DNA from: Candidatus Zhuqueibacterota bacterium
Lineage (GTDB): Bacteria; BS750m-G25
Length of the DNA stretch: 55,431 bases
Assembly: GCA_016783505.1 (NCBI GenBank)
Contig: JADHWK010000013.1
Coordinates: 1 to 55,431, forward strand
Direction: 5' to 3'
Shown here: piece by piece, positions 1-55,431 of the stretch
Layout of the letters: the number at the start of each line of letters is the position of its first letter
Numbering within the stretch: position 1 is the first letter of the stretch
The notes under the pieces: model-generated
The model's input: the letters and a program-made list of their open reading frames with translations, nothing else
What the model was told of the DNA's origin: nothing
The model's database searches: none
Made by a program: the position numbers and the translations under genes

Positions 1-503
1 AACTCAAAAATGCCGAATGGGGACCATTTCCCCATACCAGGATATTCTATCTTAAATTCTACCCCGCCACCCAGGTTCAGCGCCAAATCCCTGGAGGCGG
101 TTTGGGACTTCCGGTCGTCAGTACCATAGGAGGCCTCTACAAGAAAATCTACCTGGGGACCGACTCCGAGGAAGGGGACCAGATCGCCCCTCCCAAAATA
201 GGCCTTTAACATAAGGGGAATAGAAAAGTATCTAAACTGCATAGTTCGATTGTCAAGCAAAGCCCCTTTTGAAAAAACCATGAGGTCCCCCTCAATTTTA
301 AATCTTTCAAAAAGGGGATAATCCACAAAACCCCCACCCACCCAATTATGCAGGGCATCAACCCTTTCACTGGGTTGGGGATCCACCTTCAGGGTGCTCA
401 GGTTCATCCCCCCCTTGACGCCGAACCGAAGGGGATGAGCACCACTCAGACTGACGAAAAGGAAAATGAACACTATAGCGATAGCCAGAGATTTTCTTCC
501 CAT
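1..503 (-). CDS. PorT-like outer-membrane beta-barrel protein (3' end cut by window)
   Basis: The reading frame opens with ATG at 503 and stays open to the window edge, giving 167 visible residues without a stop. A strong ribosome site (GGGGAGG, 7 bases upstream) fixes the start. Residues 1-22 form a signal peptide (MGRKSLAIAIVFIFLFVSLS, then GAH). The mature part begins LRFGVKGGMNLSTL and continues with alternating hydrophobic strands (FRYFSIPLMLKAYF, VPFLGVGPQVDFL). This is the pattern of the PorT/OMP_b-brl family of 8-stranded outer-membrane barrels common in Bacteroidetes. It follows the metallopeptidase/Omp85 gene by 17 bases, so the two are probably co-transcribed. The specific role is unknown; PorT itself belongs to the T9SS, but this family is broad and I do not claim PorT function. 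Confidence 0.8.
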   Translation of the reverse strand, partial: MGRKSLAIAIVFIFLFVSLSGAHPLRFGVKGGMNLSTLKVDPQPSERVDALHNWVGGGFVDYPLFERFKIEGDLMVFSKGALLDNRTMQFRYFSIPLMLKAYFGRGDLVPFLGVGPQVDFLVEASYGTDDRKSQTASRDLALNLGGGVEFKIEYPGMGKWSPFGIFE

Positions 504-520
504 GTCAAAACCTCCCCATA

Positions 521-3500
521 CTAAATATCAAACCCAAACAGGACACCGAAATAATTTCTCCATTCTCCGCCATATTGTCTTCGTATTTGACGGATATCAC
601 TTTCAAACCGGTCCAGGCCGTAGGCGGACGCCCAGAAGATGGCGGTAGGAAAATTGTAAAAGGAGACCGCCCCCAGCCGCAGCTCCCACCCCCAATCCCT
701 TTTGAAATCACTTTGGATAAAATCCATCAGGCCGCCCTGGGTATGGTTCCAGGCGTTGCCGTAGTCGAAGAAGAAAGCCCCGTAGAGCCTGTCCAGCCGC
801 ATGGACAGAATATTCCATCCCAACTGGGATAAGATGGGAAAGCGATATGTAAGCGATCCCACAACCATCCGCTGCCCCCCAAGGCTAAAGTAGGTGTAGC
901 CCCTCATCCCCGGCAGTCCCCCGGCGTAATAATGGAAAAATTCGTCCACATCACGGTCAATCACCCCCCCCTGAAAACCTAAGGTTAGCGCATGCCTCCC
1001 CAGGGGAAGGGCCAGATGCTCCCGATAGTGAAGATACCACCGGTTGTAGTTGTATTTGTTGTAAACCTCCTGCAGGGTCCCCCACTTGGCATTGATCTCA
1101 AACCCCTCGATGAAGCGGTTGTTCTCCCGGGCGTATTCCAGGGTTAGGTGCCTCCCCCCTCGGGGGTTGATCCAGGAGTCAACCGCCCGTCTGAACTTTT
1201 TATACTCCCACTTTAATGATACGGTAATACCCTTAAAGTAAGTATAAGAAAATTTAACCCCAGGACTTAAGGCCATGCTGCCCTGGTATCGGTTCATAAT
1301 CAGGGCCGCCTGGGCTTCCTGGGTATCGGTGATCTTAAGCCGCCCCCCCAAGTCGAACTCCATCAGGTCGAAGCGGTAGTCAACCGAATAACGATCGTAT
1401 ACGGGTATCCCATCTTCTGTCTCCCCCACAATACGGTACGGATCCTGGAAACTATCGCTTTGGTGACGGACCAGATTATAGGCTTCAAAAAAGAAAGTAG
1501 GATGAAATCTTCGAAATTCGACGATCCCGAACAGATCGTAATCCTGCCGGGCGTTGATGGCGAACCCCCCCAGAAGGGAGAGCTGTTCTAAGAAATCGCT
1601 GGAGTAAAAATAAAGCCCCGGTTTAAAGGTGCGGTAATCAAAGGCGATCCGTGGGGCCAGGAACATCGTCCCAAACAGGGGTTTATAGGAAACCGAAGGC
1701 CGGGGGTCAAACTGACTGTCGTCGTAATCGTTATCTGGAATCAGGGTGGGATAATCCTGAATATATTTGGCACTTTCTTCAGCAACCTTAGCCACCTCCT
1801 CAAGGAAAGAAATTTTATATCCCCCATCTCCATACTCACTGTAAACGAGCTGACCGGTAGGATTGATCGAGGGCATAAACGCCCCCCCGAGGACATTGGT
1901 TACCAGCATAATGGAGCTATCTTGAAGACTTAGATGATATATGTTATAAATTCCCGTCACATCTGAACTATAGAATATCCCCTCTCCGTCAGGGGAGTAA
2001 ACAGGATCCCGTTCGTCCTCCTTCCCTCGCAAAATAAAATGAAATCCCGATCCGTCGGCGTTGATTTCAGCAATATCCCTTCCCGCATCGGTGGCGGTGG
2101 CGAAGATAATTTTTTTTCCGTCGGGAGACCAGCGGGGGTGGTAGACCTGCCGTCCATCGCTAAAATTTGTCAGCACCACCAAATTATCACCATTCAGGTC
2201 AACGACCCCTAAATTGTGGCAGCCGTCTTTATTAATGACAAAAACAACCCTCCGCCCATCGGGGGAAACATCGGGGCTGGAAGCCCTCAAGAAATGGGTG
2301 ATCCGTTCTTCCTTTTGCGTTTCTAAATCGTAAACAAAAATGTCGTCGAAATGGGAACCCGTCCTGTTGACACCCTTCTGCCGGCTGTAGAGAATCCTCT
2401 TCCCGTCGGACGTCCAGGACAGAGAGGATCTGGCCCCTATTCCGGTCTTAACCCTCTTTCCCGTTTCCACATCATAGATGTAGAGAGTCGTCTGGGACAG
2501 ATAATCGTTATTCTTATTGGAAAGGTAGGCGATTTTTTTTTCGTCAGGGGAAAAACGGGGATAAAGGTTAGCATAGCCTCCCTCTTCGATGGGATGACCC
2601 GCCCGGGAGTATGCCCGAATCGCTTCGGTTCGGTTTGCATAAATCCCTTCCAGATGGGTCTTCCACTGATAGTATAACACCTCTCCATCCAACCCGATGA
2701 TTTTCTTCAGGGCCCCATCAAAGGAAAACTGAAAGGGATTGGTCATCTGATGGCAGATCCTCCGAAGGTTCTCTTCCCCGTAGTTCTGAACGATGTAGGT
2801 AACAAGGGAGAACCCTTGATTATAGACCGACTCGTTGCCGAGGCTGTTTTTTCCGAACACCCCCATCTCGTTGTATGACAATAGGGTATGACTCAAAGTC
2901 ATCATTCGCAGGATCATATCCCGGTGGGAATCCCAGTGCTCATAGGGCAACCCGGCGCGCTGGTATTGGGCCATTCCCTCGGCAAACCAGGGGGGAATAA
3001 TCGTCCCGGGCAAGGGATAAGAGATCAAGGTGTTGGGATATCCATAGAGGACATCGGGCCTTTTTTCCTTTTCATAATCAATGTACTGGAGGTAGAGATT
3101 GGGAATGCGTCGGGGTCCTTTTCGGGCTGCTCCCAGGGAAATAATATGGGTATACTCATGGGTGATTACATTCCGCAGCCAATTATGGGTGCCCCGCAGG
3201 TCAAAGTCCATGGCCGTAGCCCAGAGCAGGATCTTGTTGTCGTAATAATAGGCAGCGGCGTTGGAGTAATCGTCGGTATCCTTGATGATGAAGTGGACCT
3301 TGGTGTCCGGTTCATATTGATACAGGGAAGTGATGGACCCATAGACCTCCTCGGCGATCTTGGCCGTCAGATTGGCCGTCCGTTCCGTCCCTTGGTGATA
3401 ATGAACGTAGAAATGCTTTGTCTCAATGGTCCGCCAGTTCAGTTCCGGGTGATTGTAGGCTTCGGGTTGGGCAAGGAGCACCCTTGTTGTTATTAATAAC

Positions 3501-3535
3501 AAAAGTATTGTTAATTTTATAAACCGTTTCATCAC
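521..3535 (-). CDS. Gluzincin metallopeptidase / TolB-like propeller / Omp85-type barrel fusion protein
   Basis: The protein has 1004 residues in three parts. After a signal peptide (residues 1-22) comes a peptidase-MA-like domain with an intact zinc motif HEYTH at 126-130 and a downstream WFAEGMAQY glutamate (E186), the expected third ligand of gluzincins. Residues about 320-610 hold repeated PD40/TolB propeller blades (for example YPRFSPDEKKIAYLS, HPRWSPDGKKIIFAT, PVYSPDGEGIFYSS). From about 650 to the end the sequence is amphipathic and ends with an Omp85/bacterial surface antigen signature (GGLPGMRGYTYFSLGG, then LTYRFPI). It probably sits in the outer membrane with peptidase and propeller exposed on one face. 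The family is known in FCB genomes, but its substrate is not. Start: ATG at 3535, weak AAGG site; alternative M2. Confidence 0.85.
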   Translation of the reverse strand: MMKRFIKLTILLLLITTRVLLAQPEAYNHPELNWRTIETKHFYVHYHQGTERTANLTAKIAEEVYGSITSLYQYEPDTKVHFIIKDTDDYSNAAAYYYDNKILLWATAMDFDLRGTHNWLRNVITHEYTHIISLGAARKGPRRIPNLYLQYIDYEKEKRPDVLYGYPNTLISYPLPGTIIPPWFAEGMAQYQRAGLPYEHWDSHRDMILRMMTLSHTLLSYNEMGVFGKNSLGNESVYNQGFSLVTYIVQNYGEENLRRICHQMTNPFQFSFDGALKKIIGLDGEVLYYQWKTHLEGIYANRTEAIRAYSRAGHPIEEGGYANLYPRFSPDEKKIAYLSNKNNDYLSQTTLYIYDVETGKRVKTGIGARSSLSWTSDGKRILYSRQKGVNRTGSHFDDIFVYDLETQKEERITHFLRASSPDVSPDGRRVVFVINKDGCHNLGVVDLNGDNLVVLTNFSDGRQVYHPRWSPDGKKIIFATATDAGRDIAEINADGSGFHFILRGKEDERDPVYSPDGEGIFYSSDVTGIYNIYHLSLQDSSIMLVTNVLGGAFMPSINPTGQLVYSEYGDGGYKISFLEEVAKVAEESAKYIQDYPTLIPDNDYDDSQFDPRPSVSYKPLFGTMFLAPRIAFDYRTFKPGLYFYSSDFLEQLSLLGGFAINARQDYDLFGIVEFRRFHPTFFFEAYNLVRHQSDSFQDPYRIVGETEDGIPVYDRYSVDYRFDLMEFDLGGRLKITDTQEAQAALIMNRYQGSMALSPGVKFSYTYFKGITVSLKWEYKKFRRAVDSWINPRGGRHLTLEYARENNRFIEGFEINAKWGTLQEVYNKYNYNRWYLHYREHLALPLGRHALTLGFQGGVIDRDVDEFFHYYAGGLPGMRGYTYFSLGGQRMVVGSLTYRFPILSQLGWNILSMRLDRLYGAFFFDYGNAWNHTQGGLMDFIQSDFKRDWGWELRLGAVSFYNFPTAIFWASAYGLDRFESDIRQIRRQYGGEWRNYFGVLFGFDI

Positions 3536-3618
3536 TTAACCTTAAATCTATTTACCTAAAAAAACACGGACGGGAAAAATTAAATTTTTCATAACCACTT
3601 GACTCCCTTATTAGCAAA

Positions 3619-3804
3619 AATGAGCAATAATAAGCAGTAAATCTACCCCCTTCTTGCCTCCTGCATCTTTTTAGTAGGTAGCAGATTTTCCCACTGAAGC
3701 TTCACCTGCCCAAAATTCACCAATAGCGCCAGGTCGAGACCAGTCGCCAAAATATACTTCATCACTTGAAACCGATTAACATCCGTAATGAGCAATAATA
3801 AGCA
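3619..3804. repeat. 18-nt direct repeat flanking a GxxExxY relic
   Basis: The same 18 bases (AATGAGCAATAATAAGCA) occur at 3619-3636 and 3787-3804 in the same orientation, with further degenerate AGCAATAAT/AGCAG words beside the second copy. Between them lies the carboxy-terminal remnant of a GxxExxY gene. The arrangement resembles a cassette with repeated ends. Confidence 0.7.
3643..3780 (-). pseudogene. C-terminal remnant of a GxxExxY protein
   Basis: On the minus strand an open stretch of 45 codons ends in TAG at 3645-3643 and reads ...MKYILATGLDLALLVNFGQ, then VKLQWENLLPTKK. This matches the end of GxxExxY family proteins, where a helix Q-x-x-x-YL-x-x-TGL is followed by the strand LGLLINFG and then a short RLI-type tail. 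The amino-terminal two thirds, including the GxxExxY motif and the D...ExK core, are missing and no start codon with a ribosome site precedes it. I therefore call it a decayed fragment. It lies between the sorting-domain M6-like gene and the Omp85 fusion gene, flanked by direct repeats. Confidence 0.7.
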
Positions 3805-3816
3805 ATAATTAGCAGT

Positions 3817-6800
3817 TCATTTCACCACAGCTATTTTTATAAAAGCGATTTTCTTTTTTCCGTTCCCCTTGGCCTCCACCCGGGCCAGGTACACTCCGCT
3901 GGAAACTCCAGAAAGGTCCCAGGGAACTTCATTATCGGCCTGGCCTAATCCCTGACCATCGAACTCATCAATCAGATCCCCGGCTAAGTCAAAGATCTTG
4001 ATGTTCACCGATGCATCATAATTCAGGTAATATCGGATGTTGGTCGAATTCCCCTCCGTAGGGTTGGGCCAGTTATAGACCAGCGAACCGGGCATCAGTT
4101 CTCCCTGGCGATCTGGGGGCGACGGCGTTTCTAAATTAGTGCTGGTATTACGTTTATCGTGCAGGTATTGACCCCAGGGGATATAAGCCGAGGTGTCGCT
4201 TTCCGGTAGGTTCCAGGCGTAAATATAGCCGTCGTCGCAACCGACTACCAGTTCCAGCTGGGGATCATCGTCAATATTGCACAGCATAGGGGTGGAATGA
4301 ACCGGGCCTCCCGTGGTGAGGGGAAAACCATCCACCATCCTCCCATTGTGATGGAAGGCGACAACCTCATTGGCCGGGGTTCCTACAATAATTTCCAGGT
4401 CACCATGGGAATTAATATCGCCAATAATTGGGGAAGACCGTATTTGTCCGACATTTCCACTTTGTTTTACACTAATGGGAAAATTATTTACTAACGTTCC
4501 ATTGCGATTGTAAGCGAAGATATAATTGTCACCGCTGATGATTATGTCTAGGTATCCATCGTCATTAATATCGGCTATAGCCGGAGTGGAACTAAAAGAA
4601 TTACCAGAACTGACAACCCAGCCGTTCGCATTGGTGCCGTCCCCGTCAAAAAGTCCCACTTTCCCTTGATTTCCAACCACCACAAAATCAAAATTCCCAT
4701 CCCCATTAAAGTCGGCAACGGCGGGACAACCTGATATCTTTTCCCCCAGGTCAATCAATTCAATTGGATTCCCAGAAAAATCCCCCACAAAAAATACCTT
4801 GCCATTCTCTAAAGAGATAATAAAGGTAGAGTCAGATTTGAATGGGGCAATGCCCCTGATCGGGGCTTCCAAATGAGCAAAAAATAGGGTATCCTCTCCT
4901 GTATAGTTTATTATATAGAAATCGCCGATAGCATTCCCAATGGCAATCCTGAAGTCAGTGACTACCGGCGATAATTTTATGGGTGAACCAGTGGAATAAC
5001 TGAAAAGGAAGTCTAATAGGTGGTCAAAAGCATATAGAACTCCATCGTCACATCCGATTATGATTTCTAAATTACCGTCTTCATTCAAATCTGCCAAGGC
5101 GGGAGTCGAATGAACACTATCGGGTAAATCCAGCCCATAGCTTGAATTATCCTTGACCACCGTCAACCTTCCCCCCACAGAGCTAATGATGATCTCATTT
5201 AAACCATCCCCATCCAAATCACCGAACTTAGGGGAATTGGTAAAAGTAGGACCAATAAAAAGAGGAAATCCTTCTTGATAAAAATCATTTGTAACTTTGA
5301 AGCTCATAACGGTATCAATAGTGCTGAAGTCAGAAATGATAAGATGGCTGCTGGCCCCGGAATTGGAGCGGCTGTCGGGAACGGAGCGGGGGGAAAATTC
5401 CACTTTACTTAAATTCGGGTTGGCATTCAAAAAGGCCGGGTTGTCTTTAAAAAAAACATCGTAGGGGTTTCCGTATTCGGTCCCGCCGCCCGGGCTGAAC
5501 AGACCGTATTCCTGCCCGATGTCCTCGGAGCCATCGGCCTCTTCTAAGTCCACCCCCCGCCCTTCGGGGTCGGCGTTTACCCGATTTTCGCCCAGTTTAG
5601 AGTGGATAACAGATTCGTCCACATGCCAGATCAAAATTCCTGATCCCGGGATACCCCAATCAAAGCGTTCCACCGATGTAAGAACTCCAGACGTGGAATC
5701 AACCTTTACCAAAGCCCCTAGATGGATCTGGAGAAGATCAAAATAGGAATACCATTTCGAGGAATCTTGATAAAGCTGGTACCGAAGACTGTCTATGCTC
5801 ACCCTGGGGAAGACCTCGTTGGACCGATTTTCCAGCAGAAAATATTCCTGGGAGTTAATGGGAATTTTGTAAATTTCACCCCGTTTGATGGTCAGGATAG
5901 TAGTATCAAAAGCGCTGATCTCAATGGGACTGACCCACCCCATAAAGACCTTTGACCAAGCACAGGGTTCCACCGGGACCAGTCCGTCCAGGGCCCCCGA
6001 TCCCTGGTCCATCAGTCCCCAGCGGCCGATCCCCGAGGCCCCGGTGTCAGAGTTATAAAGATTCGGCAGACCAAGTTGGTGGCCGAACATGAGACACATG
6101 ACTCCGTTAAGACCAAATTCTATCCATTGGGTCTCCCCACTTAGATCTCGGTAAGGTTGATGTTCGCATTCTGGTAAAATAATTCCCCTTTTTACCGAAA
6201 AAGTCCCCTCATCCACCGGAATTCCATTGGAATATTCGGGCCCCAAAACCTGGAAGTCAAGGGAATCAAGGTAGACGGAGGGGATATCAAACGGTGTATC
6301 ATCTTCACCGAAATCTTGACCAACCCCGGCATGAAAAATGATTATGCCCTGATAGTTCGAAAAGACAATTTCAGGACTTACTGTATCCGCCATTGTCACC
6401 GCATCCCGGAACAGCTCGGCTAGTTGGCGGTTCAGGACTTCTTCCCCGGCGTTGTAATTGTAATGCCACATAGGGTGGAAGAGCCGGTAACTGCTGTCAG
6501 TAGAAGATGGAAAAACCTGGTATTGAATATTCAATTGACCATTAGAGACCCGTTCAAAATAATTTTTCAGAAAAAGAAGGTGATCCTCAAAGTATTTTTT
6601 GTCGTGGGGGATGGGATCAATCTGAAGATCATCGGGAAATCTAGAGTTAAAAGTGCCATTCCCGGTGGTCGTTTCCAGGGTATCCTCAGCAAACTCGACT
6701 CGGATGGCCAGCACATTGATTATTCGTTGGGCTTGGTAATCTGGCTTCGGCATTGGGGGGGAGGGCCGCGCCCGCCCTGGAAGAATATGGGGTTTGAAAA

Positions 6801-6918
6801 GGAGCTTCGGGGCCGCCCCAATGGTAGGTTGACCGAGGAAAAAAGAGATTAAAAGGAGGAAATAAAGCTTCCGGATCATTAGATAGCTATTTTTAGAGTA
6901 AACCCTCATCCCGAACAT
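3817..6918 (-). CDS. M6-like secreted protein with FG-GAP repeats and T9SS sorting domain; catalytic HE replaced
   Basis: Up to 1033 residues. A signal peptide begins at M14 (MIRKLYFLLLISFFLGQ), so ATG at 6879 or M4 at 6909 may be the real start; no clear ribosome site decides. Residues about 50-420 follow the M6 (immune inhibitor A-like) fold, but the zinc site reads CLMFGHQLGLPNLY near residue 276 where active members have HEFGHxLGLPDLY. His and the catalytic Glu are Leu and Met (codons CTC ATG). The later GRWGLMDQGSG block is kept. Residues about 560-900 carry six or seven FG-GAP/VCBS-like units (DLDGDGLNEI, DLNEDGNLEI, DFNGDGNFDF, DINDDGYLDI). The last 80 residues form a FlgD-like sorting domain (NWPNPTEG...GVYLARV). 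It is probably secreted to the surface by T9SS and acts as a binding protein rather than a protease. Confidence 0.8.
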   Translation of the reverse strand: MFGMRVYSKNSYLMIRKLYFLLLISFFLGQPTIGAAPKLLFKPHILPGRARPSPPMPKPDYQAQRIINVLAIRVEFAEDTLETTTGNGTFNSRFPDDLQIDPIPHDKKYFEDHLLFLKNYFERVSNGQLNIQYQVFPSSTDSSYRLFHPMWHYNYNAGEEVLNRQLAELFRDAVTMADTVSPEIVFSNYQGIIIFHAGVGQDFGEDDTPFDIPSVYLDSLDFQVLGPEYSNGIPVDEGTFSVKRGIILPECEHQPYRDLSGETQWIEFGLNGVMCLMFGHQLGLPNLYNSDTGASGIGRWGLMDQGSGALDGLVPVEPCAWSKVFMGWVSPIEISAFDTTILTIKRGEIYKIPINSQEYFLLENRSNEVFPRVSIDSLRYQLYQDSSKWYSYFDLLQIHLGALVKVDSTSGVLTSVERFDWGIPGSGILIWHVDESVIHSKLGENRVNADPEGRGVDLEEADGSEDIGQEYGLFSPGGGTEYGNPYDVFFKDNPAFLNANPNLSKVEFSPRSVPDSRSNSGASSHLIISDFSTIDTVMSFKVTNDFYQEGFPLFIGPTFTNSPKFGDLDGDGLNEIIISSVGGRLTVVKDNSSYGLDLPDSVHSTPALADLNEDGNLEIIIGCDDGVLYAFDHLLDFLFSYSTGSPIKLSPVVTDFRIAIGNAIGDFYIINYTGEDTLFFAHLEAPIRGIAPFKSDSTFIISLENGKVFFVGDFSGNPIELIDLGEKISGCPAVADFNGDGNFDFVVVGNQGKVGLFDGDGTNANGWVVSSGNSFSSTPAIADINDDGYLDIIISGDNYIFAYNRNGTLVNNFPISVKQSGNVGQIRSSPIIGDINSHGDLEIIVGTPANEVVAFHHNGRMVDGFPLTTGGPVHSTPMLCNIDDDPQLELVVGCDDGYIYAWNLPESDTSAYIPWGQYLHDKRNTSTNLETPSPPDRQGELMPGSLVYNWPNPTEGNSTNIRYYLNYDASVNIKIFDLAGDLIDEFDGQGLGQADNEVPWDLSGVSSGVYLARVEAKGNGKKKIAFIKIAVVK

Positions 6919-6964
6919 CTAGAACAATGAAGAATGAAAATTTGATTCTATTTTCAGGTGAATT

Positions 6965-7032
6965 CGTAGAGTGGAGATCCCGAAAATTCGGGAGTGGAGC
7001 GAAAATTTCGCTTTTACGCTTTACGCTCTACG
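6965..7032. repeat. Nested palindromes between porV and the M6-like gene
   Basis: The spacer contains TCCCGAAAATTCGGGA (6978-6993) and AGCGAAAATTTCGCT (6998-7012), both palindromic, enclosed by CGTAGAG (6965-6971) and its complement CTCTACG (7026-7032). The whole can fold as one branched structure. It lacks a T-run next to the stem, so a simple terminator is less likely than a repeat element. Confidence 0.55.
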
Positions 7033-7037
7033 AAAAA

Positions 7038-8081
7038 TTAGAAACTGAAGGTCAGGGAGAATCTCATGGTGTCAGTTACCGGATGGCCTTGCCCGGCGGT
7101 GAGGTAGCCAAAGTCGAACTTATAATTGGCGTATTTAAGACTGGCCCCGAAGGTAGTGGAAAAAATTTTGCCGTCGGGGTCGTGCCAGTAACCGGCCCGC
7201 AGGCCCACCAGGTCCGAATACCAGTATTCCACCCCCACATTGCTAATGACGTTTTTAGTCAACCATTCCCCGAACCAGGCGGTGACCAGGGCCTGGTAAA
7301 AGGGGTCAGTGCTGCCGTTCTTGTGTCTGACCACCATCAACTTGTTGACATCTGTGGATAGGGTAATTTTATTATATTCCCCATCCAAAAGCTTATAGGC
7401 CAGTCCCATCTTCAGGTTGGTCGGTAGGGGATCGGCCTGGGCTACGTCAATATAGGAGATCTTGGGGCCCATATTGGAGAGGTTAGCCCCGAAACTTAAG
7501 CCCCGGAAGAACAGGTTGCGCCTCAGCAGGCCCACATCAACCGCAAAGCTGGATCCGATACCGCTCCCCCTCTCCTCCCCAGCCCCGATCTCGCTCAAAT
7601 GACTGTAGATAAACTTCAAGTTTACCCCGATGGAAAAGTCCATGGAAAGCATAGAGCTATAGGAACCGGTGATGGCGGCATCATATGAGTGAATGGTCCC
7701 CAGTTCGTTCCCGTGTTCATCGGTATGCATGGTCTCCCCGTAGTTGATAAAGATAACGTTAAGCCCCACCGTGCCTAGCTCCGTTACCTCCTGTCGGTAA
7801 GAGATGAAATCGTAATAAAGGTCGGGCATGTGAAATTGGGGAAGCCAGTTGGAGTGCATCAGGGTCAGCTCAAACCCGCGCTGAAATCCCAATCCGGCCG
7901 GGTTCCACCAGGTGGCGGTGGCGTCGTCGGCCACGGCCACGAAGGCCTCCCCCATCCCCGCCGGCCTGGCCCCGGGGGCGATCAACAGAAAAATTACCCC
8001 AGCCTCGCTTACGGCTTGGGCATCGCGTACCGCCATAAAGGGAATCAGCCCCATTAATATCACAACAACTGCTCTCTTCAT
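7038..8081 (-). CDS. porV: PorV/PorQ-family outer-membrane barrel (T9SS shuttle-type protein)
   Basis: 347 residues with a signal peptide (MKRAVVVILMGLIPFMAVRDAQA) followed by the family hallmark FLLIAPGARPAGMGEAFVAV and ATATWWNPAGLGF. The rest is a beta-barrel of the FadL-like PorV/UPF0164 type ending in the aromatic residue F. In Porphyromonas PorV binds cargo released from the translocon and carries it to the PorU sortase. Here porU lies directly upstream in the transcript, the same order as in Porphyromonas. The start is fixed by a strong ribosome site AAGGAGG 8 bases upstream. I am sure of the family; assignment as PorV rather than PorQ or another paralogue rests mainly on the porU neighbour. 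Confidence 0.85.
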   Translation of the reverse strand: MKRAVVVILMGLIPFMAVRDAQAVSEAGVIFLLIAPGARPAGMGEAFVAVADDATATWWNPAGLGFQRGFELTLMHSNWLPQFHMPDLYYDFISYRQEVTELGTVGLNVIFINYGETMHTDEHGNELGTIHSYDAAITGSYSSMLSMDFSIGVNLKFIYSHLSEIGAGEERGSGIGSSFAVDVGLLRRNLFFRGLSFGANLSNMGPKISYIDVAQADPLPTNLKMGLAYKLLDGEYNKITLSTDVNKLMVVRHKNGSTDPFYQALVTAWFGEWLTKNVISNVGVEYWYSDLVGLRAGYWHDPDGKIFSTTFGASLKYANYKFDFGYLTAGQGHPVTDTMRFSLTFSF

Positions 8082-8093
8082 TAAAGTTCCTCC

Positions 8094-8294
8094 TTAATAA
8101 TCAGAATACAAGTTCACTATAATTGAAACCTTCCCAAGTTCTCCCTTGGGAATCCATGTATGCTCGATCCCAGAATCAACCATCAGCTTTTTAATGACCA
8201 CAGATTTACCGGGTGAGCGTAGATTCTTAATGGCGCAATCAGCAAAGAATATACCTATGAGAATATTCCCCTCTGCAGTAAAAGATTTTCCCAA
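8094..8294 (-). pseudogene. Truncated clan-AA aspartyl protease-like fragment
   Basis: A 66-codon frame begins MGKSFTAEGNILIGIFFADC and contains KKLMVDSGIEHTWIPKG, which resembles the retropepsin-like core xALVDTGAEYTWIP of small bacterial clan-AA proteases (usually about 110-130 residues). The sequence then departs from the family (GELGKVSIIVNLYSDY) and stops. The second half, including the flap and the ILGxD-like region, is absent, and porV begins 12 bases further on. It is probably a broken gene left between porU and porV. The match is by motif only. Confidence 0.45.
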
Positions 8295-8338
8295 TTAAAG
8301 TATTCCATTCTTCCATCCTTCCAATCATCCAGCATTAT

Positions 8339-11300
8339 TCACCGTATGACCATCACCTTGCCGATTTCCTCAGCTTTGAGCATTTTCTCGGCATTGAGCC
8401 TGGAGGGTGTCACTGCCTTGATCTTATAGAAATAAACCCCATTGGCCACCGGGTCACCGACCTCGTCGCGGCCATCCCACTTTAGCCCTTCCTGAAAATA
8501 GTTGAACCCATCTACCCCGGGCACATCCTCAATGGTCTTAATCAACCGCCCGGCTACGGTGTATATCTTAATGGAAACAGTAGCCGACTGATTCAGGGAG
8601 AAGGTAAAGGTGGTATGCTCCCGTCTGGGATTGAAGGGATTGGGGTAGTTCAACACCCCCTCCAGGGCCAATTCGGCAGTAGTGGCCACCCGGAAGTCCA
8701 GCCAGGCCGCCGACAGGTTATTCAGGTTGTCCCACACCTTCAGGCAAAGCTGATGCGGGCCCTCTGACACTCCCTCCATCTGATATAAGATTTTTCCCTT
8801 CTGATAGCTCCCCAGATCATACACGAAATATTCGGAAAGGTCTTCCTCGTGATCCCCATCCAGGATTAGCTTAATCCGGTGGCCGATGCCCCCGCTCAGG
8901 TTGATCCCGCTGGAATCGGAAATACCGGCCTCCAACAAGGGGTCCTCGTCCGTCAGGTCCCCGTCCCGGAAGCCTTTCCGCTCCAGGACCAAATCGATCT
9001 GGGGACCGATGGTATCCATCGGGGCGGCCGCTGTGCCCCCCAAGTAAATCCCATCCCGAAAGCCCACCCCATCTACCTTACGGTTATCGCTCCAGAAGTA
9101 AAGGCTAATCCGTCCCTGATTTCCCCCGTAGCTGATGTCCTTTGGAACCATAAAAGTAGAGGAAAATCGTCCCCCATCAATGGCACTCGGGCCCCGAAAC
9201 AGGGAATTACCTGGTAAAATATAGCTGATGGTGGTGCCAGCATCCGTCACATAGGTGGTGGGTTGGGCCGAATCGAACAGCTTTACAAAAACGGTCCCCT
9301 CAAAACTGATGTCTTCAACAACCTTTCCAAACAATTGCGTCCGACCCAGGGCTTTCAAGGAATCGGGGATTAGGGAGTCAATTCGGGCCTGATAGCGGGG
9401 TCGAGCCAGGACCAAGCTGGGGTCACCGAAAATAGTATAATAAGATTTTTCCCCCCCAAAATCCAAATACTTGGCTTCCATCAGGGCAATCCCTAGGCTT
9501 TGGTTCTCCTCAAAAAGACGACGGTAAAATCTCTGGACTAACCCACTATTGCTTCCGGCCGAGGTTGCCCGTGTACCCGCCAGTCCCGCTATCATCCCCC
9601 CATCCTCCAATACCAACAGGTCTTCGGGCATGGACTGTTGATGGGGATTGTCAAATTGACCGAAACTGCAGGTAAAAGCAGAGATAAAGGGCAATCGGCC
9701 TCCATTATCAAACCGGGGTAAATCTTCTGATGCTGAGAGTACGGTCTCATGGGCCCACTGCCGGGGGTGTCCGTGGCCCATGAAGTTGACCACCAGTGTT
9801 CCCCGATTAATCTGACGGATTAAATCCTGCTGGGCCTGCGGCTTACGTTTTCCAGTAGCAGTATAAACAAGCGGATACTCGACCAAATATATCTTCTTAA
9901 GATCAAAACTTTCGGGAAAAACATCTTCGGCTAAATATTCAGTGTCCCTAGTATGTTCATGTTCGTTCGGATTATCCGGCGCTTTTTCATCATCAGCCAC
10001 CAGGGTAACCGTATTCCGCCAGATGCCAAATTCGGAATCGGTTTCATATTGGATAATCTTTCCTACAACCACTTCGGCCTCCCACTCCGACCTTACCGGC
10101 ATCCGCCCGATGGCCATAGAGAGGTCATTACCCCAAAAACTGACAAACCAGTCGTCGCTACAAACACCCCTGTTTTCGTAGGGGGGGATCCAGTTCTTTT
10201 CGGCGGAGCTTTCAATATTCCGATAGTCGTAATCCCCATCCCCTACTAACAGAACCCAAGTTGGAAGATCTTCAAACCACCCCCCTGACCAATGATAAAA
10301 AGCATATTTAATAAAATCCCGGATGGCGGTGGGGTCAAATAGGCCCCAAGAGAATTCATCGTAGACATCGCTGACCTTGACAACCAAGGTCTCCAAGCGA
10401 TCAGGGCGGGTTGGATCTTCCCGTAATGTTTTCAGCGGTAGGACGGCATCGTAGAAATCGTCGTGGGCGATCACGATCAGATCAGCGGACAGCGAAGGGT
10501 CCCTGAGGCCGTTAGGGGCCATATCCGGGGGGGCATCCTCGACCATACTATCAGGAGTTTTAAACCGGGATCGGCCCACCGCTAAATAGGTTTTGAATTC
10601 ACCAGAATACACGGAATCCTGAAATGAAGTTCCCCGAATGACCCTGACGTTGTCAAAATCGGTAACATCAAAGATAAAGACATCATTATCGGTGAACCCC
10701 GCCACATCATACCGATAAAGCCCTGTTCCCCCCGGTGGGGGGTGAAAGAGGAGTTCATTGTTTACGGCCCGATAGTGCCGGTCGTAGGCAATCTCAAACC
10801 AATCCAGATAGGCCTTGCTTTCCGAACCACCGGAGTGGCACAACCGCAGAGTATTATTACCATCCCTAATGCTTATTCCGCTTCTGGTAAATGTGCCCGA
10901 TGAACTGACCGTCCCTAACCAAGCATCATTAAAATAAACTGTAAACGATCCTTCGTGAAACTTTATTGCCAGGTCAGCCCGGCCGCTGGCCGGAACATCG
11001 TTTAAATGAAGCGTGTAGGTTTTAGAGTCCTCTCCCAGAAAGACATTGCCATACCATTGGATGCCTGAATTTTCCAGATGATATAGCTCGTCCTCCCGAA
11101 AGAGATAGGAACGAAATGACCCCGCCAACACCCCAGCTCCATTAGGGGTTGATAATGAACCCATTACCTTAGGTTGGCTTCCCCCCAGGGTCAGCCAGTA
11201 GACGTTCTCATCGGTATAGCGATTGATGTAATGACTTTCCCCATCCCATCCCGAGGTGCCCTTCCCATAAAAAAGAATGTAGTCCCCATTATCAAATCGG

Positions 11301-12325
11301 TCATTCCCATCGGGGTCGTGAATGTAAATGGCGTTTTCAACTAAAGCACTATCCCTAGGGACGCTGGGGCTCCTAGTAAGTTCCCGGCCGCCGTTGTTGA
11401 ATATTTGGAGACGTGATAGATCAACGCCGCTGGGCTCTACCCCATGGGCCCGTAAAAAATCGGCTGTAATCTGGTAAATTCCTTCCTCCCTCACCTTAAG
11501 CTTATACCAGGGCCCTGGGGCCTGAAAGACTTTTCCCAACGGTCGCTTTTTAGGCTTTTTAATGACCCAATCTTTGGCTACCCCGTAATTTAAAAGATTT
11601 CGGGAATAGAGGCCCTCAGCTCCCCTTTTAATAGGCTTTACAATCCCGCCCTTCTTGTCCCCGCCCCGGAAGCTAATTTCCACCACCATCTTTTGATACT
11701 CACGAATGAGGTCTTGACCGGGTAGATATTGAAGCGGATATAGAAAAATCCGGACGATGGAGTATTTGCGGAACCTCCCCCTTTCAATTCTAGCCAGTTG
11801 GGCCGGGGAAAAATGCTCAGAGCGGTAAAAATCCCGGTCAAATTCATAAACAGGCCGGTCAAACCCCTGCTCGTCGGTTTCTAACCTGGAATGGGGCAGC
11901 AGCCGAACATCCCCCCGCTCACCAAATTCGGTGCTGATGATTCGCAGGCTCACTTCAGCCCCGGGCGGGATGGCCACCATGGCCCTCCTCACTGGAAGAT
12001 GAGCAGTTCCGGTCTTCCCCTCAAACCCACAATGGTCGAACCGGAACAGAATCGCCCTGGATCCATTAATGGTAAACCCATCTTCCCCCAGCTTCCGGGG
12101 TGAGAACTCCAACACTATCCCCCGCTCATCTGAGCGAAGGACCCTGAGATCATCCTCCGCAGGGTTGATACGATCGGGTACGACCCCGGGCAAACTCATT
12201 CCTGATCGTTTCTGGGATTCTGACCCCCCGGCCCGTAGGGATAAAGTTCCATCCCGAAAAGGATCGTTGCCAACGAATAAAAAGGCGACCAGAAAACCGA
12301 TTTTTATCCAACCAAATCTCTTCAT
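8339..12325 (-). CDS. porU: Type IX secretion system sortase PorU (C25 gingipain-like cysteine peptidase)
   Basis: 1328 residues. The peptidase C25 domain has both catalytic residues: His about 851 in VNFMGHGHPRQW and Cys about 886 in SAFTCSFGQF, followed by the GLAGTRATSAGSN segment. The amino-terminal half is a long beta-rich region with an ITADFLRAHG element seen in PorU proteins. The end is a FlgD-like sorting domain (LNYPNPFNP ... NGVYFYKIKA), as PorU of Porphyromonas also keeps its own C-terminal domain. PorU removes the sorting signal of T9SS cargo and, in Porphyromonas, links the cargo to A-type LPS at the cell surface. Start ATG at 12325 precedes a signal-like stretch (MKRFGWIKIGFLVAFLFVG). 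No good ribosome site touches this ATG; the transcript leader is structured (see separate entries). porV follows. Confidence 0.93.
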   Translation of the reverse strand: MKRFGWIKIGFLVAFLFVGNDPFRDGTLSLRAGGSESQKRSGMSLPGVVPDRINPAEDDLRVLRSDERGIVLEFSPRKLGEDGFTINGSRAILFRFDHCGFEGKTGTAHLPVRRAMVAIPPGAEVSLRIISTEFGERGDVRLLPHSRLETDEQGFDRPVYEFDRDFYRSEHFSPAQLARIERGRFRKYSIVRIFLYPLQYLPGQDLIREYQKMVVEISFRGGDKKGGIVKPIKRGAEGLYSRNLLNYGVAKDWVIKKPKKRPLGKVFQAPGPWYKLKVREEGIYQITADFLRAHGVEPSGVDLSRLQIFNNGGRELTRSPSVPRDSALVENAIYIHDPDGNDRFDNGDYILFYGKGTSGWDGESHYINRYTDENVYWLTLGGSQPKVMGSLSTPNGAGVLAGSFRSYLFREDELYHLENSGIQWYGNVFLGEDSKTYTLHLNDVPASGRADLAIKFHEGSFTVYFNDAWLGTVSSSGTFTRSGISIRDGNNTLRLCHSGGSESKAYLDWFEIAYDRHYRAVNNELLFHPPPGGTGLYRYDVAGFTDNDVFIFDVTDFDNVRVIRGTSFQDSVYSGEFKTYLAVGRSRFKTPDSMVEDAPPDMAPNGLRDPSLSADLIVIAHDDFYDAVLPLKTLREDPTRPDRLETLVVKVSDVYDEFSWGLFDPTAIRDFIKYAFYHWSGGWFEDLPTWVLLVGDGDYDYRNIESSAEKNWIPPYENRGVCSDDWFVSFWGNDLSMAIGRMPVRSEWEAEVVVGKIIQYETDSEFGIWRNTVTLVADDEKAPDNPNEHEHTRDTEYLAEDVFPESFDLKKIYLVEYPLVYTATGKRKPQAQQDLIRQINRGTLVVNFMGHGHPRQWAHETVLSASEDLPRFDNGGRLPFISAFTCSFGQFDNPHQQSMPEDLLVLEDGGMIAGLAGTRATSAGSNSGLVQRFYRRLFEENQSLGIALMEAKYLDFGGEKSYYTIFGDPSLVLARPRYQARIDSLIPDSLKALGRTQLFGKVVEDISFEGTVFVKLFDSAQPTTYVTDAGTTISYILPGNSLFRGPSAIDGGRFSSTFMVPKDISYGGNQGRISLYFWSDNRKVDGVGFRDGIYLGGTAAAPMDTIGPQIDLVLERKGFRDGDLTDEDPLLEAGISDSSGINLSGGIGHRIKLILDGDHEEDLSEYFVYDLGSYQKGKILYQMEGVSEGPHQLCLKVWDNLNNLSAAWLDFRVATTAELALEGVLNYPNPFNPRREHTTFTFSLNQSATVSIKIYTVAGRLIKTIEDVPGVDGFNYFQEGLKWDGRDEVGDPVANGVYFYKIKAVTPSRLNAEKMLKAEEIGKVMVIR

Positions 12326-12340
12326 CGCATCGGGATTAAC

Positions 12341-12371
12341 AAAAAACCGAACATTCGCCCTGAAAGTTCGG
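12341..12371 (-). promoter_or_regulatory. Terminator-like hairpin in the porU leader
   Basis: On the minus strand CCGAAC (12371-12366) pairs with GTTCGG (12352-12347) and is followed at once by six T residues. It lies only about 15 bases before the porU start codon, inside the predicted leader. A GGAGGG purine block sits just before the hairpin at 12386-12381. It could be an attenuator, or a stem that brings the purine block nearer to the start. Confidence 0.45.
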
Positions 12372-12455
12372 TTAGATTAACCCTCCTCTGCTAAAGGCAA
12401 ATGCGGAATTTTCAACAGGAAACAACGAACTAATTCTGCCCCCGGGGTTATTAAA

Positions 12456-12479
12456 ATCTATCCGCTTTGCGGGATAGAT
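12456..12479 (-). promoter_or_regulatory. Second hairpin in the porU leader
   Basis: ATCTATCC.GC pairs with GCGGGATAGAT around the loop TTT, with one bulged base. The spacer 12326-12600 is otherwise non-coding; it holds this stem, the terminator-like hairpin, the predicted promoter and the Trm112 gene terminator. Confidence 0.4.
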
Positions 12480-12550
12480 CCGGAAGACAGAGCAAAAAGT
12501 TTCGCCAAAGCCTTTAACAAAGGGTTAATTGCACTCCAAATTTTCCAGTT

Positions 12551-12579
12551 AATTTACCAAATAAAAACTAAAAAGTCAA
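12551..12579 (-). promoter_or_regulatory. Predicted sigma70-type promoter of the porU operon
   Basis: TTGACT (12579-12574), a 17-base spacer, then TAAATT (12556-12551) on the minus strand. The -35 box overlaps the stem of the upstream terminator. Transcription would begin near 12545 and give a leader of about 220 bases before porU. The same hexamers with the same spacing precede the LpxL-like gene at 51.1 kb. Confidence 0.6.
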
Positions 12580-12592
12580 GATTTTTCTTGAC
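12566..12592 (-). terminator. Rho-independent terminator after the Trm112-like gene
   Basis: GTCAAGA and TCTTGAC (12592-12575) form a perfect 7-bp stem around a 4-base loop, followed on the minus strand by TTTTTAGTTTTTA. It starts 8 bases after the stop codon of the Trm112-like gene and would end the accA transcript. Confidence 0.65.
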
Positions 12593-12600
12593 CTCTTGGG

Positions 12601-12765
12601 TTAAAACTTCTCGGCCTCGTCTATCAACATGATGGGAATGTCATCCTTGATGGAATATTTCAGTCGGCAGGCATGACAGATCAGCTTCTCGTTTTCCCGA
12701 TCGTATTCTAAGTCTCCCTTGCATTTGGGGCAGGCGAGAATATCCAACAGTTCTTTATCCAACAT
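12601..12765 (-). CDS. Trm112 family zinc-ribbon protein
   Basis: A 54-residue protein with a clear GGAGG ribosome site 6 bases before ATG. It begins [20 protein letters not shown] and continues with [20 protein letters not shown], the exact layout of bacterial Trm112/YcaR (UPF0434) proteins: two CxxC knuckles (CPKC and CHAC) and the DDIPIML end. In eukaryotes and archaea Trm112 activates several methyltransferases; bacterial members are structurally similar with less certain roles. It ends the accA/thioesterase transcript and is followed by a terminator. Confidence 0.9.
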
Positions 12766-12783
12766 TTTTCCCTCCTCACTGGG

Positions 12784-13197
12784 TTATACCTGGGCGTTGG
12801 CAAGCGCCTTTTTTAAAATAGTAACAAAATTTTTTGGGGGCCGGCGGGGACTACCCTGCCTGTTTAAAAAGGCATGTACCGTATATCCTTCCCCCACTAA
12901 CCCACCATCTTTTAAGATCAGATATTCCACTTTGAGCTTGGCCTGGGGGCACTCCCGGATCATCACCTTCACCTTAAGCTCATCGTCATAGCGGGCCGGG
13001 AGTCTATAGCGGCAGTAGGCTTCGATGACGGGCATGAAGACCCCCTGCTCTTCCAACGTCTTGTAGGGAATGCCCAGCTTTCGCATCAGCTCGACCCGGC
13101 CCCACTCGAACCACTCGAAGTATCTACTGTGATAGACTACCCCCATCTGATCGGTGTCGGCGTACCGAACTCGTATAGGAATCTCGTGACTGACCAT
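12784..13197 (-). CDS. Hotdog-fold acyl-CoA thioesterase (YbgC/FadM type)
   Basis: 137 residues of the 4HBT family. The amino terminus has the catalytic segment VRYADTDQMGVVYHSRYFEW (Asp in YADTD and the GVVYHxxYF helix), followed by LGIPYKTLEEQG and the RLPARYDDELKV strand. Such proteins hydrolyse short or medium acyl-CoA or acyl-ACP esters in the cytoplasm. The gene begins 11 bases after accA, suggesting a joint transcript linked to fatty-acid supply. The substrate cannot be told from sequence. The C-terminus extends slightly past the fold with a basic stretch (RQGSPRRPPKNFV). Confidence 0.88.
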   Translation of the reverse strand: MVSHEIPIRVRYADTDQMGVVYHSRYFEWFEWGRVELMRKLGIPYKTLEEQGVFMPVIEAYCRYRLPARYDDELKVKVMIRECPQAKLKVEYLILKDGGLVGEGYTVHAFLNRQGSPRRPPKNFVTILKKALANAQV

Positions 13198-13208
13198 TTT
13201 AAACAGGA

Positions 13209-14225
13209 TTACTCCTCCCAGAATCCTATTCGACCAAATTTTTCCAACCGCCTCTCAATTAACTCCTCTACTGGAATTTTTCCAAGGTCGTCAAGTTCAT
13301 CCAAGATCCTCTTTTTTAAAATTTCAGCCATACCATCGACATCCCGGTGAGCCCCCCCCAGGGGTTCGGGAATGATCCCGTCAATGATGCCCATCTTCAA
13401 CAAATCCAGGGGGGTCAGCTTCAGGTTCTCAGCTGCCTTTTCTGCTTTTCCTGCGTCCCGATAAAGGATGGAGGCACAGCCCTCGGGGGAGATCACCGAA
13501 TAGATGGCGTTTTCCAGCATCAGCACCCGGTTCCCCACCCCTAAGGCCAGGGCCCCGCCGCTCCCCCCCTCGCCGATAATAACCACCAGGATGGGCACCT
13601 GCAGACGGGACATGGTAAACAGGTTTTTGGCAATAGCCTCAGCCTGGCCCCTCTCCTCGGCCCCGATGCCCGGATAAGCCCCCGGTGTATCCACCAGGGT
13701 AACCACCGGCTTGCCAAACTTGGCCGCCAGCTCCATTACCCTTCGGGTCTTTCGATAACCCTCAGGATGCGGCTGGCCAAAATTACGGTAGAGGCGTTCC
13801 TTGGTGTCACGTCCCTTTTGATGACCCACCAATACCACCGACCGTCCGTCCAGGGGGGCTAGCCCCGCCACGATAGCCTTATCATCGGCGAAGGTGCGAT
13901 CCCCGTGAAGTTCGATGAACCCTGGGGAGATTCGCTTTATATAATCCAGTGTATAAGGCCGATTGGGATGGCGGGCCAATTGAACCCTCTGCCAGGGACT
14001 GAGGTTGGAATAAACCTCCCTGCGAAGCCTTTCCGCTTTCTTCTCCAGCCTTTTGATCTCGTCGGCCACCCCCACGTTTCCCTGGCGGAAGATCGCCTGG
14101 AGTTCACCAATCTTAATCTCCAGTTCGATCACCGGCTTTTCAAATTCTAATACCGGTCCCGGAAAGAGGTTGGGGTCCGAACGATTTGTGTTGGGGATCT
14201 TATCCGACACAGCCACAGGTGTCAC
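13209..14225 (-). CDS. accA: Acetyl-CoA carboxylase carboxyltransferase subunit alpha
   Basis: 338 residues covering the whole AccA fold: [14 protein letters not shown] near the start, [51 protein letters not shown], the [25 protein letters not shown] block and [16 protein letters not shown]. It forms the carboxyltransferase with AccD and makes malonyl-CoA for fatty acids. accD is not in the window. The start used is GTG at 14225; it adds about 28 residues before the usual LEFEKP, with no ATG available in that stretch. The thioesterase and Trm112-like genes follow. Confidence 0.95.
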
Positions 14226-14253
14226 CTTAAAAAGTAGGAATGTGATGTAAGGC

Positions 14254-15897
14254 TTATCTATTTAAAACAAGATTCTTAATTTGCTTTATTGATTTCAAAA
14301 GCCCCCTTTTCACCCGATACTCCACACTCAAAAAGGGAAGAGGGTGCCCGTCCTCGGACTCGGGGTCAAACCGGGCGGGAATAATCTTGAAGTTTAATCC
14401 CTTCTTTCCCGATTGAGCCACAGTACGCAGGATGTCCTCATAGCTCAGGCTCTGGGTGGAAAAGATGATCTCCTCAGCTCCTTCCTCCCTGGCAACCCGA
14501 TCCAGCTCATCCAGCCCCCCCAGGACCTCATGGCCGGCAAACATTTGTCCCCGATTACGTCCATCGCAGTCTATGAAGCCCACCACTTCATAAATATTCG
14601 ACCGGTCATGGGCTAATTGACCGACTATCCTTCGTCCCAGATCATCGGTACCCACAACTAGTGTCTTATGTCGCAAATATCTATGACCGATAGGTGTTCT
14701 TTTCGCCAGGACCAAAAGCAGCCTCCACCCCGGTATCAAGACCAGACTGAATAGACCGGCATAGATTACCACCAGGCGCGAGTAGGCATATTGTTTAAAG
14801 AAGAACGTCCAGGCGGAATTAATCAGGGAACCGGATAGGGAAGCCAGGGCTGAAAACCGGACCGAACTTCTCCTGCGTCCATACAACCCAAAGTACACGA
14901 AACAGACCATCCAGACAAGGGAATACACTCCCACCACCAGCAGGTAACCTGTGGTGTAGATAAGGGTCCCAAAACGTAGTTCGATGGCCAGCACCAGAGC
15001 CAGGACCGTCAAGGCCAGATCGAACCCCGGGATACCCAGCAAACCCAGCGCCCTTCGCAGAAAGGAAAGCCCGGCACGGATACCGATGCCCACCGAGATC
15101 AAGCCATTGGCCGCAAAGGAGTAGCGGGATCTGAAGTGTTTTCTGACAAATTGATGCATGGCCTGGTAGAACAGCCGCTGGGTATCTAGCCGACTAGCCC
15201 GGGCGCTCTCCCCCTTATAATGAATGATGGCGGTAGTAGGTACATAATAGATCTTCCACCCTGCTTTCTTGATCCGGTAGCACCAATCCAGGTCCTCCCC
15301 GTACATGAAGAAGTCCTCATCAAATCCACCCACCCCTTCATAAACCTGACGCCGGATCATCATGAAGGATCCAGAGATGGCATCTACCTCACTAATTTGA
15401 TTTTCGTCCAGATAAGTAAGATTATACCGGCCCCAGAGGTGGCTTTTTGGAAACAGGTCGCTCAGCCCCACGATCTTGGCAAACCCCACCATCGGGGTGG
15501 GAAAACTCCTCCGACAGGCAAGCTGCAACCCCCCATCTGGGTTTAAGATCTTACATCCCACCATTCCGGCTACAGGATGACCCTCAAAGAACGACATCAT
15601 TTTGGAGACTGTATCCTCCTGAACCATTGTATCTGGATTGATCAGCAGGATATAGTCTCCCCCGCAGAGCCGCAAGGCCTGATTATTGGCCCGTCCGAAC
15701 CCCACGTTTTCAGAATTAGCGATCAGCTTAAGTGCTGGAAACCTATTGCGGATCAGCTCTGGGCTGCCGTCAGTGGAGTGGTTATCCACCACAAAAATCT
15801 CATGACGTAGCCCCTTCAGGGCCTTCAGGAGAGAGAGGATAGCCCGCTCTAAAAAATATTTAACGTTGTAGCTAACGATGATGACCGAAACGTCCAT
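14254..15897 (-). CDS. GT2 glycosyltransferase fused to a non-catalytic phosphoglycosyl-transferase half
   Basis: I place the start at ATG 15897 (GAGGG site 8 bases upstream, then [16 protein letters not shown]), giving 547 residues; the frame could open further upstream at 16002 but the extra residues look non-native. Residues 1-240 are a rhamnosyltransferase-like GT2 ([33 protein letters not shown]). About five membrane segments follow. Residues about 405-520 form the Rossmann-like domain found in WbaP/WcaJ-type initiating enzymes ([25 protein letters not shown]). The protein ends just where those enzymes begin their catalytic sugar-transferase domain ([19 protein letters not shown]), which is missing. 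It probably adds a sugar to a lipid-linked precursor at the inner membrane; the second half may be regulatory. Confidence 0.8.
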
Positions 15898-15951
15898 CCT
15901 GACATCCCTCGTCCGAAACCGAGAACATAGCTTCGGAAACTTATTATACAA

Positions 15952-16016
15952 GTAGGCAAGTGGCAATAGGCAGTAAGTAATAAAAATATTGCCTACCGTC
16001 AACTGCCTACTGTCAA
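15952..16016. repeat. Inverted GTAGGCA-word repeat upstream of the GT2 fusion gene
   Basis: GTAGGCAAGTGGCAATAGGC (15952 onward) faces TTGCCTACCGTCAACTGCCT (15989 onward), so several copies of GTAGGCA and its complement form an imperfect inverted repeat. No coding sense is visible in this spacer. Confidence 0.5.
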
Positions 16017-16086
16017 CTTTGAGTTTTATTGATTAACAGTAATTCTCTAAAAAACAAATCATTTATAGAAATTCAGAGACATCCAA

Positions 16087-16809
16087 TTATAGTCGACCCA
16101 ATAAGCTTCGAATCTTCAACTTCCACACCATCAGCACCGCCTCCCTGATGATCTTTTTGGACATTTTGGAATGTCCCACCTGGCGGTCGGTAAAAATTAT
16201 AGGAATTTCGCCGATCCTAAACCCCTTCTTCCAAGCCCGGAAATTCATCTCGATCTGAAACGAATATCCCCCTGAGCGGATGCCATCCAGATCCAGGGCC
16301 TCCAGCACCCCCCTCCGAAAGCATTTAAAGCCGGTAGTCTGATCCTTGAGGGGGAGACCGGTGACCAGCCGTGTGTAAATAGAAGCCCCCACTGAAAGGA
16401 TCAACCGCCTTAGGGGCCAGTTGATCACCCGGACCCCACCTACGTAGCGGGAACCGATGACTACAGCATAATCCCCCATCTTCTCAATAAAGTGGGGAAT
16501 CTCCTGGGGATCGTGGGAAAAATCAGCGTCCATCTCGAAAATATAATCATAACGCTTCCTAATGGCAAATTTGAACCCGGCCACATAAGCGGTGCCCAAC
16601 CCCATCTTCCCCTTTCTCTGGATCAGGTGAAGACGGCCGTCGTATCGGGCCAGGTTGCGTTTGATCAATTGACCTGTTCCATCGGGAGAGTTATCGTCAA
16701 CGACCAGCACATCCACCGGCAAATCCAGCCAAAAGATCTCCATAATGAGCTTTAGGATGTTCTCAGCTTCGTTATATGTAGGAATAATGACAAGCGTTTT
16801 TTTGTCCAT
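16087..16809 (-). CDS. Polyprenol-phosphate mannose synthase-like GT2 glycosyltransferase
   Basis: About 240 residues of the DPM1 type: TLVIIPTYNEAENI, VDDNSPDGTGQLI, MGLGTAYVAGFKFA, FEMDADFSHDPQEIP and the LKDQTTGFKCFRR block. The family moves mannose (or a related sugar) from its nucleotide to polyprenyl phosphate on the inner face of the membrane. I use ATG at 16809, whose A overlaps the TGA of the preceding rfbD-like gene (TGATG), suggesting translational coupling; GTG at 16815 is the alternative. No membrane tail is present. The DUF2723 membrane transferase 3 kb away could use such a lipid-linked sugar. Confidence 0.88.
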   Translation of the reverse strand: MDKKTLVIIPTYNEAENILKLIMEIFWLDLPVDVLVVDDNSPDGTGQLIKRNLARYDGRLHLIQRKGKMGLGTAYVAGFKFAIRKRYDYIFEMDADFSHDPQEIPHFIEKMGDYAVVIGSRYVGGVRVINWPLRRLILSVGASIYTRLVTGLPLKDQTTGFKCFRRGVLEALDLDGIRSGGYSFQIEMNFRAWKKGFRIGEIPIIFTDRQVGHSKMSKKIIREAVLMVWKLKIRSLLGRL

Positions 16810-17717
16810 CAGCACCCCATCTGAGAGGCCATAACTTTAAGACTTTCCTCAACGTTCATGAATTTATGCCCCAGCTCCCCCTCTGCCTTTTTTAGAATAA
16901 AACCCGACTTCAAGGGTCTTTTGGCCTTCTGATCCAGCTCATCCGTTTTAGCTGGGTGAATCAAAGCGCAGTCCAGCGAAAAAAAACGGGCAATTTTCAG
17001 GGCGAACCGATAGCGGGAGGTTCGCTCCCGGCCGCACATATGATAGACCCCACTACGACCCAGGATCAAGACCCGCTTTATAGCCCGGGCCAAATCATCG
17101 GCCAAGGTGGGATTCCCCTCCTGATCGTCCACAATCCGTACCATTTCACCGTATTTAAGCCGATCCATCAGCCAGGTGACAAAATTAGCCCTCACCCCCT
17201 TGGCCCAACCGTAAAGGATCATGGTCCTTATAATCGTATAACTAATCCCGCTTTCTTGAAGGATTTTTTCGCTTTTCAACTTGGATTTTCCATAAACACC
17301 TAAGGGGTTTGGGGTATCTTCCTCTCGATAAGGCCCCCTTTTCCCATCAAAAACATAATCACTGGATAGTTGAACCACCCTGGCCCCAACCCCCCGGGCC
17401 GCTTGAACCAGATTTTTAACCCCCCCCACGTTAACCCGAAAACAAAGCTCAGGACTTTTTTCACAGCCATCCACATCGGTGTAGGCTGCAGTATTAATAA
17501 TGACATCCGGCTTTATGACCCGGACAAGCTCTTTTACGCTCTTCTCCTCGGTGATATCCAGGGGGAAGTAATGAAAACTCGTTTGATCCGAAAAGATTGT
17601 AGAAGTTCCCAAGTCTACACCATAGATCCGATGGGTCGCTTTTAAAACCCCCACCAATTTCTGCCCTAAAAGACCATGGCATCCAGTAATTAGCACCTTT
17701 TCAGGTGAAGAGATCAT
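16809..17717 (-). CDS. rfbD: dTDP-4-dehydrorhamnose reductase (RmlD/RfbD family)
   Basis: 302 residues of the extended SDR fold: nucleotide motif VLITGCHGLLGQKL, PDVIINTAAYTDVDGCE, the SSDYVFDGKRGPYREED block and the catalytic YGKSK. The family reduces dTDP-4-keto-rhamnose to dTDP-rhamnose. None of rmlA, rmlB or rmlC is in the window, so the reaction is a family inference; closely related SDR proteins act on other sugars. It starts 6 bases after purE and its stop overlaps the next start, so the three genes are probably one transcript. Confidence 0.82.
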   Translation of the reverse strand: MISSPEKVLITGCHGLLGQKLVGVLKATHRIYGVDLGTSTIFSDQTSFHYFPLDITEEKSVKELVRVIKPDVIINTAAYTDVDGCEKSPELCFRVNVGGVKNLVQAARGVGARVVQLSSDYVFDGKRGPYREEDTPNPLGVYGKSKLKSEKILQESGISYTIIRTMILYGWAKGVRANFVTWLMDRLKYGEMVRIVDDQEGNPTLADDLARAIKRVLILGRSGVYHMCGRERTSRYRFALKIARFFSLDCALIHPAKTDELDQKAKRPLKSGFILKKAEGELGHKFMNVEESLKVMASQMGC

Positions 17718-17722
17718 AATAG

Positions 17723-18196
17723 TTATACCGTCGGAATCTTAGACCCCCCTTTGCGAAACTCGATTATTTTATGTTTCAGATTCTCATCCTTTAAGGCCAA
17801 TATTTCAGCGGCCAAGATAGCCGCATTTTTTGCCCCGGGCACCCCGATGGAGACGGTGGCCACCGGCACCCCGCCCGGCATTTGCACTGTGGAGAGCAGG
17901 GCATCCTGCCCCCCCAGTTCGGAGGCCACCAGGGGGACCCCAATAACCGGCAGGACAGTGCGGGCGGCGATGGCCCCGGCCAGGTGGGCGGCCATACCAG
18001 CCCCGGCAATGATAACCTCCAGTCCCTGACCCTGGGCACCTTCGGCAAATTGGACCAACTCTTGGGGGGTTCTATGAGCTGATAGCACCTTGCTGAGGTA
18101 CACGATTTCAAAATAGTCCAGCACCTTCCGGGTCTCTCCCATCACCCACCAGTCCCTTTGACTACCCACCACCACTGCTACCCTTGGTTTCTTCAT
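17723..18196 (-). CDS. purE: N5-carboxyaminoimidazole ribonucleotide mutase PurE
   Basis: 157 residues, the usual length of class I PurE. The signature SAHRTPQELVQFA, the glycine-rich GAGMAAHLAGAIAA, VIGVPL and STVQMPGGVPVATVSIG are all present. It shifts the carboxyl group of N5-CAIR to C4 in purine synthesis. The first loop reads VGSQRDWWVMGETRKVL, where most PurE have GSxSDxxVM: the conserved Ser-Asp pair is Arg-Asp and two tryptophans follow. purK is not in the window. It starts a small transcript with the rfbD-like and mannose-synthase-like genes; the IS200 relic lies upstream. Confidence 0.92.
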   Translation of the reverse strand: MKKPRVAVVVGSQRDWWVMGETRKVLDYFEIVYLSKVLSAHRTPQELVQFAEGAQGQGLEVIIAGAGMAAHLAGAIAARTVLPVIGVPLVASELGGQDALLSTVQMPGGVPVATVSIGVPGAKNAAILAAEILALKDENLKHKIIEFRKGGSKIPTV

Positions 18197-18339
18197 AATT
18201 TTATGCCTTTTTATTTTTGAATTGCTTAAAAATCATTTGAATCTATCTATTTTAAAGGTAGCCCTTTCTGGAAAAGTTCATCCTAGATTCGGAAAATTTA
18301 CTTATGACATTGGTGCAAGGTGGTGAAACCCTTGAGAAA

Positions 18340-18578
18340 CCCACGATTTTAATCGTGTGGTATCAAATACAAAAGAATACATGCAGCCGATCAGTCTGGC
18401 GCCTGACAGATTCATCGGTTTTCTAAAAACCCATATCTTTGAAGAAAACGACCATATTCTTCTTGAAAAGTCATCTTCCGATGATGCTCTTCTTGATCAC
18501 CAATATAGCCCTCAACAAACCGTTAAAACGGTTAAACATCTTAATATGATTTAAATGGCCCACGAATAAATTCGTGGG
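18340..18578 (-). mobile_element. Relic of an IS200-type element with both end hairpins
   Basis: The hairpin CCCACGAATAAATTCGTGGG (18559-18578) and the partner CCCACGATTTTAATCGTGTGG (18340-18360) bracket a short stretch that encodes the end of a Y1 transposase on the minus strand. Paired subterminal hairpins are typical of IS200/IS605 and related REP-associated elements. A further small stem (AACCGTTAAAACGGTT, about 18519-18534) lies inside. The gap 18197-18608 contains nothing else that looks coding. Confidence 0.6.
18412..18513 (-). pseudogene. C-terminal remnant of a Y1 (IS200-like) transposase
   Basis: The minus strand reads EGYIGDQEEHHRKMTFQEEY, then GRFLQRYGFLENR and stop. The segment YIxxQEEHHRKxTFQEEFxxFLxxxG is the well-known end of IS200-like Y1 transposases. 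The HUH motif, the tyrosine and everything upstream are gone, and the usual end (YDERYVW) is altered. A plus-strand frame over the same region is antisense noise. Confidence 0.7.
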
Positions 18579-18608
18579 TTGCTAAAAGGTGAATTTCCGA
18601 ATCTGGAT

Positions 18609-19682
18609 TTATTCGGTCTTAAAGGTTCTGGCCATAATTTCCAATTGTCGGAGAAGGGGCTCTTTGCGCCAGGCGGGGGCGAACACGGCCAGATCGATCA
18701 TGTAAACCCTACCGGAATTCTCATCGTAAAATCCGTAGGTCCGGAATGGTCCCCCACCCACCCCGTCCTTAAGATGCCAGAGGCCGCTGATCCTTATCGC
18801 TTCCCGACCCAAAAATTCGGTGGGCTCGATCTTTAGAAATTCATCATTAATGTCCACCGGATCGTTGAATTCCCCCCCCAGCCAACGGCGCTTTTCCAGA
18901 CAAAATTCCTCGGTTAGACTGGATGGGGAAGCCCCCCCTTCCCACCAGAAGGCCAACCAACGGTCAGGATAAAGCCGCCTCAACCGAACCAGGTGTTTCC
19001 CGGAATCTTCTTTGACGACAAAGTAATCATGCTGAATGCGGACTCGAAATCCGTATTTCTGGAACAATTCCCGACTGAGGTGAACCTGCTCGTGACTGCG
19101 ATAGAGGTCCCTCCGGAGGCGGGCATTGGTAAACCCATCAAACCGGCCGTAGAGAAAATCCCTGTGCTCGACGATTTTTTCCTTCAGGGCCGTCGAATCC
19201 TCAGCCGCCAGAATCATCACCAGTTGATCCCGGGCCCATTGGTTCTGCTTGATAAATACGTAGTAATCCCCGTATCTAATCCCCTTCCGGACTTCAGGGG
19301 TGAATAAAGAATTGATGAACATTCCCGCTTCTCCCGTGTTACTCAGGGTGGAAACCAGCAGGAGGTTTTTATATTGGTTATATTGGGTAAAATCCGAATA
19401 TGGGATGGGCCGCAGGGAAAAAATCTTCTCGTGTTGGGGGGTCATGATCTCCCATTCAAAGATTCCCCTCAAGGGATCCTCCACGACGGCCCACAGGGCC
19501 GAGTCCGCCAATACCACGATTTCATGGTCCTGCCCTTTTCCCGCCGGCTTTGACCCACAGGAGGAAAACAGGATTACGATGAGAGAAAGAATGAGGCCGA
19601 TTGGCAGAAATCCTTTCAATACCCGTCTTCCTTTTCGACCCCTGTAATTCCGGTCAGGCCATGAATAACATGCTGGTTCCAT
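18609..19682 (-). CDS. DUF4837 family lipoprotein
   Basis: I start at ATG 19682 (GGGGG site 8 bases upstream), giving 357 residues; the longer frame from 19799 would overlap the preceding gene. A basic amino terminus and a hydrophobic stretch (FLPIGLILSLIVILFSSC) end in a lipobox cysteine, so the mature protein is probably a lipoprotein. The body begins EIVVLADSALWAVVEDPLRG and continues PQHEKIFSLRPIP, as in DUF4837 proteins of Bacteroidetes. No enzyme motif is visible and the role is unknown. It follows the DUF2723 glycosyltransferase gene by 47 bases. Confidence 0.8.
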   Translation of the reverse strand: MEPACYSWPDRNYRGRKGRRVLKGFLPIGLILSLIVILFSSCGSKPAGKGQDHEIVVLADSALWAVVEDPLRGIFEWEIMTPQHEKIFSLRPIPYSDFTQYNQYKNLLLVSTLSNTGEAGMFINSLFTPEVRKGIRYGDYYVFIKQNQWARDQLVMILAAEDSTALKEKIVEHRDFLYGRFDGFTNARLRRDLYRSHEQVHLSRELFQKYGFRVRIQHDYFVVKEDSGKHLVRLRRLYPDRWLAFWWEGGASPSSLTEEFCLEKRRWLGGEFNDPVDINDEFLKIEPTEFLGREAIRISGLWHLKDGVGGGPFRTYGFYDENSGRVYMIDLAVFAPAWRKEPLLRQLEIMARTFKTE

Positions 19683-19729
19683 TTTTAAACCCCCATGTCC
19701 GTAAAAGTGGAGAGTATTAAATATTAAAG

Positions 19730-22360
19730 TCAGAGCTTCTTCTGATAATCCCGTAACCTGCGGACAGCTCCGCTGTCGCCGGGATTTTGGACCAGCCACT
19801 CCTGAAGCAGTTGCACCGCCTGGGGATAGTCCTTCCGATATTCATAGACCCTCAAAAGCCCGCCCACCGTCTGGCCGTCCCGGGGATTAGCTCGATAGGA
19901 TCTGTGAAATAACTCCTCGGCCTTAAGGTCATTCTTCAAGAACTGAAGATAGAGGGCCCCTAACTGAAAGGCATCCTGGGGACTTAAGCGGGGATCGGCG
20001 ACCAACCGATCCAGCCTCTTTTTAAATTCATCCGGCCGCCCGGCATCAAAATACAGCTTTCCAATCTGGACGATGAGGTCTTTGTTCTGGATGGGAATGA
20101 TCCTTTCTGGGATCAAACGCTCCATTTCATCTAGGATTTCGGCCATCTGATCCCTCTGGTGGTGGGTGTAATGATAGTAGGCCAACTGTAAGAAAGCAGA
20201 GCGGTAGTTCTGGACCAATTTTTTAATGTTGGGGTTAAAATAGACGCCCCCATCGTTTAGACCCCGGTAGTGGTCAATGTAAGTCTCGAACAGGTTCTTT
20301 CGCAGGGTTTCTTCGTCTACTGGTGGGGCGTGGTAAGGCAAGAGCTTCCAGGCCAGCCCGTCCATCCGAAAATAGGGCTGCAGTCCGATCAGGTTGTCCC
20401 GGGGCACAGTGACGGCAAAATAGACGGGCCGCTGCCAGCTGTTGGCGAAGATAATGTTCAAAATCATCCAGTCCTGCACCCGGAGGAAATTCTTTCCCTT
20501 TACCCCATCACCGATGGGAAGCCTTAAAGTGGGCTTTACCTTTACCGCAATGGAGGAATCAGGGGTGGTAATTGTGATCGTCGAATCCTTGTTGGGCCAA
20601 TACCGCGTACGCAGCGCCTCAAGGTCGTGGCGTCCCAGATATTTCTCAATGTAATCATCAGTAAAGGTCATGGGCACTCTGGGCTCTTGGTGTTTGAGCT
20701 GCTTAATGTACCAATCGGTGTTCAATAAGGAGAGATTAATCACCCGCACATCCTTGCGGATGTGTTCGACTTCCTGCAGATACCATAGAGGGAAAGTATC
20801 ATTATCCCCGTTGGTGAAGATGACGGCGTCCGGTTCGCAGGTCTGCAGGATGTTATACGAGTAATCCCAGGCCACGAAATTGCCCGACCGGTCGTGGGCG
20901 TGGAGATTCTGGATAAACAGATTCACCGGGATCAAAAGAAATAAGAGGACCGCCGCACCCCGGGTCACCGTATGGGCCCGGCCCTTTTTGAACACCTGGC
21001 TCGCCCACTCCATAAAGGCAGCGGCTCCGATCCCGATCCAGATGGCCATAGCGAAGAAGGCACCCCCATAGAAGTAATCCCGCTCCCGGGGCTGGGGATC
21101 GGCCTGATTCTGATAGACAATGAGGGCCAAGCCGGCCATGACAAAAAAAACCAATACAACAAATGCCCGTTTCCAGTCCTTGAAAAAATGGTACCCGGCA
21201 CCGAAAAGACAAAATATTAAGGGGACGACGTAGAGCTTATCCTGATACCCCCAGAACTGCCATTTGATATAGCGCAGAAACATTTTCTTTATTTGATAAG
21301 ACCAAAACGGGGCGTTTCGGAAAGCATCGCTGAAACCGGAGAAAACCCATTTTATCGCATTCCCCATCTGGCTTTCGGCCCCGTATTGTTCCCGTCGGAG
21401 ATAACTCAGCATTCGCTGGAGATTATCAGGAGTGTTCTCGTTTATCGGAGGTTGTAACCCCGATCGAATATAGATATAAAGATACGTCGAGTAGCCTATC
21501 AACAACAAAAGGGAGATGACCAGACCGCTTTCCAGTAGAATCTTACCCCTCTTTTTCGCCCAATTAGTACCGAAAATAATCATTGCAAAAAAGAGAAAAG
21601 ATAAAAGAAACCAAAACATGGAATATGTCGACTTTTCGATCAACATCGGCAGCCCGTGCACGACCCCCGGATAGATGGCCAAGAGGATCGCCATCGAGGT
21701 GGCAACATACAGGGAAAAGGATTTCCAGCCAACCTTTTCCACCTTCTCAAAATAGACGATGGCCGCCAATGCCGGGATCACCACTACGGTTAGCAGATGG
21801 ACCCCGAGGGATAGGCCCATAAGATAAAAGACAAGGAGGATATATTTTATATGATCCTTTTCTTTGGACTTTTCTACCCACACCATCACCAGCCAGGTCG
21901 CAAAAGCGGTTAGGAATACAGAGACGGAGTAAACCTCGGCCTCTGCCGCGTTGAACCATTGGGAATGGGAAAAAGCCAGAGCAAGGCTGCCCACAACCCC
22001 GGCCGAATAGGTCAACACCATATCGGCAGGGGTCTTCTCTTCCCCCCGCATGTACCGAATGAAGCGAACGATAATCAAATAGAGGAAAAAAATGGTAAAG
22101 GCGCTGGTGAGGACTGATATGAGGTTTACCCGGAGACCAATATCTTGAATGAAGGCCAAAACTAAAATAAACACCCGCCCCAGCATCAAATAAAGGGGAG
22201 CCCCGGGTGGATGGGGAACGGACAGGGTGTAGGAACTGGCGATGAATTCCCCACAATCCCAGAAAGAGGTGGTTGGGGCTACAGTTTTCAGATATATGCC
22301 GAGGGTGATCACAAGGACTCCGACAGCGATAAACCGATTGATCCGTTTGTAATTTTGCAT
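19730..22360 (-). CDS. DUF2723 membrane glycosyltransferase (TMEM260-like) with TPR tail
   Basis: 876 residues. The family marker is at the start: TVAPTTSFWDCGEFIASSY and SVPHPPGAPLYLMLGR, with an acidic pair in the first outer loop as in GT-C enzymes. About 11-12 membrane segments follow to about residue 470, then a soluble part with the FTNGDNDTFPLWYLQE block typical of the family, and TPR-like helices at the end (GALYLQFLKNDLKAEELFHR). The human relative TMEM260 is a protein O-mannosyltransferase; the bacterial members are inferred to use lipid-linked sugars too. The mannose synthase-like GT2 in the same region could supply the donor. ATG at 22360 has a GGGGAAG site. Confidence 0.85.
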   Translation of the reverse strand: MQNYKRINRFIAVGVLVITLGIYLKTVAPTTSFWDCGEFIASSYTLSVPHPPGAPLYLMLGRVFILVLAFIQDIGLRVNLISVLTSAFTIFFLYLIIVRFIRYMRGEEKTPADMVLTYSAGVVGSLALAFSHSQWFNAAEAEVYSVSVFLTAFATWLVMVWVEKSKEKDHIKYILLVFYLMGLSLGVHLLTVVVIPALAAIVYFEKVEKVGWKSFSLYVATSMAILLAIYPGVVHGLPMLIEKSTYSMFWFLLSFLFFAMIIFGTNWAKKRGKILLESGLVISLLLLIGYSTYLYIYIRSGLQPPINENTPDNLQRMLSYLRREQYGAESQMGNAIKWVFSGFSDAFRNAPFWSYQIKKMFLRYIKWQFWGYQDKLYVVPLIFCLFGAGYHFFKDWKRAFVVLVFFVMAGLALIVYQNQADPQPRERDYFYGGAFFAMAIWIGIGAAAFMEWASQVFKKGRAHTVTRGAAVLLFLLIPVNLFIQNLHAHDRSGNFVAWDYSYNILQTCEPDAVIFTNGDNDTFPLWYLQEVEHIRKDVRVINLSLLNTDWYIKQLKHQEPRVPMTFTDDYIEKYLGRHDLEALRTRYWPNKDSTITITTPDSSIAVKVKPTLRLPIGDGVKGKNFLRVQDWMILNIIFANSWQRPVYFAVTVPRDNLIGLQPYFRMDGLAWKLLPYHAPPVDEETLRKNLFETYIDHYRGLNDGGVYFNPNIKKLVQNYRSAFLQLAYYHYTHHQRDQMAEILDEMERLIPERIIPIQNKDLIVQIGKLYFDAGRPDEFKKRLDRLVADPRLSPQDAFQLGALYLQFLKNDLKAEELFHRSYRANPRDGQTVGGLLRVYEYRKDYPQAVQLLQEWLVQNPGDSGAVRRLRDYQKKL

Positions 22361-22375
22361 TCGTCTTCCCCGAAT

Positions 22376-23497
22376 TTATCTACTCACCGTTGCATTTATG
22401 ATCTCTATTGCTCTTTGCGCCGATTCGTCCCAACTAAATTTCTCCGCCCACTGGCGGGCTTGGATGGTGAGATCGTTCCTCTTCTGGTGATTTTCCAAAA
22501 GTGCCACGGTCTCTTTCGTTAATCCGTGGATGTCGCCATATTTAAATAGAATACCTGTTTTTCCGTGAACCACCGAATCCCGCAGTCCCGGGGAATCCGC
22601 AGCGATGACCGGGACGCCGCAGGCATTGGCTTCGATCACCGTCAACCCCCAGCCTTCTTTCGGCGAGGGATTAACCCCAAGCCAAAGCTTATTTAAAAAT
22701 TTCACCTTCTCCGCCTGCGATACATGGCGGGCAAACGTTACATTCCGCTCAATTCCCAATGATGAAGCAAGGCGTTCCAGCGCCGGCCGGTAGTCGCCAT
22801 CGCCGATAATCAGAAGACGAACCCTCGGGTCATGGGACAAAATGCCCGGCATCGCTTGCAAAATATGATCAAGGCTCTTATATTTTTTCACCCGACCCAA
22901 ATAACCAATCAGTGGTTTTTCGCTTTTGCTGTTGGGCACAACAGTATAATCCGCTAAATCAACAGCATTGGGCAACAGGTCAATTCGTGAACGGATACCT
23001 ACACGACACAGTTCCTTCCGCGTACTCTCGGAAACGGCAGCGAAAGGCGTGTGCCTGTAAACAAGCGGCACCAGTCTTTCTGAGTAATACACGTAGCTCG
23101 CTGGCAGAAAGGGGACTTCTAAATAGATGGTTCTGCTGAAAAAATGATGAATGATGGCGACGATCGGTTCTTTTACAAATAAAGGGGTGAAGAACGGTAT
23201 TTTGTTAATATCATCAACAACCACATCAAAATCAGCCTGAGCTTTTAGCTCTCGATAGGCCCAGGGTACGTAGAAGTTGAAAAGATTACGCCTTCCATGG
23301 CGAACGATATGAATGCCGTCAATCGTTTCTTCCGACGAGGCTCCCCGGTAGTGACAGCACAGCAAGGTAACCGCATGACCGGCTGCGGCAACGCGCTTAA
23401 AGATCTCGTGAAAATGAACTTCAGCCCCCCCCCCCAGGGGATTAGTAATATCCTGCCAATTTATGGCAAGAATTTTAAAAGAAGGCTTGCGGGCCAT
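22376..23497 (-). CDS. GT4 family glycosyltransferase
   Basis: 373 residues with two Rossmann halves. The amino end reads ILAINWQDITNPLGGGAEVHF, the glycine loop seen in GT4 enzymes. The donor half has IGYLGRVKKYKSLDHILQA, LLIIGDGDY and the EX7E motif in SPKEGWGLTVIEANACGVPV. It transfers a sugar with retention from a nucleotide donor, probably to a membrane-linked glycan. It ends 15 bases before the DUF2723 gene. Acceptor and sugar are unknown. Confidence 0.87.
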   Translation of the reverse strand: MARKPSFKILAINWQDITNPLGGGAEVHFHEIFKRVAAAGHAVTLLCCHYRGASSEETIDGIHIVRHGRRNLFNFYVPWAYRELKAQADFDVVVDDINKIPFFTPLFVKEPIVAIIHHFFSRTIYLEVPFLPASYVYYSERLVPLVYRHTPFAAVSESTRKELCRVGIRSRIDLLPNAVDLADYTVVPNSKSEKPLIGYLGRVKKYKSLDHILQAMPGILSHDPRVRLLIIGDGDYRPALERLASSLGIERNVTFARHVSQAEKVKFLNKLWLGVNPSPKEGWGLTVIEANACGVPVIAADSPGLRDSVVHGKTGILFKYGDIHGLTKETVALLENHQKRNDLTIQARQWAEKFSWDESAQRAIEIINATVSR

Positions 23498-23510
23498 AAT
23501 GACAACGTGC

Positions 23511-24236
23511 TTATTTTTTCATAACACAATATCGAAAACCCACCCAGTCTTTACATGCACTTTGATCTTGTTTTATGTCCACTATGACCGCTCCATTCTG
23601 TTCAAGAAATTTAACGACGTCTTCCCGCTTCATCCAATGCATTTCCGGTATTGCTCCATACTTCACTCTCCGATATACATTCAATAAGATTGTCGGAATA
23701 ATACGAATAATTAGCCCTTCCAATATTTTTGCGGGCCCGCTTGGTAGTTGGAATATTAGCAAGCCATCCGGAACAAGTATCCTCAAAAACTCTTTGATGT
23801 AGTTTTTAGAATATGTTGGTGCCATGTGTTGAAGGGTAATATTTGTATAAATAAAATTAAAACTGTTGTCAGGGAACACTTTTAAATCATCTGTCTCATT
23901 CAGATAATACTTACATTTATCACCATGCTGGTTGAATTTATTAGCTAGTTCTATCATAGATGGTGCGATATCAACGCCATAGACTTCATCGAAATAATTG
24001 GCTAGCGGCTGAGTCAACCTTCCGATACCACAGCCAAAGTCAAGTGCTTTCCTCCGTGGAACGTTGAAACCTAATGATTTAATATACTCCATAATAAGAT
24101 CAATTTCTCTTTTGCCAATTGTAAAGAACTCGTCTATATCCCACTTACCCTTCTTATTAGGCCAAGTAAGTATTGACCATAAGGGATCTATTTTACCCAA
24201 TTCATCCCAATTTCTCTGTAAATCTTTTATATCCAT
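23511..24236 (-). CDS. Class I SAM-dependent methyltransferase
   Basis: 241 residues with motif I ALDFGCGIGRLTQPLANYF, acidic motif after it (EVYGVDIAPSMIELAN) and the FIYTNITLQHMAP motif IV region. It is visibly AT-richer than its neighbours, as acquired glycan genes often are. The setting among glycosyltransferases suggests methylation of a sugar or glycan terminus. There is no specific motif that gives the substrate. It is 13 bases upstream of the GT4 gene. Confidence 0.82.
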   Translation of the reverse strand: MDIKDLQRNWDELGKIDPLWSILTWPNKKGKWDIDEFFTIGKREIDLIMEYIKSLGFNVPRRKALDFGCGIGRLTQPLANYFDEVYGVDIAPSMIELANKFNQHGDKCKYYLNETDDLKVFPDNSFNFIYTNITLQHMAPTYSKNYIKEFLRILVPDGLLIFQLPSGPAKILEGLIIRIIPTILLNVYRRVKYGAIPEMHWMKREDVVKFLEQNGAVIVDIKQDQSACKDWVGFRYCVMKK

Positions 24237-24318
24237 ATTCCTTACATCTTTGATTTAAGCATGTCATCTAACCGGCATAATATATGGTATCAAGGTGGAA
24301 AAAAATATTTACAGAAGG

Positions 24319-24354
24319 AAATACTAAATTTTATAAAAAATAATTTAAGTATTT
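24319..24354. terminator. AT-rich hairpin after the deoxyhypusine-synthase-like gene
   Basis: AAATACTAAATT (24319-24330) pairs with AATTTAAGTATTT (24342-24354) with one bulge. It starts a few bases after the stop at 24362 in the direction of transcription. T-rich sequence lies on both sides, so it may act as a weak terminator. Confidence 0.35.
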
Positions 24355-24361
24355 TTTCTTA

Positions 24362-25309
24362 TTATGTCAAGCCCAATTTTACGGCAGCAGCCAACAGGGG
24401 GATCATGATCTCGTGATGGCCGCTGAAATCAAACCCCTTACCGCCCCCCCTGAGGGGCCGTCCCAGCACGTTCACCTGGGGCCGGTAATGGCGATACATG
24501 TCAAAATTAGCGGCGGTGAAATTAACCACTCGATGTCCCAGATTACGGGCTAAATTAAGGGCCTTTACAAAGACTTCGGGCAGGAGAACGGCCGACCCAA
24601 CATTAAGAATCACACCCCCCTCCCCAAGCTGTGAGACCTGGGAAGTAAAAATTCGGAAATCCCGGAGGCTGAGCTCACCGATTGCTGCCCCATCAGCCGA
24701 GGGGTGTTGATGGATAATGTCCGTCCCCATCCCCACGTGAACGGTAACCGGCACCCCGAGCTCATAACCCCGGGCCAAAAGGCTTAGGGGTTTATTGGGG
24801 GCTTCCGCATCCAACAATTCCACCCCCAGGATTTCACCCAGCCCGGTTTTGGACACCATGCCTTTTTTAATAGCCCCGTTGATGAAATCCGCCGTTTCTT
24901 TAGCCATCCCGAACGACCCATCTTTTATATTTTCGGCCACATTTTCCGAAGTGATGCCCCACAGGGCCAGCTCGCAATCGTGCACGATACCGGCCCCGTT
25001 CATGGCCACCGCAGCAACAATCCCCCGTTCCATCAGGTCAATCAGGATGGGGCTTAAGCCCACCTTAATCAGATGGGCCCCCATCATGACGATGGTCGGC
25101 CTTCCGATCCGGTGGGCAGTAATGATCCGTTCCACCAGCTCCCGAAAGTCCCTCCCCGCCAAGATGGTTGGCAGGGAGGAGAAGAAATCTTCAAAAGTGC
25201 CACCGGAAGCAAAAACCTTTCCAAAATCCTGGATGTGAACCTTACTTCTCCGCTCGGTAATGGAATAGGTCTTTACCCGACTCAGGTCTATTTCCACATA
25301 TTTGGACAT
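24362..25309 (-). CDS. Deoxyhypusine synthase-like family protein
   Basis: 315 residues. Conserved blocks typical of the bacterial branch are ASGGTFEDFFSSLPTIL, MMGAHLIKVGLSPILIDLM, AMNGAGIVHDCELALWG, VTVHVGMGTDIIHQHPSADG and LNVGSAVLLPEVFVKAL. The fold is that of deoxyhypusine synthase, an NAD-dependent enzyme that modifies eIF5A in eukaryotes and archaea. The end of this protein (GGGKGFDFSGHHEIMIPLL) differs from true DHS, and the lysine that carries the aminobutyl intermediate cannot be recognised. Bacteria have no eIF5A, so the reaction here is unknown. The start is followed closely upstream by the inverted-repeat island. Confidence 0.75.
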   Translation of the reverse strand: MSKYVEIDLSRVKTYSITERRSKVHIQDFGKVFASGGTFEDFFSSLPTILAGRDFRELVERIITAHRIGRPTIVMMGAHLIKVGLSPILIDLMERGIVAAVAMNGAGIVHDCELALWGITSENVAENIKDGSFGMAKETADFINGAIKKGMVSKTGLGEILGVELLDAEAPNKPLSLLARGYELGVPVTVHVGMGTDIIHQHPSADGAAIGELSLRDFRIFTSQVSQLGEGGVILNVGSAVLLPEVFVKALNLARNLGHRVVNFTAANFDMYRHYRPQVNVLGRPLRGGGKGFDFSGHHEIMIPLLAAAVKLGLT

Positions 25310-25352
25310 TGAAGTTCTCCTTATTTGTTCAAGGGGTGGTTATAAATTTAGA

Positions 25353-25380
25353 AAACCACGGAGGCACAGAGACACGGAGA
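25353..25380 (-). repeat. Left inverted repeat of the GxxExxY island
   Basis: AAACCACGGAGGCACAGAGA then CACGGAGA. Its complement shares 16 consecutive bases (TCTCTGTGCCTCCGTG) with the copy at 25878-25893 on the other side of the GxxExxY gene. The two face each other like terminal inverted repeats. Confidence 0.75.
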
Positions 25381-25397
25381 AAAATACTTTGTGCCCT

Positions 25398-25780
25398 TTA
25401 TAATACTAATCTTTTGATGCCGTCTTTCATCACTGCAACGTAAAAATTGAGAATCAAGCCTACTTTGAGACCAGAGAGCCGCAAGTATATCAGCAATTGA
25501 GCCTCATGAACCGGAGCAATGGCGTCTACACACTTTAATTCCAAAATTACCTTATTCTCAACCACTATATCAATCCGATAACCACAATCTAACTTGATGC
25601 CCTTGTATTCAAGTGGAAGCGGCCTTTGTCGCTCAAAGGGCAATCCACGTAATTCCAATTCACGGTATAAACACTCTTCGTAAGCAGACTCCAATAGCCC
25701 CGGCCCCAAGTGACGATGCACTTTCCGCCTAGGCGGACTGCTCCAATTATTTCTTCTGTTAGATTCTTCTCATATAGCAT
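25398..25780 (-). pseudogene. GxxExxY family gene, frameshifted by a palindromic insertion
   Basis: The start MLYEKNLTEEIIGA (ATG at 25780) is the normal amino end of GxxExxY proteins, and the body VHRHLGPGLLESAYEECLYR (G-LL-E-SA-Y motif) through RIDIVVENKVILELKCVD to VGLILNFYVAVMK is also normal, but they lie in different frames. Between them sits the perfect 14-base palindrome TCCGCCTAGGCGGA (25724-25737), about 8 bases longer than the family spacing allows. A GTG at 25721 could restart translation and give 107 residues. The D...ExK pattern suggests a PD-(D/E)xK nuclease-like fold; the function of the family is not established. The gene sits between inverted repeats. Confidence 0.8.
25724..25737. 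repeat. 14-base palindrome inside the GxxExxY gene
   Basis: TCCGCCTAGGCGGA equals its own complement. A related core (TCCGCCTTTGGCGG) lies in the spacer hairpin at 51313-51364, suggesting one mobile or repeat family. Confidence 0.65.
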
Positions 25781-25877
25781 CGTACAAACCCCTATATTAT
25801 TATATATGGATATTTTGTAATAGATTAGCCATAGAGATTAAAAAGTTGTAATCCAACTGTTCCGATTTTTATGCCTT

Positions 25878-25903
25878 CTCTGTGCCTCCGTGTCTCCGTG
25901 GTT
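25878..25903 (+). repeat. Right inverted repeat of the GxxExxY island
   Basis: TCTCTGTGCCTCCGTGTCTC then CGTGGT. It is the inverted partner of 25353-25380. Its last bases overlap the TAA stop (25904-25902) of the DUF3108 gene, so the insertion may have set that gene's end. Confidence 0.75.
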
Positions 25904-26813
25904 AGGGGTTTGAATTTAAAATCCCTGACCCAGGGACAAACTCCTCCAGTTCAGCGGTGATTGACCCGATGATCACCTTACTCTTCATCAGGACGGGTAA
26001 TCCCCGGCCGTCGTCCGAAATCCAGATGGTCAGCCGGCCCTTCTTTTTAAAAATACCGATGGACTTAAGTAGGGGTTCGATCACAAAGCAGGAAAACCTC
26101 CCTGCCCCCACCTTCACCTTCTCCTTGCGATAGACCTTAACCTCAAGGTCATAAATTTTCCCGTTGTCGTGGACGGGGATAAGCAAGGATATTCCCACCT
26201 CAAGGGGCTGGGTGCGAACATAATACAGGGCCGACAGGGCATCCTGGATAAACTCGGGCACCTGGGCCGTATCCCGGTCTGAAGAATTAGGGAAGTTAGA
26301 ATAAGCTAATCGGATCTTTTGATCGAAGTCCACTTCATAGTCGAAGACGTATTTCCCCTCTCGCAGATGTTTCTCGTAACGCCAAGGGAAAAGACCCTCC
26401 ACATCAATATAAGTCCGCACCACATCCCGAACTTTATAAAAGCGGGAGAAAAATTTGTTGGACTCAACCACCGATGATATGGAATAACATCGGGCCCCGT
26501 TGATTTCTTTAATCTCGTGAATGGACATCACCGTATGGCCGGCGTTGATGGGGCCGTAATTTACCGAAAAATAGAGCTTTTCCCCTATCCCGAAAGCCCG
26601 ATTCTCGATGTGGCGTCCTGTAAAGGAGGCTTTACTATCAGCGATTCCGCCTTTTCCGATGGTACCGTTAATCCCTTCCTTTTCTGTTTGTGAATAGACC
26701 CTATTTAGGAAGAAACCAGCGGCAATGAAAAGTAAAAAAGAAAAGGTAATAAGGTCTTTTAAACAAAATCCTTTCCTCTGAAAATACATATTTCCTTTGA
26801 AAATACCTAACAT
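25902..26813 (-). CDS. DUF3108 domain protein, probably periplasmic
   Basis: 303 residues. After a hydrophobic signal region (LITFSFLLFIAAGFFLNRVY) the domain starts with FGIGEKLYFSVNYGPINAGH, the typical DUF3108 opening, followed by YSISSVVESNKFFSRFYKVRD and the closing VWISDDGRGLPVLMKSKV region. These proteins are predicted periplasmic beta-rich proteins; their function is not known. M1 at 26813 or M9 at 26789 may start translation. The stop codon lies within the right inverted repeat, and the last residues (GSGILNSNP) may derive from the insertion. Confidence 0.82.
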   Translation of the reverse strand: MLGIFKGNMYFQRKGFCLKDLITFSFLLFIAAGFFLNRVYSQTEKEGINGTIGKGGIADSKASFTGRHIENRAFGIGEKLYFSVNYGPINAGHTVMSIHEIKEINGARCYSISSVVESNKFFSRFYKVRDVVRTYIDVEGLFPWRYEKHLREGKYVFDYEVDFDQKIRLAYSNFPNSSDRDTAQVPEFIQDALSALYYVRTQPLEVGISLLIPVHDNGKIYDLEVKVYRKEKVKVGAGRFSCFVIEPLLKSIGIFKKKGRLTIWISDDGRGLPVLMKSKVIIGSITAELEEFVPGSGILNSNP

Positions 26814-26910
26814 TTTGATTCCCCTGTGTCCTATGTGTTTCGGCCCGAAGGGTCTTTACTGCCCGGCCAGGAAGAAACGATCTTGGAATGAAATGAGATT
26901 TTCATTTTTA

Positions 26911-26994
26911 CAAGCTACAGGCCGCAAGTTACAGGTTGCGGACACGGAGCTTAAGGTCTGAATCCTGGGGTTTGAATATTGGAGCTTGTAGCTT
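26911..26994. repeat. Word-like inverted repeats in the spacer before DUF3108
   Basis: CCGCAAGTTACAGGTTGCGG (26922-26941) is a hairpin, and AAGCTAC (26912-26918) faces GTAGCTT (26988-26994). The spacer 26814-26995 shows no coding sense. Confidence 0.4.
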
Positions 26995-26995
26995 A

Positions 26996-28402
26996 TTAGT
27001 AAGCATTTTTCCCGGTAAATATTTCCCAAAAGGTCTTCAAGATTATTTTGATGTCGAAAACCAATGACCAGTTTTCCACATAGAACACATCAAACTTTGT
27101 CCGTTCTTCGATTGAGGTATTACCGCGCCAGCCGTTGACCTGGGCCCAACCCGTCATTCCCGATTTTACCCGGTGTCTCTCCAGATATTTGGAGACTTGG
27201 TTACTAAATTTTTTTACGAAGAAAGGACGTTCAGGCCTCGGTCCCACCAAACTCATCTCCCCATTCAAGACATTGATCAACTGGGGGATTTCATCTAAGC
27301 TGAGCCTACGGAGGAATTTGCCCACTTTAGTCACCCGCTGGTCATTCTGACTGGCCCAAATCGGCCCGGTGGAAGACTCGGCATCTTGTTTCATAGAGCG
27401 AAATTTTAGCATCCAAAATTCCTTGCCGTCAAAGCCGATCCGGAGTTGCCGATAAAAAACGGGACCAGCCGAGTCCAGCTTGATCAGCGCAGAGAAAACC
27501 AGAAAGAACGGGCTGAGTACTACCAATGAAACCGCAGAAAGGACCACATCGAAACAGCGTTTGAGGACGGCATTCCACCCCGATATGGGAACCTTCTTGA
27601 TGGTCAATAAGTGAATCCCGCTGATCTCGGTGACCTCAGGCTGGCTAGTTAAAAGCTCCAGCATGTCGGGGACCACCAAAAATTCAATGTTCACCCCTTC
27701 GCATTTTTTTAGAATGGTCATTAGCGAAGGATGTTCCTGATACGTCAGGGCGATAAAAAGTAGGTCTAAGCCCTTTTCTTTGATGATTTCATCCAGTCTA
27801 TCTAAGGTGCCCAAGAACAATTCCTTCCTTTCCGGGTTGGAAGTGACCCCAACAAAACCCAGAACCCGGTATCCCAGATCCGGATGGTCTTTGATCCTCT
27901 GATAAAGGCTTTCCCCCCCCTGGCTTGAGCCAACAATGGCGGTGTTCAGGGTACCTACCCCACTCCTGTAAAGCCGTTTTCGCAATCGAATGACGGCCGC
28001 CCTTTCCACCGTCACAAAAACGATGCTGACCACCCACAGGATAGCAAAGACCAGCCGGGAATAAGAAAACCCCCGATAGAGAAAGCCTAAGGACATCGCC
28101 ACCAGCATCCCGGTTGAAACGGCTTTGGCCACCAGATAAAGTTCATCCAAAAGGCCAATGGTCCATCGCAATCGGTATAGTTTAAAGAAATAAAGGATCG
28201 GAAGCCAGGCGAAGATTACCAGCATGGAAAAGTATATATAACCCCCCAGGGGGGGATAGCCTTTAGTAACGGGAAAAATATCGGTAAAGGGGGAATAAAA
28301 CCGAATCCAATAGGAGGTTAAGAATGCCAGTTCAATGGCTAAAACATCAAAAATAATGGCTAGTAAGGGTATCAGTACATCCCCTTTACGTCGAGAGAAC
28401 AT
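26996..28402 (-). CDS. Initiating sugar-1-phosphate transferase (WcaJ/WbaP-type polyprenyl glycosylphosphotransferase)
   Basis: I start at ATG 28402 (AAGGGA site), giving 468 residues, the usual family length; it overlaps the GT4 stop by 17 bases. Four to five membrane helices occupy residues 8-130, then a Rossmann-like domain (NTAIVGSSQGGESLYQRI, YRVLGFVGV) and the catalytic sugar-transferase domain from KRCFDVVLSAVSLVVLSPFF through GFDGKEFWMLKFRSM, RLSLDEIPQLINVLNGEMS and LVGPRPERP. It attaches the first sugar phosphate to undecaprenyl phosphate and so primes the repeat unit made by this locus. As the last gene of the locus in reading direction it closes the polysaccharide cluster. Confidence 0.93.
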   Translation of the reverse strand: MFSRRKGDVLIPLLAIIFDVLAIELAFLTSYWIRFYSPFTDIFPVTKGYPPLGGYIYFSMLVIFAWLPILYFFKLYRLRWTIGLLDELYLVAKAVSTGMLVAMSLGFLYRGFSYSRLVFAILWVVSIVFVTVERAAVIRLRKRLYRSGVGTLNTAIVGSSQGGESLYQRIKDHPDLGYRVLGFVGVTSNPERKELFLGTLDRLDEIIKEKGLDLLFIALTYQEHPSLMTILKKCEGVNIEFLVVPDMLELLTSQPEVTEISGIHLLTIKKVPISGWNAVLKRCFDVVLSAVSLVVLSPFFLVFSALIKLDSAGPVFYRQLRIGFDGKEFWMLKFRSMKQDAESSTGPIWASQNDQRVTKVGKFLRRLSLDEIPQLINVLNGEMSLVGPRPERPFFVKKFSNQVSKYLERHRVKSGMTGWAQVNGWRGNTSIEERTKFDVFYVENWSLVFDIKIILKTFWEIFTGKNAY

Positions 28403-29555
28403 AGGGTTTCCCTTGATTGATTTTTTCGGTAATAAATTTTTTAATTTTTTCTTTAAAGACAGAGAGATCGAACCCCATGGCATGTTCACGGATCCTCTCC
28501 GGGACGAAAGCGTAGGGGTCAAATCCCCTCACCGCTTTCATTAAACTCTCCGCTGATTGCTCTGGGAAGAAAATCCCGGTAGCTCTTTCAGGGTTAACCA
28601 TTGGGAAATCACCCCGCCATCCCAGTTTTAGGGATATGGGATGGGGTATTACAGTCTCCAGGACCCCACCCCGCCCATAAGCAATTACCGGTTTGCCCAC
28701 CGCTTGGGCCTCCAAGGGGACAATGCCGAAGTCCTCTTCACCCGGAAAGATGAGGGCCTGGCACCCGGCGTAAAATTGGGCCAGTTGGCCTTCGGCCTGC
28801 CAGGGGAAAAATTCTATATTCTTTCGTGCCCTCCTGATTAACCTTTTCTTCTCCGGGCCCTGACCGACAATCACTAACCTAAGACCCAAATCATTGAAGG
28901 CCTCAACGGCTAAATCAATTCGCTTGTATGGAACCAGAGCCGACACGATCAAGAAGTAGTCTTCGGACCTTTTTGAAAGGGGGAAAGCCCGGGTATTGAC
29001 TGGGGGGTAAATGACCTCGGCCTCCCGGTGATAGTGTCTCCGAATACGCATTCTGACATTTTGGGAGTTAGCCAAAAAATAATGCACCCTATCCGAACTG
29101 GCCACATCCCATTGACGCAGATAATTCACCATCCGGGGGACCAGTTGGCCAGCCAAGGGGGAAAGTTTATTCACCCCAAAATAGTGGTAATACATATCCC
29201 ATACGTAGCGCATTGGGGTATGGACATAGCTGATATGCAGGGCATGGGGGGCGGGGATTACCCCTTTCGCCACGCAATGACTGGTGGAGATGATCAGATG
29301 GAATCCCCGGAGGTCAAACCCCTCGATGGCCCGGGGAAAGAGGGGAAGATAATAGCGGTATTTCCCCCGAGCAAAGGGGAGGTATCGGATGAAGGATTCC
29401 TTAATCCTCATCTTTTCAATCCCCGGGGACACCGCCCCCCTTCGGTGCAGAAGGGTGAAAAGGGTGGCTTGGGGAAATAGTTCACATAAGACCTCAAGGA
29501 CCTTTTCACCACCCCTCATGCCTGTAAGCCAATCATGAACCAGAGCTACTTTCAC
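28386..29555 (-). CDS. GT4 family glycosyltransferase (WbaZ-like)
   Basis: 389 residues. The start MKVALVHDWLTGMRGGEKVL and the IISTSHCVAKG and VHTPMRYVWDMY motifs are those of the WbaZ mannosyltransferase-like GT4 group. The donor half has LIVSALVPYKRIDLAVEAF, LVIVGQGPEKKRL and the EX7E motif in PGEEDFGIVPLEAQAVG. It probably adds an early sugar onto the primed lipid carrier, since it is directly coupled to the priming transferase. The start overlaps the end of the GT9 gene by 23 bases. Confidence 0.87.
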   Translation of the reverse strand: MKVALVHDWLTGMRGGEKVLEVLCELFPQATLFTLLHRRGAVSPGIEKMRIKESFIRYLPFARGKYRYYLPLFPRAIEGFDLRGFHLIISTSHCVAKGVIPAPHALHISYVHTPMRYVWDMYYHYFGVNKLSPLAGQLVPRMVNYLRQWDVASSDRVHYFLANSQNVRMRIRRHYHREAEVIYPPVNTRAFPLSKRSEDYFLIVSALVPYKRIDLAVEAFNDLGLRLVIVGQGPEKKRLIRRARKNIEFFPWQAEGQLAQFYAGCQALIFPGEEDFGIVPLEAQAVGKPVIAYGRGGVLETVIPHPISLKLGWRGDFPMVNPERATGIFFPEQSAESLMKAVRGFDPYAFVPERIREHAMGFDLSVFKEKIKKFITEKINQGKPYVLST

Positions 29556-30651
29556 CCATCTCCATTAAAATTTTCATCACTTCATCCGACGTTATTTGCT
29601 TCATACACTCCTTGGTCCCGCATTCAGGGAATTTGCCCCGGTGGTAACAGGGAGAACATAATAATCTTTTATAAATCACCCTATGAGATATTCCGACAGG
29701 GGCCTTTCGTTTGGGATCGGTGGGTCCGAAAAGGGCAATGGTGGGAACTTTTACCGCTGTCGCCAGGTGCATAAGCCCCGAATCATGGGCCACTACCACT
29801 TTGCAGACTCTCATAACAGCCGCGGTTTGCAACAGGGTAGCTTTCCCGACCAGGGAATAGACCCCATTCCCCACCCCTTCCATTATTCTCGAACTTATGG
29901 CTTCTTCCCCAGGACCGCCGAAGAGGACTACATGATAGTCCTTGGTCCGAAGTTTTCGAACCAACTCTAAATATCCATCCCATCGGCGTTGGGGCATATC
30001 CTCACCGGGGTTTCTGGCCCCACCGGGACAGAGGCCGATAATAGGCATATTCATCAGGTCGTTTTCCCTTATAAATTCCCTGGAAAAATCTTCGTCTTTT
30101 AAATCAGGAAAAACTTCCATCTGCATGTCCAAATCGGAACTGCCCACGAAAGATGGGAGCTTATTGTAGATGGAGATTTCGTGGTCAACTCCGTCCTCCT
30201 TTATCCTATGTGTGTGCGGAAAACCCTCCCCATCACAGTCAAGCCCCACCCGAAATCTTCCCCCCACCAATAGCGCGAACAAATTGAGTACCAGAGATCG
30301 GTGAAATACAAAGATGAGGTCAAACTTCTCCTGCCTCAGCTTAAGAACTAATAGCCATAGTTTCCATAGATGGTGATGGTGGAAGCTTTGATCATCAACG
30401 ACAAAAACGCGGTCCAGATGGGGATTTCCCCGAACCACCCCAGCAGACCATTCACCGATCAGCATGCTAATCTCCGCGTGAGGGAATAATTTCCTAAGAT
30501 TTCTAATAGCCGGGGTAGCATTCAACACATCGCCAATGGCGAAGAGTTTCATGATCAATATCTTTTTGATCGTTGACAGATCGATATTACGGTCCAAAGG
30601 GATTTTGAACGGTTGAAACAGTAGATTTCCCAGTGAATAGATTGGTTTCAT
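29533..30651 (-). CDS. GT9 family (heptosyltransferase-like) glycosyltransferase
   Basis: 372 residues. The GT9 start is MKLFAIGDVLNATPAIRNL, with IIGLCPGGARNPGEDMPQRR, LFGGPGEEA and the donor site VVAHDSGLMHLATAVKVPTIALFGPTDP split over the end. A cysteine cluster follows (CSPCYHRG...CGTKECMKQI), as in many WaaF/WaaQ-like enzymes. It transfers a heptose or other sugar to a core or repeat unit. Its ATG overlaps the upstream GT4 stop by 4 bases. Confidence 0.87.
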   Translation of the reverse strand: MKPIYSLGNLLFQPFKIPLDRNIDLSTIKKILIMKLFAIGDVLNATPAIRNLRKLFPHAEISMLIGEWSAGVVRGNPHLDRVFVVDDQSFHHHHLWKLWLLVLKLRQEKFDLIFVFHRSLVLNLFALLVGGRFRVGLDCDGEGFPHTHRIKEDGVDHEISIYNKLPSFVGSSDLDMQMEVFPDLKDEDFSREFIRENDLMNMPIIGLCPGGARNPGEDMPQRRWDGYLELVRKLRTKDYHVVLFGGPGEEAISSRIMEGVGNGVYSLVGKATLLQTAAVMRVCKVVVAHDSGLMHLATAVKVPTIALFGPTDPKRKAPVGISHRVIYKRLLCSPCYHRGKFPECGTKECMKQITSDEVMKILMEMGESSSGS

Positions 30652-31829
30652 CCCCGGCCCACCCCTTTCTCCTCTAGGGAGTGATAGACCGCTAAGGTTT
30701 CCCTTGCGGTCTTATCCCATGAGAATTTCTTGGCCTGCATTAATCCCGCGGTGATCAGCTTTTTCCTTAATTCGGATTTGTTTATGACATCATAAATAGC
30801 ACGTGCCATTTCATCAGGTTCGTATGGATTAATAAAAAGAGCTGCTTTACCCACTACTTCCGGAATTGACGATAGATCAGTGGTTATCACCGGGGTTCCA
30901 CAGTTCATCGCCTCTAAAGGCGGTAGTCCGAACCCTTCATAGATTGAAGGAAAAACAAAAACGTCAGCTGCCTTATATAGGTATGGCAAATCATCCTTGG
31001 AGACGAAACCTATGATCCTCACCCGATCGCTGAGACCCAGTTTTTGAATCACCGCCCTTAATTCTGGATATTCCGGTTCTTCATGAATTTTACCCGCTAA
31101 TACCAATTCGCAATCCAGACTCGAGTAATGGAGAAGGCGGAAGAAGGCCTGTATCAATCCTAATACATTTTTTCTCGGGTCAATTCCGCCGATATAAAGG
31201 ATAAATTTTTTATAAATACAGTATTTTTCCCGAACCAGTCGAAATTTATTTATACGATTATCTTCAGAGACCATATCATCGGCGGCTAAATATATCACCT
31301 TTATTTTATCCGGTCTGATTCCATAATACTTAATAATGTCCTTTTTAGAATGCTCTGAAATGGTGATAATGACGGCGGATTTTTGGACCACCCTCCTGTC
31401 AATCAGATGTTTAAGTTTATACAAGGGGCTCTTATACCATATTCTCAAATCCGGCAGCGCCAATTCAATGAGATCGAGAATAGTCACCACGGTCTTTTGG
31501 GGGCAATACCAAGGAACATCCTTATGGCAGAAAAAATGAAAGGCATCAGCCTTCAATCGTTTCAGGGTCATGTTAAGAAAGAGTTGAGTATTTAATTCTT
31601 CCCGACCAAGACTAAACACTTGGGGAAAATTGTGATATAATCTAAAAATATTATGCCCTCCATCCCTATAATCAACTGGTTTATTTTTATCGAAAAGAAG
31701 ATAGAAATCATCGGATGGAGCTATCTTGGGTAACTGACTGATAAGGTGTTCCGCGTACCTTCCTATCCCCCTCGTCTTATGTCCCTTAAACCCGGTTTGA
31801 ATTCCCCGGGCATCCAAGCCTATGAGCAT
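30648..31829 (-). CDS. GT4 family glycosyltransferase
   Basis: 393 residues. It begins [20 protein letters not shown] and has the linker [17 protein letters not shown], then [50 protein letters not shown] (EX7E) and a C-terminal helix ([19 protein letters not shown]). This layout is common in mannosyltransferases of O-antigen loci. Base composition in the middle is AT-rich. It lies 20 bases after gmd, whose product leads to GDP-linked deoxyhexoses. Confidence 0.87.
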
Positions 31830-31849
31830 AGAATTATGAATAAACTTAA

Positions 31850-32827
31850 TTAAGAATTTCTTCTTTCTAATTCAAGATCATGTTCTACCATTTCTTCAAT
31901 AAGATCTTTGAAGGAAATATTGTAATTCCATTTAATTTCTTTTTTAGCTTTAGAGCAATCCCCCTGCAATAACTCCACCTCAGCAGGCCTAAAGAAGTTG
32001 GGATCAACAACAATGTAATCTTTGTAATTTAAACCCACACATGAGAAAGCAATTTCAACAAATTCTTTCACAGAATGGGTTTCACCCGAAGAAATAACCA
32101 GATCAACAGGTTTACTATTCTGAAGCATATTCCACATGGCTTTTACATATTCCTTTGCATGACCCCAGTCCCTTTTTGCTTCTAAATTCCCCAAGCGAAG
32201 CTCTTTTGTTTTACCCAGTTTAATATGAGCAACATGTGATGTTACTTTCCTTGTTACAAATTCATATCCTCGACGTGGTGATTCATGATTATATAAAATA
32301 CCACTTACTGTAAACATATTGTAGGCTTCGCGATAGTTTCTTGTTAAATGATATCCTGCAACTTTGGATATTCCATATGAAGATCTAGGATGGAACCTTG
32401 TATTCTCATTTTGGGGGGTTTCTTCTGCTTTACCGAACATTTCACTGGATCCTGCAAAATAGAATTTACAATCCGGACAAATTTGTTTGAGGGACGACAA
32501 AATATAATGAGTACCATTTATGTTGGTATTGAAGGTGGAAAATTCATCCTCGAACGAATAGCTGACGAAGCTTTGTGACGCTAAATGATAACACTCATCC
32601 GGCTGTACTTCTAAAATCGTTTGATAAATACTTGCAAAACTTTCCAAAGATGCGGAACAAATATGGATATCCTTCAAAATATGATTAATACGCCACATTC
32701 TATGTCGGATATCCTCAATAGCAACCCGCCGTACCAAACCATATACTTCATATCCTTTATCAAGCAGATATTCTGCTAGATAAGATCCATCCTGTCCTGT
32801 AATCCCAGTTATTAACGCTCTTTTCAT
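31850..32827 (-). CDS. gmd: GDP-mannose 4,6-dehydratase
   Basis: 325 residues of the extended SDR fold: nucleotide motif ALITGITGQDGSYLAEYLL, YHLASQSFVSYSFEDEF, AGSSEMFGKAEETPQNENT, catalytic Tyr and Lys in SSYGISKVAGY and the GMD-specific GILYNHESPRRGYEFVTRK and RDWGHAKEYVKAMW blocks. It makes GDP-4-keto-6-deoxymannose, the precursor of GDP-fucose, rhamnose or perosamine. No second-step enzyme is in the window, so the final sugar is open. The gene is clearly AT-richer than the genes on either side of the locus, consistent with horizontal exchange. Confidence 0.93.
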   Translation of the reverse strand: MKRALITGITGQDGSYLAEYLLDKGYEVYGLVRRVAIEDIRHRMWRINHILKDIHICSASLESFASIYQTILEVQPDECYHLASQSFVSYSFEDEFSTFNTNINGTHYILSSLKQICPDCKFYFAGSSEMFGKAEETPQNENTRFHPRSSYGISKVAGYHLTRNYREAYNMFTVSGILYNHESPRRGYEFVTRKVTSHVAHIKLGKTKELRLGNLEAKRDWGHAKEYVKAMWNMLQNSKPVDLVISSGETHSVKEFVEIAFSCVGLNYKDYIVVDPNFFRPAEVELLQGDCSKAKKEIKWNYNISFKDLIEEMVEHDLELERRNS

Positions 32828-32857
32828 TTATGAACCCCTTTCTTAGAATGTCAGTAG

Positions 32858-33502
32858 CTACCTTATTTTTTTCCCAACTATGAAAATGTCACCCAACCGG
32901 TAACGATACCCAAATCTCACTCTATTTAAAAGATGGAGAATAAACAATCGTTTACTTTTAATAACAGTATCTTTATCCGCACCATAGGCTATTATTTGGA
33001 AACCGTAAGATTTTAATAATTCCTTAAGCAAGTCAAGGGGATAAGGCCTGACATGGGTAATGTCTAACCAGAACCGTTCACCCATGACCTCTATATCCCT
33101 AAAATTCGGGGTTATGATTATTAGCCTTCCACCCATTTTTAGACCCTTATTGATTCCTTCTAATAGTTTCATGACTTCTTGGGGAACCAGATGTTCAATT
33201 AGATGACTACAAAACACCCCATCAAATGATTCGGAGTTCTCAGCCAAATAGGTATCCAGCGCTGTACATTCTACGGTTAAACCCTTCCTTTTACAGATTT
33301 CCACCACCTCCTGCGATATATCAATGCCGACCCCTTTTACCCTTTTTCCCCTCAGCAGCTCCAGAAAAACCCCTTTTCCGCAGCCCAGATCTAGGACGTT
33401 TTCTCCTTCGTAGAAATACTGGGTGTACTTCCTCTGGTACCGTCTGATGGTTTCCTCATCACCGCTAAAAGCAAAAATATCCAATTTCTTATCCTGGACC
33501 AT
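32858..33502 (-). CDS. Class I SAM-dependent methyltransferase
   Basis: 214 residues. Motif I reads VLDLGCGKGVFLELLRG with GVDIS-like VGIDISQEVVEI after it, and motif IV is FDGVFCSHLIEHLVPQ. The remaining part (GGRLIIITPNFRDIEVMGE) fits the methyltransferase 11/23 group. It is placed between the flippase and gmd, so it may methylate a sugar of the repeat unit or cap the chain. The substrate cannot be read from sequence. Confidence 0.84.
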   Translation of the reverse strand: MVQDKKLDIFAFSGDEETIRRYQRKYTQYFYEGENVLDLGCGKGVFLELLRGKRVKGVGIDISQEVVEICKRKGLTVECTALDTYLAENSESFDGVFCSHLIEHLVPQEVMKLLEGINKGLKMGGRLIIITPNFRDIEVMGERFWLDITHVRPYPLDLLKELLKSYGFQIIAYGADKDTVIKSKRLFILHLLNRVRFGYRYRLGDIFIVGKKIR

Positions 33503-33510
33503 AAAGATAA

Positions 33511-34941
33511 CTACCCCTTTGCTCTGAGTGTATTAAGCAACCCTAGAACATCCTCTTTTGCCACAGCTTTGAACACAAACAAAGCTGTTAGGTAGACAAT
33601 TGTACAAAATAAAATTAATAATAACAAATGAATCTCATCTTTCAACAAAATTAAGGGTAGAATCAAAAGTGAGGCCAGAAGAATTTTAAAAAAATCAACT
33701 GTAGGAAAAATGGTGGCGAAGCTTTGGCGCACATAATAGAATAAAATACCGAAGCCGACTATCTCCGTCAACACAGTGGCTAAGGCGGCCCCGTTATGGC
33801 TAAATTTTGGGATCAAAATAAAATTTAAGAGAATATTAATTGCTGCGTTCACCACCGCGATATAAAACACTATCCTCTGCTTATCAATGGCCCCGAGGAG
33901 GTGCCCGAAAATGTTAGTGACAAACATTAACGGAAGAACCCAAATGATAATTCTAAGGGTAGTTGCGGCTGGTAGATAATCGGGTGTGTATAGAAAGTGG
34001 ATTATTTGATCAGCAACAAAAGTCACCCCAATGGCAACGGGGAGCGCCAATACTAAGGAATACTTCACCCCGTTTATTCCAGCGTTAACTGCAATGTTCT
34101 TATTCTTCAAAAAGTTTTCAGCTACGAAAGGAAAGATTGCGGTTACCAGGGACCCAGAAAAAACCATCAGGGCGAATATCAAATTATAGGCCGAATTATA
34201 AAGACCAACGGCTTCATCACCCTTCATCTTGGAAAGCATCACCGAATCTATCTTAAAATAAATCATCACAAAAATGCCCGTCAAGGCGAACGGAAGCCCC
34301 CCCTTTATAAGCCTTTTCAATTGATACGTATTAACTGCGAATTGAGGCTTAACAAATTTTTTAAGCAACACAAATAAAGCGACGAACAAGATCAGAATAT
34401 CTGAAAACATGATCATTAACATAATGTTGACTATTGAAAATCTAAAGTAAATAGCTACCAGAACAGCAATAGATTCGATAACCTTTCCTAAGGCCATCAC
34501 CAACGCCTCGTACTGCATCCGTTCAAAAGCGCGAAAGATGGCGATGAAAGAATCGGTATTTACCCTGAGGATGATGCAAACCGAGGCCAGATATACCAGT
34601 TGCCGGTTAATGGCTGAAGTCCGGAGCAAATTGATTATCAGAAAGAGCACCAAATAGGTAAAGAGCGCCAGAATTACTTTGAGGACAATAGCGTTTCCCA
34701 AGAATCGTTCCGCTGCAGCTTTATCTTTGGCAACTTCACGGGTAAGCAATGGCGTAATGCCGAGGTCGAAAAGGGGGTTAAATAGAAACACAAAAGCAAA
34801 GGCAAAGGTATATTTTCCGTATTGCCCAGTGCCCAAGTATCGTGTCAGAAGGACAACAACAACAAAACCAATAAACCGGGCAAAGATTTGGGCGGTAAGA
34901 AGGATCAATGAATTCTTGGCCACTCTGTTTTCAATTGGCAT
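33511..34941 (-). CDS. Wzx-type oligosaccharide flippase
   Basis: 476 residues with about 14 hydrophobic segments. The start (NSLILLTAQIFARFIGFVVV and LGTGQYGKYTFAFAF) is that of the polysaccharide biosynthesis/MATE-like flippases, and GGLPFALTGIFVMIYFKIDS with a conserved KxDxxMLSKMKG region is the middle signature. It moves lipid-linked repeat units across the inner membrane. The Wzy-like polymerase lies just upstream, which supports a Wzx/Wzy route. Confidence 0.92.
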   Translation of the reverse strand: MPIENRVAKNSLILLTAQIFARFIGFVVVVLLTRYLGTGQYGKYTFAFAFVFLFNPLFDLGITPLLTREVAKDKAAAERFLGNAIVLKVILALFTYLVLFLIINLLRTSAINRQLVYLASVCIILRVNTDSFIAIFRAFERMQYEALVMALGKVIESIAVLVAIYFRFSIVNIMLMIMFSDILILFVALFVLLKKFVKPQFAVNTYQLKRLIKGGLPFALTGIFVMIYFKIDSVMLSKMKGDEAVGLYNSAYNLIFALMVFSGSLVTAIFPFVAENFLKNKNIAVNAGINGVKYSLVLALPVAIGVTFVADQIIHFLYTPDYLPAATTLRIIIWVLPLMFVTNIFGHLLGAIDKQRIVFYIAVVNAAINILLNFILIPKFSHNGAALATVLTEIVGFGILFYYVRQSFATIFPTVDFFKILLASLLILPLILLKDEIHLLLLILFCTIVYLTALFVFKAVAKEDVLGLLNTLRAKG

Positions 34942-34970
34942 ACTTATTAGGATTCCTTTAGGAAATAACC

Positions 34971-36236
34971 CTATTCAGTTTCATCAAGATTTTGTGAAAA
35001 CCTAGCAGTGAGCCCCAGGATGAACCACACCAGCAATCCGTTCTCCGCATCTGTCTGATAATTCTGGAAAAATCCGGCCACTAAAATGGCGATCAAGGAT
35101 ATTGTCCCCCCCACTGCCAGCGCCCAGTCAATACCTCTATCTTTTATTTTTGGGAGGACAAGAAGGGCCTTTCTGAAGAAAAAAAACCAGATCAAAAGGA
35201 AAGAAGCCAAGCCTACCAGACCCGAGATAACTGCTTCGTTTAAGAAGTCATTATGGGGATGGCAGGTACTCATGTAGTAACCATCAACGCTAAATTCCTT
35301 AAAGGCTTCCCCCCAATTGGCCATTCCTATCCCCAGTAAGGGCCGGCTTTTGATAATTCTTAAGGATGTTCTCCACAGATTTAGCCGGGCCTGCTGGGTC
35401 TCCGTGGTGAAGGACTGGGTTATCCGGGTACGAATTGAAGGCTGAAAAATCAGTAATAGCCCAGCCATTAGCGCCAGGGTAAGCCAGATCTTCCAACGGT
35501 ATCCCTTTGGTAAAAACAATCCCAAGGCAAGAATGCCCCCAAAGGCCCCTATCCAGGCGCTGCGGGCGTAACTCCAGAGCAGAGCCAATCCCAAAAGCCC
35601 CGTAAAAATTCCGAAAAGCAGCTTCTTTTTGACCGTAGGATGAAAAACACCCACCGCCAGGGTCATGAGAAAAACCATCATCACATGCCCCCCATAGGTG
35701 AGGTGATGGGTAAAAAAACCCTCCGCTTCCACCCCATACGCATGCACCCGCAGGGGTTCCCCATGAAGATAATCGAACCCCGAAAAATGCTGCACGAAAG
35801 CGTAGAGGGCCGCTATCAAAGAGGAATAAATGAGAGCTTCAAAAATCTTCTGAATCTGATCATTCCTTTTTACCCCGTAAAACGAGGCAAAGTAGGCCAT
35901 CACGATCCACCTTTCTTCAACATAACTTCTCAAATTAATCTGATATTTAGATAACAGGACTGCCACAAAATCAACGGCCAAAAAAAGAATAATAACCAGG
36001 GAAAGCATATCGAGCGGCCCCCTTTCACCCCTAAAATAGATAAAATGGATGACAATAAAAAGGAGAGCAAGTCCCAATGAAATGTTGGTGATTGAGATAG
36101 ATAATGGGGAGGCGAGAGCAAACAGAATCAAGGCGGTAAAAATGGCCCCATCAAGAACTTTTTCCGCTGGGATTCCTCTCATTGTCCTCACTGTTTTTTG
36201 AAAAATCTGGTGGAGGGAAATGAATTCGTTCTTCAT
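34971..36236 (-). CDS. O-antigen polymerase/ligase family protein (Wzy_C domain)
   Basis: 421 residues with about 11-12 membrane helices. The large outer loop has RLNLWRTSLRIIKSRPLLG, GIGMANWGEAF and the family marker CHPHNDFLNEAVISGLVGLA. Such proteins either polymerise repeat units (Wzy) or ligate the finished chain to lipid A core (WaaL); sequence alone does not decide. The gene overlaps the upstream GT9 by 4 bases. Confidence 0.88.
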   Translation of the reverse strand: MKNEFISLHQIFQKTVRTMRGIPAEKVLDGAIFTALILFALASPLSISITNISLGLALLFIVIHFIYFRGERGPLDMLSLVIILFLAVDFVAVLLSKYQINLRSYVEERWIVMAYFASFYGVKRNDQIQKIFEALIYSSLIAALYAFVQHFSGFDYLHGEPLRVHAYGVEAEGFFTHHLTYGGHVMMVFLMTLAVGVFHPTVKKKLLFGIFTGLLGLALLWSYARSAWIGAFGGILALGLFLPKGYRWKIWLTLALMAGLLLIFQPSIRTRITQSFTTETQQARLNLWRTSLRIIKSRPLLGIGMANWGEAFKEFSVDGYYMSTCHPHNDFLNEAVISGLVGLASFLLIWFFFFRKALLVLPKIKDRGIDWALAVGGTISLIAILVAGFFQNYQTDAENGLLVWFILGLTARFSQNLDETE

Positions 36237-37339
36237 AAAGACCTCATCCCGGACCTGGTCAAGAGCCGCTCAAATTTACGGAAGACATCTTCTACCGAAA
36301 TTGGGTTCATATCGTTAGCTTGAGAAAGGATTATCTCACTTAAAACCTTGTAAGGTGCATAGGCATAATAATTCTTCTTAGATTTTGGATAAAGCACTAC
36401 CTGTGGAATCTTGAAGGAGGAAGCCATATGTACTATAGAGGTATCTGTGGTGATTAAAAAATCCATTTCCTCAACTAGGGCAGCGGCTTCCTTAATATCC
36501 TGGGTAAGATAGCTTATCACGACTCGATCGCCCAATAATCTCTTTATGCGGTGACCCCGGGCCTTATCTTGGGAGGTGGTCAAAAGGAAAAGGCTAAAAC
36601 GCCCGTTTTTTTCTAAGATCTTCCGACCCAATTCTGCCCATTTCTCCTCCCCCCATGCCCGACGGGGGTGACCGGCCGACAGGTTAAAGCAAATTTTAAT
36701 CTTCTTAGAAAGATTATACTTAGCCAGAAAGTCCCTTGCCTTATTGACATGGGATCTTGACAGGGAAATATATGGGGTAAGATCCTCCGCCATCGGGTCA
36801 ATGAAAAAGGCCATCAAGACTTGAGCATTCCGCTCAATGATATGACTCTTCATATCATTGGTGGGATCATTAACCAGATTATAAGCGAAGTTATGCCGGG
36901 GATTGGAAATACCAGTGCGATATTTTGTAGAGGAAAACAGTATAAAAAACAGCGAGGTCAAGGAGGGATGGTCTTTGGGATTTACCACGACATCAAATCT
37001 TTCCTGTCTTATAGATCTCATTAATTTAATCATGCTGAAAATATTTTTATCATAAACAAAAATGTTATTTATGTTTGTATCCTCTGAGACTAAATCCCGA
37101 TTAGTGGGACTTGTCAACAGGGAAATTTTAACCCCAGGATAATGTTTTTTCAAAACTTTTATGATGGGGGTGGTGAGGATCAGATCCCCAATCTTTCCCA
37201 TCTGAAGAATCAATATCTTTTTCATTCCAGAGGGGTTAGGATGGTCTACAACTTTGGGTTTGAAAATACTACTCAAAATAGAGAAAAATCCCCTGCGAAA
37301 TCTAGCTTCTAATAATTTGTAAGTTTGATGGGTAATCAT
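36233..37339 (-). CDS. GT9 family glycosyltransferase
   Basis: 368 residues. The GT9 amino end is ILILQMGKIGDLILTTPII, followed by RQERFDVVVNPKDHPSL, ICFNLSAGHPRRAWGEEKWA and the donor site FLITTDTSIVHMASSFKIPQ. Unlike the other two GT9 genes of the window it lacks the C-terminal cysteine cluster. It transfers an unknown sugar, perhaps heptose, to the core. It overlaps both neighbours by 4 bases, so coupling is likely. Confidence 0.85.
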   Translation of the reverse strand: MITHQTYKLLEARFRRGFFSILSSIFKPKVVDHPNPSGMKKILILQMGKIGDLILTTPIIKVLKKHYPGVKISLLTSPTNRDLVSEDTNINNIFVYDKNIFSMIKLMRSIRQERFDVVVNPKDHPSLTSLFFILFSSTKYRTGISNPRHNFAYNLVNDPTNDMKSHIIERNAQVLMAFFIDPMAEDLTPYISLSRSHVNKARDFLAKYNLSKKIKICFNLSAGHPRRAWGEEKWAELGRKILEKNGRFSLFLLTTSQDKARGHRIKRLLGDRVVISYLTQDIKEAAALVEEMDFLITTDTSIVHMASSFKIPQVVLYPKSKKNYYAYAPYKVLSEIILSQANDMNPISVEDVFRKFERLLTRSGMRSL

Positions 37340-38442
37340 CCTTCACCCAATTTAGTATTCAAGGTTTCTTGCAGAAAATCCTCCAGGCTTGACACCATCC
37401 TTTCCATACTAAACTGCTCGGTGATCTTCTTTCTTCCAGCATCTCCGAAGGCTTTTAAAAAAGAATCATTGTTAATTAAAGCCCAGATGGCATCGGCGAT
37501 GCCTTGAACATCCCTGGGTTCGACTACATATCCAGTAACACCATCCTCGACCAACTCTCGAACCCCACCCACATCGGTAGCTACTACCGCCTTTCCAAAG
37601 GACATGGCCTCCATAATGCTATTAGGCAGTCCCTCTTCGAGAGAGGTCAGCACAAAAAGGTCCATTTGGGGATAGATTTGGTAAGGATCCTCCTGGTATC
37701 CGAGAAATCTAACCCTACTTTCAATTCCAAGTTCCCGGGATAGCCCCTTTAATTTTCCATCAAGAACACCCGACCCGGCAATAAGAAATGACAAACTGGG
37801 ATCACGCTTTAACAATTCCTGGGCCGCTTTCAAGAAATATACCTGACCTTTGGGCCTGGTCAGTCTGCCGGCGGTCAGGATAATTTTGTCATCCCCAGGA
37901 ATGTCAAAACTCTGTCTGAGATTCAGTCCAATGCCATTGCCCATATTATTGACTTTTATTCCATTGGGGATAACCTCGATAAAATCATCTTTGAACCAGC
38001 CATAGCTTGAATATCTGTTCTTTATGACGGCTGTGTTGGTGATTATTTTATCCACCAATTTGTAGGTTAAAAAATATTTCAGCCTCCTGCTGAAAAGGGG
38101 GTACCCATTTCTGGAAATAACCAGCGGTACCGCCGCCAGCCTGGCCGCCACCCCGCCCAGGCGAATGTCCTTATTAAAATTAGCAATAAGACAATCAATC
38201 TTTCGTCGCCGGAAAAGCCTGATCAACTTAGAGGTCACAATGGGACCGAAATCCCCGGCAATCTTTAAAGGGACCGTAGTTAAGCCAACCTGCTGTGCCC
38301 TGCGGAGAAAGAAAGAATCGGGTTTTCCGATTAACACAACGTAATGTCCGCGTCCTTTTAACCCCTCTGCGGCCGAGACCATCCACTTCTCGCCCCCGCC
38401 CCATTCATCAGGGGGGATAGAATTTAAAAAAGCAATGTTCAT
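37336..38442 (-). CDS. GT4 family glycosyltransferase with WGGGEKW start motif
   Basis: 368 residues. The start MNIAFLNSIPPDEWGGGEKW resembles two other GT4 proteins of this locus. The donor half has IILTAGRLTRPKGQVYFLKA, LIAGSGVLDGKL and the EX7E motif in LEEGLPNSIMEAMSFGKAVV. It transfers a sugar from a nucleotide donor, with retention, to a lipid-linked or core acceptor. A 162-base spacer of inverted repeats separates it from its upstream paralogue. Confidence 0.87.
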   Translation of the reverse strand: MNIAFLNSIPPDEWGGGEKWMVSAAEGLKGRGHYVVLIGKPDSFFLRRAQQVGLTTVPLKIAGDFGPIVTSKLIRLFRRRKIDCLIANFNKDIRLGGVAARLAAVPLVISRNGYPLFSRRLKYFLTYKLVDKIITNTAVIKNRYSSYGWFKDDFIEVIPNGIKVNNMGNGIGLNLRQSFDIPGDDKIILTAGRLTRPKGQVYFLKAAQELLKRDPSLSFLIAGSGVLDGKLKGLSRELGIESRVRFLGYQEDPYQIYPQMDLFVLTSLEEGLPNSIMEAMSFGKAVVATDVGGVRELVEDGVTGYVVEPRDVQGIADAIWALINNDSFLKAFGDAGRKKITEQFSMERMVSSLEDFLQETLNTKLGEG

Positions 38443-38452
38443 CCTAAATCCA

Positions 38453-38600
38453 GAAATTCAACACCGAAAAACACTGAATTTAGATCCTTACTTTTCCAGA
38501 AACTCATAACGACAAGACTCATTTAATCTAATACTTAGTGCAAAGCATTTGATATTTGTTTTTTCGGTTATTTTAGTGTTATTCGGTGTTTTCCGAATTT
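38453..38600. repeat. Inverted repeat element between two GT4 paralogues
   Basis: GAAATTCAACACCGAAAAAC (38453 onward) faces ATTCGGTGTTTTCCGAATTT (38581 onward). The right arm and the adjoining CAAAGCATTTGATATT (38541-38556) recur in inverted order at 46.85-46.91 kb. The spacer has no coding sense. Confidence 0.6.
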
Positions 38601-38604
38601 GGGT

Positions 38605-39690
38605 TCATCTGAATTTCGGAAGGCCAATGAGAATTCTTTCCAAATCATGAATCATCTTATCAAGTGAAAATTCCTTATGGACCCTCCTTTTCGCCGTAAT
38701 GGTAATCTTTTGTCTGAGATCAGAATTAACCATCATTTCTTGGATTAATCTGCTGAGGCCAACTTCATCGCCAAATTCCACCAGAAAACCGTCACTCTTG
38801 TGGTTTATTATTTCCTCAATCCCCGGCACCCGGGTGGCAATCACCGGCACCCCACATGACCAGGCCTCCAAGATGACATTGGGCACCCCCTCAAACCTGG
38901 AGGATGATACCAGAAGATCAAGCTGGGGGATGACCGCTTCGATATTCTTTCGAAAACCGGCGAAAATGACCTGTCCCTGAAGATTCAACCTTTTGGTTAA
39001 ATCCTCTAGTGTTCCCCTTTCCCGCCCCTCGCCCACGATGATCAGTTTGCACCCGTTGCTCTGGGACGTCAGCCTAGCGAAAGTACGGAGGAGAAAGTCA
39101 AACCCTTTCTGGTGGGCCAGGCGGCCGACTCCCCCAATGATGAAGGTTTCCTTTCCAATGCCAAATTCAAGTCGGATTCCGTCCTTCCTTTGGGGAGATT
39201 CCGCCGGCGCCACCCCATTATAAAGAACCTCGACCTTGGATGGGTCAACCCACGATGCCCCACCTAATTCTTCCTTTATGGCTCTTGCATTGACGATTAT
39301 TTTGTCGGGCAAAACCCCGTATTCCAGCCTGTCCTTCCAGTAATTTCGCATGGTCCTGGTAATTCCTAACCGGATGGCTACGGGACGCCCCATCAGTTTA
39401 GCCGCAAGCCCCCCCAACCAGTAATCTTTGACTTTGGTGGGGATAACTACGTCAATAGAATAATTTCGCATCATATAGGCTAATCTACCGACAGTAAAAA
39501 CATCCCCATCATTGAAAAAGTGTAGGTGGTGATAGGTGATAGAAAAGACTGTATTTCTTTCCCGAAATATGGGGGAACGACAACAGATATGGACCCGGTG
39601 GCCTCGAGCAGCCAATCCCTGGGCGGCGAGCAGGGTCCATTTCTCATTGCCCCCCCAATGAAGAGCCGAATTTATAAACATTACGTTCAC
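38605..39690 (-). CDS. GT4 family glycosyltransferase with WGGNEKW start motif
   Basis: 361 residues, paralogous to the neighbouring GT4 (start MNVMFINSALHWGGNEKW). The donor part has IIGGVGRLAHQKGFDFLLRT, LIIVGEGRERGTLEDL and the EX7E motif in SRFEGVPNVILEAWSCGVPV. The acceptor half is basic and lacks a membrane segment, so the protein is probably associated with the inner membrane from the cytoplasm. Its start overlaps the ABC exporter stop by 4 bases. The sugar is unknown. Confidence 0.87.
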   Translation of the reverse strand: MNVMFINSALHWGGNEKWTLLAAQGLAARGHRVHICCRSPIFRERNTVFSITYHHLHFFNDGDVFTVGRLAYMMRNYSIDVVIPTKVKDYWLGGLAAKLMGRPVAIRLGITRTMRNYWKDRLEYGVLPDKIIVNARAIKEELGGASWVDPSKVEVLYNGVAPAESPQRKDGIRLEFGIGKETFIIGGVGRLAHQKGFDFLLRTFARLTSQSNGCKLIIVGEGRERGTLEDLTKRLNLQGQVIFAGFRKNIEAVIPQLDLLVSSSRFEGVPNVILEAWSCGVPVIATRVPGIEEIINHKSDGFLVEFGDEVGLSRLIQEMMVNSDLRQKITITAKRRVHKEFSLDKMIHDLERILIGLPKFR

Positions 39691-41549
39691 GTCTTGTCGG
39701 TGCCAAACTGCATCTGGTACAGTCGGCGATAGATCCCCCTTTTTTTTATTAACTCATGATGGGTTCCTTCCTCCACAATCCTTCCCTCCTCCAGGACGAC
39801 GATCCGGTCAGCCCGTTTGACGGTGGACAGGCGATGTGCGATAACCAACACGGTGCGTTCCTCCATCAACCGCTCGATAGCCGCCTGCACCAACCTCTCC
39901 GATTCCGTATCCAGAGCGGCAGTGGCCTCATCCAATATCAGGATGGGCGGGTTTTTAAGCAGGGCACGGGCTATAGCCAGTCGTTGCCGCTGCCCACCGG
40001 AAAGCTTCGTCCCCCGTTCACCAATGGATGTTTCGAAACCCCGATCCATGTGCTGGATAAACCCCAAGGCGTTGGCCGCCCGGGCTGCCGCCTCGATCCG
40101 ATCCTGGTCTACATCCCTGAGACCGTAGGCGATATTGTTACGCACGGTATCATTGAACAAGATTGTCTCCTGAGTGACGATACCAATAAGATCTCGCAAA
40201 GACTTCAGGGTAACATCCCGCAGGTCTATCCCATCTATTTCCATCCTACCGGAAGTGGGATCGTAAAAGCGGGGCAGTAGGTCCACCAGGGTGGACTTCC
40301 CCGCCCCACTGGAGCCCACCAAGGCTAACACCTCGCCCTTCCTTATTTCTAAATTGATGTCCCTGAGAACAAGGTCATTTTTCTCGTTGTATTTGAAGTG
40401 AACCCCATGATAGGAAATTCTATCCTTGAAATTCCTGAGGGATATCGCCCCCTTGCGGTCTATGATGCGGGGTTCTGTTTCCAAGAGATCAAAGACCCGC
40501 TGGGCAGCCGCCAGACCCTGCTGGATATAATTATTGAGTCCCCCCAGGTTTCTTAAGGGTTGAACCAGGGCGAACAGCACGATGATAAAGCGCATAAAGT
40601 CCTCCGGGGTAAGCAGTCCCCCGTGAAGGACCTCCCTTCCCCCATACCATAGTAAAAATACCCCCATGGCTAACCCCAGGGACTCTGAAAGAGGGGAGGA
40701 CAGGCTCTGCAATTTCTTTTGCCTGAAGACGATTTTGAAGTACTTTTCGGTCTCCCGTTTGAAGCGGTTCACCTCGAAGAGTTCCATGGCAAAAGCCTTC
40801 ACGATCCGAATACCGGCCAGGGTCTCCTGCATGATAGTGGTGATGCCGGCAATCTGTTGTAAGGATCTCCGGCTCTTGCGCCGGATGCTCTGGCCAATTT
40901 TGGTGATCAATACCGCACTGAGGGGAAGCAGAATGAGGGAAATCAGGGTCAATTTCCAGCTGATGATGAACAGAATTCCCAAGAAGATGAGGATGTTGAT
41001 GGGCTCCCGCAGGATTTTCTCGAATGAGTTTCCGATCACCGTGTTCAAAATAGTCACATCGTTGGTCATGATGGAGATTAACTCCCCGGTTTTTTTATCG
41101 CTAAAATAATGTAAAGAGAGTCGATGCAGATGTTCGTAGATTCTATCCCGCAGGTTCTGCACTACTCGATGTTCCACGTAAGCGGAAAGAAGCACCTGAC
41201 AATAGCGGAAGAAATTTTTAAGGAGGAAGGAAAATAGGATAACCAGGCACAGGATCTTCAAAGTAAGCAGCGTATCCTCTCGCTGTATAAATTGTCGGGT
41301 CTGATCTTTTAAGTAATTGTTTAAATTGAAAGGATATAGCTCCTGTTTCGGGAGCGATTGGACATTCTTATCTATTTTCTCTACTTCTCTAACATTTTCC
41401 TGCCCCGAGAAGATGGTGTTAATAAACATGGGTGCCATCCAAATGGCAAGACTATTAAACAGCACATAAAACATAGAAAAAATAATGGCGGTAGAAATAT
41501 GTTTCCAGTAGGGCTTAAAGAATTTGATGACTTTAAAATATAATTTCAT
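39687..41549 (-). CDS. MsbA-like ABC exporter (permease and ATPase in one chain)
   Basis: 620 residues. Residues 1-340 carry six membrane helices with the long cytoplasmic loops of type IV exporters (LHYFSDKKTGELISIMTNDV is the coupling-helix region). The ATPase has Walker A GSSGAGKSTLVDLL, Q-loop VTQETILFNDT, signature LSGGQRQRLAIARAL, Walker B ILILDEATAALD and H-loop VLVIAHRLSTV. Homologues flip lipid A-core or lipid-linked glycans. It lies inside the glycosyltransferase locus and so probably moves a product of this pathway. The 183-base spacer upstream shows no clear feature. Confidence 0.93.
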   Translation of the reverse strand: MKLYFKVIKFFKPYWKHISTAIIFSMFYVLFNSLAIWMAPMFINTIFSGQENVREVEKIDKNVQSLPKQELYPFNLNNYLKDQTRQFIQREDTLLTLKILCLVILFSFLLKNFFRYCQVLLSAYVEHRVVQNLRDRIYEHLHRLSLHYFSDKKTGELISIMTNDVTILNTVIGNSFEKILREPINILIFLGILFIISWKLTLISLILLPLSAVLITKIGQSIRRKSRRSLQQIAGITTIMQETLAGIRIVKAFAMELFEVNRFKRETEKYFKIVFRQKKLQSLSSPLSESLGLAMGVFLLWYGGREVLHGGLLTPEDFMRFIIVLFALVQPLRNLGGLNNYIQQGLAAAQRVFDLLETEPRIIDRKGAISLRNFKDRISYHGVHFKYNEKNDLVLRDINLEIRKGEVLALVGSSGAGKSTLVDLLPRFYDPTSGRMEIDGIDLRDVTLKSLRDLIGIVTQETILFNDTVRNNIAYGLRDVDQDRIEAAARAANALGFIQHMDRGFETSIGERGTKLSGGQRQRLAIARALLKNPPILILDEATAALDTESERLVQAAIERLMEERTVLVIAHRLSTVKRADRIVVLEEGRIVEEGTHHELIKKRGIYRRLYQMQFGTDKT

Positions 41550-41733
41550 AACTAAACCTCACTGTCCGCTTATTTTAATACAATCTGTAAAATGTTGGTC
41601 ATTGATTAGTAGTACACTCACCACTCACTCTATAATTAACGAACTGCCTATCAAAATTATCGAAACATGAGTAGAGACTGTTAATACTGAATCTTATACA
41701 AAACCCCGTTTTTTGCCTGATGGTCTGCTATCG

Positions 41734-42648
41734 TTACCGTTTTAAAAGACGGTAGTTCCTATATTCGCCCAGCCTCCTCCCCCCCAGGAATTTGTTTTCG
41801 ATAAAAGATAAGAAGCGGTATTTAAATCTCTCGTGTTTGAGGGGGTTGCCAGAGGGATCTGGTTTTCCATTCATCCGCAGTTTATCCCCCCAATCCATCG
41901 CCCCAATCCTTCCCGCCATCACCGCAGGATGGGTTCCCCCGAAGGTGGCCAATTTGTCTAAAGGACCGTAATCAAAGTAGGCCGGGGCTTCTTTGAACCT
42001 TTCCGCCACCTTTTCTTCGCCCCAATGGATGGCATCCAGCGCCTTACGCTTATTCTGCATCAAATGGGGGGGCCTTACCCAACCGTAATGGAATATTTCA
42101 GCATCAACCGCAGCCACCTTTAGCTTTCTACCATTTATGCGAAAGGATTGAGCGCTCAAATAGGACTTCATCCCGATCCCATTGCGGACGATGCGTATTT
42201 CCCGCGAATACCAACCGTGGCTGTTTTGATAGTGCCAATAATCACCCCAGAAATGTTTATACCGGAACAATAACCCCTCCACTTCCCGGTCTTCTAACAA
42301 TTGTTGACATCTTGCGACAATTGCAGGAAGATATTTCTCATGCACAACTTCGTCGGCTTGCAGGTAAAAGCACCAGTCCCCGGAGCACCCGTCCAGGGCG
42401 ATATTGGTCTGGATGGCGTTGATGTGACCGTGATATTCCTGTTGGAAACTCTCCCAGGCAGTGTCTATGATCCCTATCTTGGGATCGCCGATCCCCAGGA
42501 TAGCTTCCTTGGTATGATCGTCGGGGTCGCCTTCACCCACGGCGATTATAAATTCATCGCAAATAGGAAGTACTGACTTTATGGATTCCACCACCGGAAA
42601 GTAAAGCTTCAACCCGTTGCGGACGAATGAGAAACCAGAAATTTTCAT
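41734..42648 (-). CDS. GT2-fold glycosyltransferase
   Basis: 304 residues. The start MKISGFSFVRNGLKLYFPVV and EFIIAVGEGDPDDHTKEAIL resemble a GT-A glycosyltransferase of the GT2 type. The DxD-like site is LQADEVVHEKYL, and later RNGIGMKSYLSAQSFRI and HYGWVRPPHLMQNKR are seen in a group of bacterial proteins annotated only as glycosyltransferase family 2. It lies between the ABC exporter and the WaaE-like gene. The sugar is unknown and the family match is weaker than for its neighbours. Confidence 0.72.
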   Translation of the reverse strand: MKISGFSFVRNGLKLYFPVVESIKSVLPICDEFIIAVGEGDPDDHTKEAILGIGDPKIGIIDTAWESFQQEYHGHINAIQTNIALDGCSGDWCFYLQADEVVHEKYLPAIVARCQQLLEDREVEGLLFRYKHFWGDYWHYQNSHGWYSREIRIVRNGIGMKSYLSAQSFRINGRKLKVAAVDAEIFHYGWVRPPHLMQNKRKALDAIHWGEEKVAERFKEAPAYFDYGPLDKLATFGGTHPAVMAGRIGAMDWGDKLRMNGKPDPSGNPLKHERFKYRFLSFIENKFLGGRRLGEYRNYRLLKR

Positions 42649-42663
42649 CTATCAAATATTCCT

Positions 42664-43431
42664 TTACTCTTCGGGTTTATCAGGGTTGAATTGATATAAT
42701 TCCCATAATTTTAGATATTTCATAAAAACGTAAAAGCTACCTATTATTGAGATGAAAAAACCTGTTTTTCCATCCAAAAATCCCGCTTTGATAAAATAGG
42801 TTTTGATGAACTTAACAGGAGGATTGAAAAAAATATTCAACAGCGAAGGTTTCCTACCTTTTTTATATAATTCCTGTGCTGAAATAGTCGTATAAGAATT
42901 CATCTTACGGATATGCACGGTAATATTTTCGTAGGTATAATGGAATAAATCCCCTTTGAGTTTGCCGCAGGTGCCGTTTAAAATGACTTTCTCGTGTAGA
43001 TCAATGCCGCCCCAACGCCCTTTTGCACGGTGAAATAGGCGAATTTTATAATCGGGATACCAGCCACCGTGACGAATCCACCTGCCAAGATAATAGACCT
43101 TCCGGGCAACTTTGTATCCGTCATAAGAAAAGCCTCGTTTCCACATCCCAAGAATTGCAGATTGAAGTTCCGGTGATATTTCTTCATCGGCATCGAGGGA
43201 GAAAATCCAATCGTAAGTGGCACAATCAACGGCATAGTTTTTCTGCTGAACATAACCAAGCCATTCATGCTGAATAACATGTTCCGTATATTCCCGGCAA
43301 ATTTCAACGGTTTTATCCGTGCTGAATGAATCCACAACAACAATTTCATCCGCCCAACGAACACTCTCAAGACAACGACGGATATTACTTTCTTCGTTAA
43401 ATGTGATAATGGTAACCGAGATTTTTCCCAT
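42664..43431 (-). CDS. WaaE-like GT2 glycosyltransferase
   Basis: 255 residues. The sequence ISVTIITFNEESNIRRCLES, EIVVVDSFSTDKTVEICRE, KNYAVDCATYDWIFSLDADE and GRWGGIDLHEKVIL follows the LPS core beta-1,4-glucosyltransferase WaaE/KdtX closely. A hydrophobic end (GFFISIIGSFYVFMKYLKL) may dock on the membrane. It probably adds a hexose to the inner core. It ends 15 bases before the next gene in the transcript. The gene is AT-richer than the GT9/WaaF genes at 49 kb. Confidence 0.87.
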   Translation of the reverse strand: MGKISVTIITFNEESNIRRCLESVRWADEIVVVDSFSTDKTVEICREYTEHVIQHEWLGYVQQKNYAVDCATYDWIFSLDADEEISPELQSAILGMWKRGFSYDGYKVARKVYYLGRWIRHGGWYPDYKIRLFHRAKGRWGGIDLHEKVILNGTCGKLKGDLFHYTYENITVHIRKMNSYTTISAQELYKKGRKPSLLNIFFNPPVKFIKTYFIKAGFLDGKTGFFISIIGSFYVFMKYLKLWELYQFNPDKPEE

Positions 43432-43445
43432 ACTTGGTTTTTTGG

Positions 43446-44531
43446 CTATAAAATGCTTTTAAACAGAGCTTCAAGTTGGTCATAAATCACAGTTGCTGAA
43501 AATTTAGTTTGGGCAATCTGTCTGCCAGCATTCCCCATCCGCTTGCGAAGGGAGGGATCTGTTTCCAATTGAATGATTCTATGCGCAAAAGCATCGGCAT
43601 CATTGACGGGAACGAGAAAGCCACTCTGGTTATCCGCAACAATTTCAGGCAAACTGCTGGTATTGGATGCGACAACGAGTTTTCCCATTAATTGCGCTTC
43701 CAGGGCTGTAAAGCAAAAGCCTTCAAATATGGATGGGATTACGATAACATCGCACGCTTCATAATAGGGTTGAACTATTTCAACGTGACCAACAAATTTG
43801 CATACCGCTGCAATGCCCATTTGAGCCGCCTGATTTTGAAGCCCCGTTTTGAGTTCCCCATCCCCGACAATAAGAAGTTTTGTGTTGGGATGCACTTCAA
43901 GAATTTTAGGGAGTGCATTGAAAAGCGTTTGATGACCTTTTTGTTTTGTCAATCGGGCAATGATGCCAATGACAAATGTGTCAACCGAAATCGCTAATTC
44001 TTCCCGGATGTTTCGGGGTGGATAAGAAAGGAATGCTCCTGCATTAATTGAATTGTGAATCGTCCGGATATTTTCTTTAGGAAACCACGTAAAACTATCC
44101 GCAATTGTTTTGCGTGTGGCGTAAGAATTGGCGATAATCAAATCTACATTTTCAAATGCCCGGCGATGAAAAATATGGTTCCCCAACGGCTTGTCCAACC
44201 CTCGTCGGAAAATTAGTGGAATTTTTTTTCGCAAGGGTTGAATCCGGTTGGCTAACCGAATATCCTGTCCCGAATTGGCAACCCAAAGATGGGGAGGATC
44301 TGTCTTTATCAAATGCTTAAGATATCGAATTACCGAAAATCGTTTCCACAATGATGATGGAATAGGAATTGATGAAATATTAGTCACATTAATTTTTTTG
44401 AGTAGTTTTCCATTTTCCGCCGCGATAACGCTAACCTCGTGACCCCGCCGGACAAACTCCAATGCAGTTTGAAATGTCCACAATTCCCCACCGCCCCAAA
44501 GCGGCATAATATTGATGAAGGTGAGTTTCAT
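43446..44531 (-). CDS. GT4 family glycosyltransferase with WGGGELW start motif
   Basis: 361 residues, a third member of the WGGxExW group (MKLTFINIMPLWGGGELW). The donor half has VIGIIARLTKQKGHQTLFNA, LLIVGDGELKTGL and the EX7E motif in PSIFEGFCFTALEAQLMGK. It is more AT-rich than the two paralogues at 37-39 kb. The WaaE-like gene follows after 14 bases. It probably extends the core or repeat unit; the sugar is unknown. Confidence 0.87.
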   Translation of the reverse strand: MKLTFINIMPLWGGGELWTFQTALEFVRRGHEVSVIAAENGKLLKKINVTNISSIPIPSSLWKRFSVIRYLKHLIKTDPPHLWVANSGQDIRLANRIQPLRKKIPLIFRRGLDKPLGNHIFHRRAFENVDLIIANSYATRKTIADSFTWFPKENIRTIHNSINAGAFLSYPPRNIREELAISVDTFVIGIIARLTKQKGHQTLFNALPKILEVHPNTKLLIVGDGELKTGLQNQAAQMGIAAVCKFVGHVEIVQPYYEACDVIVIPSIFEGFCFTALEAQLMGKLVVASNTSSLPEIVADNQSGFLVPVNDADAFAHRIIQLETDPSLRKRMGNAGRQIAQTKFSATVIYDQLEALFKSIL

Positions 44532-44656
44532 GGTTTTTTCATCCAGCGGTCCTCTTAAAGAAGAAAAAATGAATCCCCAACCCGAAACTTGAACAAATAA
44601 ACAGTGGAGTTATGATCTTATTCTGAAGAATGGTTTAGCTAAATGAAACATCCTTT

Positions 44657-46810
44657 TCAATTAATTTCAAGGTCAACTTCAATACCCCCTCGGATGGGAA
44701 TTACAAAGTCATTTTTAATGATCCCCTCCCCTGTATGCGTAAACCAATCAAACAATTCCCCCTTCAGTCGGTCACGGACCCCGGGAAGCTTATCAGCAAG
44801 ATTATGATCCTCCATCGGGTCCTTTTTTACATCGTATAATTCATATTCCACACCCGCCCGGGTGGGCATGTAGATCAGTTTATAATCGTTGTTGCGCACC
44901 ACCCGGTGCTTGGCCATCTCTACTAAGTCCCGGTATTGATTCTTGAGGACAATTTCGTAGTTGGAGTCAAAGTCAATCTCCCCCAGCTCGGTGATGTCCG
45001 GATACCAGATGCGATGATGCTGAAAAAATTCATCCCCCTCCGGGGTATACCAGATCCCTGTCTCAGAAAAGGAGGTCAAGTGTAAACTTTCTACCTCCCC
45101 GCGCATTAGGGGCAAAAGGCTGACTCCCTCCATCCCCCCCGGGATCGTAATATCCATCATGTCCAGAAGGGTAGGGGTCAGGTCTATGGAACGGACCACA
45201 TCGTCAATCTGGGGTACGGGATACCTTTCGTAGGGGTTGTAGATAATAAGGGGAATTCGGGTGCTCACATCCCCCTGGAAATGGTCCCCGTGGCCCATCC
45301 CCCAGTCCTTCTCGTAGAGGTTCTCCCCGTGGTCCGATAGGACGACGATAATGGTGTTTCGATAGAGTCCCTCTTCTTTCAGAGTCTGAATAATGTGCCC
45401 CATCTCGTGATCCACCGCCAGGGTGGCCCCGTCGAAGATGGCTCGGATCTGGGCAATGTCCTCCGGGGACACCCGCTCCTTCGGATCGAGAAGGATCCGT
45501 TTATAATACTTGTAGGTGCCATCATAATCGGGATCGGTAAACTCTTTGTAGTAGGGATAAGGAGCCGGATAAGGGAAATGGGTAGTTGAGAAAAAGACGG
45601 TGATAAAAAAAGGTTTATCCTTAAGCTTCCGAATCGAGCGGCAGGTTTTCCTCCCAAGTCGGGCGGGGTCGGTAAGATAAGCAAATCCATTAAGGACAGG
45701 AAAGACCCCCCGCCCCAGCCCGTTGTTCAGGTAGGGAAGCAAAAAGGTATGAATCTCCAGACACCGCTGTTCGATCAGGGTAACGAAGTTAAAATATGGG
45801 GCATCCACGTAATCAAAGCCCAGATCAATGCGGGTGAATATGTCCCCGACAAAGTCGGAGACCACCGCTGACCGATACCCTTTCTCCTTCAAAATGGTGG
45901 GCAGCGTCACCCATTCCCGGTCCCTGTCCTCAATAGTGGGAAACATGTGCTTGATGCCGTGCTGGGCCGGATAAAGGGAAGTTAAGAAGGAAACCCAAGC
46001 GGGGAAGGTGCGGGGCAGCTGGGTGAAAGCGTTATTAAAATTCACAGATTCCTTCAACAACTCATCAATATGGGGGGTTGTCTTTCGGAAATACCCGTTA
46101 CCGAAGATGTGGTCGGGGCGGTAGGAATCTGCGGAGAGAATTAGAATATTAAGATGAGGGTTATGGGATATATTTTTTTTTCTGGGAATTAAGACCAGGG
46201 CAACGACCAACCCCAGCAGCAGGGGCAAACCAATCCGTAGGGGCTTATAAACCTGAACCCAACTTAAATGGGGTAAAATTTTTCGAAGCATGAACCAAAA
46301 AACTACCACCAGAAAGATCAGAAGTCCGGCCCATCCCAAAGAATTCAAAAGGCTGGCGCTTAAGCTATCGGTAACCCACACCTGAAAATCCCTTAGAAAT
46401 CCGCCCCGGTTGAAGAATGCCTCGCAGTAGAGTTGAGGGTAATTCAGGATAGACCGCACCAAAAAATAGAGGGCTACAGCCGCCAGGGTTACCAAGTTCA
46501 GCAAAATCTGGGGGACGGTTTTCAGCCTTCGATTAAAGGTAAAATACCAGAATAGTCCGGATAGCGTCCCCCAAAAAATGCCCAAGGTCGCATAGGCGAG
46601 GGCAATCCTCACCTGATAAAAAATGATCTTCCCCATGAACATCCCGGTTACTACCTCTTCAATGGCCCGGTTCCGAACCCCGTAGACAGAAAAGCCCAAC
46701 TGGGAGGCCAGCACCAGGATAAACTGCAGCAGATAGAAAATTATTCCCACCGCAGCACCCAAAAGGATGGTCTTTAACAGGAATGATTTCGGCTTAATCC
46801 AAAAACTCAT
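44657..46810 (-). CDS. Sulfatase-fold membrane enzyme with threonine nucleophile, probable phosphotransferase or phosphohydrolase
   Basis: 717 residues. Five or six membrane segments fill residues 10-210, then the alkaline-phosphatase-superfamily domain begins with LNILILSADSYRPDHIFGNG (metal ligand D228). Where sulfatases carry CxPxR this protein reads RTFPAW (T268, W272), so the formylglycine cysteine and the arginine are both replaced; threonine at this place is the nucleophile in LtaS and EptA-type transferases. Later metal ligands are present (VVLSDHGENLYEKDWGMGHG). The periplasmic domain may transfer or remove a phosphate group on LPS or another glycan. The substrate is inferred only from its place at the head of the polysaccharide locus. 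Confidence 0.8.
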   Translation of the reverse strand: MSFWIKPKSFLLKTILLGAAVGIIFYLLQFILVLASQLGFSVYGVRNRAIEEVVTGMFMGKIIFYQVRIALAYATLGIFWGTLSGLFWYFTFNRRLKTVPQILLNLVTLAAVALYFLVRSILNYPQLYCEAFFNRGGFLRDFQVWVTDSLSASLLNSLGWAGLLIFLVVVFWFMLRKILPHLSWVQVYKPLRIGLPLLLGLVVALVLIPRKKNISHNPHLNILILSADSYRPDHIFGNGYFRKTTPHIDELLKESVNFNNAFTQLPRTFPAWVSFLTSLYPAQHGIKHMFPTIEDRDREWVTLPTILKEKGYRSAVVSDFVGDIFTRIDLGFDYVDAPYFNFVTLIEQRCLEIHTFLLPYLNNGLGRGVFPVLNGFAYLTDPARLGRKTCRSIRKLKDKPFFITVFFSTTHFPYPAPYPYYKEFTDPDYDGTYKYYKRILLDPKERVSPEDIAQIRAIFDGATLAVDHEMGHIIQTLKEEGLYRNTIIVVLSDHGENLYEKDWGMGHGDHFQGDVSTRIPLIIYNPYERYPVPQIDDVVRSIDLTPTLLDMMDITIPGGMEGVSLLPLMRGEVESLHLTSFSETGIWYTPEGDEFFQHHRIWYPDITELGEIDFDSNYEIVLKNQYRDLVEMAKHRVVRNNDYKLIYMPTRAGVEYELYDVKKDPMEDHNLADKLPGVRDRLKGELFDWFTHTGEGIIKNDFVIPIRGGIEVDLEIN

Positions 46811-46851
46811 GTCAATCTGATGTCCTTAATTGCACTTTTTCAAATTCAAAT

Positions 46852-46910
46852 CCGAATAACACTGAAAATCCCTAAAGAAACATTCTGAATCAAAAATATC
46901 AAATGCTTTG
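46852..46910 (+). repeat. Second copy of the 38.5-kb dispersed repeat
   Basis: CCGAATAACACT (46852-46863) and AATATCAAATGCTTTG (46895-46910) are found in the same order on the opposite strand at 38586-38575 and 38556-38541. The sequence between the two blocks differs. Confidence 0.65.
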
Positions 46911-46928
46911 ATTGAATTAACTGTTACT

Positions 46929-47015
46929 GAGATTCATCCCCCGAGTACTCGGGGTCGGAATGACAATATGGGGGATTGTCATTCTGGATTCGGTAAACGC
47001 CGGATGAAGAATCTC
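46929..47015. repeat. 87-base palindromic element
   Basis: GAGATTCATCC (46929-46939) pairs with GGATGAAGAATCTC (47002-47015), and GGAATGACAAT (46957-46967) pairs with ATTGTCATTC (46975-46984). The left arm contains the perfect 16-base palindrome CCCCGAGTACTCGGGG (46939-46954). This GAATGACA/TGTCATTC pattern looks like a MITE-like repeat. Confidence 0.6.
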
Positions 47016-47192
47016 GTTGTCTTCCTGAAACCCCTCCAAATGAGATCCGTCACAACAAATAGAATGGTTGAGGAAACGAAAACCTTCCTCTTAATAGCAG
47101 TAATGATAAGTTTCGCTAACGCTGCACCCACTCTACTAATTCTTCATTAATCTTTTCTGTGTTATTCCGTGGTAATCTGTGGTTAGCTGTAG

Positions 47193-47717
47193 CTAATACT
47201 CAATACCCCTTCGGGCCTGGATGCCCTGCCGGTAATGGTGCTTGACCTCTCGCATTTCGGTTACCGTATCAGCCATAGCCATCAATTCAGGGGAAGCGTA
47301 GCGGCCGGTAAGAATAATTTCCATCCCTTTGGGTTTCTCCTTCAGTAGGTTAACTACCCCTGATGTCTCAATTAACCGGTAATCACAGGCCACGTTGATC
47401 TCGTCTAAGATGAGCAGATCACAGCCCTTCTTTTGCACGATTTGTGCCGCCATAGCTAGTCCCTGCTGGGCCAACTTCACGTCTTCGGGTTCGGGATTAT
47501 CCCTGTCCACAAACTCATCCCTTCCAAATTGATGGACAGTAAAACGGTGTAGATTTTCAATGCTGGCCAATTCCCCGTATTTTCGCCCCTTCATGAACTG
47601 GATCATGACCACCCGAAGTCCCTGCCCCGCGGCCCTCATCCCCTGCCCCACCGCCGCCGTCGTCTTCCCCTTACCGTTTCCAGTATAAACCTGGACGAAA
47701 CCCTGAAAGTTCTTCAT
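47193..47717 (-). CDS. cobO: Cob(I)yrinic acid a,c-diamide adenosyltransferase
   Basis: About 174 residues. The P-loop GNGKGKTTAAVGQGMRAAGQ follows FVQVYT, then VVMIQFMKGRKYGEL, the LLILDEINVACDYRLI Walker B region and the end GRYASPELMAMADTVTEM. This is the CobO/BtuR family that adenosylates corrinoids in coenzyme B12 synthesis or salvage. No other B12 gene is in the window. The start is probably ATG at 47717; ATG at 47726 overlaps the upstream stop. It is the last gene of the tsaC/phosphatase transcript. Confidence 0.93.
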   Translation of the reverse strand: MKNFQGFVQVYTGNGKGKTTAAVGQGMRAAGQGLRVVMIQFMKGRKYGELASIENLHRFTVHQFGRDEFVDRDNPEPEDVKLAQQGLAMAAQIVQKKGCDLLILDEINVACDYRLIETSGVVNLLKEKPKGMEIILTGRYASPELMAMADTVTEMREVKHHYRQGIQARRGIEY

Positions 47718-47722
47718 TAAAA

Positions 47723-48223
47723 TCAATATATTTTTCGATAAATCATCTCATTTAGCCTGGGCAGAATGCGTTCAATCTCGGCCTTGATTTCATCAAAACA
47801 GGCCTTATACACCTCCATCCCCTGGCCGATGGGGTCTGGGATGGAATCCTCCTTAACTTCGTCATGTCGGTGGAAGGTTTTAAGCAGAAAGATTTTATCT
47901 TTCGCTTCGGGATATTCGGCCTTTAAAACCTCCTCGTGCTCCTCGGCCATGCATAAAATGAGGTCACTCCCCTTAACAAGCTTTCCGTTCACCATCTTGG
48001 TTCGGTGACGCATAATGTCAATCCTATCCTGCCAGGCGGCGGCGATGGCAAACGGGGTGGCCCCGGAACCGCCCAGGGTCCCAACCCCGGCGGAGACCAC
48101 ATTTACCTTAGACTTAATATCCGATGGGAGCATGGATTTCAGAAATCCCTCTGCCATAGGACTACGACAGGCGTTTCCAGTACAGACAAAGAGGATTTGA
48201 AATTTTTTATTCTTTCTCAGCAA
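47723..48223 (-). CDS. Low-molecular-weight protein phosphatase family
   Basis: 166 residues. The catalytic loop CX5R is VCTGNACRSPMAEGFL near the start, and the general acid Asp is in SIPDPIGQGMEVYKACFDEI. The family includes tyrosine phosphatases, the arginine phosphatase YwlE and arsenate reductases. YwlE enzymes have Thr in CTGNTCRS and most tyrosine phosphatases a bulky residue; here it is Ala, so the substrate class is open. It lies right after the tsaC-type gene, the same pairing as ywlC/ywlE in Bacillus. Confidence 0.88.
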   Translation of the reverse strand: MLRKNKKFQILFVCTGNACRSPMAEGFLKSMLPSDIKSKVNVVSAGVGTLGGSGATPFAIAAAWQDRIDIMRHRTKMVNGKLVKGSDLILCMAEEHEEVLKAEYPEAKDKIFLLKTFHRHDEVKEDSIPDPIGQGMEVYKACFDEIKAEIERILPRLNEMIYRKIY

Positions 48224-48247
48224 GGTTTTCTCCTCTATTAACCATTC

Positions 48248-48892
48248 TCAATCTTCCCACCCCCGCTTTACCCGTCTCACCACCCGCTCCAGCTCGGTGA
48301 TGCTGATCTCCCCCATCCTTCTGACGACCGGGATTTCGCTGGACACATCCACCACCGTGGATGGTCTTCCCGATCCCATCGGCCCGGCATCGATGATAAA
48401 ATCCACCTTTTGCTTTAATCTGGCGTCAATTCCAGAAATCTGGGTCGGTTCCCCTCGCCCGCTGGGGTTGGCGCTGGTGCTAATAATCGGCACCTCACAC
48501 CCACGGAGAAGTTCATGACAGATAGGATTATTGGGAATACGTATCCCGATAAGATCTCCCCCACCGGTTAATCGCTTGGAAACCTTTGTCGAGGCCCGAA
48601 AAATCAGGGTTAAGGGGCCGGGGAGGAATTTCTCAATAAGTTTTTCGGCTGCATCGGACGGGGAGAGGACCCATTTACGAAGGACCTTTTTGTCCCCGAC
48701 CATGATGCTTAACGGGCGCCTCCGATCCCTTTCTTTTATGGCATAGATACGGTCAATTATACCCTCATTGGTGGCGTCCCCACCCAGGCCGTAGACCGTA
48801 TCAGTGGGATAGATAATAACGCCCCCTGAAAGGATAAGGTCTTTTGCTTTCTGAATGTCAGCGTCAACGGTGCTATACTTTAAGGTCTTCAA
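48248..48892 (-). CDS. tsaC: L-threonylcarbamoyladenylate synthase (Sua5/YrdC/YwlC family)
   Basis: 214 residues. The family motifs are GGVIIYPTDTVYGLGGDATN, KERDRRRPLSIMVGDK, LPGPLTLIFRAS, IRIPNNPICHELL and STSANPSGRGEPT. It makes threonylcarbamoyl-AMP from threonine, bicarbonate and ATP for the t6A tRNA modification at A37. The Sua5 carboxy-terminal domain is absent, so it is the short TsaC type. A good promoter lies about 70 bases upstream, and phosphatase and cobO genes follow in one transcript. Confidence 0.93.
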   Translation of the reverse strand: MKTLKYSTVDADIQKAKDLILSGGVIIYPTDTVYGLGGDATNEGIIDRIYAIKERDRRRPLSIMVGDKKVLRKWVLSPSDAAEKLIEKFLPGPLTLIFRASTKVSKRLTGGGDLIGIRIPNNPICHELLRGCEVPIISTSANPSGRGEPTQISGIDARLKQKVDFIIDAGPMGSGRPSTVVDVSSEIPVVRRMGEISITELERVVRRVKRGWED

Positions 48893-48960
48893 GCTTATGA
48901 TCTTATCCGCTAATTTTAAGAAAAGAAAACCTTAAAAGAGTTTTATTTTTTTGAATAATA

Positions 48961-48989
48961 ATTATAAGAATTTTTTATCAATTAATCAA
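48961..48989 (-). promoter_or_regulatory. Predicted sigma70-type promoter of the tsaC operon
   Basis: TTGATT (48989-48984), a 17-base spacer and a perfect TATAAT (48966-48961) on the minus strand, in an AT-rich gap between waaF and tsaC. Transcription would start near 48954, leaving a leader of about 60 bases. Confidence 0.6.
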
Positions 48990-48999
48990 GTTAAAATCC

Positions 49000-50016
49000 C
49001 TAAAGGTAATCCACTATTCGTTCTATAATTTCATCAGCTGAAATGGCTTTCATGCACTCATGTGTCCCTATCGGGCATTCCATCCCCCCGTGGATGCCGC
49101 AGGGCCGACAGGCTAAATCCTTTTCGATTATCCTATGACCCTCACCATAGGGATAAAATCCAAATCCGGGGATAGTGGGCCCGAAGATAGCGATCACTCT
49201 TGTCCCCATGGCCACCGCCAGATGAACCGGGGCGCTGTCGTTGGCAACCAACACCCGACATCGGCGTAGGAGCTCGGCGGTCTGTCGAAGAGTAAGCCGG
49301 CCGGCCGCATTGATGATTCGGTCTTTTACCTGCCCACCGATTTCATCGCACAGCAGACGGTCGGCCCTCCCCCCGATCAAAATCACCCTGATCCTTAGCC
49401 CGGAGAGACGATAGGCCACCTCAATAAATCCTTCCGGGGGCCATCTCTTGGTCGGCCAAGCAGACCCCGGTGCCAGGGCCACCAGGGTATCCCCGTCTTT
49501 CACCCCCCTAAGGGTCAGAAACCGGGAAACCAGTTCTTGATCCCCTGAATCGGGAAAAATCCGGGGTGGGCAGAGGGGGGCATCAATTCCCAGGGGTTTC
49601 AGCAAAGAAAAATTTCGTTCAACCTCATGGATGTTCCTTGAATAATAAACCTTATCGGTAAACAGAAACCATCCCGCACTTCGGTTAAAACCAATTCGTC
49701 GGGGAACAGCGCCCAATTTGGCGACCAGGGCGGATCGTATGAAGCGATGGGGAACGAGGGCGTGGGTATAGCGTTTTTTCCGTAAAGTTCCAACAATCCT
49801 GCTCATCTGACTTATGCCTTTGTGGCGACCGTATTTGTCGAATACCAGAATATCATCCACGAAGGGATTGTTTTCTAACAGGTTTTTAGTGCCCGGGATG
49901 ACCATAAAATCCACCCGGGATTGGGGAAAAGCCTTTTTCAGCCCCTCGATCAACGGGGTGACCAGCACCACATCCCCGATAAAGGCAGTCTGAATAATTA
50001 AAAAATTTTTATCCAT
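49000..50016 (-). CDS. waaF: Lipopolysaccharide heptosyltransferase II-like GT9
   Basis: 338 residues from ATG 50016 (MDKNFLIIQTAFIGDVVLVT); the frame extends upstream to 50082 but those residues look untranslated. Blocks are VDFMVIPGTKNLLENNP, VALAPGSAWPTKRWPPEGF, VILIGGRADR and the donor site VLVANDSAPVHLAVAMGTRV, then the cysteine cluster CRPCGIHGGMECPIGTHECM. It adds heptose to the inner core of LPS. It follows the LpxL-like gene, a sensible pairing of lipid A and core genes. The exact sugar is a family inference. Confidence 0.85.
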   Translation of the reverse strand: MDKNFLIIQTAFIGDVVLVTPLIEGLKKAFPQSRVDFMVIPGTKNLLENNPFVDDILVFDKYGRHKGISQMSRIVGTLRKKRYTHALVPHRFIRSALVAKLGAVPRRIGFNRSAGWFLFTDKVYYSRNIHEVERNFSLLKPLGIDAPLCPPRIFPDSGDQELVSRFLTLRGVKDGDTLVALAPGSAWPTKRWPPEGFIEVAYRLSGLRIRVILIGGRADRLLCDEIGGQVKDRIINAAGRLTLRQTAELLRRCRVLVANDSAPVHLAVAMGTRVIAIFGPTIPGFGFYPYGEGHRIIEKDLACRPCGIHGGMECPIGTHECMKAISADEIIERIVDYL

Positions 50017-50050
50017 AACTGATTCATAATAAAATCGCTTTTTTGGAGTT

Positions 50051-50068
50051 ATCCCGAAATTTCGGGAT
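50051..50068. repeat. 18-base perfect palindrome upstream of waaF
   Basis: ATCCCGAAATTTCGGGAT equals its own complement. It shares its core with the CCCGAAAATTCGGG palindrome at 6979-6992. Confidence 0.55.
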
Positions 50069-50184
50069 TTATCATAAACCATAAACCCGTGAACGGCCTG
50101 CCCGGTCCGTAGGAGGCTACGCTCCCAGGGGTAACTCCGAGCACCTTAATTCGAGAAAAACCTATATTTTTCCCACTTCGCACT

Positions 50185-51081
50185 TCACACTTCGAATTTC
50201 GAACTTTTAAGGGGACATGTTTTCCACCTTCGATGCATCCAGAACCACTGATCGGGATGTTGACGGACGGCATTTTCGAGCATTATAGTGAACGCCCGGG
50301 TGATTTTTCGGACATTTTCCTCTTTGTCATCCGTTAAGGGGTCGTATGTAACCTCAGAAAATATAACCCGATGTCGCCCGTTCCCCATCCGGTAGGGATT
50401 CATAAAAACCAGTCCACATCCGGACTTAAGATGAAAAGTGGTTGCTCCTTTGGGCGTAGAGGCTGGCCTTCCTAAAAAATTCAAAAAAAGGCCATCCCTG
50501 CCGGCATCCTGATCCGATAAAATGGCCACTACGCCGTTATTCTTCAGTACCCTCAATACTCCCCGGGCAGCCACACCTACCCGAATGATCCTCACCCCCG
50601 CTCGCTGGCGAGTAGCATTAATGAACCGATCAAAGAGACGATTTCTCTGTTCGTTGACCAGAGCCCAGATGGGATACCCAAGCTGGGCCAGGGCGGCTCC
50701 GGTCAGCTCCCAGTTGCCCAGATGACCTCCCACCACAACTATACCTTTCCCCTTTTGTAATAGAGAATCTAAAATCCCAAGGCCTTCAAATTCAAAACCC
50801 CTCTTCACCTTCCCCGGGGTTAGCCGGGGAAGCCGCAAGAATTCAAAAAAGGTTCTGGAAAAATTACGGTAAGTCCGATGGGCGATGCATCTGATTTCAG
50901 CCCTGCTTTTACCGGGAAAGGCCGAAAGCAGGTTGTCAAGGGTAACCTGTCGGCGGATCCGAATGATTCCAAACCCGAAATCCCCGAGGCGGTCGGCTAA
51001 CCCCATAGCCAAATTATCCGGCAGAAGCCGGGCCAGGAAACCAAAACCCAAGGTGAGCAGATATTCAAATAAATGTTGCAT
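50185..51081 (-). CDS. LpxL/HtrB-like lipid A acyltransferase
   Basis: 298 residues. The LABLAT fold is shown by the catalytic HX4E-type segment VVVGGHLGNWELTGAALAQL, then ILSDQDAGRDGLFLNFLGRP, TPKGATTFHLKSGCGLVF and the end QHPDQWFWMHRRWKT. It adds a secondary acyl chain to lipid A at the inner membrane. One helix near the amino end (LLTLGFGFLARLLP) anchors it. The predicted promoter lies so close that the mRNA would have almost no leader. waaF follows. Confidence 0.9.
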   Translation of the reverse strand: MQHLFEYLLTLGFGFLARLLPDNLAMGLADRLGDFGFGIIRIRRQVTLDNLLSAFPGKSRAEIRCIAHRTYRNFSRTFFEFLRLPRLTPGKVKRGFEFEGLGILDSLLQKGKGIVVVGGHLGNWELTGAALAQLGYPIWALVNEQRNRLFDRFINATRQRAGVRIIRVGVAARGVLRVLKNNGVVAILSDQDAGRDGLFLNFLGRPASTPKGATTFHLKSGCGLVFMNPYRMGNGRHRVIFSEVTYDPLTDDKEENVRKITRAFTIMLENAVRQHPDQWFWMHRRWKTCPLKSSKFEV

Positions 51082-51090
51082 TACATCAGT

Positions 51091-51119
51091 AATTTACGAA
51101 TTAATTTCTTTTGAGTCAA
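51091..51119 (-). promoter_or_regulatory. Predicted promoter of the LpxL-like gene, giving a leaderless transcript
   Basis: TTGACT (51119-51114), a 17-base spacer and TAAATT (51096-51091) on the minus strand. Transcription would begin about 51084-51085, only 3-5 bases before the ATG at 51081. The same pair of hexamers precedes porU. Confidence 0.6.
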
Positions 51120-51131
51120 TCGAAATGTAAC

Positions 51132-51169
51132 AAAAAAAGGCGGAACAGCTTTCCATTCCACCTTTTTTA
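51132..51169 (-). terminator. Bidirectional rho-independent terminator
   Basis: AAAAAAGGCGGAA (51133-51145) pairs with TTCCACCTTTTTT (51156-51168) with one mismatch; T-runs lie at the end on both strands. It follows the cyclase gene, about 210 bases after its stop, and separates it from the LpxL-like promoter. Confidence 0.7.
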
Positions 51170-51312
51170 TCATACGGGGAAATATACTCTCGTCATTTCA
51201 CAGGATTATCTTACTCGATTTATTAAACTCATCGGCCGACGAATTGGAACACAAAGATGAGAGCCCCAATAATGGTGAACCCTAATTATAAATCTGTGTG
51301 AATCTGGGTCAT

Positions 51313-51364
51313 CCCTGCCTGGGGTCATGCCAGAGGCAGATCCGCCTTTGGCGGGCAGGCAGGT
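51313..51364. repeat. Palindromic spacer element with TCCGCC core
   Basis: CCTGCCTG (51314-51321) faces CAGGCAGG (51356-51363), enclosing GATCCGCCTTTGGCGGG. The element is next to TCTGTGTGAATCTG and TCATCCGTGTTCTA words. Its core resembles the palindrome inside the GxxExxY gene at 25.7 kb. Confidence 0.55.
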
Positions 51365-51378
51365 GTGTCATCCGTGTT

Positions 51379-53673
51379 CTATTTCGTCTTCATCACAAAT
51401 TCCCCCTGCCAGTTTTCGTCCGGGGGATTCTCTTTGTAGAGTTGGCATCGTTCGATAAAAACCTTAGAGGGTCCATCGCCGGGCTCAATAGCCAAAGCCT
51501 TCTGGAAATGCTTGATGGCTTCATCCCATTCCCTCTGCCAATAGAGGTTAATCCCCTTGGTAAAATATTCCGCCACTTCCCCCTTTTCCCCGTCAAGTTT
51601 TCCATTCTTCCCGATTAATTCATACACTGTAATGGGAATAGCCTTTCCCTTGACCACCAGCCGATCCAGAATGCGCACCTCAATCTTATCCTTCGCCTGG
51701 CGGTAGGTCTCCTCACCGATCATGATTGGGGTACCGTATTGTTTGTTGGCTCCTTCAAATCGGGACGCCTGGTTGACGGCGTCCCCCATGACGGTATATT
51801 GAAAACGCTGCGCCGAGCCCATGTTGCCGGCCGATACTACCCCCGAGTTTATACCCATTCGGACATAGATCTCCACCCCGTGGTCTTTTTTGATCTCTTC
51901 CCGCAGCCCTACCAATCTTTCCTGCTGATCCAGGGCCGCCCAGCATCCCTTCCAGGCGTGCCCTGGATCCTCGACAGGAACCCCAAAGTCGCACATGATG
52001 GCATCCCCTTCATATTTGTCCACATAGCCATCGTAGCTCATCAGGATCTCAGTCATAGGGGAAAGGTATTTATTGAGGACCACGGCTAACTCCTCGGCGG
52101 AAAGGCTCTCGGAAATCGTGGTAAATCCAGCCACATCCGAGAAAAACATGGTGGCGTTTCGCTTTTCCCCGGTCAGGCGAAAGGCGTCGGGATGATCCTC
52201 CAGATACTTCAAAACCGTAGGGCTCATGTAGGTGGAGAACATCCCCCGGATCTTCCGCTTCTCCCGCTGCTCCATCATGAATTGATAGAGCACGTTGCCC
52301 ACGTAGGTTAAGACTATTCCAAAAATGGGAACCACCACCGGGACCACCACGGATTCACCGAAACCCGGGGGCATGACAGTCATGGAAAAGATTTTTTTGA
52401 ACAACCAGGTAAAATCCCGGAAGAAGGCCCCGAATGAAAAGCTCAGGAAAATCAGGACCACCCCCAGCAAGACCAGCCCCCCTTTGAGCGGCTTGAGCCA
52501 GGCCAAGAAGAAATAGGTCAGCAAGCTCAAAAATACCAGCATCCAAAACTCCCCCCAGAAACCGATGCGAGATATGTAATTTGAGTCCAGGATTGTCTGA
52601 ATGGCGTTGGTGTGCATTTCCATCCCGGGCATGAGCTGCTGGATGCCGGCGTAATTGTAGAAGGGTGTCTGCTTGACATCGAAAATGATTTCGACGGAGA
52701 GCCCGATGATGACGATTTTCTCCTTAAACGGACTGGGCATCCCCATCCCCAGCATGGCTATCATGCCGTCGGGATAAAACATCTCCATCCAGTCGGTATC
52801 CTCCTCGAATTCCTTAAGGTCAAACTCACCATCGTCTAAGACATTAGAAAGGGGATAGCGGTTGAACGTCTTCCAGGGGCCCAGGGGTGGGGGTGGACCA
52901 GCATTGGAGGGCGGCCCGTAGTAATTGATGAGAAAGTTGTTGGTGGCCTTTCCCCAACTGCGAATTTTCAAATCACCGTAGAACATGTAATCTTCAGTCT
53001 GGACCATTTTTTCAGCGGTGGAATAACCCAGGTATTCTTTGACGGCCTTCATCCCCAGGGACAGGTGGGGCAGGGAATCCCGGCTGACCATGTTGTAGAC
53101 GATATAACACCGGGTAACCCCGTCCGGATCTATCAATTCTCCCACTAAACCCGTCTCCGGCCCGGCGTTCATCAGGGTATCAATGGGATACTGGATGTAG
53201 TCCGGGGGCACCAGGGTTTTCTCAAAAACAAGTTTTGACCCCAAGATTATTGATATCCCGGCCGCCCTTGCCTCACGAATGGCTTCCGCAAAAGTGGAAT
53301 CCCCACTTGCCGACTGAGCATCCTCCGAATCAAAGGCGATATCGAAAACAATCACCCTGGCCCCGGCCCTGATTAAGTTGCGCACCACTTGGGCCCAGAT
53401 CTGCCGAGGATAGGGCCATTTATAGGGGATGAGCCGCCAGGACTCATCATCCAGGTCCACGATCACGACATCGAGACTGTCCTTGGGAATGGGTTCAACA
53501 GCCGTGATCCCCGATAAGGGGCCCCGGAGGAGGAACCGCCAGTCCAGTGTCTTCAATTCCAAAAAATCCAGGACCCCTAACATCCGGAGAATGAGAATCA
53601 GCGACACCATCCCCATGCTGAGAACCAACCCGATACCGACCTGTTGGAGCGATTTCTTTGTGATCTTAATCAT
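51379..53673 (-). CDS. CHASE2 adenylate/guanylate cyclase with TPR tail
   Basis: 764 residues. One membrane helix (VGIGLVLSMGMVSLILILRM) precedes a periplasmic CHASE2 sensor (residues about 50-365: LDVVIVDLDDESWRLIPYKW, IVFDIAFDSED, KEKIVIIGLS), then three membrane helices and a class III cyclase domain (about 500-690). Both metal aspartates are present (D513 in FFSDVAGF and D557 in KYEGDAIMCDFG), and the Asn/Arg pair is in GDAVNQASRFEGA. A TPR pair (WDEAIKHFQKALAIEPGDG) ends the chain. It should make cAMP or cGMP in response to a periplasmic cue. The gene starts 12 bases after the cohesin-protein gene. Confidence 0.93.
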   Translation of the reverse strand: MIKITKKSLQQVGIGLVLSMGMVSLILILRMLGVLDFLELKTLDWRFLLRGPLSGITAVEPIPKDSLDVVIVDLDDESWRLIPYKWPYPRQIWAQVVRNLIRAGARVIVFDIAFDSEDAQSASGDSTFAEAIREARAAGISIILGSKLVFEKTLVPPDYIQYPIDTLMNAGPETGLVGELIDPDGVTRCYIVYNMVSRDSLPHLSLGMKAVKEYLGYSTAEKMVQTEDYMFYGDLKIRSWGKATNNFLINYYGPPSNAGPPPPLGPWKTFNRYPLSNVLDDGEFDLKEFEEDTDWMEMFYPDGMIAMLGMGMPSPFKEKIVIIGLSVEIIFDVKQTPFYNYAGIQQLMPGMEMHTNAIQTILDSNYISRIGFWGEFWMLVFLSLLTYFFLAWLKPLKGGLVLLGVVLIFLSFSFGAFFRDFTWLFKKIFSMTVMPPGFGESVVVPVVVPIFGIVLTYVGNVLYQFMMEQREKRKIRGMFSTYMSPTVLKYLEDHPDAFRLTGEKRNATMFFSDVAGFTTISESLSAEELAVVLNKYLSPMTEILMSYDGYVDKYEGDAIMCDFGVPVEDPGHAWKGCWAALDQQERLVGLREEIKKDHGVEIYVRMGINSGVVSAGNMGSAQRFQYTVMGDAVNQASRFEGANKQYGTPIMIGEETYRQAKDKIEVRILDRLVVKGKAIPITVYELIGKNGKLDGEKGEVAEYFTKGINLYWQREWDEAIKHFQKALAIEPGDGPSKVFIERCQLYKENPPDENWQGEFVMKTK

Positions 53674-53685
53674 GGTAAATTTCCT

Positions 53686-55431
53686 TTACTTGATTAACAA
53701 CATTTTCTTATTTTGGGACCATCGGTTCTTTTGATCGGAACTCACTACCTTGAGATGATAGAAGTAAATTCCGCTTCCCACCTCGTTACCGGAACTATCC
53801 CGTCCATCCCAGATCATCCGGTAATAGCCGGGCTGATGCTGGCTATCATCCAACACCCTGATCTCCTGCCCCAGGATGTTATGAACGATCAGTATTACCC
53901 GCCCTCCTTCCGGAATCTGATATTTGATCTGCGTCCGGGCATTGAAGGGATTGGGATAATTCTGGGAAAGGGCAAAGGTTTTGGGGGTGGGCGGAATGGT
54001 GTTTACGATGAAGTTCAGAAACCCATAAGAAACCTTTCTACTATTATCCCTCAGCTCGTAATTCAACGTAACTTCAACCTCATCCTCAATCAGAGGCCGA
54101 AATTCAAGCTGGCTTAGCAGTCCCGAACCCGTCAGACTGGGGTGGGATCGACTCAATCGGCAGGTGGCAACTGTAATCGTCCCCCGCTCGGAATCGGCCC
54201 TTTCAAGGTAGATGGTGGTTCCATTTTTTCCCTTGAGAAAATTCCCTTTAAGGGTTCCAACAAATTCCAATTTGGCTGGGTCATAGCTAAAAGTCCACTG
54301 GGTTCCCACAAAATCATTTACCCCATCGGCCCAGACCTCCAATGAGACTTTCCGCACCCTACCCTGCTCCGGGCTAAATTCCGGTTCGGGCTGCACGATG
54401 GTCAAGGCTCCCAGCCCGAAATCGTCTCTTTCTTTGGGAAGTCGTTTTATCAAAGGTTTGGTCAGGGTATCCACATACTCCTCCACCCAGTTCCACATGA
54501 GGACAAAGACGGTCAAATCCTCAAAGTCAATCCTACCGTCAAAACGGGGTTTTAAATATGGGATATCCTTCAAATCAACAACAGGACCAATTTCCCACAG
54601 GGTGTCCTGTTCGTTCCAGGCCGGGCGGAAATAGTTCACCAGATCAACAAAGTCAATATCGTTGTTCAGGTCATAATCCCCCAGATAGCCAATGGTAAAG
54701 CGCCAGGTGTAATCATCTTCGGGTGATCCCTGAGGCTCGCCATCTCCATTTCCGTCGATCCTCACCCCATCGGCGCTTCTAATTTCCCCGCTTAAGGTAA
54801 CGGTCACCGTCTCGGCAGCGGCAAAGCACGAATCGCTGACGAAATGAATCTGGGTAGTCGAGTCGCCATAGACGGTGCTGTCCCCATATAAAATTTGTCC
54901 TGAATGAGTTCCGGTTACCGACCCCACCACCTTGGTGCGACCGGGAAACATAAAGGCCAATCTGCTCATGGGATAATTAAAGGTCATCTTGATGGTGGAT
55001 CCCAACACCAGACTTTCTGGAACCGTCGGGTTAAAATAGGCAGTGCTGTTCCATGGTGGGGAGACGGTCATCACATGGGGTGCGCCCCGGTTGTCAATAG
55101 TAATCGTCACCGTATCCGGATAACCTAGACCCCACTCATCATAAGGTGAAATGCGGAACAGAACCACAACCGGATCATCAACCCCCAGCGAGTCAGCATA
55201 GCTATCCCAGATTAAGGCCCCTTCGTACCGGGTGCTGTCCAACCCGACCGTATCCCCGAGCACCGTGGCCCGATGCCAGAAAGGCTCAAAAAGACCTTTG
55301 TACTCGGGGACAATCCGCAGGGTATCCCTGCCAGGGTCGTCCAGCCGATAATTGATGGTAATGTCCCCCCTCCGGTCATTAGGATCGGCTTGGTAAATGC
55401 TGATCACCGCCCCGTGGTGGTTGTCCAGATG
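53686..55431 (-). CDS. Surface protein with dockerin-like repeats, cohesin domain and T9SS sorting domain (5' end cut by window)
   Basis: The frame is open to the window edge (581 visible residues), so the start is missing. First come Ig-like regions (TVTITIDNRGAPHVMTVSPP and a Big_5-like IKMTFNYPMSRLAF). A dockerin-like pair follows: YDLNNDIDFVDLVNYFRPAW and DGRIDFEDLTVFVLMW, each with spaced Asp/Asn for calcium. Then comes a cohesin-like domain (GTQWTFSYDPAKLEFVGTLK, GTITVATCRLSR, LSQLEFRPL) and a FlgD-like sorting domain (QNYPNPFNARTQIKYQI ... GIYFYHLKVV). It is probably exported by T9SS and held at the surface. Having both partners of a cohesin-dockerin pair suggests self-assembly, but this is inference. 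The cyclase gene follows after 12 bases. Confidence 0.82.
   Translation of the reverse strand, partial: HLDNHHGAVISIYQADPNDRRGDITINYRLDDPGRDTLRIVPEYKGLFEPFWHRATVLGDTVGLDSTRYEGALIWDSYADSLGVDDPVVVLFRISPYDEWGLGYPDTVTITIDNRGAPHVMTVSPPWNSTAYFNPTVPESLVLGSTIKMTFNYPMSRLAFMFPGRTKVVGSVTGTHSGQILYGDSTVYGDSTTQIHFVSDSCFAAAETVTVTLSGEIRSADGVRIDGNGDGEPQGSPEDDYTWRFTIGYLGDYDLNNDIDFVDLVNYFRPAWNEQDTLWEIGPVVDLKDIPYLKPRFDGRIDFEDLTVFVLMWNWVEEYVDTLTKPLIKRLPKERDDFGLGALTIVQPEPEFSPEQGRVRKVSLEVWADGVNDFVGTQWTFSYDPAKLEFVGTLKGNFLKGKNGTTIYLERADSERGTITVATCRLSRSHPSLTGSGLLSQLEFRPLIEDEVEVTLNYELRDNSRKVSYGFLNFIVNTIPPTPKTFALSQNYPNPFNARTQIKYQIPEGGRVILIVHNILGQEIRVLDDSQHQPGYYRMIWDGRDSSGNEVGSGIYFYHLKVVSSDQKNRWSQNKKMLLIK

Follow-up and report, generated by a model that had tools for sequence, protein, structure and literature searches.

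A small GxxExxY gene between inverted repeat arrays suggests a previously undescribed form of minimal mobile DNA

Does a small gene enclosed by two inverted repeats, at the junction of two ordinary protein genes, belong to a mobile unit, and if so, what moves it? The question is raised by a GxxExxY gene in the stretch of 55,431 nucleotides of bacterial DNA analysed here (the window). The role of the GxxExxY family is unknown, and the literature that we searched makes almost no mention of it; in one published pipeline (PMC8934634), a GxxExxY domain was reported beside an RT at a position that another tool assigned to cas4.

Results

As the original prediction held, the gene is bracketed by inverted copies that share 16 consecutive bases; the arms form an inverted pair of 28 nt at 86% identity with a perfect 16-nt core. 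Each arm consists of three tandem 8-mers of the form CACRGAGN pointing inwards. The left arm, which is the cassette's downstream end in the orientation of the gene, reads CACGGAGG CACAGAGA CACGGAG on the plus strand (25357–25379; inverted-repeat extent 25354–25381). The right arm, its upstream end, reads CACGGAGA CACGGAGG CACAGAG on the minus strand (25878–25900; extent 25876–25903), and the variable eighth base is g then a on the left and a then g on the right. These two arms are the only CACRGAG arrays in the window, and likewise in the whole 2.5-Mb assembly. Since the same pattern read backwards gave no match in that assembly, the arrays are not due to chance.

Only one gene lies between the arms, and it matches TIGR04256 and PF13366 alone. 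Its conserved part is in frame at 25398–25721 (minus strand), scoring 137.3 bits against TIGR04256 (E = 2.7e-40; cut-off 35) and 134.5 bits against PF13366, PDDEXK_3 (E = 2.9e-39; cut-off 22). The gene had been read as one stretch from 25398 to 25780, which proved incorrect: comparison with intact homologues revealed a perfect 14-nt palindrome, TCCGCCTAGGCGGA (25724–25737), that breaks the frame. Because this palindrome replaces the expected sequence, the detached N-terminal codons (MLYEKNLTEEIIGA; 25738–25780, minus strand) lie in a frame different from that of 25398–25721. Because of the frameshift we rejected an intact functional gene; the window copy is probably inactive, unless the assembly is in error at this point. 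The palindrome, which has no exact copy elsewhere in the window, could have arisen as a micro-insertion or could be an artefact of the assembly.

The cassette is situated between two protein genes, both on the minus strand. Its upstream arm abuts the TAA stop codon (25902–25904) of the DUF3108 gene (25902–26813), in agreement with the earlier observation that the right copy reaches the neighbour's stop, and its downstream arm lies 44 nt ahead of the start of a deoxyhypusine-synthase-like gene assigned to the GSU2086 family by profile match (24362–25309). An empty version of this site had been anticipated in relatives, and we found one in G057, a distant comparison genome whose GSU2086 and DUF3108 proteins are 58% and 54% identical to those of the window; there the two genes overlap directly (...GAGAACTGATG...), with nothing between them.

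A second GxxExxY remnant between repeats had also been reported in the window. Repeats do flank it, but the resemblance to the cassette ends there. The match is weak (35 residues at 3685–3789; E = 2.4e-4), and the flanking copies (3617–3820) are direct rather than inverted and belong to another type, a period-9 repeat GAGCAATAATAAGCAATAAT (GAGCAATAATAAGCA...) unlike the CRCNRAK arms described below.

Arms of the kind seen in the window accompany the GxxExxY family as a whole. Our sample comprised 80 named loci in which the closest relatives are found and further loci from a one-per-family genome sample, and is biased towards close homologues of the window protein. At least three C-R-C-N-R-A-K units were present within 300 nt of the gene at 93 of 103 GxxExxY loci, from about 15 phyla, with arrays on both sides at 63 of the 103; the rate at background positions was 41/1024 (4%), and none of 55 control loci had such arrays (0/20 for RAYT, PF01797; 0/22 for TIGR02436; 0/13 for GSU2086). 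When the upstream flank was aligned locally to the reverse-complemented downstream flank, a test that presupposes no motif, 85 of 99 loci exceeded the 99th percentile of background. CACRGAG itself occurs at 5.1/kb near GxxExxY genes versus 0.38/kb elsewhere in the same loci. Thus, the idea that other genes of this family would prove to carry arms was borne out.

The general unit, C-R-C-N-R-A-K, is spaced at 8–10 nt and usually present in three copies; ahead of the gene it lies on the coding strand, and directly behind the stop it is inverted. With the same layout we found the dialects CGCAGAG, CGCAAAG, CACGAAG and CGCGGAG, as well as CRCAGATT, CGCCGATGAA, CACTGAGAA and CACGGATRGA; an impression that half of the loci were devoid of arrays was wrong, as those loci use other dialects. 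Conserved sequence starts ~5 nt beyond the last unit on the outer side (TTCAC preceding CACRGAG) and reaches ~20 nt, weakly, in Geobacter-like genomes. At one locus (L085, 5513–5575) the reading frame of the gene stays open through the upstream array (ATG ATT GAA CCA CGG AGA CAC GGA GGC ACG GAG...), and some copies may thus include an arm in their coding sequence.

Groups on the GxxExxY protein tree mix phyla, and array dialect clusters on that tree, requiring 18 changes where shuffled assignments required a mean of 40 and none of 200 shuffles was as low. Such clustering would arise even if arms and gene were just physically linked, and a link in trans is better supported by the arrays distant from the gene. 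These sequence comparisons show that gene and arms form one unit across about 15 phyla.

We looked for gene-carrying units at orthologous sites. At a Geobacter operon junction, between an upstream gene that we take to be methylmalonyl-CoA mutase (mcm) and a downstream gene that is presumably methylmalonyl-CoA epimerase-like (mce), seven Geobacterales genomes are occupied in all: six by a contiguous cassette (G059, G060, G081, G082, G104 and G116) and G135 by a degenerate one. The same junction read in 22 other genomes had the two genes 22–315 nt apart and no cassette, and most of the remaining paired mcm-mce matches look cassette-free too. The gene-carrying unit is present or absent at this orthologous junction, a polymorphism that the proposal of a mobile cassette had implied. 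The cassettes of G104 and G116 have (8,9) array spacing and distinct proteins, and that of the Geobacter-like quartet has (8,8) spacing; these differences therefore point to more than one arrival at the site. Three Geobacterales genomes with a cassette-free mcm-mce junction (L329, L330 and L332) carry a different inverted-repeat element there, GGTTGTTGAAAAACAGCCATC ... GATCTGGCTATTTTTGAACAACC.

Units lacking the gene were likewise present or absent at four orthologous sites in the Geobacter-like quartet, with the clearest empty sites in G081 (..GGTACGG joined to CGCCTGAGATCATGCG..) and G060 (..ATTAAACATT joined to TTAAGAGAAATATAG..). The compared flanks are only ~85% identical and the junctions ragged, and no target-site duplication could be fixed. 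Both the family-wide arms and the sites empty in relatives support the original reading of a recurrent mobile cassette, and the mobility of the cassette and its gene-less derivatives is well supported.

Gene-less units made of two inverted arrays were found in many loci, and many genomes contain tens of such mini-units or of solo arrays, for the most part in the dialect of the genome's own GxxExxY gene. Mini-units number in the tens in the four Geobacter-like genomes, measure 60–340 bp (often 145–185 bp), enclose several kinds of interior and occupy unrelated junctions; inverted doublets in intergenic space were found in this quartet and in L058, L062 and L093. All 22 of the named GxxExxY-bearing genomes that we examined, which were chosen for CACRGAG arms on their GxxExxY genes, contain arrays (2–69 each). 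Among 59 genomes sampled one per family, arrays were present in 8 of 16 with GxxExxY versus 1 of 43 without it (Fisher p = 4.5e-5), and the reversed-pattern control in this sample gave 0.

Arms away from GxxExxY genes, which could have told against the cassette, are common in some genomes; there they take the form of mini-units, paired and lacking the gene, or of solo arrays whose dialect matches, which is what non-autonomous derivatives would be expected to look like. The repeat dialect of a gene recurs in most of the arrays dispersed in its vicinity: among arrays more than 500 nt from the gene, 47 of 67 matched the locus gene's dialect and spacing, compared with a mean of 16 and never more than 37 when dialects were assigned at random 2000 times, a count in which L064, with 17 of the 67, weighs heavily. 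There are genomes that depart from this pattern. The window genome has no arrays besides its two arms. G033 has 6 arrays, of the CACAGAG type, yet the arms of its own GxxExxY genes are CRCAGAT, and in G007 a single array occurs in the absence of any GxxExxY gene. The complete 5-Mb genome of G046 contains 126 arrays, most of them single, alongside just one GxxExxY gene; at the loci inspected there (L165–L184) these are mostly solo arrays beside GGCAAGA-type short tandem repeats, not doublets, which suggests a different spreading mode.

Several loci show further structure. Both ends are doubled symmetrically (LL...RR), or L-x-R units stand in tandem with a conserved 25-nt spacer, in L061, L064 (7340–7560), L095, L063 (411–760) and L058 (85–800), and L058 has near-identical mini-units in direct orientation on either side of the gene; these arrangements may be traces of a copying mechanism. 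Some mini-units (L233, L246, L251 and L252) enclose a further inverted array, ACAGGGATATACAGGATGAACAGGAT ... ATCCTGTTCATCCTGTAAATCCCTG, apparently another repeat family nested within them.

What kind of protein does the cassette encode? The original prediction had named a D...ExK core as a candidate nuclease, and this reading gained support. Invariant in 62 sequences are G23, G25, E28, Y31, E32, D68, E78, K80 and Y96, with Q92 nearly so, and E78-x-K80 together with D68 matches the PD-(D/E)XK active-site pattern. The order D...ExK...QxxxY is typical of the RecB/Cas4 branch. A structure model (pLDDT 95, pTM 0.88) had as its top Foldseek matches LHK-Exo, SSO0001 (Cas4) and lambda exonuclease (E about 0.006–0.03), and VIA-align superposed it on SSO0001 with Z 10.0 and rmsd 3.8 over 99 aligned residues. 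XisH (2okf, Z 6.1) falls within a group of tied middling scores, and we claim no likeness to it. By sequence, the protein had no match in the PDB. The GxxExxY protein is thus predicted to be a minimal Cas4/lambda-exonuclease-like PD-(D/E)XK nuclease; it has the predicted fold and the D...ExK...QxxxY pattern in common with those enzymes but is only ~125 residues long.

Discussion

The package described here, scattered between genes with or without its gene in about 15 phyla, points to a minimal type of jumping DNA that has not been described before. The window unit is best read as one copy, probably inactivated, of a mobile cassette of ~0.5 kb with GxxExxY as its single gene, whose ends are inverted arrays, usually of three C-R-C-N-R-A-K units at 8–10 nt, bounded on the outside roughly by TTMAC. 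We propose that the protein encoded by GxxExxY reads the repeats, probably in oligomeric form, and binds both arrays; it would then cut at the arrays or their borders, so that the segment between them, whether cassette or mini-unit, is released or copied. This segment would insert at operon junctions, where repair or replication by the host would finish the process, and mini-units would be moved in trans, as REPINs are by RAYT. We favour a GxxExxY cassette with nuclease-driven movement as the probable explanation of our data. Whether GxxExxY itself drives the mobility we regard as evenly balanced. We offer still more tentatively, at a little under even confidence, the proposal that these cassettes represent a class of minimal autonomous element not recognised before, in which a Cas4-like nuclease of ~125 residues reads arrays whose dialects coevolve with it and moves both itself and mini-units, with four-helix-bundle elements possibly forming a parallel class.

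The proposed role of the nuclease has to be weighed against the possibility that other machinery (a host enzyme, a reverse transcriptase or a transposase) recognises the paired arrays and moves the cassettes, while the GxxExxY or four-helix-bundle protein merely travels along or serves to protect, regulate or repair the ends. The most serious objection to the nuclease is that two unrelated small families, GxxExxY and TIGR02436, have the same architecture with different repeats, so that a shared mobiliser is conceivable, and the arrays without a matching GxxExxY gene in G033 and G007 point the same way. However, the class of repeat goes with the protein family (CRCNRAK at 93/103 GxxExxY versus 0/22 TIGR02436 loci), and array-rich genomes exist without TIGR02436 (G046, G065) or without a Y1 transposase (G065, G072). 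We consider such other machinery unlikely, though deserving of real weight. RAYT was rejected for this part, with arrays at 0/20 of its loci and Y1_Tnp absent from the array-bearing genomes G065, G070 and G072. We also rejected a phage or plasmid vehicle; GxxExxY was found in 0 phage records, 7 of 72,556 plasmids and 5 of 2.9 million viral contigs.

Immobility is harder to reconcile with the data. The arrays might be REP-like elements serving RNA processing, termination or chromosome organisation, with GxxExxY binding them as a resident regulator and presence or absence arising by loss and gene conversion. In an mRNA of the cassette the two arms would base-pair to form a long stem (z −2.7 for the window RNA), insertions are located at operon junctions, a Bacteroides plasmid has GxxExxY beside radA, and the Geobacter-like quartet keeps the gene in place despite substantial divergence. 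Against this, the mcm-mce site holds cassettes of 8,8 and 8,9 spacing with clearly different proteins while most relatives have none, protein-tree groups cross phyla, and units whose interiors differ are found at junctions unrelated to one another; such a regulatory or structural role seems to us quite improbable. A known RNA family was rejected, Rfam giving no match in 8 sources. We give next to no credence to a coincidence in which a conserved small gene happens to adjoin a terminator-like inverted repeat, which has nothing in its favour except the shortness of the arms and is refuted by the arrays at 93/103 loci, the motif-free test (85/99) and the absence of reversed-pattern matches.

The nearest parallel to the proposed nuclease-driven cassette is the REPtron (PMC8049555, PMC8266576). 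There, inverted doublets dispersed in the genome are mobilised by the product of a chromosomal nuclease gene that itself lies between repeats. Both have one small nuclease gene between inverted short repeats, and repeats of the same type dispersed as singlets and as inverted doublets with variable interiors. However, GxxExxY is of the PD-(D/E)XK type and the REPtron nuclease is HUH/Y1, RAYT loci in GxxExxY genomes have no CRCNRAK arrays, and the GxxExxY repeats are tandem arrays of non-palindromic heptamers whose end consensus contains no GTAG. The system thus works like RAYT/REPIN but fails the defining features of a REPtron and is not one. The gene-less units resemble MITEs (PMC10969869) in their size of 60–340 bp, their terminal inverted repeats, their presence or absence in relatives and their presumed movement in trans; they differ in that their ends are repeat arrays and in having no known parent transposase (Y1_Tnp, the family checked, is unassociated), GxxExxY being the sole regular gene inside matching arms. 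Insertion sequences measure 0.8–2 kb (PMC10969869), and the gene-carrying form, at ~0.5 kb, is smaller and, in the window, has no DDE, HUH, Ser or Tyr transposase gene between its arms. The intervening sequences of 23S rRNA with an S23 ORF (PMC4990558) and TIGR02436 genes are similar in placing a small ORF between inverted repeats in ~0.4–0.5 kb with little other cargo, but the GxxExxY protein is unrelated, its repeat class differs and its units lie between protein genes. Our literature search, mostly outside subscription journals, found neither the array k-mers nor a description of the cassette.

The GxxExxY family is hereby placed in a concrete context that comprises its cognate DNA sequence, the mobile unit to which it belongs and a possible mechanism, and widespread, apparently undescribed intergenic repeats (CACAGAG, CGCAAAG, CACGAAG, CGCAGATT and similar arrays) are tied to a specific protein. 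If GxxExxY does move the arrays, a PD-(D/E)XK nuclease alone would suffice for a transposon-like life, by a route of which REPINs, MITEs and IS elements offer no known example, and the dialects would offer a natural series for studying the evolution of DNA-recognition specificity.

TIGR02436 four-helix-bundle genes are multi-copy in many GxxExxY-bearing genomes. At loci L353–L382 (for example L355, L361, L363 and L370, in the flanks of 1501–1821), these S23/Avd-like genes lie between inverted arrays of 7–10-nt units, TAGCACTTGGCACTTAG, GGCGTTAGGCTTTAGGCATTAG and GAGTGAGGAGTGAGG.
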